Below, one piece after another: positions 1 through 64,000 of a DNA stretch of 64,000 nucleotides. This DNA comes from Fusarium oxysporum f. sp. lycopersici 4287 (Eukaryota; Ascomycota; Sordariomycetes; Hypocreales; Nectriaceae). The stretch lies in contig NC_030990.1 of NCBI RefSeq assembly GCF_000149955.1, positions 1,178,001-1,242,000 on the forward strand, in the 5' to 3' direction. The notes under the pieces are model-generated. The model was not told the DNA's origin and did not search any database. It saw nothing but the letters and a program-made list of their open reading frames with translations. Position numbers and translations under genes: made by a program. Within the stretch, counting starts at the first letter, position 1. Every line of letters starts with the position of its first letter.

Positions 1-138
1 CTGGCCGAGGCCTATCTGAGTTCCAATGAGGGTCAACAACAAATCGGCATGTGTGCTGAGCGTCTAGTTGAGAGGGCGAAGCACCAGTGAGACTTGAACA
101 AGGTCCAGATATAATCTGCATTTGGTTGCCTAGGTAGT

Positions 139-257
139 ACATACGACCATACCTACCAGAAAATACGGGATCCCGTCCGCTCTCCCATAGTCAAGCTGGT
201 AAGGGGCGGATTAGTAGTTGGGTCGGTGACGACCAGCGAATCCCCGCTGTTGTATGT
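139..257 (+). rRNA. 5S ribosomal RNA gene, dispersed copy
   Basis: The 119-nt segment begins ACATACGACC and ends GTTGTATGT, so the terminal ACATAC/GTATGT helix is intact. It contains the conserved 5S blocks GGGATCCCGTCCGCTC, TAGTCAAGC and TAGTAGTTGGGT, followed by GACCAGCGAATCCC. Helix II pairs CCTACCAG with CTGGT(A)AGG, including the usual bulged A. The sequence of that helix looks unlike the fungal 5S sequences I know, yet it is fully paired, so I read it as a functional variant. Single dispersed 5S genes are the known arrangement in filamentous ascomycetes. A T run follows immediately, as expected for Pol III. Confidence 0.93.
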
Positions 258-263
258 TTTTTT
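257..263 (+). terminator. Pol III T-run terminator of the 5S gene
   Basis: Seven consecutive T residues directly follow the 3' end of the 5S sequence, the standard RNA polymerase III termination signal. Confidence 0.85.
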
Positions 264-573
264 GCCGATTTATGTGGATGATGAAGCTATCGTGAGGCGA
301 GATTTTTATGGTGGGTTTGTGGTGGGGCAGGTTGAGCCTGTATGTACAGCCTTGACTCAAATGCTCAATCCCTTCAACCATTAAAAGCACATTACCAAAT
401 TCACTTTATTGCATAGTCTCCTAATAAAACACTGTTTGTGAAATAATTATCAGATGCTTTAATTTCTATCGTGGAAAAGACACTATTGCAACATGGATAT
501 CATGAGACCTCTCTGAACCAAAGAAACACTCGCTAATGAGGTATAATACAAATAATACAAGCAGAGGCATGAA
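264..573. other. Spacer, nothing recognised
   Basis: This is AT-rich spacer between the 5S gene and the 3' end of the next, leftward gene. It probably contains that gene's 3' UTR. No gene or structured element was recognised. Confidence 0.5.
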
Positions 574-1383
574 CTAAGCAGATGCTGCTACAGAAGCCGA
601 AGCAGCCGACGAAGAAGATGCACCAGCAGTAGCATTATCTCTCTGGACCTTCTGCCAGATCGACATGCAGCTCATGACAGCCATCAACGCCCACAACTGG
701 CCCAACTCGCCTGTAGCACCGCTTCCTCGGAACTGAAACTCTCCAACACCTGACAAACTCTTGAGACAGTTTGTGCTTCCCCAAACAGCAACAACCTCCT
801 TGCCGTCGCTGGTGTAGCCTTCTCCATTGGTGCTACCATCGTGAAGATCTTCTTCACTGGAGGAGTACTCCTCTTTGGTGTTTGTGGTGCCGAGACGGAC
901 GAGCTTGTATCCGCCCCAGCGTGATTGACCAACGCTCTTGACTTCAGCGCCTCGAGAGCGTCGCCATTCGAAACGCTCTACGTGCTGGTCTGGGCCATGG
1001 CCAACTTGAATAGCAAACCAGAAGCGTCCCTTCAGTCCTTTGGGACGACGGAGGATCTCCTCTTGAGGACCATTGCCGGAAAGTGAAGGCAATGTGACCA
1101 AATAATCATCGCGAAGGCTTGACTCCCTACCAGAAGCAGCCAGTGGTGGTGAGTCGATGGATGATCCGCTGTGGAGGATGATGTCGCCGTATAAGCCCTT
1201 GACGAAGTTGAGTGTGTACATAGGCTCGCCGTTGGGGCCACTGAGGAAAAGCTTCATGCGAGCGAAGCAGGCATATTTCCTCCAGCCTGATTCGTATGAC
1301 ACGCGGATTACGGGTGGGATTCCCTTTTCGATTCCGCCAGCTGAGAGCTGATGAGATTGAAGTGTTGAGTTTGAGTGACCCAT
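574..1383 (-). CDS. Conserved-looking hypothetical protein, 269 aa
   Basis: I do not recognise this single-exon gene. The start at 1383 (MGHSNSTLQ...) is preferred over an in-frame upstream start near 1527, because the upstream extension reads like untranslated leader. Gly2 with Ser/Asn following resembles an N-myristoylation context, which is inference only. The middle of the protein alternates hydrophobic and basic stretches (IRVSYESGW, FARMKLFLSGPNG, KGRFWFAIQVGHGPD, VERFEWRRSRG), suggesting a beta-rich fold. A charged Glu/Ser/Thr segment follows, then a hydrophobic helix (LGQLWALMAVMSCMSIW) and an Ala/Ser-rich tail. The helix could be a membrane anchor near the C-terminus. It faces away from the tRNA pair at 2.3-2.8 kb. 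Confidence 0.72.
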   Translation of the reverse strand: MGHSNSTLQSHQLSAGGIEKGIPPVIRVSYESGWRKYACFARMKLFLSGPNGEPMYTLNFVKGLYGDIILHSGSSIDSPPLAASGRESSLRDDYLVTLPSLSGNGPQEEILRRPKGLKGRFWFAIQVGHGPDQHVERFEWRRSRGAEVKSVGQSRWGGYKLVRLGTTNTKEEYSSSEEDLHDGSTNGEGYTSDGKEVVAVWGSTNCLKSLSGVGEFQFRGSGATGELGQLWALMAVMSCMSIWQKVQRDNATAGASSSSAASASVAASA

Positions 1384-2213
1384 TGTGAGATGTGTAACGT
1401 AAGAAGTTGGTTGATATAGAATGATGAAAGATGCGTTTGTGTAAAGTGTTCGTGATTTAAGTCTTTGTATTTGGCTGTCTTGTTCTCTTGTATTGATATC
1501 ATTTCTGTACCTTGGCAACTGCTTCATCTTATATATTCAGTAGCTGTGATCCTTCTCCTTGGAGGTGAGCGCTGCATTGCTACTGTTTACGGAAAAGATC
1601 TGCGGATCTCCACGCCGCTGAGGCACTGCCGCGGTCTTAGCTCGGTATTAGCGATTGGTTATGACGTTGTTAGGCGCCCTTGTAAGGCTGGCGGGTTGGT
1701 GAATTTCCCTTTAGGGCTTATATCCGGCGCTCAATCATCTCCAGAATGGGCTGTGAAGATGTCACGGATAGACGAGCATTGCGGCGCAATTCAAGCTTTG
1801 AGATACGTTATGCAAAAAAAGGGAAATTGTGGCAAGTAAGTCTGTAGTGATTGGCTTATCTTTTTGATGCAAGTTTGATTGTTACCCCAAGTGCACAGCC
1901 CTCCACTGGCAATGCCCAACGCTGGAGCTTTGATAAGAAGATCAGCGCCTTTTCAGAGACTTGAGGTTCATCGTAGCGGCGCATTCCAACATATACAGAT
2001 CCCTTTTGCTACTGTCGTATCAGTGGCAAATAATCATCTCGGATAAAGCGAACATGCTTGTTAATTTTGAAGAAGGGCCTTGTGCTTGAAGCTGTGCAGG
2101 CAAGCATCGCAAACGCCTGTTGATGATGTTGAATGTGCAGCAGTAGCGAAGCATGCAGCCTGGAAGACAATTCCAGTGTAAAGAAACAGTAAAAAGAGGT
2201 TTCCTCCAGACAA

Positions 2214-2219
<6 letters not shown>
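1384..2219. other. Upstream region of the 269-aa gene, no gene seen
   Basis: This noncoding stretch lies between the 269-aa gene and the first initiator tRNA gene. A rightward open frame of 124 codons at 1465-1839 shows no family resemblance and lies in the likely promoter and leader of the leftward gene, so I do not call it. Confidence 0.45.
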
Positions 2220-2246
<27 letters not shown>

Positions 2247-2256
2247 TAAAAAAAAA
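2220..2256 (-). terminator. Long T tract downstream of tRNAi-Met copy 1
   Basis: On the + strand this is a run of about 27 A, one T and 9 A. It begins nine bases beyond the 3' end of the leftward tRNA at 2265, so on the tRNA strand it is an unusually long oligo-T. It would act as a strong RNA polymerase III terminator. A homopolymer tract of this length is also prone to sequencing and length error. Confidence 0.7.
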
Positions 2257-2264
2257 GAATACCA

Positions 2265-2384
2265 TAGCAGCTACTGGTTTCGATCCAGTGACCTCCGGGT
2301 TATGAGCCCGGCTGGGATGAGTTAGTTTTGTAGATTTCGATGGAGCTTGTTAAACATACCGCGCTTCCACTGCGCCAAGCTGCT
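2265..2384 (-). tRNA. Initiator tRNA-Met (CAU) copy 1, with GT-AG intron
   Basis: Exon 1 is 2384-2360 and exon 2 is 2311-2265, giving a 72-nt mature tRNA. Acceptor arms AGCAGCT/AGCTGCT pair perfectly, with discriminator A. The D stem is GCGC/GCGC, the anticodon stem CCGGG/CCCGG closes loop CTCATAA (anticodon CAT), and the T stem is ACTGG/CCAGT. Initiator hallmarks are A at position 1, three G:C pairs at the base of the anticodon stem, and loop ATCGAAA in place of TTCGANN. The known Neurospora initiator tRNA has the same architecture. The 48-nt insert lies between positions 26 and 27, not at the standard 37/38 site. CCA is not encoded. Acceptor and T stems differ from the other two copies by compensatory pairs. 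Standard tRNA finders would probably miss this gene. Confidence 0.88.
2312..2359 (-). other. Spliceosomal-type intron inside tRNAi-Met copy 1
   Basis: The 48-nt insert starts GTATGT, has AACTAAC as a branch-site match and ends CCCAG, with ten nucleotides from the branch A to the acceptor. Removing exactly GT...AG rejoins G26 to C27 and restores the anticodon stem. It has no helix resembling a bulge-helix-bulge tRNA-endonuclease substrate that I can see. Splicing by the spliceosome is inferred from these signals. Confidence 0.75.
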
Positions 2385-2688
2385 TTCTTGGGTGACAGGC
2401 GGTTTTGCAAAGTCTTCTTATCATTGGAAGGCTGTCTAACTGGGCAAAATAAAGCCTCACTCAGGGAAAGAGTTCAGTATAAAATCCAGAAAAGTATATA
2501 TTATTAAATAAAATATTTAATATCTTGCGTTTTTGCTTTAATGTTAATATCTAATACCATAAAACTATTTATTTCTTCTGGCACTGTGCTCCAAATCGTG
2601 TGTGCTAAGTTTACCCCGCCCCCGCTCCTATGACTATGGAAAGATGGGTTATATGTACGACAAATTCACTCTCCTCTATCACCAGGAA

Positions 2689-2812
2689 AGCAATTTGGCG
2701 CAGTGGAAGCGCGGTATGTTTCTCTACAATATGCATCAGTTGGCCAATGATACTAACAGACGCAGCCGGGCTCATAACCCGGAGGTCGCACGATCGAAAC
2801 GTGCAATTGCTA
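2689..2812 (+). tRNA. Initiator tRNA-Met (CAU) copy 2, with GT-AG intron
   Basis: Exon 1 is 2689-2713 and exon 2 is 2766-2812. The mature 72-mer has acceptor AGCAATT/AATTGCT, D stem GCGC/GCGC, anticodon stem CCGGG/CCCGG with loop CTCATAA, and T stem GCACG/CGTGC with the initiator loop ATCGAAA, all fully paired. The mature sequence is identical to copy 3 at 60 kb and differs from copy 1 only in covarying acceptor and T stems. The insert of 52 nt lies between positions 26 and 27. The gene diverges from copy 1, with 304 nt between the two 5' ends. A 7-T run (2819-2825) follows. The 5' flank CACCAGGAA resembles the flanks of the other copies. Confidence 0.9.
2714..2765 (+). other. Spliceosomal-type intron inside tRNAi-Met copy 2
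   Basis: This 52-nt insert begins GTATGT, has a perfect TACTAAC branch sequence and ends GACGCAG, nine nucleotides beyond the branch A. Length and signals match the introns of the protein-coding genes in this window. The last 14 nt, ACTAACAGACGCAG, are shared with copy 3, while the interior is unrelated. Confidence 0.8.
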
Positions 2813-2818
2813 GGTTTC

Positions 2819-2825
2819 TTTTTTT
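2819..2825 (+). terminator. Pol III T-run terminator of tRNAi-Met copy 2
   Basis: Seven T residues begin seven bases after the tRNA 3' end, as expected for RNA polymerase III termination. A second T-rich block follows within ten bases. Confidence 0.75.
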
Positions 2826-3206
2826 GCATTTTTTATGAATTTTATAAGTCTGTATCTTGTTTTTTGTTACAGTATTTATTTCGTTGTCTGTATCATTTTT
2901 GGGTTGTGAGCTGCCACGTATCCATTATCTGTATTACTCACGTAGGCAAGACTTCATAGTTGCAGTTAATGGCTGATGCAGTTGTTATCAGTTCTTTCTG
3001 AATTCAGGCTGGAGCATATCATCACGGTAGGTCGCAATATCCAGTATCCAGTATGGGGATATTGCTGTACCCTCATGTTACCTCTTCAGAGACTGTATAC
3101 TATGTGATTACATGTTGGAATAGAAAGAGAGGTGGTTGTCATAAATGAATCTGCCCTCGCATCCTTTGAACACGATATTATATGTCCTCAATCCCGCTCC
3201 TCTGAC
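2826..3206. other. Spacer, nothing recognised
   Basis: This is AT-rich sequence between tRNAi-Met copy 2 and the 3' end of the leftward DUF5519-type gene. No gene or repeat was recognised. Confidence 0.4.
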
Positions 3207-4027
3207 CTAACACTCCTCACCAAGCATGAACTTCACACCCGCTCTCGTAATATTCTTCACAATCTCAAGCTCATCCTCATTCCTCGGCGCGTAAACCATC
3301 ACGTTACCAAGATACAGAACAGTACCACTCAGCGGGTGACGCTGACCCCAGCCTCTCTCTAAAACAAGCTTTGCATCCTTTGGAGCCAGATTAATATGCG
3401 TTGAACCATCGCTGCCATGCATATGCCCAATCTCTCCTCCTGTACCCTTTGCGATAGGATGGGAAGGCTTGTTGGAAGCTACAAAGAGGGCTGGGCCTCG
3501 TCGCTCTGCAAGAGATGTTGCGATCTTGAGCTTTGAGGAAGACGATGATGCTAGAGATGACAGGAATGATTGGTAACGCTGACACTGTTAGTCAAGAGAA
3601 TGAATCTCTGCTGAGTCGATACACATACATCGATAAGAGAGTGGTTCGCCATATCCGTCAGCTGTCGACTCGGAGCCGTCCACTTCCCTATCATCGGTCT
3701 CGGTGCTTTACGAACAGGGACATCTTTCTCGCTCAAGAAAGCGATATGTCCATTAGGACCTGCCTTCTCACATGCCTTCTCATCATAACAGTTAGTATGA
3801 AAAGATTCCCTCTTCAGTGGCTTTAGGAGGATTTGACCAATCCATCCGATGAGGTTGTGAGGTGGACCTCCGGGTCCGAGAGCAAGATATCCACGGTAGT
3901 CTTCGGCTGCGATACGGAAGACCGGGATCCCGATAATTACCCCGGCTGCCGCTGCTATCGCCAGACGTTGACTCCGTGGAGTGAGGTTGGAAAAGGAATG
4001 GAAGATGGAGTTAAGCTGTGATATCAT
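3207..4027 (-). CDS. Luciferase-like (DUF5519-type) membrane-anchored protein, 256 aa
   Basis: There are two exons, 4027-3629 and 3578-3207. The 50-nt intron has donor GTATGT, branch GACTAAC and acceptor GTCAG, in phase 0 at ...LID/RYQSFL.... An N-terminal hydrophobic segment (LAIAAAAGVIIGIPVF, near residues 25-40) looks like a membrane anchor. It is followed by the fungal motif YRGYLALGPGGPPHN. The C-terminal half carries GGEIGHMHGSDGSTHINLAP and RHPLSGTVLYLGNVMVYAPRNEDE, typical of the fungal luciferase-like domain family. The biochemical role is unknown, and no light-emitting activity is implied. An in-frame ATG at 4081 would add 18 residues. The assignment rests on motif memory, not a search. 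Confidence 0.8.
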
Positions 4028-7000
4028 TTTGCGAGCGATAGAGGACAGTGAATAATGAAAGATAAAGAAGGTTTCTTGCATTTCTTATACTGTACCTCAT
4101 GAGCTCACAACCAACACAATCAATATGCAGTATTAGTTAATACAGAAGGGTTTGATGTTGTGTAAACCCCGAAATCCGACACGTAATATACCGTGAAATA
4201 AACCGCATTATTCGCTTTATTGAACCTACCAACAAAGTCATACGACTTTGTCTTGTGCGAGGCGATTTCACCCGCAATAGTTGCACAGCGTTAAGCACCC
4301 GTTTAGATATGACGTTACCTTTCCATGATTGGGATGTCCCTTTTTCGGTTTATTTTCGTGACCAGATACAATATCGGAGTTTGCTATAGCCTTAGTTCTA
4401 ATCCCGTTGTATAACGGCATCGATACTTTCAACGTATTTCTCTATTTTTAATGCCATAACCCTCTTTGAATACTCTATATAAAGCTAACACGATTCTATT
4501 TCACCACTAATGGAGTGTATGTTATGTTTCGTCAAAAGGTTAGTCATGGTAACCTTTGACACGCAAGTTACAACAGCTTAACAAACTCATTGGTACGCGT
4601 CTACTTCTCATTCTATGAGTATAAGAACAATTGCATCTCATATCTTATTAAATGCTCCTTAGTGCTCATGCGGCGTCACATGAATACAAATGCCGGCGCT
4701 CCTCCCGTGCTGACCCTCGATATGGCTTGACAACAGAATGCCAGTATCGGTCATTTACATACAATGACACCGATTATATGTGTGAGCTCGAATGATACTC
4801 TAATAACGGTAGTTTAAGTCGCTCTTGTGTTCCCCTTCTTCTGCTCACGAATCTTGGAGGGTCATACACCCGTATGCGAGTGTTCTGCATGGTGAACTTC
4901 AAGCGACACTCACTTTTTAATGTCCTTGAGACCATCTTCACTACAACTCACGTAGTATAAGTTTGAAGCACTTACAATTGCGTACGATATCTCCAATTTT
5001 CATTCCACATGCTCCCCGGAGTCAAGCATCATACGTATAATCTTGTGTCGCTTCTTTTAACCATGTAGCCAGTATTGGAAAGAAGGTTTTTATACAAGCT
5101 TCAAGTCTTATTATATCGAATAACTCTAAGGCATGGTTGATATCTTATTTCTTTGCTGCTGATCTGAATGCTTCGTGCTTCACATGTCAATGAAGTTCCC
5201 GCTCGAGACAACGATTTCTTTTGAGAAGTGATGGAGGTTAAACACGATCCTTTTGATAACAAAACAGTATAATAAATTAGGCTTTAGCTTCATAGAGGTC
5301 TCTTCTTGTAATTAACTGATCTTTGCGCCCTCGGATCGTCACTGGACCCTTTCGATGGATTTATATTGAGGCATGGAGAAATCGGCCGATAGATTCACAT
5401 GTTATTACCCAGTTCTCATGATAAGTGCGAGAGACTTAAGACAGTTTGCTTGCATCGAGTAAAAAAAATCGTTTAATTTGGATTTCTCGCACAGTCTTCC
5501 ATCGGTATTGTCCTTGTGTGAAGCTCTCTCGGAGTTTGACAGATTAGCACGCCATTGTGTTCTCTCAGTAATTGTTCTTCATAAAAGAGCACCCGATGCA
5601 ATATGCATGCCTACTTGGCACTCCAACTATCACTTTCAAGTTTTCATCTCATCGAAGCTGAATAAATTGAAGGCTGTACCATCTTTCATGATGGAACTCT
5701 GGGGCACCAAGGACCATCAGCTCAACCAGAAACTCATGAGCTCCCAGGATCAAAACTCATGTACTGGTCTTTCAGTACACACTTCGTAGGCTAATGTCAT
5801 CTTTTTGGCAATTTTTATGTCAACAGTCCTGGAGATAGTGTATTCTCGCTTCTGCCATGGGTCACGAGTATGCATCATGGACAGGAAGCACAGCGATACA
5901 CACGAGATACTCTCATGAAAAAGCTCAATTTTAGCTCGACTCGTATATTCAGATATACGCGAGACTTATCCGGTTACTACATATTGAACTTGCATTCTCA
6001 CTCCCTTGCTATCGCTGATCATGTTGTCAACTGGGTCATCTCAGGTCGTGACACCAGCTCATAGCATCAAGATCCAGGTGCTTCTATCAAATGAATAAGG
6101 ACGTGTCACAGTTATGAGATGGTGAGCTATTGTTTATATGTAATCTTCTGCGTATCCAAGGTTATATGAATTCATTAGACCTATTTGGAATATTACTCAG
6201 TGTCACCCAGACTCATAACTCTTGACACTATGAGTGGCAGAAACCGTTGAACACCATATACAACATAATATACAACACACACCGTGACAATACTAGTCGC
6301 ATACTTGAAGAAACACAGAAAAAGAAGAAAACCACTACAGGGTATGATAACACGGTTATTGAAACATTACTACAAGCTATTATAAACACAAGCATTCAAT
6401 ATCAAGCTTCTGATATTAAGTCACCCTATATGACCAAGAGTCACCTAACCTATATCGCAGGGGTTTATGCGATTCCCGGTAATAAGAGATATTAATAAAC
6501 AAGTTAACCGTAGAACTTTCACTTACCGGCATGTGAGACTGTTGCATTACCGCATGTGGCAGAAGCCCCATGTCAATCTTCATTGCGACATTGTCACTGC
6601 CATTGCCCGCGATGAGACCCCCTATCCCTGTTTAATACACTCATCGGACAGACGCTCTCCCGACTGGTCGAAATCTTGAGACCCCGGTTTCTTGGCGCTC
6701 TGACAGTTGTCCTCGTTGGTAACTGAGTGCCTCTCGCCACAATCCTGCGACCATTTGGGATACCTGTTCGCAGGTCTCATACCATACTACCGGTTTCAAT
6801 AATTGGGTGACCTGAACTGGACCCAACACAATGTATGCATTCAGAACTGAACCCGTACTCCGTATCCATGGCTAGAACATAGGGCGTCGGAATCACAGCG
6901 ACAACGGGTTTGGTGCCACAAGTACCGGTGGAGCTGAGTCGTATACCATCAAACCACGGAGGTCTGTTGGTTGACGATGGAGGCATTTCTCTTAAGGCTA

Positions 7001-7898
7001 GGTATTGTAGCACCACCAGTGCATCACGGAAATGGTTTCCCGCGTAGGCGATAAGCAGCCAGCAGCCAACACAAGACGACCAGAGTATTATGCCAAGACA
7101 AATAAGGGGATGTTGACCCCATCATCAGAGCGGCACAGACGGGGCTTAGTTTCGATCCAGATATCGTAGTTCTGTGAGGATGAACTCACTTGACTCGAGG
7201 CTCTATGGATACCCTGAAGGATAAGCAATTTCGAACAAAAAGCTGTCGTCTTTTTCATCTTGGATATCCTTACCCGATCTACGGACTTTCACGAAATGCC
7301 GAGAAACACACTAAGTTGGTTTAGGTTTTGGGCCCGGCACCTAAATACCTGGCCAGTGTATAGCTGGCGCACCGGTAGCTGTTAAAACAGAGCCAGCATC
7401 AATCAAAATGTCTCGCGCCTGCGCCACAGATCTCCCAGGTGTGGTGCCTGGACAGCTGGGCTAGACCATCGACTCTCAAACAGAAGCCCGTAGTTTCGGC
7501 CGCCCGACCCCAGAAGTTCCAAAACCTTGTTGCTCGCCTAATATCTCTCGGCGCAGGGCATAGCGGAATATATCCCGGACGAGCCGCATAAATCGCCCAT
7601 TTGGTGCTGTATATCTTTCTGTGCTGATCTCTGTTCACTTACACGGGTGTGTCTGGCTGACTGACGACACTTGAGATTCATACTGTAGTAGCACCGCTCG
7701 GGGATGCCAAGTAACGTTATATCCTACCCAACAACACTGCAATGGACCGGGCCATAAACAGTGGCCAAGATCCCTGGATCCTGTGACCGTAGACTCATGA
7801 TGGGGGCGGGGGGGTTCGGATAAGCCGCTCTACGGCGTGATCTCGGCCGCGTCAGTGTGATATTGCATCTTACTGCACCAACAAGGCACGCCAGCAAA

Positions 7899-7929
7899 CG
7901 AGCGAGCGAGCGAGCGAAGGAAGGAAGGG
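7899..7929. repeat. (GCGA)n/(AGGA)n microsatellite
   Basis: About four and a half copies of GCGA pass directly into three copies of AAGG. This is a simple tandem repeat in the gene-free interval. Confidence 0.8.
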
Positions 7930-10900
7930 CTAAAGAAGTAATTTGGTTGCGCATTCGTCCGTTCGCAAAATGCTTTGCCCTCGGGGTGTAGCGAAATACA
8001 ATACGCTACCGTGCGGGACCGAGATATCCCAATCTTGGTGGATCTCTCACTTGTTTGTTTCTCCTGTTTTTCTGGACGCTAAACCCTAGCCCGTCAGATA
8101 ATGCCGTGAAAGTAAGTTGGGCGATATGCCGAGAGGGATTCGCCGAGTCAATCAATTCATCAAGTCCACAAAATCCATGACTCAGCCATAAAGACAGCGT
8201 TGTAGCCGGGTACAGTACCTAGAGTTTTAGAGTAGAGAGGGATTTGCAATCCAGTCAATGCGCTGTTGGATTGTGTATGGAGAGACCCCAAAGGCTAAGA
8301 CTCCCCAGGACATGGCCCCATGGAGGCTGCGGGACTGTTGCATTAAGATGCCGGTACTTGTTGCTCTTTTTGCTTTGTATCTGATCCAGATCGGGTGAAT
8401 AAGCCGGCGCCAGAACCAAATCTGTCATAAATGACCGGGATACAAGACGGTGTCACATGTATGTTCGTAACCACGGTACGTATTGTCGATTTTGTGTGCG
8501 CGTTACAAGTCCATCGTGTCGTAATAATACCACATTCAGAAGACGGTATGCATGTTGATCCCAGGGTTGATGCTCAGCACCGTTGTCGATCAAACAAATA
8601 GTTTTTTTCTTCAAAGTTTTGTGTTGACTATGTCACTGATGCATATACGGATGGTTCTTACGTACTGGCATCTCCGATTTGGCAGGTCGTTGAACAAACA
8701 AACACCTGAGGGATAACCGTGCTTTCAACTAGGCCAACGACATTGGAGTAGCGGTACGAACATCGACAGAGGACATGTGGCATGGAGATGCTGTTCCCAT
8801 CAGATCAGTACAACAGGTAGGTACCTACATTGGCTTGTGTTTGGGGCATACTGTAGGCTGTAGACTGCCGAGAGGCTTAAACCAGGTACAGTAAACCTTG
8901 TCATAGCACCGTCGTGAAAGGGATGGCCGCATGAAGCAAGATCCAAGGCAATCCATCTCCAAACATGGGATGATACCGCGAGTGACAGCGGGAAAATCAC
9001 AAGCGAATTTCGCTCTGACATGCGGATGCCGCTCGCTCTCAAACGTCACCCCCCTGCACAGGTTCGGCATTACTCCGACTGTCATATGATTGGTTGATAC
9101 CTTAGGCCCCCAACCTTCGCTCGAGACAAAAAATGACCTCTGTCTGACTCCGTGCGACACTGAGTGTGTGTCAAGTACGAACTCTTGTATGCCCCTGGAT
9201 GTACCGTAATCCCTCACCAATCCTCCATGCCATGCAATGTAATTACCATGGCTCAGAGTGCCGAAGCAGAAGATGTGAGGTGGGAAAAATGATGCAAGGA
9301 CATTTACCCTCCAATCATTGCGCTATTTTATCGTCTCCCAGCCAAGATAGGCCCTGACTTGCGGTGGCAGCTGAAAATCCAGCACTGTCGGCCATCTTGT
9401 CTGAATCCAGGGAATGGTTTAGTGTGGAAATGTTCTTCTAAAAATGGATACCGTGTTGAGAAAAAGAACAAGTTCATGATGTTCCTCATATACATGCAAG
9501 TGCTCAGACTGAATGAATCCGTTCTGCCTTCTCATAACCCAAAATCGATGAGGCTCTTCAAAGATCATCCAGTAGCGCCATCTGCGAGGAAATATTCGAG
9601 AAGGGCTTCTCAAGTGGGCCAATTATTTGGTTATTGGACTTAAAGTTGCAACCTAGGCTACTGGCCTAGGAGAAAACAAAGGCACAGCCCCCATTAGATT
9701 AGGTAGTTGCAAGCTGGCTGTACGTTGTCAGGCTGTGCCCTATCTGTTCCCATACGGAGTATATCACCTTCCTCTCGACACGTAGGGAGACTAGGAGCTG
9801 CCCTAGCGTAGAATTATGGCACGATGCGTGCGTTCGGTCTGCTGTAGGAATGCGACGGTGCGAGGCAAGCTTTGCTATCCTACTTTTGATCCAGTGTAAG
9901 ATGACCACTGCAAACCCATGGCCAGGAGAAGTCAAGGGTAACAGCCGAACTGAGGCAGCTGAAAAGTCACCTTTCTGACGAAAACTGAAAAGTGCATTTT
10001 GGCCCGTTACGCAACGAGGCCCTGAATGCAACACTTTATCATCAGCGCCTAGATTACGGATAGTTTCATGCCTTCCAATCTCGGCAGAGATGTCTCCGGG
10101 TCTGAAAATGTCTCCGACTCCGTAAGACAAAAGCGGAAATCCGTCTAAATCAAACAGAGGCGGCTATTGGCGAGCTATTAGAATCAGAGCTAGCGCGTTT
10201 CTTAGTAACCAATCTGTAAACCTGTGTGACTTTCGCGCGCTTGACGTCTATTCCGCGGCTGGACGTGCGTGGGGATTTGCGCTCGGTACGTACAGGCGGG
10301 TCTGCCTTGCAACAAGGAGAACGTTGGGAACGCTGTTGTAGTGTATGACAGGGCGAAAGAATCACATACAGTATGTATGTATGCACAACCAATTGAAGGT
10401 GACTTCATGAGTTCGATGATGTCGTGGTAGGTCATGATCTGCACGGCCCTGATACGCTCATCTCGAATGCCTTTCCGAACTTGGAACTCGGTATCTTGTC
10501 GCGTGTAAACATACCGGCTCGGCCATCTTCAACGGAGTGTTAATTCCGGACTTGTGGCTCTAGTACCCGACCCGAAGATCGACATTTGCCGTCCGCGGCA
10601 CATCTGTCTATTTCCAGGTCCGCGCCATCTAGCAATTGCCGGTTTGCCTTTAGGTCTAGTCTGTTTTCAGTAAGTCTAAGCGAGTTTTTATTTAGGCTCG
10701 TCAGGGGCCCTGGGAGAGTGCGGGTTTGTTGCGCGTTTGTCATGGCAGTTGTATCAACACTTCGAAACAGCATTTTGCATGTTCAGCTCTGTCAACATTG
10801 TCGAGATCATGCGCACTTGGTTCAACACTGTCGTAGAGTGCTCCAAGGCAAAGAGCAGGACGCTCTGATGTAGAGTTTGTATCATGATTATGTACATCGT

Positions 10901-13676
10901 AATTGCATGGCTTGCAGGGAAATAAACGAATAAGATATGTCTGAGAGCCATGATGTCATCATTGTTCAGCCACCGAATGATATCGCACATGTCGTTTGTG
11001 ATGGGCCTGATGTTCCTTTAGGAGATCCCTCAATCTTGATGATGCGTGGTGCGTATCTAGTGTTCAAACTATGGCGAACCGAGATGGGAAAGCGGAACGT
11101 AATGCCGTATCTGCATTCTGGATATACGCTTTAACGTTTGCCGATGTGATTACTATGTCGATCCACTGCAACCATGCGCTTCCCGTACGAGAGTTTGATT
11201 AACTCGGAGGAATATCCTCTACTTGAACAGGCCCTCAGCACGATGTTCCCATGGGGCAGCGTACTTGGATTATAACGGGGCCATTCCATTTGAGCGATCT
11301 TATACCCCAGAGAGGCTGTACATGCGCCTGGCTGATAGATACTCGGTAAGCTACGAATTTGCTGACAGCTTCGTTGACAAGGCAAGTTACGACTTGCACC
11401 CTATAGAGCTCAATCTGATTTCGTCTGACACATATTTGTGTGTAGGCACCAGTGTGAATTAGCTCATGAGCTTCAACTCTTTTGTCCACATTAGGCGATG
11501 GGGCTGCAATGTGATTGGTGTGGCTGTGATATGCCGAGTCAAGGTAGGTTCCTTTCGCTCCCGTCGGGACCGAGAGAGAAAGAAAGTGAGCGGCGAGCCC
11601 AACGGTGTGGAGAGGGAGGTCACACTAACTTCACACCAGTGTGCACCTCCTGTCAAGAGCCGTTACCTGGAGGCTGCGCTCACCCCTTGAACCCTAGCGC
11701 CCACGTTACGTTGGTCCGAATATCCTGGTAACCGCTTGGCATCCCTGGTTAGCGGCAGTTACCCTTGGATGAGAGTTGTAGTGTAAGTCGAGTTGGAGCG
11801 TCCATGGTCTCCGACACTGACTTGATACTATTGTGACGGGCGCAAGAATTATATCAGACAATACATACATCTTTTGATGATGCTGTCCAAAGGTGTTTGA
11901 TGGTAATCCTCTTCATGTTCTCGTTGTGCGGTAAAGCCACCGTACTTTCAATGCAGCCTTGAAATGAGGGGCACTTGGGGGCTTAAACCCCTCATACGCC
12001 CTCGTACAGCGCAGCGACGGTATCTCAGGAGAGCCAAGACTCAATGTCTTATGTCTTTAGGCGTGTGGCGCTGATGACGAAGACCAACTGTCAACATAGT
12101 GAGGCACTCCCTAGCGGGGATAAAATCTCTGTGAACCGAAATATCTGGTTTTAATATTGTTGATCCTTTCCATAGTGTCAATGCTACCTGCAGCTGAAAC
12201 CATCTGTACAGACTGGGCGTTAACGTTACAACATTGTTAGCGACAAGCGAGGTGCCAAGTAAGAGGAGGGCAAGGCGGTCTTCTGGGGACTCGGCCGAGC
12301 GACAAACAAGTGCGAGGAAAGATTAAAAGAAAAGGGCACCGGATAGTGTCTTTTGCGGGTAGAGGCCGGAGATGAAGCTGGATTAGGCAGTCGAAAAAGA
12401 TACCCTGCCTGGGTCCCATGTGAGATCCGCGACACGGTAGTGGATCCGGGGTAGAAGCCTCTGCAGAAGGAGGAGAGATTGATTTTTTGATGAGTGATCA
12501 CTGATCTGACAGCTCGTTCTAGCAGGGCAGGGCATTCGTCGGTAGCCGAGATGGTACGTACTGCACACGCTTTTCTTCGCACAGACAGATTACCGAGGTC
12601 CTATCATGTCCTGTGCTTTCATTGAACCCATGCTCCAGCGGCCGACGCCAGCGGGCGCCAGGAAGTGTTCCCTTGTTTGCGTTGGAGCACTCCTTGACAA
12701 GCGGCTTATGGTACGGGTGTAGAAGGTGACCTACTGTAGAGCCTAGCGATTTCCAGTCCATCTGGTATGAGTGCAGAATCAAGATGATTCAACCGCATGC
12801 CTGGTAATTGTTCGATTTAGTGCGTATCCTGTCCAACGAGCTTTGTCTACCTGTGCGTGCCGCCTCGATATCTGAGCTGTGTTTCTGGTGGTTCATTGCA
12901 GCAAGCGACGTCGCGTCGAATCCACCTCGGTGTAAGCAACTTACCAGTTGGTTTGTACCTGGTCGACATATGGATCCATATGAAGCGATACAACTCTGAC
13001 CATGGCCCGAATATCTTCGGCGCAACGTCGAAAATTATGTACGCATGTCGTCGGAACTTTAATAGAAAGCTTCACGATGCATCCCTGTATCAAATTTTCC
13101 CATAGCTTTGTGGCACGTGCTACCCGAATCTTTGGCAGGTGCAGCTGGAAACTCGTCGGTAGTGGAAGTCGAAGTCAATTTGGAAGGTACCGACTGAGAA
13201 GATCCATCCCGACAGAGCAGGTGCATGATTGGCCGTGATTGGTAGCAGTGCCTTCCTCAAAGGGTAACTGGCAATTATCTCGACCTAACCCAAGTGAAAT
13301 GCACTTGCACTTGTACCTGGGTTCGATGGCATGTGTTGGTGGCTTACGCTTTGTCCCAAACATGAAACAACGAAATTTGAATCGTCATCGAACGACTGTC
13401 ATTCCCAACTCGTTGTTTTGCCAATTTCCAAGGGAGACAGACAGACTTTCTGGATACGCGGACTTTACGGACTTGAACTCGCAAGTTTCCCAATTTGATA
13501 CCTTTATTTCCGCCAAAGGGTGTTATCGGAGTGGAGCAATCCATTCTCTCGGGTTTGCTTCATCATGGCTTACACATTTCAATTTCCCCTATCTGTTTAC
13601 TTGTCGTTCGTTTCGCCGAACATAACGGCGCGTCATGCGTTTGGGCCCTTCTGCTGAGTTAGCTACCACACTTAAC

Positions 13677-13695
13677 TAGGTAGGTAGGTAGGTAG
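13677..13695. repeat. (TAGG)n microsatellite
   Basis: There are nearly five tandem copies of TAGG. Similar TAGG runs recur near 29.86 kb and, inverted, near 30.08 kb, so the motif is common in intergenic DNA of this genome. Confidence 0.8.
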
Positions 13696-16600
13696 TCACG
13701 GCAAGGCTATCGGTAATACCAAGATGCTGCTGACAATTACCGGAATGGACAGCCACACTCTGACGCTATGGAGCACGCCCACAGCGCCCCAGGACGCCTA
13801 CATATATCCGAGCCTACTCCACTGCTGGAATGACGGCGAAACGATGAGGCGCCAGTACGGACTAGCGTCAAAAGATCGTACGACTGCCGTGACATGCCAC
13901 ACCTCCTTTGGACCATGTGCCGCACGCGGCCAAGACGTCATATCCATGGATCTGGGGACCTGCAACCTAGGGTCATGGCCGGCACTGCGCGAAAAGCAAA
14001 TCTCCCCAGGAAGCTGTCGATAGAACCACGAGCGCCGCAACGACGGCTCTGTAAATCTGGTGCAAAGTCTATTCGTCCCGCCCTGGAGATCGACATGAGC
14101 TTTGGCAGCCGACCGATAATTATAATCATCCATCAGGGGGTGAGCGCATAATGTCCAACAATTAAGCAAATAAAAGAGCCTCGATGCTTTTTAGAGTTGG
14201 ATATTCTTATGATGAGTGGGATGATATCCTAAGAACAATTGCATACTATCGCTACCAACGGTCTTACCATGGGAAGATCCTCATGCCATCAAATCAGCAC
14301 CTCGGTTGCTCCAGCTCACCGTTTTGTAACCAGGAAGTGCTATGCAGCCTGCCAAATTTGGCATCATCAGAACCCGCGAGCACTCCCCCGTGTTATAGGG
14401 CTTGGCATTTCATCTTATTGCCAGCACAATCTCAGGTTGGATCTCTTAATTGGGTATGCCGAGCGCCTTATCCACCGCAGCGCTCCTCGGACATGAGCAT
14501 CACAGAGCGTAAGAGTCAATTCCCTACCTCTCAAGCCACGGCTGGCAAGCGTAATTTCCAGCTACCACCCTAGGTGCTCGCAATATTTACTGAAAGCGGT
14601 TCAGATATCATTCTGGCGCTGCTTGGATTACGAAATGATGCAGACACTGAACCATTTAGACAACGGATACTGGCTGACAGTCAGCCTTCCCGCCTACCCG
14701 AGTATACGAGCCGGATCATGAGCTCGTCGCTCCGAAGGTGTGACATTTTTGTACCTCAATTGCCAACTACCTATGTTCACCCGCACAATACTGACAGCAG
14801 CAGTACAAACTGGGCCAAAAATTTCGGATTGTCTATAGCCCATCAGCATTGCTCGGCGACCGGGCATTGAAACTGCTCTATCGTTCCCGTTAAATCATTA
14901 TCACTAGTCCAGCTTCACGATAATTTATAGTGCATTGGCGAGGTTGAATGTTCGCTCATCTTCTAGTGTCTTACCCCAAGCTGCAGGTGGTACAGATCCA
15001 TTAGTCCAGACGAAGCCGCTAAACGACGCCGCACTTGGGTCAACGGTGGGATCATTGGAGTCCGACGGACTGAGCTTCAGGGGTCAATATATGCCGTTAC
15101 TTACTTCCTGACTCGACTACTCCGTACTGTCGCCGGCGTGATTCCGAGTACAAGCAGAGGTCAATGCGATTCATTTTATGACAGTATTCGCACAGCTACA
15201 GCCACGACAGACAACAATAACCTCGATGGGCATAATGCACTTGTTCCGCCTCCTGCTCAATTATTGCTGAGAAATTGATTACTACCTACAGAGCACTTTT
15301 ATGGAGCTAGAAGTACTCAACTATATTGGCTTAGCCTGTTGCTTATTTTTATGCTTTCCAGCGGGGTCTTCAGAAACCCGGCGATTCCTTTGTTCGTTCA
15401 CGGCACTCTGCCTACATACCCGTGGCCTGCCGGTACATGCATGGCATATGTGAGAGCTGTGGGGAGTTGGTTTACAGCAGGGCTTACAGGAGCCAAGTAT
15501 TTCTGTGTGACATGCTTATACACTTCTACCGACAACGCCACAACACTCAGCGTTCAAAGTCTTTACACAACGCCACGCGGGAGTTTCTGACTGAGTGCCA
15601 AGACCAACGGCCCTTCACTGTTTTGCGTTGCACGACATGGAGTGGGAAAAAGAGTTCGATATAAACTCTATTTACTTTAAAAAAGTGTTTCGAGCGTTTA
15701 AGCGCGGCTACTGGCGGCCGCCCGTACCAGGATATCTTTCTGGAAGAGCTGAAGTTCTAGACGGGCTCACAGGAACTCTCCTTGGCAGACCCTGGTTCGT
15801 TTAGTCTCTCTCCTGGCTACCAAGGGAGGAAGGTGGTGAGGCATTGTTAGCCTGGGTATTTTGAACAAATTTGCGATGGTATCTCTTCGACGCATGTTAT
15901 TACTCAACTGCTTATCCTGGGTTTTACTTCCCGCTTCCTACTCTGAATCAGGGATCTTGCTGACAGAAGGCGTCACCCCTTGGCGGGTTCCCTGACTCTT
16001 GTTGAGAGCTCTCTGGCTGAAATACACCCCGTTTTTAAAGATTGTCTTGTGTGTTGCGCGGCATTCTGGAGCTCATCCACAATCACCCACAACCCGCTGG
16101 CCGCTGGACGCTGGCCGCTTGCCGCAACGCCGGCGTCTGGTATCCTGGGTCTTGGGGAGCCATCAGCCGTCAGTTATCCATCTATCAGCCACACACTCCT
16201 AGAAATCGGCGTGCCACGCCCACGCGGCCCCGTCCCCCGGTGCCCGGCGACCCATGCCTCTATCCCTGCAGATAGGATCATCGCCAAGCACTGGACTGCT
16301 TAGGGGTGTACGAGAGCCGTTGGGTTGGCTCGCACGCCATGTCATGTACTGTACCCACAATGCCGTTGGCGTCGATGGCCAACAGTCTGGGATCGCTCGA
16401 CATCTGCGCTAGTATCCGCAAGTCATCCAGCCTGGGACCCATCATGTCCCATGCAAATAAGGCCACAGATATTCACCGTACACGTGTGGACAACGGCACA
16501 CCTCCAACGAGGCGCTCCGGGACTCGCATTTCGCGTGGCGGGATTGGGGGACTGGGATTGAGAGACTGGGACAGGGATGCAAACCTCCGTTGGGCGTTCT

Positions 16601-17228
16601 TTGATCCGTCTTGTCGCAAATCTAAGGAGCCAAGGCCACACCCAGCAAAAGTGTCCACGCCCACGCCTCTACCACGCGGAGGCGCTTCGGTCGTTAACCA
16701 AGCGGTTGGCAGTCATCGCCAACCAGCCAATGCTGGAAGTTGACAACTGTCTCAATTATATCACTTTTCAACCGTCTTGGTTTTTCATCAGATAGAGGCT
16801 TCTCTTTCCCTCCCTCTACACGTTTGTGTCTTCTAACCACGTATACTTGGTGGATCGGCCGACAACTGGTAGACTTCTCCTAGTATTAAACCATCACGCC
16901 CAACCCGACAGTTTGGATCGTGTTAGGATTGGTACATCCCCTCCTTTCCCTTCCTAGACCAGCTTGTTCCTGGTCTTGGGCTATCCGTATTAGGGTACCA
17001 CCGCGTCTTTTACGGTGGCCTGTCTTAGCAACGCTGGCCCCAAAAAGAGCCGCGCCGCTGGTGTAATAATTGTATCCGATCCGAGGGGGATAGATAATTG
17101 CTGACCTCCCCCACCAATTATTCGGCGCCGGTTTACATTATTCGACCTTGAAGCTCTTTTATAGCACTGTTTCTCCAGCCTCAAATGCTCTTTTGCTGCC
17201 ACTCGAGCCATATCGAGTAGTCCTCTCA

Positions 17229-20127
17229 ATGGGTGTCTTACCTAGCATAGATTCTCGTCCTCGTTTGGTTTTCCCAAATACTCCTCCAGAGTCGACAAGC
17301 CCAGGCGCATCGACCTATTCTACTAACTCATCTGCGGACCGACCTTGGATCTCGCCAGCTCCTACATCGCCATCCATGAACAACTATGACAAGTCTCTGA
17401 CAACAGAAATGCCTGCAGATCAGAAGATGAATGGTGAACAGTCAAGGCCAGAGTCGACCACACAAGCTGCGCCGCGACAACAACTTCCTTCCTTGAGTAG
17501 TATCTTCGGACCTCCACCACCAGCTGGCCGACCAGCACACTCGCCCCTTTCAGAGCACAACAACTCTTATTCTACTACATCTCCCCTGGATCGCACTCGT
17601 GCGCCATCTGGTGACAGACATCATTCAACATCTTACTTCCCGCCCACGTTGTCACCTTCATTATCACAACCACGCACCTACGACAACAAGTTCGAAGCGG
17701 ACCGACACCCAGCCCATGGCCTCTCACGGTCTTACTCTGGTTCAGCCTCTCCTAGATTCCGCAATGGCGAGCATGCCCGCCAGGAATCAGTTACTGAAGG
17801 GCAACCTGGCCGATGGTCTGTGCACCAAGAAAGCCGATCTGAGTACTCTCTAGGATCTCGAGATGGTTCATTTCGACCACCACAGGACCAGTTTCGGCTT
17901 CACTTTCCAAGTCCTAAGGAACGTGTGATTCCCACTTACAACGATCAGGGGTCTTCACAAGGAGCTCCAATCCCTCCACCAACACCAAGCACTACGGCGA
18001 CTGATGGTGTTCCCTCAAAGGATGGACTGGGCCCCAAGATCTGGACCGGAACACATTTCTTACCTAGATTTGTCAGGGCCACTGAAGTGCCAGGCGAGGG
18101 AATGTGCTACTTCTACGATGATGGCAGTCATTGCAAGACAGTAATTGATGGTGAGGCAGTAAACGCTCACTGGGGTGTAACCAAGGCTGGGAAACCCAGA
18201 AAACGACTCGCGATTGCATGTGTGACATGCCGTGAGAAGAAGATAAAATGTGATCCTGACTACCCTCGATGCGTTCAGTGCGAGAAGTTTGGTCGCGTAT
18301 GCAAATTCAAGAATGCGTAAGTTCTGTATCGAGCAGCATCATTCCGAGTTAGATTTGTTAACATTGTCTAGGCCTCGAGGAGGGCATAACACATCACCAT
18401 CGACACCGCCGGCTGAGCTTGACGATGTCAGGACATTGAATGGGCCAACCATACCCAATGAGAGCGAGAACAGTTCGCCGGTGTCGCCACGAACTACTCT
18501 CCGTCCCCAGTCTCCAGAGTCGGGCTCACACAAGAGGCTTCGATCGGGCTATGATAGTTACGTTTCGATGGGTGAGCCAGTGCACGCACTGCCGCCTGTT
18601 GAGGCTCCCAGACCTCACGTCCCCATTCAACCTCCCGCAATCGAACTCCCTCGAATTTCCGAAGACGTGCTCAACCAAGCTTGGCGAACTGACCCCTCCC
18701 TGTCCGACCCCCAGTCTATTCGTTCTGTGATTTCTCACTTTTTCGTCCATCTCGACAGCACCATGATCGTGCGATTCATCCCCGAGAACGTCTTCAAGGC
18801 ATGGGTTGTAAACCCGGGGCACCGCAAGACGCCGGAGGATTTGATGATCCTGTACAGCATTCTCGCTGTCGGTGTTGCGCTTTCTGGCGGACCGAAGGCG
18901 ATCGCTTTTGAGTACGCGTCTGTTGCGCACTATGCTCAGAAGTTAACCACAGCCAACTGTATTCAGTTGGTTCAGACTAGAGTTTTACTGGCACTCTACT
19001 ATATTTCAATTTCCCGCTCATCTGAAGCTAGTGAGATGATCTCAGCTGCGGTAGCTTCAGCAGCTTGCCTTCAGTTGAACGTCGAGATCGAAGAGTCAAA
19101 GGAAGCCGGCCTCGTCACATTTCCGTTCGGAATGAACAAGGCTGGGTACTGTGAAGCCAGGAGAAGGACTTTCTGGTCTCTTTACATGCTAGAGCGCCTT
19201 GACGGTCGCTTTCCTGACCATTTAGCAATGATTAACGCCGAAGATATCTATACCCGCCTCCCCGCCGATGGTCAGAGCTTCGAGCGTGAGATGGATGGAT
19301 TCGCTCCTGTCTTCAACCCTTACGTCTCGGGCGTCGCTACCGCGCAAGACCGTGAGCTTGGCATTTCAGCGTACCTAGTTCAGATGGTACACATCTGGTC
19401 TAACGACGTATGCCGGATTTACAGAATGGCTCGACGAGCGAATGTGATGGAAACGGATCTGGAGCCATCTCAACGAATTCTGAAGCGCATTCAAGAGTGG
19501 CGCAACGCCTTGCCTTCCCGGTTGGCTTTTACCGCTTCAAATCTTGAGTCTGCAGCGCTAGCAGGGGAGCTGGGACCTTTCTTGACCATGCACCTTCTTT
19601 ACAACCATGCCATGATCAAGCTCAGTCGCCATACGCTGGCAGCAGGACGCCTTTCGCCCCAAACTACATCCCACAATATACAAATATGCTATGAACATGC
19701 AACACAAGTATTGGATATGGCCAAGGCACTTGTACGACTTCATCGTGGAGGCCAGACAGTCCTCAGTGGACCTGCACCAGTTCTAGCCATGGTTTTGGCG
19801 GAGGCTGTTGATGTTTTTACAGCAAGTGGTCGTCTTTCCCACCTAAGCGACATTATTGAGAATGTGCACATGGTTCAGGGAGTGGTTCAGGCCATGTTTG
19901 CCATTTGGGACAATGTGCGGAACGCGCAAGAGGCGATTGATGGACGCCTCGCAATGCTGCATCGCATTCGAGAGCGAGGCAGCCAACCGGTCAGTCCCAT
20001 GGAAGGCTACCGAGTTTTTTACAGTTCTGAAGGACGTGAAGAAGAGAAGATCCTTCGTTGGCAAATCAACAACCCAATGGAGAAGCTGTATCCCCGGGAT
20101 ATGGATACCATTTACTATCTTCAATGA
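17229..20127 (+). CDS. Zn2Cys6 fungal-specific transcription factor, 947 aa
   Basis: The exons are 17229-18316 and 18372-20127, with a 55-nt GTAAGT...TAG intron placed just after the zinc cluster. The N-terminal 320 residues are Ser/Pro/Gln-rich and probably disordered, with a short SLSSIFGPPPP motif. The binuclear cluster lies at about residues 331-358, with spacing C-x2-C-x6-C-x6-C-x2-C-x6-C. A basic KPRKR stretch precedes it. The C-terminal half is a fungal_trans-type helical domain, with the motif GYCEARRRTFWSLYMLERLDG. A mid-protein rather than N-terminal zinc cluster is less common. I considered known Fusarium regulators of this size (EBR1-like, FOW2-like) but cannot choose from sequence alone. 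An in-frame ATG at 17148 would add 27 residues. The very long 5' noncoding interval suggests complex control. Confidence 0.9.
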
Positions 20128-21815
20128 TTTGAGCAAGCGGATTGCATGAAATGCCTGGCACTGGCCACACGACGCTGATTTCTACCGTTTTTGTATCATT
20201 TGCATCTTCCTGCATTCACGACACTGCAGGACTGGTGTTGGGCATCACATTGGGGGATATGGCGTTATATACATAGCATACGATGACAGGCAGTCAATTG
20301 ACTGGCCCTGTCGCTTGTTTGTTCCTGGATAGAGGGACTTGTACTGTTTTCTATATTATTCCCATTGTATGATATATCTTACTATGCACATAAGGGAAGG
20401 AGTTCTGGCGTCTTACCCTCTGAGATTTGATCTCGAGTGGGCTGAGCGTTCTTGAGCCAGGCAGGCACCAAGATGATTAGGCATCTGGTCCACACCAAGT
20501 CTGTTGAAATATAATTGACGTCCAACGCTTTGTTGGACTTGAAGACAAGATGATTTTCGGAGCAAATACTGTTTGCAGCGAGTGACCAACCTGAATCACC
20601 TCGAGTGGTTGTTACAGGCTGAGACAAGACCGTCTGGAGCACTTGCGACAAGGGCCTCGAGTAGTTTCATGGATACCATGTCTAGTGTGCGGCGTGATCT
20701 TCCTGTGACATGTCCTTCTCATGTTAGAGCCAGACTCCCAAACCCATGTGTCGTTCCCACAGTTTACGGTCAGACGTCTCTTTTTCAAAAGGCCCTGCAA
20801 CTCGTGCCTACGCGAATGCCTTCCTCCTCACATCAATGGGCGGCTATTCGTCTACGGCAACGATATGGATCATGACTGACACAATCTCATAGGCGCTGAT
20901 CTCGTATCTCGGAAGGATCCTCGCATCTTCCAACACACACGAACATGGTACCAAATTCAGTAAGCACAGAGGCTGCTATGCTGGGAACAAGCGCTCAGAA
21001 ATGCCCCACGAGGGTAGCGTGAAGCCCGTGATAAGAGGCTTGGCAGAGTATTGGTTGGCGGGATAGGGGAATATGTGGGTGAGAATGGACTCGAGGGAAG
21101 GGAATCCCGGCATCAACTTTGGGGGAGGGTTTGTTGGTTGGGGGCCGTTGAAGCTGTGGGTTGTGTAAGTGGTTCTTGATGGCCTCAGAGGTGGAACTGA
21201 AGGCGGAGGGGGCGGGACAAAGACGGTATCGTATCCTCGGCTGAATGCTCAGCAAGGGCCGGGGGACATTGTAATTTCAAAACCGTAGTGTGATTGAATT
21301 CTATGTCGTAAGATATTGGTTGTTGGTTGTGAATGATGCCTAACTTGATCACGATACTACTGCTTGCTTGGCCAACGTAGCCTCATCTAATTAATACCAA
21401 CTTCCTATCTCGTCTACTGCAAAAAAAAGCCGACATGACACGTACATACGTGTACCACAGATTGCTTTGCCTCTCGGCATATGAGGTACTTATTTTCCCC
21501 AAATAACCTCGCATGTTCTCCATGTACATCATCATGAAAGTCTGGATCTGCAAGGTGGCCTATGGTTACACTGCAGTGACCTTTTTTCGTACATAGTAGG
21601 TAACGGTCGAGTGTTGAGGAGGGTGGGGAGTGTGGCTATCGGTATAATTAGCCCGATTTCCCTTACGGCAACGTCCATAATCATCGGGCTGCATAGAGAT
21701 ATGCAGCTAGCCTGATTAGGTAATGCACTGGAAACATGCATCTGCCGCAGAAACGTCAGAGCTTCCTTCATCTCACTCTTTACTTGACAATATCAATAAT
21801 TATCAATATCTTGAA
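20128..21815. other. Intergenic region, no gene recognised
   Basis: This is noncoding sequence between the transcription factor and MORG1. It should hold the 3' UTR of the first and promoter of the second. Short open frames (up to about 100 codons) show no domain. Confidence 0.45.
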
Positions 21816-23014
21816 ATGGGGTTTCCCGATAAGCCATCTGCTCATCTTTTGGGCGCTAATGGTCAGTTCCTCCATATCTTTACTCTTGGCTTCAGGCGTG
21901 GCGTATCTATCCCATCATATCGTATCATGTCATATCCCACCAACTTATAGCAATTTCAAGGCATATGCCGCGCTGTCGCTTACACTAACACACACTGAAA
22001 GGCCCGGTCCATGCCCTTGCATACTCCGCCTCTCCAGGCACCTACATCCTCACCGGTTCCGCGGACCGATCCATCCGCCTCTACAACCCATTTCCCAGCA
22101 CATCTGGTCCCGGTGATCGTCACAGCGTTGTTCCTCAGGGTCGACTGATTCAGACTTATGCTGCTCACGGCTATGAAGTGTTGAGCATCTCTGTCTCTGC
22201 CGATAATGAACGGTTTGTGTCGGCTGGCGGTGATCGCAGCGTGTTCCTTTGGGACGTGAGCACTGCTGTTACGACTAAGCGATTTGGTGGTAACGTTCAT
22301 GGCCATACGGCTCGTATTAATTGTGTGAGCTTTGCGGGAGAAGGTGATTCTATTATTGTCAGCGCAGGGTTTGACACTACGGTGAGATTATGGGATACGA
22401 AGAGCAACAGCTTCAAGCCTATACAGGTTCTCGATGATGCCAACGATGCGGTAACATGTCTCGCCATCCGTGGCCCTGAAGTCCTCGCAGGGAGCGTCGA
22501 TGGTCGCGTACGCAGCTACGATATCCGCATGGGAAAAGTCACAACCGATGTGATAGGCGCACCCGTTACGAGTCTCAGTCTCACCCGCGACGGACGCACC
22601 ATGTTGGTCGGAAGTCTCGACAACAAACTCCGTCTGATGGACCGCGACAACGGCTCCTGTCTACGCGCATACACCGATCCAGGATGGAAGAACGAAGATG
22701 TCAAGCTGCAGGCGCTGCTGGGCGGCAAAGAGAAGTACGTAGTGGTTGGCGATGCCATGGCCGGTGAGCCTGCACCTAACGGACATGGAAGGATATGGGC
22801 TTGGGATTTGTTGACGGGAAAGTTGGCGGCCAAGGTGACGGTTCCTTGGGGGCCAGAAGGGTTTGAACCTAAGAAGAAGGCTGTTGGCCGGGATGGAAAG
22901 GAGAAGGCGAGGAGTAATGTTGTGAGTTGTATGGCGTGGAGGGAGGATGGCTGGGGAGATCAGTTCTGCGTTGGTGGAACATCAGGCGTGGTGACTGTCT
23001 ATGGAGCCTTGTAG
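21816..23014 (+). CDS. MORG1/WDR83-type WD40 repeat protein, 352 aa
   Basis: The exons are 21816-21861 and 22002-23014. The first exon encodes only 15 residues (MGFPDKPSAHLLGAN) and is joined through a 140-nt intron (donor GTCAGT, branch CACTAAC, acceptor AAAG) to ...GPVHALAYSASPGTYILTGSADRS. At least six WD40 blades are visible, for example SADRSIRLYNP, GGDRSVFLWDV, GFDTTVRLWDT and GHGRIWAWDLLTG. Order and spacing fit MAPK organizer 1 (WDR83), a small single-propeller scaffold linked to MAPK modules and to spliceosomes in other eukaryotes. A Lys-rich insert (EPKKKAVGRDGKEKAR) sits before the last blade. It converges on the mannosyltransferase gene. Confidence 0.87.
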
Positions 23015-23269
23015 ACATCTTTTATACCCATTACTTTTAAGATCAAGCGAGATAGCGTCTTTGTTTATTCTCGAATCTAATACATCATCATCAAAGGCGT
23101 TTTCCAATTCGTACAGACAAAATATTGTCCATGATACCCCTTCCAGCTTGCTTGAACATTAATAGCTTTCCACCGGCGCCAAATCGTTATCCAAATTGCC
23201 AGAAACCAAAACTCTGTACCCCTTTCTATGCATCAAATATTGTCAAATTTTTATATGAGACAAAGCTTG

Positions 23270-24618
23270 TTAGCCCATACCGGCGTACTTGAACCAGTTG
23301 GGTCGACAGTCTTCTCGATGCAACCAGGCCTCACCGTCAGTGAGACGGCCAGTTACACAGCCCTTACACTTTGGTGAGTTGGGACAGTTGAAGAAGGGGA
23401 TGTGTTGATATCCAATATCACGGAACCTGAGATGCTTTGTTAGTCTCCTGCATGTGGAAGAAAGGTTGAATACGAACCAATGAATCTTGCTCTGGTCCTC
23501 AAATAGACCAAGTGCAATACTATGAACTGGAGCATCACCCCATCGTTCATAGAAGAATCCACCCGCACGATCGAGGTGGTTGAAGTAGTCTTCGTAAGTC
23601 TTACTCCTCCAAAATGACATATCCGCAATCTCAAAATTACTCCAGAAATGGCATGTCGAGTATCCCTGAGCCTTTCTGTTCGTTGATGGCCGACGAATAT
23701 CATCGGTGACCCAAGCTACAGCGCTATTCTCGTGAATTGAGTTAGGATGCTCAGCGAGAAACTTGACTGTCTCGGGCCACAACGAAGGTAAGGTTTTGGG
23801 ATCGTCGTAGAGGTTGATGGTGAAGCCGTATGTCTTGTTGTTATCGTGCATGTAGCGGAAAACATCGTAGTCGACATCGCAGAAGAAGTGCACGTTAGGC
23901 TCGACACGCCAGTAGTAGCGAATGTCCTTCAGGGCTGGATGCTTGTAGAAGAGACCGCTGTTCCATCGACACATTTGGTGGTATGATATCTTGCTTGCAT
24001 ATTGGACGCCGTTCTTTTCGAGGATCTTTGCGGATTCTTGAAAGAGCTCTTCGTCGATCCAGGAGGGCATGTCCCAATGTTCCTTGGGGATGATTTCTGG
24101 TCGTAGCATCAGCATATACTCTTCTCTTCTCTCCTCTCCTCTTCCTAGACAAGGACCTACCGTAGTTACATTTCGCCTTCGTAGCCGCTCTTGTCTTCCT
24201 CTTGAACTCTTCCGTGAAAGGCTTATCGTTGAAAAACGTCCAGGGGTAATTAAACTTGGAGTTCCATGTCCTTTCGAGGTCCCTCATCGACATGACCATG
24301 GCATCCACCTCCTCGTTCCGCACAAGCGCTAATAGCGTCGCATCGATGCGCTCCGTCTTTTTCGCATCGTGGGCATATCTCGGACTCGTACGATGTAACA
24401 CTCCTTCTGGTTCATCGGTAGCTGTTATATCAGTTAGCAACAATTGGCGTCGATGCTCTTTGCGACTTACGATCTAACATGGGATCCCGTTCAAAGTTGG
24501 AGTAGCGATCACCGGGACCTCTTAGCGACCATGATGGAGCAAATATCTGCCATAGAAAGAAACACCAGAGAATGCATCCGCCGGCGATCAACGCCCGAAC
24601 TGGCCGCGCGACCGTCAT
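23270..24618 (-). CDS. Golgi alpha-1,2-mannosyltransferase, GT15 (KRE2/KTR) family, 394 aa
   Basis: There are four exons: 24618-24471, 24421-24161, 24096-23478 and 23426-23270. The introns are 49, 64 and 51 nt. The first residues form a short cytoplasmic tail, then a signal anchor (ALIAGGCILWCFFLWQIFA), giving type II topology. GT15 signatures include SMRDLERTWNSKFNYPWTFF, the metal-binding motif EPNVHFFCDVDYD (DxD near residues 210-212), the candidate catalytic Glu in SNFEIADMSFW (near residue 292) and HWFRDIGYQHIPFFNCP at the last splice junction. It would transfer mannose from GDP-mannose in N- and O-glycan extension. It is divergent from the gamma-tubulin complex gene with a 385-bp shared upstream region. 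Confidence 0.92.
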
Positions 24619-25003
24619 GTTGTGCTCGACAGGATATCGCCAGATAAACCAGGTTTACTATAACGCCAAAAAGAAGGAGACGGGGCTCAAATATCCATTA
24701 GTGAGAAAAGAACGTACAACTATAGCGAAAAATGGATGTAAATGATCGCTCTAGAGCAAATTGTCTCTGGATTGGTAGAATCGTTTCGAGCTCAAAGTAT
24801 GTGAAAGGGGTTTCGAATAATTGAAGCTGATGTCACGACAGCTAAGCCAATCAGCGCCGATAAGAGCTATCGTTGTAGCGGAGCTTGGACCCTGTCGACG
24901 CGACTGACGCGCCATCAACCACTGAAACCCCCGCCAAATAATTCGTTACCAGTCATGATACGACCGCCATTTAACATGATAATGCGCAAGACATGAGACG
25001 ACC

Positions 25004-27713
25004 ATGGCATTTGCTGCAAGGCTGGGTGCTCTCACCGGAGAGCTCGTTGAGGCTGTCACTAGCTCATCAACCGAGGTATGACAACTCTCAATCACAGCGT
25101 TGGAATATGTATTCATGATTCCAGACAAACCCTCGATTCAAGGCCCAGCGCGACGCTGCTTTACAAAGGTTAAAGTCGCATCCATATCTACGAACGAATC
25201 AATTCGAAGTCGAGCACCAACTCGACGGTCTAGAAGAAAGATTCCGTGTCAATGGCCGAGATGCGCTCGCTGATGCGCTCGTCGAGCGCCGGGAGCAGCT
25301 CCGGCAAATACACTCGAATTTCCACCCCGAAGTTCTATACCTGATTTTAGAACTCTCAGACCAACCGATATATTACTCAAAACTGAGTGACCTAGATGCG
25401 CTGAAAACGGGACCAAGCGATTCAGAGCTCGAACTGCGTTGGGAGGATATTGCCAAGGAAGATGGATGGGAAGACGACGCTTCGATGTGGAAGACGATAA
25501 AATACACAGACAGTTCAGATGATGAGCTTTACGAAGATGACTCCAAGAGTGAATCGGAGGCCAGCACTGACCTATCTGAGGTCCCGCTTGGAAGAACAGC
25601 CGAAGATCTAATTGTCAACCCTGAGGACATGACGAAACTGCACGAGATTCGAGGAGCGCAAGGATGGCGAACAGAAAAGCCCACAGACGCATCGGGCCAT
25701 GCTCGAAAAGTGCCAGTAACGGAATTCCAGATCGTTCGAGAAGTTTTGTTCATGCTGCAAGGACTCGATACGACACTCTTTGGACCCAATGGCACTGTCA
25801 ACCCAGCATTTCAGATGGCTCATCTGAAATGGGATACTCACAAAGCTCTTCTGAGCTACTTTTCTGAAGCAGGACGACAACTAGGTATTCTACGTGATTT
25901 TGTCAGCAAGTCACAGCGAGCATCGCATATTCAAGTTCTTCAGGATACTGTGGCCAAGCGACTCGACGATCTGGATAGAAAGTCAACGGGTATAGAGTCA
26001 CGGCTTGTTGCGCCTGAGAATAATGTGGTTGTCAGCTTATTGTCGATCAAGGGAGAGTTGGCAACGTCGCTTGAACCATTATATTCTCTTTCAAATATCA
26101 TCGCTCAGATACAGAATGTGCCCAATCAAGGTACATTTCGGTATCTTGAGCTCCTCTTTGACGATGCAAGCATGGCGCAATTGTCTGGAAAGCTGGACGT
26201 TTATGAATTTCTGGCACGTATCTTTGTCGAGTGCTTCAATGTCTACCTTCGCCCTATTCGCCTCTGGATGGAAGAGGGCAAACTTATCCCCGGCGACAAG
26301 ATCTTCTTCGTGTCACAGGCACCGAGCCAAGTATCACCTAGCAAGATCTGGCGCGAACAGTTTAAGCTACGTAGGACGGCCGATGGGAAATTACATGCCC
26401 CTAGTTTCCTCCAGCCAGCAGCTGCCAAGATATTTAATGCCGGCAAGAACATCGTCATCTTGAAGCGGCTGGGCCGCTGGATCTCTTCAGGCTCGGAATG
26501 GACGATTCAGGAACCTCCCCTACACTATGATACGCTTTGTCCTAAAGGACTTGAGCTTGCGCCGTTTTCAGAGCTTTTCGATGCTGCTTTTGATGCATGG
26601 ATCCAGACTAAATACAACACATCCTCGACCACGCTGAGGAACACACTGTTTGAAGAGTGCGGACTCTGGTCTGCTCTTGACGCTATGGAGCGGCTGTATT
26701 TCATGTCTGATGGTGCCGCAACAGAAGCGTGGACTAGCAGCCTCTTCGGAAAACTAGATGCGCTGGATCCTAACTGGAACAACCGCTATAGCCTGACGAG
26801 TGTGGCACAAGAGGCATTCACAACTCTTGTCGACATGACGAGAATATCGATATACATCAGTCCCACGGGGCTAAAGGTGCCACTCCTCAAGGCTCGCGAC
26901 TCTGTCAAGTCAGTTCTTCCGAGTACAAAAGTCAACTATCGGGTAGCATGGCCGATTCGCATGATTCTGTCCGAAGACAGCAACACCCAGTATGATGCTA
27001 TATTTACTCTCCTTTTGCAACTGAAGAGAGCTTTGTATGTTCTACATAAGCGCAAGATCCTCGAGAATTACTGGATCGATCATGATAACTGGGATGAGCG
27101 CGCTCTTTATTATTCACTACGGAATAACCTCCTGTGGTTCTGCACTACTCTCCAGACCTATCTTGCGACGCTGGTCTTGGCACCTAACTGCGCCAAGATG
27201 AGGCAGGACATGCAAGACGCTCACGATGTTGATGCCATGATGAGAGTTCATGCTACATTCTTGAAACAAGTTGTTGACGAGGCATGTCTTGGGAGCAGAT
27301 TAACACCGATCAGAGAATGCTTTCTCGATATGCTCGACCTGGCCATCAGACTAGAGCAAGCACAAACTGTTAACATGACAAAAGAGACAGAGCGGATGCA
27401 GCAGTTTTCTCGTCTCTCGACCAGAAACCTTTCGCCTACGCCTGGAACACCTGGATTGAAGTCCAAGTACGTCGATAGTAGTGATGAAGAGGACGATGCT
27501 GAGAGGGATGAATCGAGGACCTTGAAGATGGGCAAGCCGTTTATGACTGTGCTCAAGGAGATTAAATCCGATTATGATAGACACTTGCGGTTTGTTTGTG
27601 GTGGCCTACGCAGTGTTGCCAGAGCTACAAGTGATGCGCAGTCTGCAAAGTGGGATATCCTAGCTGAGATGTTCCAAACAGGCTGTCGAGACGAAAGGCC
27701 AGGTTACGCTTAA
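25004..27713 (+). CDS. Gamma-tubulin complex component, GCP5-like (Spc97/Spc98 family), 886 aa
   Basis: The exons are 25004-25075 and 25125-27713. A 24-codon first exon precedes a 49-nt intron (GTATGA...CCAG, phase 0). The long exon continues open upstream of its first internal ATG (25485), which supports this structure. The GCP N-terminal signature is visible (VREVLFMLQGLDTTLFGP; SLEPLYSLSNIIAQIQN; FECFNVYLRPIRLWMEEGK-like). The C-terminal gamma-tubulin-binding GCP domain follows (LLQLKRALYVLHKR; YYSLRNNLLWFCTTLQTYL). An acidic insert lies at about residues 165-190 and a Ser/Asp-rich insert near residue 810. The protein would act in microtubule nucleation at spindle pole bodies. GCP5 (Mod21-like) rather than GCP4 or GCP6 is my best guess from overall length. 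Confidence 0.82.
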
Positions 27714-27793
27714 GCCACAATGTTGAGATTGGATATGAATATAATGATACCCCTTGTGAACAACCTATTCTTTTAAACGCCCAGTGAAATGAA

Positions 27794-28558
27794 CTACCAT
27801 TCATTCTTGAGCTTATCCGCAAAGAACTGCATCAAAGGCAACACCTCATCCCTGTTCATTGGCATGCTCACCTCACGTCTCTTCCACTGCACGACCTTGA
27901 CATCGTCAAACTCTCGCTTCACAGCATCGACAGCGTCTTCGTCAAGTTGGCATACCAGTACGCTTGTGCTGCTCTTGCTGCGATTTGTGACTGTAGACAC
28001 CATAGATTGCGGTAAAGGTCCGCCGAGAGATATAGCACCCTTGAACTTCTTGTTACCTGGCGATGTGCTCTCGCCCTCGGAAACATCAGTGACTCGAGGA
28101 GTCTTGTTCAAAGAGGTTGCAAGACCAAGAGCGAGTGAACCACCCTGCCCAAACCCAAAGAAAATAATATCTCTCATCTCCCACCCGCATTTCTCAATAA
28201 GAAGTTCCCCGATCAACTTCTCCATGATCAATCTCCTAGCCTTCTCGAAACCAGAATCATCCGCAATGTCTCCCGTGCTGGGATCAACAGTGAGATCGTC
28301 ACCCCAATGATACCCCGGTCTATCACCACCGAGAAGCGCAGCTGGCAGAACAGATGTGCCGCGTACAGAAATGGCGAGAACGCCGGGAAGATTGAGGTTC
28401 TTGGCGAAGGAGGCGAAGGGAACATCGTGGTCACCTAGACCGTGGAAGAGAATGAGGAATGTGGTGGTTGATTCTGGTGGTGAGGGGAAGTGAAGAGTGT
28501 GAGGGAGGGTGCTTGATAGAGGGGAGAAGTCATCTTCAGTGGGGATTCGAGGAGGCAT
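27794..28558 (-). CDS. Alpha/beta-hydrolase (phospholipase/carboxylesterase-like), nucleophile replaced, 254 aa
   Basis: This single-exon gene is convergent with the gamma-tubulin complex gene, with 80 bp between stop codons. The fold matches the acyl-protein thioesterase/carboxylesterase family: FLILFHGLGDHDVPF for the oxyanion loop, RPGYHWGDD, and a nucleophile elbow FFGFGQGGSLAL. Where active members have GFSQGG, this protein has GFGQGG, with Gly at residue 137 instead of Ser. The C-terminal region (SMPMNRDEVLPLM) also lacks the His expected in the MGH-type motif. It is therefore probably a non-catalytic homologue, or it uses other residues. The ORF is intact and full length, so this is not a decayed gene. 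Confidence 0.8.
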   Translation of the reverse strand: MPPRIPTEDDFSPLSSTLPHTLHFPSPPESTTTFLILFHGLGDHDVPFASFAKNLNLPGVLAISVRGTSVLPAALLGGDRPGYHWGDDLTVDPSTGDIADDSGFEKARRLIMEKLIGELLIEKCGWEMRDIIFFGFGQGGSLALGLATSLNKTPRVTDVSEGESTSPGNKKFKGAISLGGPLPQSMVSTVTNRSKSSTSVLVCQLDEDAVDAVKREFDDVKVVQWKRREVSMPMNRDEVLPLMQFFADKLKNEW

Positions 28559-28950
28559 TTTTGTTGTGAGGAGTTGAAGTATAATGAAGTTGATGGTTGT
28601 GATGTTGAAGTTTATGTACTCAGTCGGACAAGAAACCTTCAGGCCTTGGATCAGGTGTCAAAAATAACTAATCAAAAAATCTACTAAGATTATGGTAGAC
28701 TCGCCCAAGTTTCAGCTGTACTTACCTAATCTTTTTTGTCGTTCAGTGTCCAAGTCTCGAGTTTCATGTTTCATCACCGCTTGTAATTATCTCTCTCCAC
28801 AACCCCCACATTTGACGACATACCACAGCACGACAAACGCGAATACCAACAGACAAGTCAAGAATTCCGAATACAAGCAAATAACATAACAAAATTTTTC
28901 GCTATTGTATGGTACTTTGCTGCGCATCCACCTCGAACAATGCTAGAACA
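28559..28950. other. Spacer, nothing recognised
   Basis: This contains the upstream region of the hydrolase-like gene and the 3' flank of the AIG2-like gene. No additional gene was seen. Confidence 0.4.
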
Positions 28951-29580
28951 CTACGAGCTCGGCTCCAGTGCACTTCTTTGCCAATTTCGCGGGAGTCGAG
29001 TTCCCATCTGAGACTTCCATGCCCTGTAGTCGAATCGCATAGTCCTCCAAGCCTGTTGATCGCCAGCATCTATGAATACCAATCCCGCAACTTCTCTCGG
29101 CTCTCCACCATCTATGAACTGTATCAAACATGGCGCAAGAATGTATGCGCTGGTTTGGTACCACCCGAGCTTGTATTCCTCTTCAGCAGATTGCACTTGA
29201 ACCGCCCGCCCCAAAACCCCCGACCCAGGTTGACCTTCGATGAGTGACGTGTAACGACCCCGTGGTGCAAGTGAGTATCCAAGGACTTTGGCGTCTCGTA
29301 GCTTGGGGGGTTCTGAGGCTTCAAGGACCACTTGGAGCACGGCCGGGTTCCTGAGACCATCATAGAAGAAGTAATAGACGGGCTTGTAGTGATATGGGCA
29401 TGGATCAGGAGGATTCGAATTTGAATGGGCATATAAGACACAGCCTTCAGGAGCAGGTTCATCTTTATCCAAAGATTCTTTCGGCTCAAATCCGGTTGGG
29501 GTTGTTTTGGGTGGAACTGGAGGAAGAGGAGGAAAAGGAGGCGGAGGAGGCGGCGGTTTGCGCCCTTTGGCTCCAGGCAT
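28951..29580 (-). CDS. AIG2-like / gamma-glutamylcyclotransferase-fold protein, 209 aa
   Basis: This is a single exon. After a Pro-rich N-terminus (residues 8-27, almost all proline), the protein has the cyclotransferase-fold start VYYFFYDGLRNPAVLQVVL. The substrate-loop motif is YDGL (residues 73-76) where classical members have YGTL. GYSLAPRGRYTSLIEG follows, then GVLGRAVQVQSAEEEYKLGWYQTSAY, which holds the conserved acidic residue near 133-135 and the closing Y-T-S-AY strand. Fungal AIG2-like proteins are generally uncharacterised, so substrate and function are unknown. The poly-Pro segment could bind SH3 or WW partners, which is inference. Confidence 0.8.
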   Translation of the reverse strand: MPGAKGRKPPPPPPPFPPLPPVPPKTTPTGFEPKESLDKDEPAPEGCVLYAHSNSNPPDPCPYHYKPVYYFFYDGLRNPAVLQVVLEASEPPKLRDAKVLGYSLAPRGRYTSLIEGQPGSGVLGRAVQVQSAEEEYKLGWYQTSAYILAPCLIQFIDGGEPREVAGLVFIDAGDQQAWRTMRFDYRAWKSQMGTRLPRNWQRSALEPSS

Positions 29581-30277
29581 GATGATCGATAGAAGGGAAG
29601 TTTGAATGACGATCGAGAATTTGAAATTTATAGCGACAATAAGACAAAGTGTGCCAGCTGGTCTTTGTTGGGAGATGATGCTCCAGCGCTGGATTTTGAA
29701 GTTGGTACCGTTAGAAAGGTATTTGTGCAGGCAGTGTCAAACGCTGTTGACGGAAGCTTGCAGTGCTGAGCAGAACTGTACCTTCAACCACCCTGCCTTC
29801 CATCGTCCATAACTTGGTGGTAGGTTACTACCTAGCACCATGAGTGTTTCCACTGGTAAGTAGGTAGGTAGGTACTAATGGGTTAATCGGGTTCAATACC
29901 TACCAATTCCACGTCACATCAAGACGTTATTTACTCGAGTTACACAGAGATCAGGGAGAAAAAGCGCAAGACTCTGAGTCAAGGCGTAAAAGAAATGTAA
30001 CGAAGATCATGTTTATTCATTATCATGCTTATAATAGTAAAATCTAACTCTTGCTTGCGCGCTCATCGGAAAAGACAGTAACCTACCTACCTTGCCTTGT
30101 CTGTCTCAACTGTCTTATTTCTAAGTGCTTCTCTTTCTTATTCCTTTCTCTGTAAACCCTTGCATGAACTTATCCTAATCGCAGCACCTCGCTGATTTCT
30201 CATCTAAGCTGCGGCGTCCGATCTTATCTGGAAGATGCCTTTCTTGGACATGATTCACTTCATACATCCAACCGTGC
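29581..30277. other. Spacer with TAGG-type simple repeats
   Basis: This holds the promoter of the AIG2-like gene and the 3' flank of the LCCL gene. A (GTAG/TAGG)n stretch near 29,860-29,873 and an ACCTACCTACC stretch near 30,080-30,093 are present. No gene was recognised. Confidence 0.45.
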
Positions 30278-32278
30278 TCATAACGCATCGCTTACCAGCT
30301 TATCCTGGTCCAAACTACGGGCCTTGACCCGCGAGGGACCAGGTTTCATCTTGTTCCACTCGCCATCTGCTGTCCAGGTGCCGGCCTTGGTATAATCTCC
30401 ACTCTCACTTCCATCCATATATGCAAAGCGGAAGTACTCTGGTAGATCCAAAGTGCTGTTTCTGCTCCAGACAAAGCTACGCTCCGCATCAACATCGCCA
30501 AAGTATGTACGGAAACGCTCGACGTCGTTTACCAGGATACTGATCCCATCGTACAGCTGCCGTGGCGGCTCGTTCCATGTGAAAGTAATGTTTGACAATG
30601 TGTCTGTGCCATTGGCAAGGTGGATGACAGGCTCGTTGATTGCTGGTAATTTTGAGCCCTTTTGAGCATCACCTTGTAGAGCTTCAGAGGTTTGAAGCAC
30701 AGGATCAAAGCCCCATCGAGCGATACCACTAATGAAGAGACCAACGAGAAGTCCCTGGTATAGAAGGGATGGTCTTGTCTGCATGCTCGTCCCAGGAAGA
30801 AGCAGGAGGGCAATAATGTAGTGGTGAATTCGCAGATTGAGGCTCGGAATGGTAAGGGAGATAAGGATGGCCGCGATAAGTAGTGCGTAGAGCTTGAGGT
30901 ATTTGATCAGGCGTCCTTCTTGCCTGAAGAACCACACCTGCGAAGAGACAATGACGACAAGCACGATTATGATGATAGCAAGGGCTGCCCTGGCGCCTGG
31001 TTGCTGATTCAGATCGTGCTTGTTAAGGCGCGAAATGGGGATGAAGCTGAGGGTATAGTTCTCCATTCCACCAACCCAGCATCCGCCGAGCCACAAGATT
31101 GTCTTTTCGATCTGTGCTGTGAGGCCCTTGAGGGTGCGACGAACACCCATCTTGTCGTACATGACCCATGCACAAAACATGGCGGGGAGGAACTTTCCGA
31201 TCAAATTGGAGAACAAAGCCGCAACTGTTCTAGATGGAGGCGGGTCAAGTGCCATACCAACAGTCCAGAAGATGGCCGTGAAGATGGTGAAGAAGAAGAG
31301 GGGAGCGGAATTGGTGAAGAGGGACAAAACTCCAGCAAAGACGGTTGAAACAGCCAACAAGTCCCATCGCGAATCGATCGCGGAACATTTGACATCTGGA
31401 ACGAAGCGGAACGACAATGGGAAATAAGAGTCAAATCCCACACTTGAAATACCATGATGTTTAGACGCAGCATAATTCTCATTACGGCCAACCAGCTCCA
31501 CAACACCACAACCGCCGTCTTGGTTCGAAACGACGCCAGCGTGGATAGCGGCAGCACAGACGAACGAATCTCCGCGGTACACAGGCTCAGCAGACCCATT
31601 GGTACCCGGCCCTCCTACGACCATGGGTGCATAGATAAGCTCTTGGTCCCCAACAGCTCTGGGGTTCAAAACATGGTAGCCTTCGCAATTGGCCCTGCAC
31701 CTGAATGGAAAACCACTGCCATTGAAAGGGCGACAGTCGCTTCCATCCAAACCACACGAGTTCCCAGCGGTCCAGTATGAAACACCGCATCCAATGGTTT
31801 GTGGTGTGCCCCATCCTTCGATCTCGCTGGCCATGGTGTCGCGGCGTTTAACAAGAGCGAAAGTGACGAACCAGATGGATAGATAGCAGAAGACGAGCCA
31901 AAATCGGTGTTTGAGCTTGGGAATGATGCGCTCGACAAGGACGAGGGGGTATTCCTGGATAGCTGGGAAGAGTGGTTTAATGCGAAAAGGTTGAGGGTTC
32001 ACAGGACCGCGAGACCATTTCGCAACCCATTTCGAAGCTCGTCGAATGGGATATGGGACCCAGTTCCATCTCTTCCATGTAGTCTCATCTTGGATAAACC
32101 GTGGGGTCGAAGGGCCGCTATCATCGACTTCGAGTGTCGTTCCGGTGTCGAGCGGCGCATCAGGATGGGCATTCTCGCGGTCGGTATCGCTGCCGCTGAC
32201 GGGCACGACGCCGACGTCTATAGAATCGGTGCGAGCCATCAGAGGTTGTGATTCTTCGTCGTCTTCATGGCTCACCAT
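30278..32278 (-). CDS. LCCL-domain multipass membrane protein, 666 aa
   Basis: This is a single exon. A cytosolic, acidic N-terminus of about 120 residues precedes a first membrane helix (FWLVFCYLSIWFVTFALV, near 126-143). An extracytoplasmic LCCL domain follows at about residues 170-292, with several Cys and the conserved pattern YRGDSFVCAAAIHAGVVSNQDGGCGVVEL. After it come roughly seven hydrophobic helices between residues 305 and 520, for example LAVSTVFAGVLSLF, LAIIIIVLVVIVSSQVWFF and LLIAAILISLTIPSL. A soluble C-terminal domain of about 140 residues ends the protein. LCCL membrane proteins of this architecture are common in ascomycetes. Their function is unknown, although the LCCL module elsewhere binds lipids or ligands. 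Confidence 0.88.
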   Translation of the reverse strand: MVSHEDDEESQPLMARTDSIDVGVVPVSGSDTDRENAHPDAPLDTGTTLEVDDSGPSTPRFIQDETTWKRWNWVPYPIRRASKWVAKWSRGPVNPQPFRIKPLFPAIQEYPLVLVERIIPKLKHRFWLVFCYLSIWFVTFALVKRRDTMASEIEGWGTPQTIGCGVSYWTAGNSCGLDGSDCRPFNGSGFPFRCRANCEGYHVLNPRAVGDQELIYAPMVVGGPGTNGSAEPVYRGDSFVCAAAIHAGVVSNQDGGCGVVELVGRNENYAASKHHGISSVGFDSYFPLSFRFVPDVKCSAIDSRWDLLAVSTVFAGVLSLFTNSAPLFFFTIFTAIFWTVGMALDPPPSRTVAALFSNLIGKFLPAMFCAWVMYDKMGVRRTLKGLTAQIEKTILWLGGCWVGGMENYTLSFIPISRLNKHDLNQQPGARAALAIIIIVLVVIVSSQVWFFRQEGRLIKYLKLYALLIAAILISLTIPSLNLRIHHYIIALLLLPGTSMQTRPSLLYQGLLVGLFISGIARWGFDPVLQTSEALQGDAQKGSKLPAINEPVIHLANGTDTLSNITFTWNEPPRQLYDGISILVNDVERFRTYFGDVDAERSFVWSRNSTLDLPEYFRFAYMDGSESGDYTKAGTWTADGEWNKMKPGPSRVKARSLDQDKLVSDAL

Positions 32279-33502
32279 TTCCGGGAGCTCAATAAGAATT
32301 ATACAGAAGAAAATATGAGGAATGGATTGCGTATACGAAAGCTAATGGCCTCTGGGCTTGGCTCGGCGGATTTGCCTGCTCCGGAAGACCCGGTGCCGAA
32401 GGATGCAGAGGAAATGTGGAGAATGGGGAGCGCTTATCGATGTTCGTGTTTCGTGAGGATCCTATCGTGTCGCACCTTGTTTTCGTTTCTGACGTGAGCG
32501 CGGGGAGATACGAGACTGATGATAGGCGATGTTGAGTCGATGATGGTTTAACAATTGATGTTGAGGTTTGAGGCGCGAAGTCTCTTTGTCCACTCAGTTA
32601 CATCGTGTACCTCGATCGCTGAGACATGGGTGTCAGACGTAACCCTGGGGTATCGCTGTATCTATCCGCGAAAGTTTATGATAGTGATTGGTTGAGCATC
32701 AGCCCTGCGGCCCGGACGTACCTAGTTCCCGCGAGACGTGCGCTAAGAAGCAGGAACAATTACAGCGTGCGCCACTTTTGTTCACCCTCAGTAAGTTGTA
32801 TCAACGCACGCGACCAGACTCTACACATAAAGGCCGTATACAAGTTCTTCAGTGACTGTCCGATGACCAAGGGCGTGTATGTTTGAGAAGTTTATAGTGG
32901 CTTATCTCTATCTTGGAGTGCCAGGGCCTCACATGCACAACAGTTCAGTTGTTTGCATCCATTGTTTGTTGAACACCCAGACAGCCCAGCAACCAGGCTC
33001 TCGGGAGTTTTCGAGTTCAACTGACAAGAAACTTACACAATTTCGTTTCACTTCGGTGTAACTTCTGTATCTTTACCCAGCTTCCTTAGGTCTTTGTTGT
33101 TATTATTATTATGCTCAAAACAGGCATCGCAAGTCAAGAAATAACAAGTGAACAAACAGACGGATGGCATCGAGTCGTAATCTTGGAGATAGTCTAAACT
33201 GCAGGGATTCTGATGGTCATGCTCTCTCTCTTGTGTTCTCGTTGACTTTCTATAGGAGCAATGGTGGATACCTCAATACCTCAGTCGAACACACTCAAAT
33301 CATCAAATCAGAGCAAAATGCAAAGTAACTTGCAGCTAAGTTTAGGATCGCTGGCTTTATGCTCCAATAAGTCTGCGCCCTAAATTGCCAGCCGATCTTT
33401 ATAAAACCCGTCTTTTCCAGTGGTAGGTATTCATCCATATCATCTTCTGCCAAACGTGTGATTTTCCAGCCTCATTATATCAACCGTCGCTCACTTGAAG
33501 AC
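32279..33502. other. Intergenic region, no gene recognised
   Basis: This lies between two divergently transcribed genes and should contain both promoters. A short ATT trinucleotide run (GTTATTATTATTATG) is at about 33,098-33,113. Open frames of up to about 86 codons have no recognisable features. Confidence 0.45.
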
Positions 33503-34127
33503 ATGATCACCACTCTCCAGCGACCACTCTCTCAAAGTCACGCCGTAATACATACTGCGGCTTCAGTATTCTCTAGATTGTCTCGGGTCCATATCCCAAC
33601 ACCCCTTGCACGTCTTCCACAGCGCCAATGGCGACCACCCACCTTTCACCTGCAGCATCAAGCCCGAGGACTACGGACGCTTTATCGGCCACGTCGAGCC
33701 ACGCCACTCTTCCGTGATCTGTCAACGGACGAGAAACTTGACAAACTCATGGCGTCTGCAGCAAGATTTGAGCAGGAACTCAAAACGGTTGGAACTATCA
33801 AACAACGTCTTGCGACCATTGATAAAGGAAACCCCGTTATTGCCAGGCTTCGAAAGGAACTTGTCAAAAGCGCTGAGCGAGAAGATTTAGAGTCTTTGGC
33901 ACAAAAGGCCAGCGAAGAACATAAGCATGAACTGAGGGAGGCTAGGTTGGATGGAGTCGGTAAGTAAACACAGCATTCTGTATTAATCCAATACTAAGAA
34001 TCTACTAGCGAGTTGCGTGGGTTTCATCTTGCTCATGTTATTAATCCTCTCGTTGGTTGGAGTCGCAGTACCGTTCGTTTCCAAAGACGAGAAGGACCCC
34101 CCCCCAAGCCAGAATCAAAGAGCTTAG
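33503..34127 (+). CDS. Small mitochondrial-type protein with C-terminal membrane helix, 191 aa
   Basis: The exons are 33503-33959 and 34009-34127, with a 49-nt intron (GTAAGT, branch ATACTAAG, acceptor CTAG). The N-terminal 70 residues are rich in Arg, Ser, Thr and Gln without acidic residues (LARLPQRQWRP, GLRTLYRPRR), typical of a mitochondrial presequence. A charged, probably coiled-coil region follows (STDEKLDKLMASAARFEQELK to about residue 150). Exon 2 supplies a single hydrophobic helix, CVGFILLMLLILSLVGVAVPF, and a short polar tail. If the intron is retained, translation stops two codons later and the membrane helix is lost. The family is not recognised. An in-frame ATG at 33458 is possible. 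Confidence 0.68.
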
Positions 34128-35135
34128 AGGAGAAAGTCACACCTCATTCTGGTTCTACAAGGATCTATTGTGGAAAGGCCAACAAAGCCGATCCGGAAAC
34201 TTCTGAGCTAAGATTTACGTGTCCTCGCCGCCCACTTGAGCTCGATAATACACGAGTGCTGTGATATCTGGTTTCATCATGGAGCGCGCACTCGGGATCA
34301 ACCTCATGGAGTGTCGCATATGGACCATGCCTTCACTCATGAGGTTTTAGGCCGGCACTGAAGATTCGCAACTCATTTTTTTTTCTTGTTTGTAGATTAG
34401 ATACCCTCAAATCATTCTTTTGGTATAGTAGTAGCTTGGCCTAATAGTAGATTTTGATCACAAGATACGTCTGAGTAATCCCATGACTTCTTCACTTTTC
34501 GGGAGTATTCCCAAGTGAAGAAAGCCCAGAAAAAGTACCATCTATGGAATGAAACACTCTTGCTCCTTATACTTAGTAGATTGTATCATAGGGTTAAAAG
34601 TACCTATTGTTTTGACTTTGGTCGTGGTTGTTTTTCTTGGTGACTCTCAGAAAGCAAGAAAGCTTCTGAGAGGTGGCCAAGGTGCCAGAAAAGATTCATC
34701 TAAATATTCACTAATATATATTAAACTTACCTAAATCTGTATTAGATTTACCTAGGTCGTTTTGACACTGATGATGAAAGTAGAAGATTTCTTGCCTTCC
34801 CTATTGTACTTCATCATCACTCCACCTCCCCATCTTTCCCAGATCGTCCATTAGGCGATGGGTTTTGTTCAATTTCTAATCGTATAAGAACTGAATCCCG
34901 GCATGTTATTACTTACTAATAATCTACTTAACTGTCCGTTTAATCATTATCTACCTATCTACTATTGGCGCTGATATATCTACCATCGCAACGGAGGAGT
35001 GACTTACATCGGTTTAACCTCGGAAGTAGAAGCACAGTGCATCAGTGCGCACTCATACTCCCCACATCTAACTAATCCTTGCTGCAAATACTCACAAACT
35101 CCTTGTACAGACATACAAGGCGATCACAAGTCAAG
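34128..35135. other. Intergenic region with a short dispersed repeat
   Basis: This is AT-rich spacer before the queuine transferase gene. Apart from the 60-bp element at 34,710-34,769, which is listed separately, no gene was seen. Confidence 0.45.
34710..34769. repeat. Short dispersed repeat, copy A
   Basis: This 60-bp segment runs from ACTAATATAT to TTTTGACACT. Aligned by eye without gaps to 49,334-49,393 it shares 39 of 60 positions, and 25 of the last 30. It contains an internal inverted repeat, TAAATCT-gtatt-AGATTTA. It could be the degraded end of a miniature element. Confidence 0.4.
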
Positions 35136-36611
35136 ATGGCCCAACCTACATCAAAAGAATCAACACTAACAATGTTTGAACTACTAAAGCCTGCTGCCGC
35201 TGAAGCCGGTGTTGCTCGGCTTGGTCGTCTAGCATTCGCTGGTAATCGAAGGATTATGCAGACACCAAACTACATCGCTGTTGCATCTCGAGGAGTTGTT
35301 CCTCACTTGACTCCAGACAATGTCACCAAGCACACAACATTTGATGCCGCATATCTAGCAATCGAGGACTGTATGAAGATGAAATCTATTTTTGAGCGCT
35401 AGTCTAACTTTGAGAACAGTTCTCGAGAAATCACAACCTCCTGTTCTTCAGCTGCCCCACTGGCTATGGCTGGATATACTGCTTCGCTTGGTACCTACAT
35501 CTCACCTGAAGGGATAAAATCACACCATAGCCCGAAGACCCACACTCATTTGTTCCCAGCTGTGACAACACCTGTTGGAAACGGTGCTCATCATGTCAGC
35601 ATTTTTACCTCTACCGGTTTCCGCAATCTCACTATCCCCGAGTTTGCTAAGACTATTGAACTCACTCAACCAGATATCGCCATTCCTCCAGCTGACCTTT
35701 TCCACTCCAGCTCAACGCCAACATCAAAACGTCAAATTCGCATGGTTGAGAGAACCGAAGAATGGGTTGATGAATTCTTTCATCTCTCGGACCCTAAGGG
35801 TCGTCTAAAAGAGATGGGTGTTTCCATCTTTGCTCCTGTATTGCCTGTTGAGTACCCTATACAGTGGGACTACTTGCGGTATCTTGCAGAAGACGTTCGA
35901 GACTGCCTTTCTGGTCTTGCCGTTTATGATGTTAACCTTGTCCCCGAGTTGGTGAACTATCCCTCTCTTGGATCTCTGCCGCGGTTGTCATTTGGGCCAT
36001 CTAAGAGCCCCCAGGACATTCTGCGACAGATCGCTCTCGGTATCGATATATGCACGGTACCTTTCGCCAACACCGCCTCCGATGCAGGCATCGCCCTATC
36101 GTTCACCTTCCCACCCCCCGAGTCCTCCGACATGCAGCCACTGGGTATCGATATGTGGTCAGAGGAGCATACAACATCCCTGCAGCCTCTAGTGAACGGT
36201 TGCCAATGCTACACTTGCACCAAGCATCACCGGGCATTCATCAAGCACCTACTGAATGCGAAGGAGATGTTGGGCTGGAACCTACTCCAAATTCACAATC
36301 ATGCCATTCTCACTTCATTCTTCGAAGGCGTTCGAGCAGCTCTAAACGAGAGTGCTGAGAAGTTTGACGAGCTTCACAAGAAGTTCTTGACTGTTTACGA
36401 GCCCGAGGTCCCTGCTGGAACTGGAGTGAGACCCCGAGCCAGGGGTTACCACTTCAAGAGCATAGCTGGTCAGACTAAGATCAACGAGCCTAGTTGGCAA
36501 GCGTTTGATTCGGTCGATGCCAGTCCCCACCCCGAGGCCATCGCAGAACCTCTCGCAGCTGTCGATGGAACACTGCCCGTCGATGAGGTTGCACCGAGTT
36601 TGGAGAAGTGA
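35136..36611 (+). CDS. Queuine tRNA-ribosyltransferase accessory subunit (QTRT2-like), 464 aa, junction uncertain
   Basis: The model joins exon 35136-35370 to 35452-36611, using donor GTATGA, branch GTCTAAC and acceptor TTCAG. The N-terminus (MFELLKPAAAEAGVARLGRL, TPNYIAVASRGVVPHLTPDN) and C-terminus (VNGCQCYTCTKHHRAFIKHL with zinc-ligand pattern C-x-C-x2-C...H, then NLLQIHNHAILTSFFEGVR) match the non-catalytic TGT subunit. That subunit pairs with QTRT1 to insert queuine at tRNA position 34. An alternative acceptor at 35419 would encode LEKSQPPVLQLP, which fits the family better, but that frame reaches a stop at about 35514 and does not join the downstream frame. The gene may carry a frame error between about 35,450 and 35,550. 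Confidence 0.75.
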
Positions 36612-38018
36612 CGGAGCTAATGTAGAAAGCCGTTCCTGTCATGTCAGGTACGGTCGCTGCGAAGATGTTATTCCGACGATCTGGCTCGGCCCACCTTCGA
36701 TGCATGTTGATCAAGAGACAGCTGTGATATGGCCAGGCAGACTGGTGTTTGATCACCATAATTCCACTTAACGCAGTTGTCGATCTTATTACAGCTATAG
36801 TTGGTCGCGGGACTTATAGAATAGAGCCTTACGCATATTTTGCTCGGCTGTTGGAACCGGAATAGACAGCAAAAAAGCCAATTCTTTCAGTTCACCCGAT
36901 TTTTCCGTAAGCCAACACCACAAAAGATAAGAAGAAGACGATCTGTTCACGTGCCGAGCGAGAGTCCGCTCAGGAGTCTATGAACATAGACCTGAAAGTT
37001 TATTGCCGAGCTCCGTAAAATTGCAGGTCCAACCACTCAATGTCGAATTTGGAGCACGTTTCGGTGAGCCATATGAGGCAGCTCCGAGCGGAATTACACA
37101 GCTGATCTTATCTTCATCAACAGTCTAGAATGTGCGCATTTACTCTACCTGCCTATAAGAAGTAAGGCGATTAACTTACGGACTAATCAATACCCTATGT
37201 AGATGCTTTCATAAACTTTACCAACGGCATCCTAAATCTATGATGAAATTAACTGAGTTTAGGCTGAAATATCACTGATTCACCACAGTAGGCTCGTTAC
37301 CTCAATATTCTGCAATTTTTCACCAGGCACGCAGAGTCCATGAACAAGAGAATCGGATAGAAAGGTCACCAGTGGTAAGAGTGTTACGCCACCTACGCCG
37401 AGAAATCCACCGGAGACTTGGTACGACGTCAAGTAGCAATTCGGCCGACAAGGCCCGATCGAGTTATGCTAAGAAACAAGCTTGTCTGCAAAGTGGAATA
37501 AGAAGGATGAAGCTTTAAGCTTGATTGAAGCTAGCCAAGGCCTGCTCTCATGGATCTGGGGATCTGTGGAACTGCGGGAGCAGGGGTATAGGAGCCAATT
37601 GAACCTCACAATTCGCCCACGAGCGGCATCTGAGCTTCTGGAGAGAGCCACAGCCGAGAATCCTTGTCGACTTTCTGCTCCGATCTCAGCTGCAACTGGT
37701 GCTCTCGGGTGAACTTGAACTGGGATATCATGAGCCGGGACGTGGCGTTCACGTTCGGTCAACGACTTGGGACAGGAAAAGACGAGCCAAGGATCGGGGA
37801 TGGGGATCGGAGATACAACATGTCAACGCTCATCATGGCACCTGGGTTACATGAGGGATCATGATTTGACCTGTTTTGACTAGCACCAACGGCGTCCATC
37901 GCCCTCCCCGCTGCCAATCCAATGATTTGAATCCATGATGCTCCGTAAAAGAGAATTGACAAGCATAAGTACTAGTTGCAGGGTCCTTTTGCAAGGTACG
38001 GGCCTGGCACAACTTACA

Positions 38019-38024
38019 CACGTG
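38019..38024. promoter_or_regulatory. CACGTG box, distal
   Basis: This palindromic CACGTG lies 440 bp upstream of the alkaline phosphatase start. Pho4/NUC-1-type bHLH regulators of phosphate starvation bind this core in yeast and Neurospora. Function here is inferred. Confidence 0.4.
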
Positions 38025-38317
38025 CTATAGTCCTCCATCATGAGGCGCCAATCCTTTCCGTGATGCAACACAACAGATGCACTTTTTTCATCCCAACACA
38101 CTGGATCTGCCCGTACTCTCTCTCGCCGATCTAAACCTGTCTCGGATGTTTGTCCTGGCCGTTTCCTAAGCTTAATTGGCCAGATGCAATGCGACGTTAG
38201 GCCAAGATCAGTTCATCATAAGTCTCCTCAGCTTGTCCCACAGAGGAAGGCCAATTGTCTATCCGCGACATGGGATAGCTTCTCGGGGACGAATTTGTCT
38301 TCCGAGAGGCAGCTATC

Positions 38318-38323
38318 CACGTG
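38318..38323. promoter_or_regulatory. CACGTG box (CACGTGGG), proximal
   Basis: This CACGTG followed by GG lies 141 bp upstream of the start codon, 18 bp upstream of a TATAAA. CACGTGGG is the high-affinity Pho4-type form in yeast. Together with the product type it suggests phosphate-regulated expression. Confidence 0.55.
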
Positions 38324-38340
38324 GGATCGGCGCAGACGGT

Positions 38341-38346
38341 TATAAA
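38341..38346 (+). promoter_or_regulatory. TATA box of the alkaline phosphatase gene
   Basis: TATAAA lies 118 bp upstream of the chosen ATG and just downstream of the proximal CACGTG box. Confidence 0.5.
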
Positions 38347-38463
38347 GCATGATGCCCTCTCTGAAAGTTTAACTTATCGAGCTCCCCTCTCAAGCTGCCT
38401 CAGCTCGCGCCAACCACCAGCTTCCGCTTCTTATTCTTGGAAATTGGGTTCAGATTCACCAGA

Positions 38464-40627
38464 ATGGTCAAAATAAATGCCATTGCCGCTCTTGCGGCCT
38501 CAATTGCTGCTGTGTCTGCCCAGACCTACCAGCGTCTCGGCACATGTCCCACTCTGGGCTGTGTTCTTCCCCCCGACCAGAGTGATTTCCTGCCCGGCCA
38601 GCTCTTCGATCTCCGTGTCGAAGTCCACGCTCCCGTGAACGGCTCCGAGGCTGCTCACAACGGAAAGCCCGATGAGAAGTTCACCGTGACCATCGCCAAG
38701 AAGGGCGAGAAGGCCAAGGACTTTGCAAAGGCCTTTGGCGTCAGTGAGCCCAAGCTCGAGACATGGAAGTTCAAGTGGTACGAGGATCTGTTTGCCGAAG
38801 ACGAGGACAAGCCCAGCATTGTCAACGTTGCTTCCAAGGTCTACCGCAAGATTGCCCTCTACGAGCCCGGCACGTACACCGTTACCCTGAACTATTACAA
38901 CGGCGAGAAGACCACTGCCGAGTGGACTGTTCGCGAGCTTCAGCCTAAGCGAAAGGCCAAGAACGTCATCTTCTTCATTGGTGATGGCATGACCACCAAC
39001 ATGGTAAGTCGAATCACAATGTGAGAGGCTCGTGGAAGCTAACTAGTTTCATAGATCACTGCCGCTCGTCTCTTGGGACACAAGAGCATCAACGGAAAGT
39101 ACCAGACTCTGATGAAGCTGGACGAGTTCCCCGTTCTCGGTCACCAGATGACCCATTCGATCGACAGCTACATTACCGACTCTGCCAACTCTGCCTCTGC
39201 TCTTTACACTGGCCACAAGAGCACTGTCAACGCCATGGGGTAAGTAAACTACCTCGCCACTTGAGATTAAAAGCTAATATGTCAGTGTCTATGCTGATTC
39301 CTCTCCCAACCCCTTCGATGACCCCAAGGTCGAGACCATTGTTGAGGTCTTCAAGCGTGTCTGGGTAAGCTTAACCCCAATTGAGTTCACTTCAAAATTC
39401 TAATGACAACAGGGCGGTGCTTGGGGTGCTGTTTCTACCGCTTTCCTTGCCGATGCTACCCCCATTGCTCTCAGTGGTCACACCCGTCTCCGAGGCCAGT
39501 ATGGTCCTTTGATCGACCAGGCTCTCAACGGCATGACCAACTACAGCTGGACCCAGCACGGTGGCCCTGATGTTTTCTTCGGTGGCGGTGCTGAGAACTT
39601 CTTCGCTGGTAAGGGCTCTTACCAGGGCAAGGACTACTACAAGGAGTTCCAGAAGAAGGGCTACACCGTCTCTCTCAACAAGACCTCTCTCCTCAAGGCC
39701 GACAAGAGCAAGCGTGCTCTTGGTGTTTTCTGCCAGAGCAACCTCCCCGTCTGGCTCGACCGCAACGTCTACAAGGACAACCTCGAGGGCCGCGAGAACA
39801 ACCCTACCGGCGGTAAGGGTGATGCTTCTGATCTCCCTGGTCTCAAGGACATGACCCTCAAGGCCATTGACGTTCTTGCTACCCGTGGCAAGGACAAGGG
39901 TTTCTTCCTCATGTCTGAGGCTGCCTCTATCGACAAGCAGATGCACGCTCTTGACTACGACCGTGCTCTCGGTGATCTTCTCGAGCTTGACGACACTGTT
40001 CGTGCTACTGTTGAGAAGCTCAAGAAGCTCAAGATCCTTGATGAGACCCTCATCATCGTCTCTGCTGATCACGGCCACGGTTTCGAGTAAGTAATTTTAT
40101 TCCAATAGCTTTCACATCAGATAACTAACAGTCACAGCGTTTACGGTTCCGCCGACACTGAGTACCTTGCCCAGCAGGAGGATGACCGTGACAAGCGCCG
40201 TGCCATCGGCACCTACGCTCAGTCCGGCGAGTCTCAGTACACCAAGAAGGCCAAGGGCATCAACTACGGCACTGGCGCCAACTTCCCTACCAACTGGGAG
40301 CCCCGATACGCCATCGCTGCTGGTGTCGCTGCCGTGCCTGACCACCGTGAGGACTACAAGGTCAAGAAGGCCGGTCCCCGCGAGGCTGCCGTCGAGCTCA
40401 AGGACGGTGACTACTACGCCAACCCCGAGGACTCTCCCAAGGGTTTCCTCATCAACGGTACTATCAGCACCGATAACGCCCAGGGCGTTCACTCTCTCAC
40501 TGATGTCCCTGTCTATGCTCTTGGTCCTTGTCAGGAGACTTTCAGTGGCACTTTCAACAACGTTGACATCTTTTACAAGATTGCCAACTGCCTTGGTCTT
40601 GCTCAGGGCAAGAAGCAGGGTTATTAG
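38464..40627 (+). CDS. Secreted alkaline phosphatase (PhoA family), 655 aa
   Basis: There are five exons: 38464-39003, 39055-39239, 39286-39364, 39413-40086 and 40138-40627. All introns are 46-51 nt with clear CTAA-type branch sites. A signal peptide is obvious (MVKINAIAALAASIAAVSA, cleavage before QTYQ), and no C-terminal anchor is visible. An N-terminal extension of about 150 residues precedes the catalytic domain. Key motifs are KNVIFFIGDGMT for metal binding, ITDSANSASALYTGH with the phosphoryl-acceptor Ser at residue 223, MSEAASIDKQMH, and the ADHGHGF/DVYGSAD metal site recreated across the last intron. It would release phosphate from extracellular monoesters. Codon use is strongly C-ending, consistent with high expression. 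The ATG at 38464 is preferred over 38437 because it starts the signal peptide. Confidence 0.92.
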
Positions 40628-41067
40628 AAAATTATTAATCGGCGGCGGTGGTGGGCTTACGACGAGATGAACGAGTGATGTATAAGTTGGTAGATGATAG
40701 AGACGCAAGTGCTGCGAGGTGTAATAAGAGGAACTTTTGACCAATGAGCAATACACATTTGAATATTCGCAGGTTCTTATTCATTCGCATTTTGTATGCG
40801 AGCATATCTGGTTGTTAATTGTTACAGATTTCTTGTGATCTGCCTCGGGCCATCTCACTTTGACTCCATGGGTTTCCTTGCTGATAGCGAATTCCGAGGC
40901 AATTCCAGACTTTTTCTAAGTCGTCACTCATAAATCATAAATTCATAACCGTTTCCTTCCATAACATTTCCCATATGATACACGTGCGATATGACCTGGC
41001 GTTTCGTCAAACTTCGAATGCACCCTAGTCAGTAGAAGATCTGCTTGCCGATGTCATGAGGGGATAA
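40628..41067. other. Convergent 3' spacer
   Basis: This lies between the stop codons of the alkaline phosphatase and CutC genes. Nothing is seen beyond presumed 3' UTRs. Confidence 0.4.
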
Positions 41068-41901
41068 CTAGTCCGTAGTTTGAAGGCCAAGCTGATCAAT
41101 CAGCGACATGACGCCGTTCATATCGGTAGTCTCTGGATCATCATGATCTCTGGGACGAAGACAATCGCCGTTCAGCCAGATGGAGAGACGATCATGGTTG
41201 TGAGCACGCTTTCGAAGCTTCTGGATCTCAGGGCAGCAAACTCCCCCAGCGACAATGAGTTGGATGTTCGTGGTATGATGGCACATGGCATCTAGCTGCT
41301 CAACGTGGTTGGAGAAGAGACCTGGCCCTCCAGCTGTCATGATGCTTGCAAAACCAAGAGTGATGAGCTCTGCAATGACAGCTTCTGAGTTTCCACGTTC
41401 AGCGAAGTGGTCGAAAGCACGGTTGAAGACACAACCAAATGGCTTGGCCATGTTAATGAGATAGCGACAGTATGCTGAATCAATCACAATTTCGTCGCGA
41501 GAGTTCTGTGTCGTTTCCTCATGGCTACGCCTGACACATCCAAACACGAAGGAATCTCCGCGGATAGCATTCATGACGCTTGTTTCCTTGAGCTGGCGAA
41601 TAGACTCGCTCATCTGGACGAGTTCATTGTTAGAGTAAACGTAGTCGTGAGACTCGCCAGGAGTAGAAGGGCTAGGAGCTCCACGGGGTCGAATGACGCA
41701 GCTGATTGGGATGTGGATCTTGCTTTTGAGATGACGAAGCTCTTGGGCGGTGGGAGTAAGTCCGCCTACGGGAGAAGAGCCCTTTCGGCAGAGGAGAAGA
41801 CGCTTTGCACCAAAGTTGGCGGCTCTGAGAGCGTTGTGGGGGCCATAGATTGTGACCTCAAGAGGGATCTGGCGCGGGTATTTAGCTGGCAGAGGAGGCA
41901 T
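41068..41901 (-). CDS. CutC-family copper homeostasis protein, 277 aa
   Basis: This single exon has a TIM-barrel-type pattern matching CutC: PLEVTIYGPHNALRAANFGAKRLLLC, GGLTPTAQELRHL, PISCVIRPRG, DYVYSNNELVQM, GDSFVFGCV, FGCVFNRAFDHF, GFASIMTAGGPG and IQLIVAGGVC. Bacterial CutC was linked to copper tolerance. The function of the fungal members is unsettled. The motif usually written FHRAFD reads FNRAFD here, with Asn at residue 160 replacing a His that is conserved in the members I know. A short insert (about residues 122-137) separates two strands. It is convergent with the alkaline phosphatase gene. Confidence 0.85.
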   Translation of the reverse strand: MPPLPAKYPRQIPLEVTIYGPHNALRAANFGAKRLLLCRKGSSPVGGLTPTAQELRHLKSKIHIPISCVIRPRGAPSPSTPGESHDYVYSNNELVQMSESIRQLKETSVMNAIRGDSFVFGCVRRSHEETTQNSRDEIVIDSAYCRYLINMAKPFGCVFNRAFDHFAERGNSEAVIAELITLGFASIMTAGGPGLFSNHVEQLDAMCHHTTNIQLIVAGGVCCPEIQKLRKRAHNHDRLSIWLNGDCLRPRDHDDPETTDMNGVMSLIDQLGLQTTD

Positions 41902-42862
41902 CTTGAATTGAGATGGTAGGTTGATGTTGATCTGAGGGCACTATCAGATGGATGAGAAGCAAGAGTTTGTGATGTTGTGAAGATGAAGCCCGAGGACGAT
42001 ATTGGTGAAGAAGAGAAGGAGTCATATTGATCAGCTGAGGGTGTTCGCTTATAAGGTGATGATGATGCCATTGCAAACTCCCTCTTCCAGCAGTGAAGCA
42101 CAGCTCATACCGGAGTTGATAGTGACTGCCATGTTGATAATCGAACGAGATGTTGATATTAAGCGGTTTTTTTTTGCCAATGCCCGCCCAGCAAAGGCGC
42201 GTATACGCAGATTAATTCATCGCCAAATTCTCAGTGCCTTGTTTGATACTATTTCAGAATATAGGCTTCTACCAGATAGCGCCCGTGATAAATTCGTTGG
42301 TGTTGACGTTGCCTTGCCAAAGCCCGTTTGCTCAGACCTCGCCTCATCCCACCACGGTACGTAAATGGAAATCAATTAAACGCCCCTCGGCCAAGGATAC
42401 CCCGCTAAGATTGCACCACAGTGGAGCATCTAACCCCTGTAAAGAATCACAGAGCTTCTATTTACAGTGGAGCAGGGTGACAACTGGACCACTAATGCCA
42501 GGCGTTTCTGCAATGTTTTTAGGGGACCTGCAGAGGCAAAAAAAATTACCGTGAAAAAAACAGGGGTCCTTCGGCGCGGGAGCCAATGACATCAGCGAGA
42601 ACCCCACCTCAAGAAAAAAAAATGTTGATTTTCACCGCTGAGGAGCTTTCATAGCTTAAGATGAGATTTTTTTTTAATGGGTGCGGGCAGAGCTTTCAGT
42701 AAATAAATAAAGCACCTCTACACCGATCTTCCTCGTCCCTCTCTCCCCTTTCACATCTTTCTCTTTTTTTTGTCCTTTTATACTCTACAAGATACCCCTC
42801 GGTTTCTCTCGTTATATCGAGTGATTTGAATGCATCCTGATTCTTTCAAGTTAAAGTTCAAA
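41902..42862. other. Divergent promoter region of CutC and the SET/NAP gene
   Basis: Several A and T homopolymer tracts are present, with a long pyrimidine-rich leader (about 42,725-42,800) just upstream of the SET/NAP start. Such CT-rich leaders are usual for strongly expressed fungal genes. No gene was recognised. Confidence 0.45.
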
Positions 42863-43908
42863 ATGTCTGCCGGAGATATGCACGACGAGCAGGTCAAGGA
42901 GGCCCTCATCACCTATGAGAAGCTCCAGGCCATCGAGGATGACTTTGAGGATGTTGAGCTCGAGATCCGTAAGTCAATTCTCATCTTTGTCTCACAGAAA
43001 CTCTACTAACAGCAGCAGTCCGTCAGCAGGATAAGCTCACCAAGGACCTCTACGTCAAGCGTCAAGAGGTCATCGCCAACATCCCCCAGTTCTGGCCCCT
43101 CGTTTTCGAGCAGTCCCCTCCCGAGGTCGATGAGTACATCCAGCCCAGCGACTCCGAGCTCCTCCTCAACGCCCTGACCGGCCTCTCCGTTGAGCGCTTC
43201 GAGCTCCCTAACGGTGACCCTCGCTCCATCTCCCTCAAGTGGGAGTTCAAGGAGAACGACTGGTTCGAGGACAAGGTTCTCGAGAAGAAGTTCTACTGGC
43301 GCTTCCACAAGGACGGCTGGGCCGGTCTCGTCTCCGAGCCCGTCGACATCAAGTGGAAGGAGGGCAAGGATCTGACCAACGGCATGCTCAGCCTCGCCAA
43401 GAAGGTCTACGATGAGGAGAAGGCTGGCAAGAAGCTCGGTGAGACCGAGGCCTCCAAGAAGCTCCACAAGCTCATGGAGGAGACTGGCATGGGAGGTGTC
43501 AGCTTCTTCTGCTGGTTCGGCTTCCGCGGCCGCAAGGTCAGCCCCGAGGAGTCTGAGGAGGGCCGCAAGCTCGAGGAGGAGAAGCGCAAGGCCCGCAAGG
43601 AGGGCAAGTACGATGAGGATGATGATGACATGGACGAGGACGACGATGATGATGAGTACGAGTATGAGATCTTCCCCACCGCCGATGATCTCGCCGTCTT
43701 CATCGCCGAGGATCTGTGGCCCGGTGCCATCAAGTACTTCAGTATGTACCTCTCACAGCGTGAAGCAGAGACAGTTCAGGTTTAACAAGCAATACCAGCC
43801 AACGCCCAAGAGGCCGATGATATGCCCAGCGACCTCGAGTTCGAGGAGATGGACGAAGATGACTCTGATGACGATGAGGCCCCTGCCCTGAAGAAGCGTA
43901 AGGCCTAA
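42863..43908 (+). CDS. SET/NAP-family histone chaperone, 312 aa
   Basis: The exons are 42863-42968, 43019-43741 and 43799-43908, with introns of 50 and 57 nt. An N-terminal helix (YEKLQAIEDDFEDVELEI) would form the long dimerisation helix of NAP proteins. The earmuff domain follows: IPQFWPLVFEQ, SISLKWEFKENDWFEDKVLEKKFYW and VDIKWKEGKDLTN. GGVSFFCWFGF and EDLWPGAIKYF then match the SET/VPS75 branch, whose human member has SFFTWF and a WP motif. A long acidic stretch (residues about 233-260) and a second acidic tail ending in KKRKA fit histone binding and nuclear import. The first intron ends in three tandem CAG acceptors. I chose the third (exon from 43019), giving ELEILRQQDKL. Confidence 0.88.
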
Positions 43909-44690
43909 ACCGTCCAATGATTTTTTGTTTTTGTTTTCATGATGATCTAATTTTTCTCTTGGTAAAGAATAGACTAAGGCACGCGGATGAAATGATGGCT
44001 ACGAAAAACGGTTATGGGATCAGGAAAATGGGATGGATCTACCGATTGGGTTTTCGGTAGATAATGAAATAAAAGGATCGAATTTATCAGCAGTTTCTTA
44101 GGTCTTCATGCGATACTATGACAAAGTGAAATGATGTCACACACTGCTGTATATTGCTTTGCCATGGTCTAACTTGAGACTCTCAAGGGACGGCCTGATC
44201 AGTGAAAGACATCAATATTCTTCACACTTTGTAAAGCATGATTCTGGATAACTTGGCTTATGCAAAAACGAATGAACCTCATCAGACGGTTGATTCTACT
44301 GATTAATTGGTGATGTCTCTCTCTTTACAGGTCGTAAAAAGAGCGGGGCATGACACCCTCTGATGATGTCAAGTGATGGAAATCCGGGGTAGCTTCCTCT
44401 TTGCAGCTGTTGATGTTATAAACGGGAAATAAATAAACACGATACTACGTCAATCCAGCAAATGATTCCAAAGAGTTACTAATTCGGACTTGCCTAAGAA
44501 CTCCCCGCTCGATGTCAAAGTGCGAGATCCGAGATCTGATTATCTCGGGTTGGTCTTCATTTGTCAGCCCACCTTGTTTGTACGTGATATCATCGTCACC
44601 CAAGTACACATCACATATTGTGACATTTCAAAGAGGCTACGTTTCTCTGTGCTGTTTGTAGCCACATTCAAATACCTTGTGGTTCCCCTC
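43909..44690. other. Intergenic region, nothing recognised
   Basis: This contains the 3' flank of the SET/NAP gene and the promoter of the questin-oxidase-like gene. A rightward open frame upstream of 44691 is in frame with that gene but does not read like its family. Confidence 0.4.
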
Positions 44691-46245
44691 ATGTTGGCGA
44701 GATCGAGTTTGAGAGTCTTTGCTAGACCTACGACAAGAATACGATACTCAACAATGGCGACTCCTTTCAAGATTCAGCTGGAACCCCAGAACTCGGGGCT
44801 GTTAGGGATGAAGCTTGGCCAGAGTGAGGCCTCAAAGGCAACTGACCTGCTGCAGAAAGATTTAGAGGTATGGCGGCCTGAGTTCAAAACTACTGTGTAC
44901 CAAGTCAAAGGCTAATACTGATCAGAATCATCATGTCTTCTTCAATGAATCTGGTTTTCATGACCATGTAGATTCCACTCATATAGCTGTCTCATACTTC
45001 GCTAACGACATTTAGATTGTTCATCAAGTCTTAACTTTGTACGGTACCGGCGCAACAACAAAGGATCTAGACACAGCCTATAATGCTAACAAGGCATATC
45101 AACTTAAAGCAATGAAACCAAAGCCCGATGTCGTTGATAAACTGGAACACGGCTCAGACTGGTCAGAATATCTTGGCAAAGGTCGAAACTATGCTACATT
45201 CTTTCGTTTCTTTCAGGATGAAATCGACAGAATCGGATGGCAGGACACACTCAAGGAGTATCTCTTCAAAGACGATGCACGAGGTCGCGATATGCAAAGC
45301 CGTCTATTTGCCGGTATCCTTCACCCACTTATTCAGTTGCTGTATGGCATGGAGTGGTCACAGCCCATGATCATCGCTTCAGCTCTTGCACAGACTGCCG
45401 TTCATCGAGACGATTATAAAGAGTTTCTCACAGCCGCTGCTGAAAAGGCTCAAGCTTCCGACGCGCCACCGAAGATGAAGACCATCGGTGGCCTTTACGA
45501 AGATGCTGTCAAGAATGAGAAACTTCGAAAAAGCTCGCATTGGGATGATTCCAATCGGATCTTTGATGGTGTGTTTACGAGGGCGAAGGATGAGATGATC
45601 ACTTTGGCTGCGAGAGTGAGAATTGGTGAGGAGGAGCTGGACGAAAAGATTGCCGAGATGGTGCATCATTCTGCTTTCGTTGCTTCAGCTGCTGCTTTTC
45701 ATCCACCTCATGCTCCAAGATTCGAATTTATTCTCATGTAAGTCTCTCATTTCCACTTTCACCTCGTTTCTTAACAGAGTAGGCATCACATAACATCCAC
45801 GCCCTTCTTCCTTACACTGAAAGAACAGTCCTGGATTCCAGTATCAACCAAGGCGCGCTTCTTGGAGAACAAGGTCCGCATGGATCTCCTGCAGTACATC
45901 GCTCGTGGCTCGCCAGCTCTTCGTAGCGATTTGCTTCGTGGCTATGAGCCTAAGGATGGAGAAAAGCTGGTGGGTAAGCCAGAAGATTTGTTCCCGAGGA
46001 TTCACAAGGTTGTGGATGATGGGCACACTGTCAAGTTAGCCAGGGCATTGATGCTGGCGCAAAGAATTACAAAACCGTATGAGAACAAGGAGTGGGTGAA
46101 GATCAAGGGGGATGACGAGTGGTTGAGGGCTGTGTACTTGTTGCTGGATGCCAATGAGGAAGCTGATAGGCAGGGAGGTGCTATGTGGGTTAGATCTTCC
46201 GGGTTCGATGAAGCTTGGGAGGAGATTCCCAAGGCTAAGATGTAA
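44691..46245 (+). CDS. Questin oxidase / AflY-like protein, 467 aa
   Basis: There are four exons: 44691-44867, 44926-44967, 45016-45737 and 45783-46245. The second exon is only 14 codons (NHHVFFNESGFHDH) but is fixed by phase and by family sequence. Recognisable motifs are FHDH/IVHQVLTLYGTGA, NYATFFRFFQDEI, LFAGILHPLIQLLYGMEW and, across the last intron, FEFILMHHITSTPFFLTLKEQSWIPVSTKARFLENKVRMDL. AflY and questin oxidase catalyse Baeyer-Villiger-type steps in aflatoxin and geodin pathways. No polyketide synthase or other cluster gene lies nearby, so the substrate is unknown. The first residues (MLARSSLRVFARPTTRIRYSTM) resemble a mitochondrial presequence. A start at 44754 (MATPFKIQL) is the alternative. 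Confidence 0.87.
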
Positions 46246-46304
46246 GACAACCGAAAGGAAAGGCTTGTATGATATGCATGGGTATTATGAATCGTATTTA
46301 CCGT

Positions 46305-49110
46305 CTATTCTAAACCAATCCATTCATCAGATCCCGCCTCAGACTGCTCATCTCCATCGACATCCATAAGCTTCACATCCACAGTTTTGCCACTTTCCAA
46401 TGTCTTGACATCCTTCTTTCCAGACCTATCCTCCGCTTGGCCCAACAAATAATCAACCATGTACACGTTTTCGTCAGCAAGTCTCCTAATCTCATCCCTC
46501 ATCTTGGATACAGCTCGCGCAACGACTCTTAGCTCGATATCGGCCTTGGCACGGTTTGCCGAGAGCCAAGCTCCGTGCTTATCAACGATAGCCTTGATCC
46601 AGACGAGGCAGAACTCGATGTGGGGTGACTCCTCGGTCTGGGCGGCGACGAAGCGGAGAAGACGAGAAACATAAACAGTAGGGAGGTCGGCAACCACGAG
46701 AGGAATTTCGGCGGAGGGGATGGCTTGGAAGACTCGCTTGATCAGACCAGCTTCGTTGAGGCGGAAGGCCATGACAAGTGCCTTGAGGTAATCTTGCTCT
46801 GTCTCGAGAACAGCGAGTGTTGAGGCAGGGGTGATCTCCATGTTCAGGTCGAAAGGATCGAACTGGATATCCTGATCCAAGCTGTAGATCAAGAGACCCT
46901 CTGTAGAGGCAGCACAGAAAGCAGTGCCAGCAGGTGAGAAACCAATGCCTGTCACACGCACCTCAGGGGCCTTCCTTCGTGCTGAAGGATCACCACGTTT
47001 TGATCCTGGCAACGAGCTATCCACGCGGTCTTCGCGGTCCGAGGCTTCCTGATCGTCGAGGTCTCCAGCAGGGCCGGCTTCAGTCAACAACTTGCTGTTC
47101 AGGAATTCCTGGGTACCAGAGAGAGAAAGGTTGACGCTGACGGTGTACTTCTTCAGCAGCACCATGGTTGTCACGGAGTACAAACAGATGTACTTGCTGT
47201 TTCCGCCAGCCAAGAGACAGCTGCCATCAGCGCTATATCGAATTGTGTTAAAGCTCTTTGTGCCGGCCATATTTGCCGCTGTTCGACGATCTGTGAGTTT
47301 TCGTCCTCCTGAAACATCTCTTCGTCCATCGACTCCAGAAGTCTGCTCTGCATCTGTTACTGACCAGAAAGTAAGCTGGCCATCTAATGTTGAGATGGCA
47401 AGTTGCAAAGAATCTGGACGGACAGCGATATCGAGAACATCAGCCTGGAGCTGCAGAGGCTCGCTGGTCTGTGTCCGGCTGAAGATGGACCAGATACGGG
47501 CTGTGCGATCCCAAGAACCACTGATAAGTGAGTCACCATTGGGTGTGAATGCGAGAGACGAGACAGGACCCTCGTGGCCTGATAACTGGTCAAGAAGTTG
47601 GCCTGTCTGGACGGACCAAATGTGAATGTCGAAGGAATCGAGAGATCCAGCGGCTACGACTTCGCCACTAGGGTCAACAGCCATGCATGAGAATGACAGT
47701 CTTGTAGGTGCTGTGAAAGTTCGGAAGTTTCGGTATCGGATCAAGTCCCAGGCTCGAATGGATCCATCCAGACTTGATGTGAAGAGAACATTACCCTTCT
47801 TGGCAAACTCGCAGGCTGTAACGCCGCTAGTATGCTCAGTGAAGGTAACTATGCAGAAGCCTGACTGAATATCCCAGACCTTAATCTTTCCGTCATCTGC
47901 AGTGGTGATGATGCGCTGGCCGTCAGGTGAGTAGACCAGAGCGTTCATGGCGTCGAAATGGCCCTGCTGTTTAAGGATGTAAGACTCAGACTGCCACTCC
48001 CATACCAGTAATTGCCCCAGCTTAGATGCACCAAACGCCAACCACTCGCCACTTTTGTTGATGGTGACAAAATCTATATCGTTTTGCGAGATGCTCAGCT
48101 TGTGTATCATGTTAAAGTCGGGCATCTCGTACAGGCCAAACAGACCGTTGGAGAAACCAGCAACCAGGAGATTCGTCTCAGGGTGGAAAGCGGCACATCG
48201 CACATGAGCGCTTCCCTGCATGAAGTAGTGCCGTTGGACAATGCGCCATCGCATATCTGAATCCTCATCATCGTCCTCCATCTTGTCGTCGTCCTTGATA
48301 CGGTTGATAGGCTTAACATATTGCCAGTCAAAGACGGCGCCATCCTTGCTAACAGTGTAAATCATCTCCTGGTTTTCTGAGAACCAAGCGCCGATGACAG
48401 CCTGTTTATGGCCTGAAAGCACCGTGGGGGTGAAACCCTCCTCAGGGTTCAAACTCCATATCCGCGCCGTGAGATCCTTGGAGGTTGTGAGGAAGAATCG
48501 CGAGTCGCTGGACCACTCAATATGGCTAACGGTATCGAAATGGCCGGTATGTGTGTGGTATCGAACGAAAGGAGCAAATTCGAGTTCACCCTCGGCAGAA
48601 GCATCGGGGGTCGAGGGAACGTGCCAGACCTCAATTTTGCGACCCAGTCCCACGGCGAAATGTCGACCAGATGGCGAGAATGAAAGTGCTGTGACAGAAG
48701 ATCGGAAGGAGAAGTGGTATATGGATATCCTTCGGGGGACATTGGTCAAGATCGCGTGTCCATCTTCGTCAATGGAGAGGAGAAGGTTGCCGCGTGGTGT
48801 AAGTCCGATGCGGGCAATGTTTTTGCGGTGAGCGAACGGGAGGGTATATGATTTGTTTCTGTGGAACAATTAGTTTTGGCCCATTCATTTTGAAGTTCAG
48901 ACCGGCTCAAGGTAACTTACTCTACCAGATTAAAGACAGTCACTCTGTTGCCGACCGGCGAGAAAAGATGGGTGCCATCGGGGCTATAGAGCAGGTTGCC
49001 CTGGCAGTAAACAGTGCCCAGCAAGTTCGAGAACTATAGTGATAAGTCAACACATCTCATCGAGGCCGGAAGCATCTCATTGTCATCCTTACCTTGAAAT
49101 CGGTCTTCAT
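46305..49110 (-). CDS. PWP2: Periodic tryptophan protein 2, U3 snoRNP/SSU processome, 894 aa
   Basis: There are three exons: 49110-49093, 49033-48921 and 48858-46305. A six-codon first exon (MKTDFK) and a 37-codon second exon (FSNLLGTVYCQGNLLYSPDG...) join ENKSYTLPFAHRKNIARI, the standard PWP2 N-terminus. Two WD40 propellers are visible through blades such as GHFDTVSHIEWSSDSRFFLT, HTSGVTACEFAKKGNVLFTS and SLDGSIRAWDLIRYRNFRTF. A C-terminal Utp12-type helical domain is present (about residues 720-830), followed by an acidic tail ending SDEWIGLE. PWP2 is a core UTP-B subunit required for 18S rRNA processing in the nucleolus. It is convergent with the questin-oxidase-like gene (59 bp between stops) and divergent from CDC12. 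Confidence 0.95.
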
Positions 49111-49333
49111 TATTGTCTGCAGGTCATAGCCATGATGCTTCTAAACATCAAATCGCAAACCGCCAAAAATTCATCGTTGCGCCTTATCGATAAGAGCCGA
49201 TTTTTTGCGACAGTCGGCGGTAGAGTTATTCCGAGACGATGATGTGCCACCAGAAGTGTGGCTGGCCCTTGGGAGCAAAGCAAGAAAACTTCTGATGTTA
49301 AACCAAAGCGCCAAAAATATCTAATCTACGGCC

Positions 49334-49393
49334 CACTAAATTTATACTAAGTTATACTAAATTATACTAAATTTACCTAAGTCTTTTTGTCAC
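49334..49393. repeat. Short dispersed repeat, copy B, with internal TATACTAA repeats
   Basis: This begins with four imperfect 10-11-bp units of ATACTAA(A/G)TT and ends TTTACCTAAGTCTTTTTGTCACT. The last 30 bp match copy A (34,740-34,769) at 25 positions. Confidence 0.4.
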
Positions 49394-49413
49394 TTAGGAT
49401 AAATGTCCTAAGT
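49392..49413. repeat. Perfect 8-bp inverted repeat (hairpin)
   Basis: ACTTAGGA and TCCTAAGT flank a 6-nt spacer, directly abutting dispersed repeat copy B in the divergent PWP2-CDC12 upstream region. It may be a cruciform or factor site, or the end of a small element. Confidence 0.5.
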
Positions 49414-49844
49414 TTTCTTTCCTCCCCTTGGCTGGCCAAAGCTCCAGGGACCAATGCAGGCTAGGGGCAGTGGCTGTTTACTCGATCTTGCATAGCAAGA
49501 CCCGTTTTGTTTGGCAGTTTCCCTTGCTGCCCCGTGTCCACTAGCCACTGTCCACTCACGGTACCGTGTCAACGCTAGCCTATCAGAAGCAAGCGTCCCT
49601 GGGAGTTGCTTTAGGGGGAAAGGGCAGGAAATTCGTTCCAATTCCCCTGAACTCAGGCAAGCACGAGCTGTCCCTAAACCTCCCTCTCCACCTTGAACAT
49701 TTGCACTCGTTCGACCTTCATCGCGATATCGCAGTCGCTTGTTGTCTTGCATTGCATTGTCTTTGTTTTAAAGTCGTGTTTTACGCTTCAGATCCTCTTC
49801 TAATTCAACCTTTATCTTCCCGTACCCAAATCAACAACTTCAAG

Positions 49845-51209
49845 ATGGCTTCTGCAACTGCCGAGAACGCTTCACCGATTGGTATTGCCAATCTGCCCAA
49901 CCAGCGACACAAGATTGTCGCGAAGCGCGGTGCCGGTTTCACTATTATGGTATGCTTCTAAGCAATCAACTCACTCGTTTTTCATTGCTATACATACATA
50001 GCAAGGCACATCGAGATCTTCTGAACTATTGCTCACCGCATCATGTCTAGGTTGCTGGCGAGTCTGGTCTGGGCAAGACTACCTTCATCAACACTCTTTT
50101 CTCCACCACCATCAAGAACTATGCCGACCACAAGCGCCGTCACCAGAAGCAGGTTGATAAGACTGTCGAGATCGAGATCACCAAGGCCGAGCTCGAGGAG
50201 AAGTTCTTCAAGGGTATAGCTCTGAATGAAGCACGTTGTTGCCCAACCCTCGCTAACACCCCCTTTCAGTCCGACTGACCGTCATCGACACACCCGGATT
50301 CGGCGACTACGTTAACAACCGCGATTCTTGGATGCCCATTATCGAGTTCCTCGACGACCAGCACGAGTCTTACATGCTTCAGGAGCAACAGCCCCGCCGC
50401 CAGGACAAGATCGACCTCCGTGTCCATGCCTGCCTTTACTTCATCCGCCCTACCGGCCACACCCTCAAGCCTCTCGATATTGAGGTCATGAAGCGTCTCT
50501 GCTCGCGTGTCAACCTTATCCCCGTTATTGCCAAGGCCGACACCCTCAGCCCCGCCGACTTGGCCAAGTTTAAGCAGCGCGTAAGTAATTATGCATCGAG
50601 TTCACAACCCCCAATTCTAACTCTATCTAGATTGTCTCTGTCATTGAAGCCCAGAACATCAAGATCTACCAGCCCCCGATCGAGGAGGACGATGAGGCTG
50701 CCGCTCAGCATGCCCGCAGCCTTATGAACGCCATGCCTTTCGCTGTTATCGGCTCCGAGAAGGACGTCAAGACCAGTGATGGCCGCATTGTCAAGGGCCG
50801 ACAGTACTCTTGGGGTGTTGCCGAGGTTGAGAATGAGGACCACTGCGATTTCAAGAAGCTCCGCTCTATCCTGATCCGAACACACATGCTCGACCTTATT
50901 CACACCACCGAGGAGTTGCACTACGAGGCTTACCGCGCTCAACAGATGGAGACCCGCAAGTTCGGCGAGGCTCGTCCCCGAAAGCTCGACAACCCCAAGT
51001 TCAAGGAAGAGGAGGAGGCTCTCCGAAAGCGTTTTACCGAGCAGGTCAAGATCGAGGAGCAGCGTTTCCGTCAATGGGAGCAGAAGCTCATCTCCGAGCG
51101 CGACCGTCTCAACAAGGATCTCGAGCAAACCCATGCTCAGATCAAGCAGCTCGAGCAAGAGCTGGAGCAGATGCAGGGCAGCGCTGTCCGCAGCCACGGT
51201 CGCCGCTAA
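49845..51209 (+). CDS. CDC12: Septin, Cdc12 (AspC) group, 385 aa
   Basis: There are four exons: 49845-49949, 50051-50213, 50270-50580 and 50631-51209, with introns of 101, 56 and 50 nt. The N-terminal motif GIANLPNQRHKIVAKRG is the Cdc12-group signature (yeast GISNLPNQRYKIV). The GTPase motifs are complete: P-loop GESGLGKTT, switch DTPGFGD, G4 AKAD, and the septin-unique element near VENEDHCDFKKLRSILIRTHM. A C-terminal coiled coil (FKEEEEALRKRFTEQVKIEE to the end) contains RQWEQ, conserved with yeast. The protein polymerises with Cdc3, Cdc10 and Cdc11 homologues at hyphal tips and septa. The upstream leader is long and shared with divergent PWP2. Confidence 0.93.
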
Positions 51210-51930
51210 ACGATTTCGAGCAGGCCTTTATGCACACTTGCATGGCTGCAGTTGGACAGTCGTTTCTTCAAGTTTCTTTTACCTGGAGCTCCGTTTTGGG
51301 GTTTGGAGTTGAAAAATGAAAGGTCCGAAGAATACCACAAGAAGACAGGAGAGGGACCACGAGTTCATGGATATACCTGCTCGCTCTTCCCTACGGAGGT
51401 CAAAGGGGAGCTGCCCTTGCTGGGACTTGTTATCATGGCCGCGGCATGTTGTGTAGGAGTTATGATTCCCTCCCCATGATTTTGTTTGTTCTTGGTCGCT
51501 ATGCCGGCAACTCATACCCACAAGTACGAGACGCCTTTGAAGCGAACAAGACGTATGGAGAAAGCCTTGATAGTCTTACCCGTTTTTTATTACAACCTTT
51601 TACTAGAGCCCTTTCTCTCAGCTAGGCACATTTTAGTTTCGATGTAATTTCAATCACAACATTTTATGATACCAGTTTGAGATTCGAAGGTTTCAATCCA
51701 TTGCATAACACCTCTGGTTGCTATTCAATATTCCATGAAATGTTGCAAGAGTCCCATTAACCAAATGTGAACCGGGGGAAACAGCCACCAAACTCCATGC
51801 TCTAGGCCAAACTGACCAAATTCATACCCAAAAAGAAATACAGTGTCCTCTGAGTACAATATTGAAATCACTACAGGTTTGAAGTCAATCTCAGTCTTTC
51901 CGTCTAGGATATTACCCCAGACCCCCAGTG
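51210..51930. other. Convergent 3' spacer
   Basis: This lies between the septin stop and the kinase stop. It presumably contains both 3' UTRs, and no further gene was seen. Confidence 0.4.
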
Positions 51931-53447
51931 CTATAAGGCGTCCATGCTGGCTCGTGTTGTCAGTTGCTCGTTTTTATTTCCAAGTCGCGAAATCTGCAGG
52001 AAGACATCCGTTCCGTAGCCCTCGAGGCTATGCAAGTCAAGATTTCCAGCCCAATACTCAGCATAGACACGGCTCAGAGGTAAACCCATGCCGAGACGCA
52101 GGTTGGGCGGCCGACTGGTGAGAGACGATAATGAACTTTGATAAGGCGGTGCTTTCAAATCTGCACGCCCCAATTCCTCCTCTACGTGAAGCTCCTGCAT
52201 CGTTGCTGCCATCTTCGGCACCTGCGCAAGATTCTCGAGACGTCTTTGGCTTTGCGGACCCTTGCTGAAAGACCAGAGATGTGGCAGTTCAGCACGAGGG
52301 ATACCACCACCACGATCGCATATGCGGATGATAACATGTTGCTGGTTCTCGCAGATGGTTATCTCCACAGGGGGCGGCTTCACACTGTCAGGGTCCGAAT
52401 GGACTCTCTGATGTCGATCAATGACGGCCTGGACAGAGTTGCGGAGGAGCTCGCCAATGATGTACTCGAGATGACTTAGAATGTAAGGAAAAGAGGCATC
52501 GAGATGGCCATCAACTGTGATTTCGGGAATCTGGACGTCAGGGCCATTCGTTGTGCGGGCAAGAATAGTGATGGCTTTAGAACAGCGCTCGACAACATCC
52601 TTAGCATAGCACTTAATAAACACTTCGCCGATGAAGTCGGATTCGGAAAGTTTGGCTCCGGGAGAGAAGTTAGGGGAGTTGTAGGTTTCTGTTAGTGAAA
52701 GATGCTGCTCAGCGATGACACGTCTAGAAATGCGCTGTTCTATGTCAGTAAGTCACCAAAGTCGTGTAAGGATGGGCACCCTACCGATCTAAGAATGGTG
52801 TTCATGAAGTTATCCAGATCTTGAGGACTCATGAGACCACCGCATTCTAGGATTCCCATAGCAAGCTTCGGTATCACAGTCAAGTGGCCCTTTAGGTTAT
52901 GGCTGATGAGTTCGCACAGCTTGTCGTTGTCCTCCAATGTTTTAACCTCTTTCACTTTGCGGAATGTATCGAAGGCGTGGTAGTAAAGGTCGTAAACCTC
53001 CTTAATATGTGGGTTCATAGTAACGACATAGGGTAAACGTTGCATATCTCGGATCCGATGCGCAATTCTAATCACATGTCAGATCTCTTTATTCTCTGCG
53101 AAGCTTCCCAAGACTTACCGTGTAGGCAATTCAGTGCGAACATAGTTAGCCGAGCTTATCAGACGAGATTCTGTAAGAGAGCGGCCAAAAACCATAAGTT
53201 GGCGGAGACTGATAGGTCGAGCTTCTTTCGCGACCCAGCTGAAGGCATCATGAGTTAGCTTTTGCAACCAGAAATCATATCGAAAGAAAATGCCATACTC
53301 ATCAAGGATTGAAACAGGACGCCATGATGCGTTTGTACCAGCGCGAAACTGAAACTTCGTATACGAGGTACGGGGAATATTCGCCAGGTAAGGACGCGGA
53401 TCTGTCAGTTTACATCGCCTGCTCTGTCGCAGGGCGATGGATGGCAT
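51931..53447 (-). CDS. Mitochondrial pyruvate/branched-chain dehydrogenase kinase (PDK/BCKDK family), 451 aa
   Basis: There are four exons: 53447-53299, 53238-53119, 53067-52785 and 52734-51931, with introns of 50-60 nt. The helical N-terminal domain carries EARPISLRQLMVFGRSL, LISSANYVRTELPTR/IAHRIRDMQRLPYVV and GHLTVIPKLAMGILEC. The GHKL ATPase domain has the N-box EYIIGELLRNSVQAVIDRH, G1 CDRGGGIP, G2 GMGLPLSRVYAEYWAGN and a closing GYGTDVFLQI, all intact. It would phosphorylate the E1 subunit of a mitochondrial 2-oxoacid dehydrogenase. The N-terminal 50 residues include a basic start (MPSIALRQSRRCKL) suited to mitochondrial import. Additional upstream exons cannot be excluded because open frames continue to about 53.8 kb. 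Confidence 0.87.
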
Positions 53448-55498
53448 GTCGTCACAGGCACATGCGAGGATGAATCGAAGTCTGTATTGGTTGATGCGTT
53501 AAGCCCAATCGGTTGGCATAAGTATAGGGTGCTTTCAGACGATGTTCTGCGTTTGGAAGAGGAGAGTATGGATGGTAGGAGCGAAAGGAGACAATCTGCA
53601 TACGCCGTCTCGGTGGGAAGGAAGCTTTGGGCGAGTGACTCGATACCTACTGCCCAGGAACGGGATTGGAGTTCTACCCCACATCTTGTTGGCGATACCG
53701 GCCCGCCCAAAATGGTGGGTTGCAGGAAGGAGGAGAGGTTTCCGTTTGTGTTTATCCCGGTCACGGCTGAGTTCTGAGGCTGATAAGCCCAGCACAAGCT
53801 GTGAAGCTGTAGATGGGGCTGTTTTAGATATGTGACTATTTATTTACAGAAGGCATGTCCATGACAACCAGTCATTCAATGTTTTGTTGTATGAATCTAG
53901 GGTAGCTTCCTGGATCTACCTAGGTAGTTGTGGCGTCTGATTGTTGCATTGTGGCAATGAGCTGTAACGGCCCATGAGTATTTCATATAGTCTAAATGTC
54001 TGTCCAAAAATGGTGTAAAAGAAAAGAACGAATCGTGTTTCATCAAGTATTGATGTTTGTCCTTTTCAGGGGAATCATGCTGACGCACACTCTGTCAATT
54101 CGAGCTGTTCTTCGAAGTACCTACCTAAGCTAAGGCATGGCATAGGTAACTTCATAACATCTATGAGCATGTCAGACAAAGTATCTCGGTTCCTTAGTGC
54201 AAAGTTGAAAAACGACATGGGAAACAAAACCAAATATGTTTCCCAGCTTGCGTCAGACCGCTTCTATTTGCCTGCATCCTGAATGAAGTTGCAAGCCATC
54301 AAAACCGAGGCATGATTTATCTGACAAAGACTCAAGCTTAGCCTTTGGCTATGAGAGAACTGACAACGTCATTGGCGGGGTGACCTGATGACGCTTGGCG
54401 TGGCTGCTGTCTGTTAAAGTAATACAGCATTTATAGTGCATTTGTCCGCAAATAACAAGTCGCGTGACAACATTTGCTAGCTATCGCCTCACCACTCTCG
54501 TCAAGCCTGAAGTCTCGCACAACTCTTGTTCCCGCTGAATGATTGATTACTACTGGCTCTCTCTGCCTATCGATGCAAGACATTGGATCCAAACTCACTC
54601 ACCTCACACTCCTTTCTCCCAGTTTAGTTTTATCCAAACTACAGCCTCTTCTCTTTGTTTAGACGCGACCTGACTTGACCTGGAATTTGAAAGGTCTAGG
54701 GGCTTAGGACCTGAGTTGTGGGCATCGTCTTTTACTGACATAACCGACCGCTCTACTCTTTTTTCTTTAACAGTGCAGAACTCGTCTTCCCCAATCGTCA
54801 TAGCATAGCATTGCCTTGCCTTGCTTGCCTTGCATCGCATTCACTCACTGCCTTGCGTTGCGCTCCAGTTCCGAGCCCTCTCTTTTTTTTTTTTTGGACA
54901 ATACTCTTTTGCTCACGGCAACACCTGGTCTCTTATTCCCTGCCCTTTGCGCCACTCGACATCGTCGAGCTTTGGCTGAAGCGCTTGCATTGATTGAGTT
55001 GCTCTGCTACTGCCACGCCCGTCTTTATATCGTGAGGTTTACTCTCTCGGGTGCCTGCCTTAACGTCACCGATTCTTCCGCCTCGGTCGCAGCTTCCTCA
55101 AAATGGTATGTTCCTGTCTGCTGCTGCCCCTTCCCGTGCAATCTTGTTCCATGCAGCTTGCCGTGACTCCCATGGTCGCTGGAGAGCAACTCGTGCGGCC
55201 CCATCAACACAGCTGCGTCATCCTTCTGGCTCTGCGATCATCACATATTATGCAACTTCGACTCGACCTTACCACATCTTCTTGACATGAAGTATTGCGC
55301 AGACTTCTCTACCTAGTGCCCTGAAGTCATCATCACCTCCAATAGCCTACCACTTGCCCCTCACCACCCACACTAACCCCAGTCACTCCCGATGCCGACA
55401 TCATGACCTCGTTTCATCGCCGCCTATGCTTTCGCTCGGGGCTCAACGCTGACCGTCGCAATCTGCTGCAGACTCACGATATCAACTCACCTAACGAC
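53448..55498. other. Intergenic region and probable UBP15 leader
   Basis: Overlapping open frames on both strands at 53.45-53.84 kb might be an upstream exon of the kinase gene but have no independent support. Around 54,785-54,860 there is a cluster of CTTGCC/CATAG short repeats and then a 14-T tract (54,882-54,895). An isolated ATG at 55103, immediately followed by GTATGT, may be a minimal first coding exon of UBP15 (see findings). Confidence 0.45.
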
Positions 55499-58400
55499 AT
55501 GGTCATGGACACGGACGATTATATCGGCGTGGCCAACGAGCCAGAGAAGGTCGCCATCATTAACCCCGATAACCTCGAACAAAGCGAAGTCGACCAGCTG
55601 CAAGATCTGCCCATGGCGAACGACCGTGCGTACTCCTTTCACTATCTCATTGACTCCTTGCATTTGGTGCAGACCCTAGGCATCATATGTTTTCTGTCAT
55701 GACCACCATCCGTTCCTGGAGCTATCTGGGCTAACTGTCATGCCTCTAGATGAAGCCATGAGAGAGATCTGTCTCCCACCCCTCATCGATGAACCGAAAA
55801 TACTCGGAGACTACGAATACACATGGACTGTCGAAAACTGGCGAAGCTTGAATAAGAAGGAACATGGTCCTGTTTTTCAAGCAGGTGGCTTCCCATGGTG
55901 CGGCTAAGTTGATTCCGGCGCTGCCGTTACTCTTAATGCTGACGTTCCACTACTATAGGCGAATTCTGCTTTTCCCACACGGCAATAATATTGACCAATG
56001 CTCTATTTATCTTGAACATGGCTTCGACGCTGATAGTGTTCCCGATAACTGGAGCTGCTGTGTTCAATTTGCGCTCGTCCTATGGAACCCGAACGACCCC
56101 AGCCTATATGTCCATCACACTGCCCACCATCGATTCACTAAGGAAGAAGGCGATTGGGGTTTTACTCGATTTGTCGAGCACCGCCGAATGTTTAATGTAC
56201 CATGGGAGGGCAGCAGCCGACCCCTCTGCGAAAATGACACTGCCAACATCACCGCCTATCTTCGCCTCGTCGAGGATGAGACGGGTGTTTTGTGGCACAA
56301 CTTCGCCAACTACGATTCCAAGAAGGAGACGGGGTATGTTGGGCTCAAGAACCAGGGTGCCACCTGCTATCTGAATTCCCTGATGCAATCACTCTATTTT
56401 ACAAACAAGTTCAGAAAGGTAGTGTCTCTTGGCTGTTCTCTTGTATACTATTAGCTGACTTCTATAGGCTATCTACGAAATTCCTACGGAGGCCGACCCC
56501 AGTATGACCAACAGTGCTTATACATTGCAACGACTTTTCTACCAGCTACAAACGTCAGACCAGGCCGTTGGAACCACGGAACTCACAAAATCTTTCGGCT
56601 GGGACACGCGACATATCTTCGAGCAACAGGATGTGCAGGAGTTTTCACGCAAACTCATGGAGAGGATGGAAGACAAGATGAAGGGAACTGCATCGGAGAA
56701 TGTCCTGCCAGAAATGTTCAGTGGCAAGATCAAGACATACATCTCATGTATCAACGTCGACTATGAATCCAGCCGAATCGAGGACTTTTGGGACATTCAG
56801 TTGAATGTCAGTGGTAACAAGCATCTGCTCGAGAGCTTTGAGGACTACGTTCAGGTCGAAAAGATGGATGGAGAAAATCAATACTTTGCTGGTGATCAGT
56901 ACAAGCTCCAGGATGCGAACAAAGGTGTCATTTTCAACAGCTTTCCTGACGTACTCCATCTACAGCTGAAGCGCTTCGAGTACGATATCCAGCGCGACAC
57001 CATGATGAAGATCAATGATCGATACGAGTTCCCCGAGTTTTTTGACGCTGCGCCGTACCTATCTGAGGATGCCGACAAATCTGTTCCATGGACGTATCAG
57101 CTTCACAGCGTTCTAGTCCACAGTGGTGATCTGAACGCAGGACATTACTATGCCTTTTTGAAGCCTGAAAAGGACGGATGGTTCTATAAGTACGACGATG
57201 ATAAGGTCACCAAGGCGACGATGCGCGAAGTGTTGGAAGAGAATTTTGGTGGAGAGTATCAAACATCCAACGGTTACCCGCGTGCGCCTGTGCAAAAGAA
57301 GGCTCCCATTATGCGCCAAAACAGCGCATACATGTTGGTGTATATCCGCCAATCTCGTATAGATGATATCCTGTGTCCGGTTACCAAGGATCATATTCCG
57401 CTTCATCTTAGTAAGTCTTTTGGCGTTCTTCCTTTGTCACCTTGCTAACCACCATAGGGCAAAAATTTGAGGAAGAGACTGTTCAGCGGGAGGCCCGCAA
57501 GAAAGAACAGCGAGAGGCGCATCTATACATGTGGGCCAAGGTGATCACTGATTACTCGTTTCAACAATATGGCGGCACAGATTTGTGTCAGTTTGATGCA
57601 AAGCCTGAGGATCCCGCTGCGCCAAAGTTCTATCGCGTGCGTCGCGCGATGACCATGGAGGAGTTTGTTGCGCAAGTTGCATCGGATATGGGCGAAGATC
57701 CACGAAGGGTACGACTTTGGCTCATGGTCAATCGACAGAATAAGACAGTTCGCCCTGACCAACCCATTATGGATTTGCGGCCTACAGTCGACGAGACTTT
57801 CTCCCGTTCCGCTGCCCACAGGGATGCTAGTTTACGTGTGTGGGCTGAGGTTGCCGAGGAAGTCAATGCTGATGGAGAGCCAATCTGGCCATCTTACCAG
57901 AGTCAGCCCAATGGTGTTATCGTCAAGAATGACACCATCTTACTTCTTCTTAAGCACTTCGATATCGACGCCCAGACGCTGCGGGGTGTCGGCCATGTCT
58001 ACATTTCCAAGGACAAGAAAGTTGAAGAACTGCTGCCAATGATCCTGAAGAAGATGGGATGGGGCGAGAAGCTACCTGCTGAGGAGAAGCTTCTGCTTTG
58101 GGAAGTAAGAAAACTACTCACCTTGAACGACCGAAGGTAACTAACTCAAAATAGGAGATTAAGCCTACTATGATTGAACCTCTCAAGCCCAAGCAGTCGC
58201 TGAAGGTTGCCGAATTGCAAGACGGAGACATTATCTGCTTCCAGCGAACCAAGGCCGGCGTCGAAAAGCGCGCTGGTGAAAAGACCTCGCAAGAAACGTA
58301 TGTTGTTACAGTAATATAGTGCGGGCCATTCATTTACTGACATGTTTTCAGAAGTAACACATCTGACCATTTCGAGGATGCGCGTGAATACTACGATTTC

Positions 58401-59491
58401 CTTGAGAATAGGCGAACGGTTAAGTTCCACCCGCATCCCGCTCGATGTGATCAGGCGCAGTATCCCCCATTTGATCTCGTGCTTAACACTAAGATAACTT
58501 ATGACACGCTTTCAGAGCGTGTTGGAGCGTATTTGGACGTGAAACCGACACATATTCGGTTTTGGACAGTAAACGCCTCCACGCAAAACCCCAAGACACC
58601 GGTTAGACGCGGAGCAAACCCAACACTGCGACAGATTCTCAGCCCTATGGGCTCAACTGCCCTCAACTCCACTCAGAGAGACGATGCCTTTTACTTTGAA
58701 GTCCTTGAGATGAGTTTAACAGAACTCGACACCAAGAAGAGCATCAAGGTCAATTTGCTGAGCGAAGGCATCACCAAAGAGGTATTTTTGAGTCTCATCA
58801 TCTTTCGACAATGCGACTAACCTTGTATGCAGGATACATACGACCTACTCGTCCCCAAAACAGGAACTATTGACGATTTAGTCGAGGTTTTGATAAGAAA
58901 GGCGCAAATACCAAGCGAGACGGACGGTGGAAGAATTCGCATCTACGAAACTAGCTCCAACCGCTTCTACCGTGAGCCTCTACGCGAACACCCCGTTATT
59001 AACTTGAACGAGTTTGCGAAGATCTATGCGGAACGAGTTCCTCAAGAGGAGCTCAATGCCGACGATACCCATTTCATTCATGTCTTCCACTTCCACAACG
59101 ACGTCAGCCGCGTTCATGGCGTGCCGTTCAAGTTTCTGGTCATCGAGGTGAGTGCCTTTGATACTAAGACGCATTCAATGAATTAACATAGCGACAGGGC
59201 GAGAGCTTTGCAGACACCAAGAAGCGATTGGAGAAGCGAACCGGAATCAAAGGCAAGAGCTTTGAGAAGATCAAGATCGCTGTTGTGCGACGAGCCAATT
59301 ACTCAAAACCCCAATATCTCAATGACGGTCAGTGCCATTTTTTGCATTTGACTTATTGAGTAACTAACAACATGTTTTTAGATGATGTGCTATCAAGTTT
59401 CATACAAGGGGAAGACGACTACCTCGGCCTTGACCATGTAGATAGAACGAGGACATTGAGGAACGGCGTTGGGGACCTATTCCTTAAATGA
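55499..59491 (+). CDS. UBP15: Ubiquitin C-terminal hydrolase, UBP15/USP7 type, 1150 aa
   Basis: There are ten exons: 55499-55625, 55750-55897, 55959-56418, 56468-57410, 57458-58104, 58155-58297, 58352-58781, 58833-59147, 59198-59327 and 59382-59491. Phases are continuous throughout. A MATH/TRAF domain spans about residues 60-190 (YTWTVENWRSLNKKEHGPVF; GDWGFTRFVEHRRM). The USP catalytic domain has its Cys box at GLKNQGATCYLNSLMQSL (Cys228) and His box at LVHSGDLNAGHYYAF (His471), so both catalytic residues are present. The remaining 600 residues match the USP7 C-terminal ubiquitin-like domains. It would remove ubiquitin in cell-cycle and endocytic pathways. The start is the least certain part. 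Earlier in-frame starts exist at 55403, and possibly 55103 through an extra intron. Confidence 0.92.
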
Positions 59492-60186
59492 AAGGTGCCG
59501 AAAGAGAAGGAGATCATGTTGTCACGAGAGCATGTAAGCAATAAGGCAATGAGTGTCGCCGATGATGAGGCAGAGACACTGAGTATCTAGCATATAAGCC
59601 TGCCTGCCGCTTGGGAACCGCAGCACTCAAGCATCGCACATTCGCAGTCAAAAAGCATTGGTGCTGCTGCTCAACTGACGAGCACAAAGCCGTGGAAAAG
59701 AGCACACGCAAGGGTGCATTACATGAGTGTCTGAGCTGAGAGGCGGGTTTTGCCCAGTCATGATGATGAATGGATGGAAAGGCATGCGAAATGAAAGCAT
59801 GAATCAAGAAGGATAGGGGCGATGATTACGGCATAAATTTCATTCTTACTATTCATTCCAATCGTTCGTGCTCGATCATGATATTTCATATATGCATGTT
59901 CTTGTGAGACTGGATGTACGAAAGACACCGAAAGACATCGATTCTATGTATTGCCATAACGGAGGGCAAACATGGTATTATATCGTAACGAAATCTTAGT
60001 ATTAGCTTGGAGTTTTTAATGTCATGTGCTATTATTAAATCTACTAGTCTTGACCTTTTGACATATACGATGCTGTGTGGTGCCAATTCTAATCTAGATA
60101 CGGTATCGATGTGTGCTGTCAAGTAAGCCAGACCTCGAAGATGAGGTTTGTAAATTGAAATTTACAATATGGTTGCCACCAAAGAA
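59492..60186. other. Spacer between UBP15 and tRNAi-Met copy 3
   Basis: This contains the UBP15 3' UTR and AT-rich spacer. No gene was recognised. Confidence 0.4.
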
Positions 60187-60306
60187 AGCAATTTGGCGCA
60201 GTGGAAGCGCGGTATGTCTACCATTATCTGCACATAAAAATCCTTACTAACAGACGCAGCCGGGCTCATAACCCGGAGGTCGCACGATCGAAACGTGCAA
60301 TTGCTA
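60187..60306 (+). tRNA. Initiator tRNA-Met (CAU) copy 3, with GT-AG intron
   Basis: Exon 1 is 60187-60211 and exon 2 is 60260-60306. The spliced 72-nt sequence is identical to copy 2: AGCAATT/AATTGCT acceptor, GCGC D stem, CCGGG/CCCGG anticodon stem with loop CTCATAA, and GCACG/CGTGC T stem with loop ATCGAAA. The insert is 48 nt and sits between positions 26 and 27, as in the other two copies. The 5' flank CACCAAAGAA parallels those of copies 1 and 2. A 7-T terminator follows at 60,314-60,320. Identity of both exons with copy 2, despite a mostly unrelated intron interior, argues for selection or gene conversion acting on the mature RNA. Confidence 0.9.
60212..60259 (+). other. Spliceosomal-type intron inside tRNAi-Met copy 3
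   Basis: This 48-nt insert starts GTATGT, has a perfect TACTAAC branch match and ends GACGCAG. Exact removal restores the tRNA. Only the two ends are shared with copy 2. Confidence 0.8.
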
Positions 60307-60313
60307 AATTTCC

Positions 60314-60320
60314 TTTTTTT
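60314..60320 (+). terminator. Pol III T-run terminator of tRNAi-Met copy 3
   Basis: A seven-T run lies eight bases after the tRNA 3' end. Confidence 0.75.
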
Positions 60321-61062
60321 GCATTTTTCGAGTTTGAGAGCAGTATAGGAGTATTTCCTTTTATTGATTTGTTTGTTCATCTTTTAGCGAAGTGTCATGA
60401 TCGAAGAGAGCTGTTGACCTTGGTACTTACTACCTTTCTGCGGTCAAGGAACCGGTCCATTATTTCTGTATGCCATGTCTCATCAAAGTCCTGGAGAGAT
60501 ACTAAGAATAGTCATATCTGGAAGCGTTAATAATTAAATAATGAACAGGTATATTTGCTCGAATGCCACTATCTAGATGATCGCCTGTGTGTCACGGGGC
60601 CCGGGCAACAAAAAACCCAGACGGCCATCCTTTTGTAAAACAACGATCCATGTCTGTTCCAGAGCAACTCTCGTTAACAAACTATCAACATGAAAGATGT
60701 GGAGTAGAGGGTGTTCTGTATAGAATTGTTGGCAGTTCTGTGCAACCCTCAGATGATTGTAAGACAGTTGCAATGAGTCACAGAGATAGGAGCGACACAG
60801 TCCTGGCGGCATTACATCGAAGTTTAATGAGGTAGATATTGAATGCCGAGATGTATAAACGATTTGCGGTCTGTAGCTTTTAGTGTCTCCATTTACTCTG
60901 CTCTTACCACGATACTTCATGTTATAAGACATCTGCGACAGTAATACTTAGTACGTAGGCACTGAGCCTCCTTAATCCCAACTCTCGGCTTTCCACCTAG
61001 TGCGAATATTTAAAGAGAAACAGAAGTAGCCAAGAAGTAATACTTCAAAATATCAAGGGAGT

Positions 61063-61095
61063 TGACTCATAACCCGGATAGAACGAAACGTTGAT
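61063..61095 (+). pseudogene. Possible degraded tRNAi-Met exon 2 fragment
   Basis: GACTCATAACCCGGA matches the anticodon arm of the initiator tRNAs at 14 of 15 positions. After a deletion of several bases, AACGAAACGTTGA resembles the T arm. No exon 1, branch site or paired stems are present. It lies about 760 bp downstream of copy 3. It may be a relic or chance similarity. Confidence 0.3.
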
Positions 61096-63071
61096 GCGCT
61101 TTTGACGAATCAAGACCTTCTGAGAATTCTCTTACACTAGGTAGTATTTACTTGTCAATATTTGCAAGAGAAAGAGCGAAAAGAAGCATTACAAGATCTG
61201 AGAACCACATGTTTCAGCTATTTTCCCATTTGGCCTTTGCGGCATGTCAGAGCGTCAGAGGAACCCCTATGTTTGCTCAGACCCGACTATTTCTCAGTCT
61301 AACAAGACGGACACACAACAGCTATTGGAACAGGTTGCTACAGGAATACTTCGGCAATGCTTCAATACGAGCGGGAGATATTTCCTATAAAGAAATCCTA
61401 ACTCATTCTAAGGATTGCCTAAACTTCTTCAACAAGATCATCCTGAAATTGCCAAAGTAACTCCTTCAGCTTTCAGCTTGATATTGAGACTAAGTTGCCA
61501 GACGGGAAACAGAGGACTTTTCCAAGAAGTGGTCTTAGTACAGACCTCGAGGGTAATTCTCTACTTTGAAAAGTAAGGTGAACCAACTCAACAGTTTCGT
61601 AGTCTCCGTACCGTTCGGAACCTGATATAAGGATGTCGCCAACGTCACTTTCGGTGGTTATATCGGCAACGAGTGCACCCTTGCTAACGAACTTGTACGT
61701 TCGTGAGAATTCCCACCTTATTGACTCCACCAATCATAAAGTTATGGCCAAGATGGGAGAATCGTACAGTTTATCCTAAGATTGCCATGAGAACCCGTTG
61801 TGATCATAGCTTTTGGGCAATCATCTCCTGTAAGTATTTAACGTTTGGGGAGCAACGCTGCCTCCCAAGCTTGACTAATGTGCCCATGTCTGCTGTTGCA
61901 GCGATCATTCGGCCGACTTAACCCAATACTAACGGACGAGGTATCTTTGGCATGTGAAAAGGGTCCGATTCAAAGTTGACTTTGTAATCAGAGGCAGCAC
62001 CGTGGAGGATAAATATGGATATTGGAAAGCTCTAGCAGCTCCGGTGGAGGACGCCTACGTTGACCTATATTGACCCCCCAGCGCCCTCACATTATTAACT
62101 GATAACGTTGGGGGAGGCTCTGTGCTTATGTGCATTGCATTGGTAGCGTTAATCAGCGTTCCACAATGGCCTTGGCAAGCCGTTTGCTCGCTGTGATTAC
62201 CAATACAAAACATCCATCAATGTTCTCATTTCAGAAACAGTTCACAATAGAGTAAATTACTGTGACTCTTACGGCGTAAACAGTTCCACTTTCTTGTATT
62301 ACTGAAGTACCCGGCAAGCCCCGAGACGACTCTTATACGTGTTCACCGGTTCAGGTACCCGGCGTTTAGGCGTATGCTGCAGCAGCAAAAGATGGAATTC
62401 AGAGTTTGTGGCGCTAAAATCCGATGGATTACGCTGCAATGTCCGGCCGGGACAAGGGATCTGCGACTTGGCATGAATCTGTTAAAGTAAAATATGTGGG
62501 GCCTTATCTCAGATCCCGAGTCAGCAACTCCACAAACTCCATAACGTTAGGCACAAAGATTCGGACACAAGAGCTAAACTCCATTCTCAGCAGTCTGCAG
62601 CGCATCCACACGCTAACTGAGCTCCGGAGAAGTGACAGAAAAGAAAGGCTGACACCATTGCCTATTATGGTTAACAACTGAGCAGGTTATTTTGGATACT
62701 CTTCGTCTAAATCCCTTCCATCTCCCTTAGCGTACCGGAGGCACCTTTACGTCACTACGGAGAGAAAAAAATGTGCATAACTAGGGGTCATTATAAATAC
62801 AATTATTCTCAGGGTTGAGACGTTGAGAAGTCATCATTGCGTGCTACTAAAGCTCCTGCCTGTCCTGCAGCTCTCCGTTGTGAAGCTTATCTTCACCGGT
62901 CTTTCCCCTTTCATAGCCAAACACTTGATAGGGCAGACCTACAGAGATAATAACTGCATACAAATATCAAAGCGGTGCCGCTCACCGGCTGATCCCCATA
63001 ATCTTTTCCCTAATAACTACAACATACACAGTTTTTCTTTCTTCTCTTAATCTCGTACAATCGCCGTCAAC

Positions 63072-64000
63072 ATGTTGGGAAACACGGTAGACGGCGATGC
63101 TCTTCGCCGCACACAATCTTCTATGCGGCAACAGCAGCAGCAACCCATTTCTCAACAAACTGTCGAAGGTGGACAACATAATCCTACAAGCAGCAGCTCC
63201 TCCGAATCAGGTGTCGTCCAAGAAGGAAAATGGGGTGAGCGTGGACAGGAAGATGTCACTGCTCAAGAGGCCATGCAAGAATTCGAGTCTCTACGTCACA
63301 ACTTGATGAGCCTACACAAGACAAGGACAGCAGACACGCATGCAAGCAGGGCTCAGAGTAGACGGACGAGTACTGCTGCTCGAGTTCGGTCAGAGAAACA
63401 TGAACATGACTATGACGACGATGATGGTTCCAAGACCGATGTGGAAGCTGGTCCTGAAGAGAGTGAGGGTTTCGAACTCGGCCGCTTTATGCGAGAAGGC
63501 CATTTCGAAAAGCGCTCCGAGGAGGAGGGATCTCTGAAAAGAGTTGGCGTTGTGTATGAGAACCTCACCGTCAAAGGCGTCGGAAGCACAACAACTTTTG
63601 TTCGAACTGTACCTGATGCTATCCTTGGTACATTCGGCCCCGATCTCTACAATGTCCTCACCAGATATTTTCCTTCCCTCCGGATTGGAAAGCCCCCAAC
63701 CCGAACACTCATTAACGACTTCACCGGATGTGTTCGTGATGGCGAGATGATGCTCGTCCTGGGACGGCCTGGCGCTGGGTGCAGTACCTTCCTCAAAGCT
63801 ATCAGCAACAACCGCGAATCATATGCTGCCGTCGAAGGAGAAGTTTCGTACAGTGGTATTTCTGCTGCTGAGCAGAAGAAGCACTACCGAGGCGAGGTCA
63901 ACTACAACGGCGAAGACGATGTTCACTTTGCTACTCTGAGCGTGTGGAAGACTCTCGCTTTTGCGCTTACCAACAAGACCAAGATCAAGGAGAAGGCCGA
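63072..64000 (+). CDS. PDR-type (ABCG) full-size ABC transporter, N-terminal fragment, cut by window end
   Basis: The frame is open from the ATG at 63072 to the end of the window, 309 complete codons plus two bases. The N-terminal 150 residues are polar and acidic (a glutamine run, then YDDDDGSKTD). A PDR N-terminal motif (LKRVGVVYENLTVKGVG) and the first nucleotide-binding domain follow. Its Walker A reads GRPGAGCSTFLKAI, the PDR-specific form with Cys instead of Gly-Lys. This deviation is normal for the first site of fungal PDR pumps. VHFATLSVWKTLAFAL follows. Such pumps export azoles, toxins or plant defence compounds. The substrate cannot be told here, and membrane domains and the second half lie beyond the window. 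Confidence 0.9.
   Translation, partial: MLGNTVDGDALRRTQSSMRQQQQQPISQQTVEGGQHNPTSSSSSESGVVQEGKWGERGQEDVTAQEAMQEFESLRHNLMSLHKTRTADTHASRAQSRRTSTAARVRSEKHEHDYDDDDGSKTDVEAGPEESEGFELGRFMREGHFEKRSEEEGSLKRVGVVYENLTVKGVGSTTTFVRTVPDAILGTFGPDLYNVLTRYFPSLRIGKPPTRTLINDFTGCVRDGEMMLVLGRPGAGCSTFLKAISNNRESYAAVEGEVSYSGISAAEQKKHYRGEVNYNGEDDVHFATLSVWKTLAFALTNKTKIKEKA

Follow-up and report, generated by a model that had tools for sequence, protein, structure and literature searches.

Splicing of tRNA, carried out at position 37/38 by an endonuclease and a ligase, and splicing of mRNA, carried out by the spliceosome, are taught as separate pathways. The introns of eukaryotic and archaeal tRNAs are described in the tRNAscan-SE 2.0 paper as removed by the endonuclease, with one intron per eukaryotic gene. 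A review (PMC4090602) reports tRNA introns outside 37/38 in archaea, including position 25/26, in Cyanidioschyzon and in nucleomorphs. The non-canonical introns of archaea and C. merolae depend, in its account, on motifs of the bulge-helix-bulge (BHB) type and on the endonuclease, and the nucleomorph tRNA introns of Guillardia, 3-24 nt in length, are removed by a mechanism that it gives as unknown; the review makes no use of the word spliceosome. Among small structured RNAs, U3 and U6 are named in the relevant section of PMC5832005 as the only ones known to be often interrupted by introns.

Here we describe initiator tRNA-Met (tRNAi) genes of Fusarium that are interrupted at position 26/27 by a short insert with the signals of mRNA introns. 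The gamma-tubulin complex protein encoded in the window analyzed is 100% identical to a database cluster named Fusarium odoratissimum and at most 97% identical to the remaining Fusarium proteins listed; we assign the genome to the Fusarium oxysporum species complex. The analysis started from a 64,000-nt stretch of DNA (the window) and from an earlier note made on its letters, which placed at 2689-2812 a tRNAi gene with a 52-nt insert, GTATGT...TACTAAC...CAG, between positions 26 and 27, and stated that exact GT-AG removal yields a fully paired initiator tRNA. The insert is present as described, and its removal leaves a 72-nt RNA with 21 of 21 cloverleaf pairs. The earlier note reported this gene only. 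It is real (copy A), and the account of a single gene has to be widened: a repeat search brought the number in the window to three (copies A, B and C), and the genome contains four beyond those. The A- and B-box regions and the T-runs appear intact by eye in all three window copies, which are laid out as follows in window coordinates.

2689-2812, + strand: copy A, whole gene
2689..2713, + strand: copy A 5' exon, 25 nt, tRNAi positions 1-26, with the A-box region within (box by eye)
2714..2765, + strand: copy A intron, 52 nt, with GTATGT at 2714-2719, TACTAAC at 2751-2757 and CAG at 2763-2765
2766..2812, + strand: copy A 3' exon, 47 nt, tRNAi positions 27-73, with the CAT anticodon and the B-box region
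2819..2825, + strand: 7-T run after copy A, probable Pol III terminator
2265-2384, - strand: copy B, whole gene
2360..2384, - strand: copy B 5' exon
2312..2359, - strand: copy B intron, 48 nt, GTATGT...AACTAAC...CAG
2265..2311, - strand: copy B 3' exon
2248..2256, - strand: 9-T run after copy B, probable Pol III terminator
60187-60306, + strand: copy C, whole gene
60187..60211, + strand: copy C 5' exon
60212..60259, + strand: copy C intron, 48 nt, GTATGT...TACTAAC...CAG
60260..60306, + strand: copy C 3' exon
60314..60320, + strand: 7-T run after copy C, probable Pol III terminator

Copies A and B are divergent and 304 bp apart. A 5S rRNA gene (Rfam, 92.6 bits) at window 139-258 lies about 2 kb from this pair, and a queuine tRNA-ribosyltransferase domain (E 6.8e-41) is encoded by an ORF at window 35403-36611.

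Across the whole assembly (61,243,666 bases, 71 contigs) we found seven tRNAi genes: contig C5 has four, and C10, C11 and C12 have a single gene each. The four on C5 fall within about 106 kb (1180296-1285882). Each of the seven has an insert of 48-53 nt at 26/27 with GTATGT, CTAAC and YAG, the branch A lying 9-12 nt from the intron end, and each is followed downstream by a T-run. None of the introns contains TTTT; absence of an internal TTTT is a requirement for a Pol III transcript.

Ordinary tRNAi genes elsewhere had been named in the earlier note as evidence that would speak against its reading, and none was found in the assembly with junction, 5'-half or 3'-half patterns. The intronless tRNAi junction, with up to three mismatches, had no match in the whole assembly. 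The 3'-half pattern, also with up to three mismatches, returned these seven genes only (reversed control, 0), and the 5'-half pattern returned the same seven exactly together with 15 weaker matches. Three of the weaker matches are genes for tRNA-Arg, which lack an insert at this position; the other 12 have no evident tRNA downstream, and ARAGORN, run on one of them (L151), found none. The CGGGCTCATAACCTG places, found as one-mismatch matches, were considered as a second tRNAi family and rejected. The search counted 109 places, of which 23 among the matches listed were examined (L015-L037); these have no flanking tRNA exons and are mostly near-identical repeats, and the stricter 3'-half pattern covers the rest. 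The sequence CGGGCTCATAACCTG, which differs from the tRNAi anticodon arm by a single base, sits in a many-copy, near-identical repeat, whose copies among the matches listed are mostly on contigs C3, C6 and C14.

Joining the exons gives a 72-nt tRNAi with 21/21 cloverleaf pairs in all seven genes. When the excised stretch was slid along the precursor, full pairing was obtained only at the GT-AG register or one base earlier (7/7), and the latter register yields an identical RNA product. The exons exist in three versions, with acceptor stems AGCAATT or AGCAGCT and T stems GCACG, ACTGG or ATCAG; since all three are fully paired, the stems have changed by compensation. All seven spliced genes carry the marks of a eukaryotic cytoplasmic initiator tRNA. 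They have a CAT anticodon and GGG/CCC beside the anticodon loop, which we take to be such marks in addition to two published ones. The published marks, present in 7/7 as well, are A1:U72, from the survey section of the tRNAscan-SE 2.0 paper, and A54 in place of T54; the T loop of spliced copy A reads ATCGAAA.

Restoration of the host RNA by GT-AG removal, the behavior expected of a U6-like intron, is seen in the 21/21 pairs and in ARAGORN, which names every spliced gene tRNA-Met(CAT); the RNAfold minimum counts against it. In 7/7 this minimum for the spliced, unmodified RNA has just 12 cloverleaf pairs out of 21, and the full cloverleaf lies 0.2 kcal/mol above it. For the precursor, the minimum has all 21 pairs in five genes and 16 and 17 in the remaining two. 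One speculation is that the insert holds GCGCG and CC apart and so prevents mispairing of the D and anticodon arms during folding. The unspliced genes escape correct recognition by gene finders: when long introns are permitted, ARAGORN assigns a wrong identity to all seven, and neither its default run nor scans with the Rfam tRNA model found any tRNA in the window.

The inserts closely resemble the mRNA introns of the genus. According to the intron statistics in PMC5677156, based on 2022 introns from four Fusarium species, 91% have the branch site CTRAY and 93% the 3' site YAG, the median length is 57 nt (range 42-529), and the base following the intron is a purine in 59%. In the tRNAi genes, the 5' site conforms to the U2-type GTRNGT and the intron ends in AG (GTATGT and YAG, 7/7), a CTRAY branch site is found near the 3' end (CTAAC, 7/7), and the length of 48-53 nt is within the range of 42-529. 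The second exon starts with C, unlike the 59% of Fusarium introns that are followed by a purine, which counts against the resemblance. GTATGT would be expected in about 10% of introns (a product of the base frequencies in PMC5677156, computed here), so its presence in 7/7 indicates that, of the 5' sites permitted, all the tRNAi genes use the same one.

Given the base composition of the introns, the joint chance of the three signals is about 2.7e-8 per copy. GTATGT...TACTAAC...AG occurs at two places in the window, both of them tRNAi genes, and not at all in 100 shuffles. A looser intron pattern gave 13 rows in the window, whereas random sequence gives 1.95 on average; on a hand recount, these are the three tRNAi introns and ten others at eight distinct places, with the 5' sites GTAAGT (five), GTATGT (two) and GTAGGT (one). 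The intron interiors have a mean identity of 0.54 (gaps counted), compared with 0.49 (sd 0.06) in shuffles. Identity is at least 0.60 in 5 of the 21 intron pairs and 0.58 in a sixth, the 95th percentile of the shuffles being 0.58. As the interiors have drifted nearly to background and the signals have been kept, the signals look selected. The seven copies thus share an ancestry that their interiors have mostly lost and their signals have retained, and because the copies are related, 7/7 does not amount to seven independent gains.

U6 is a Pol III product, and mRNA-type introns in U6 were the precedent to which the earlier note appealed. This precedent holds in the same genome. A U6 search, in which 47 of 3779 candidates were scored, identified two genes, on C4 and C7, the latter with a score that its inserts push under the family cut-off. 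Both are interrupted by mRNA-type introns, at three different sites altogether:

L068 1559-1615, - strand: C4 U6 intron, 57 nt, GTAGGT...CACTAAC...TAG, after ACAGAGAAGAT
L069 1491-1539: C7 U6 intron 1, 49 nt, GTGAGT...GCTAAT...AAG, after ACGATACAG, ACAGAGA region
L069 1572-1622: C7 U6 intron 2, 51 nt, GTAAGT...TACTAAC...TAG, after AAGGATG

Once spliced, the C4 and C7 genes contain an identical 45-nt U6 core.

Other tRNA genes were surveyed by scoring 63 of 2201 candidates in the genome. Of 17 tRNA stretches, 13 were viewed and nine bear introns, all nine in the anticodon loop, 12-39 nt long and none starting with GT; some of the ARAGORN identities and junctions in this sample are doubtful. At L166 and L169, one gene called tRNA-Met(CAT) probably encodes tRNA-Ile(TAT), and another, Ser-like, was called Cys(GCA); ARAGORN places the intron differently in these, and the corrected identities are our reading. 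A search for other tRNAs of this kind, made with one pattern that required GTATGT, CTAAC and then a GTTCGANTCC T arm, had no match; the pattern is blind to other 5' sites and T arms, and the tRNAi genes are unusable as its positive control. A guessed pattern for elongator tRNA-Met gave one chance-like match.

The insert could be a tRNA-type intron in a non-canonical place, removed by the tRNA splicing endonuclease with tRNA ligase joining the exons, as happens with unusually placed introns in archaea and red algae. Two matches to the tRNA_int_endo domain in the genome, the nine anticodon-loop introns described above and the archaeal introns listed at 25/26 (PMC4090602) are all in keeping with such a route. 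The BHB motif has a 4-bp central helix between two 3-nt bulges, with helices flanking. At the tRNAi junctions the central helix could form 3 of its 4 pairs in 7/7, but the outer helix reaches 2/4 and the inner 0-1/4 in every gene, and these values mean that no bulge-helix-bulge is present. The position is 26/27 in all seven genes and not the canonical 37/38. Predicted precursor folds have no intron structure common to the copies, and the window introns A-C are no more stably folded than shuffled sequence (z 0.03, 0.64 and 0.37). Removal by the endonuclease would moreover leave the conserved GTATGT, CTAAC and YAG unexplained, and we consider it very unlikely. The spliceosomal-type intron proposed in the earlier note is supported by the mRNA-intron signals and length, by their conservation in 7/7 around a drifting interior, and by the lack of both a BHB and an excess of folding.

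Two further explanations were weighed. The seven could be inactive copies, the ordinary tRNAi genes being situated in sequence missed by the assembly or by our searches. An assembly in 71 contigs may be incomplete, and our DNA searches pass over simple repeats and words of very high frequency; yet the three exon versions keep 21/21 pairs by compensatory changes, along with T-runs and splicing signals, and the 3'-half pattern finds nothing beyond these seven. A hidden ordinary set is, in our judgment, a distant prospect. The tRNAi might also be embedded in a Pol II transcript, be spliced there and be freed by RNase P and tRNase Z, which would allow the usual capped, co-transcriptional recruitment of the spliceosome. 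Against this arrangement, to which we give little credence, stand the A- and B-box regions and T-runs intact by eye in the three window copies, the T-run after all seven genes, and the mRNA-type introns that U6 carries in this genome as a Pol III product.

Our preferred reading, which we place at a probability of roughly 85%, is that a Pol III pre-tRNAi is matured by the major spliceosome. The seven genes would be working cytoplasmic initiator tRNA genes, each transcribed by Pol III from the internal A and B boxes that flank the insert, with transcription ending in the T-run. The resulting precursor would measure 120-125 nt, leader and trailer apart. In the nucleus, the major, U2-type spliceosome would act on it, with U1 at GUAUGU, U2 at CUAAC and ligation at YAG, and would join G26 to C27 to form the 72-nt tRNAi. 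The intron would be removed before export, and end trimming and modification would come afterwards. Uniformly strong signals would suit an RNA that has neither a cap nor a Pol II tail. We infer transcription by Pol III, removal by the spliceosome and the ensuing dependence of translation initiation from sequence features. Probably, all of the initiator tRNA of this fungus comes from a Pol III pre-tRNA that the major spliceosome processes, and the U6 of the spliceosome is itself made in like manner.

The arrangement may be restricted in its distribution. In the tRNAscan-SE 2.0 survey of 173 eukaryotic genomes, from which incomplete fungal ones were excluded, six are reported without a CAT-type tRNA, and all six gaps were traced to mislabelling of tRNAi. 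On this account fungi in general are unlikely to have the feature, unless misnaming or intronless copies mask it. For Aspergillus niger, the relevant part of PMC6108506 gives two Met tRNA genes without an intron, initiator or elongator not being stated. Scanning of viral contigs gave one match, which has no tRNA exons around it. A tRNAi D-arm word was found in 71 stretches of viral contigs (72 matches), with CTCATAA within 170 nt in 5 of the 72; three of these five are tRNAs without an insert, one (L089) being of the eukaryotic initiator type. Patterns for an intron-bearing tRNAi had no match in the viral contigs or in the genome contigs of the collections, which comprise viruses and prokaryotes and therefore say little on fungi. 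The earlier note knew of no tRNA matured by the spliceosome, and among open-licence papers, a body of literature to which preprints and most subscription papers do not belong, we too found no nuclear tRNA described with a spliceosomal intron.

In all genes found, and in a well-studied genus, one essential tRNA appears to have crossed over to mRNA-type splicing. If this is true, initiator tRNA would become the first class of tRNA known to be matured through the mRNA splicing pathway. Splicing capacity would then gate translation initiation and, via U6, the renewal of the spliceosome itself, and a block of the spliceosome should directly stop translation initiation. A presumably uncapped RNA would have to reach the spliceosome and be spliced before export.

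The tRNAi introns share features with each of the described systems. Like the canonical introns at 37/38, they interrupt a nuclear tRNA gene between its A and B boxes, and they differ in their position at 26/27, their length of 48-53 nt and their splice signals. With the introns that PMC4090602 lists for archaea (25/26), Cyanidioschyzon and nucleomorphs they share a place outside 37/38, but unlike those of archaea and C. merolae, they do not form a BHB in any of the seven Fusarium genes. In 5' site, branch site, 3' site and length they fit the consensus that PMC5677156 reports for the U2-type mRNA introns of Fusarium; the host here is a tRNA, which presumably lacks a cap and is transcribed by Pol III. 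The closest parallel is with fungal U6, in which a short GT-AG intron with a branch site likewise interrupts a small structured RNA of the same genome, made by Pol III in the case of U6 and presumably here. The host there is a spliceosomal snRNA; the tRNAs, to which the host here belongs, are not named as a class in the relevant section of PMC5832005. The tRNAi genes would thus extend the mRNA-type introns of small Pol III RNAs, already known, to a tRNA.
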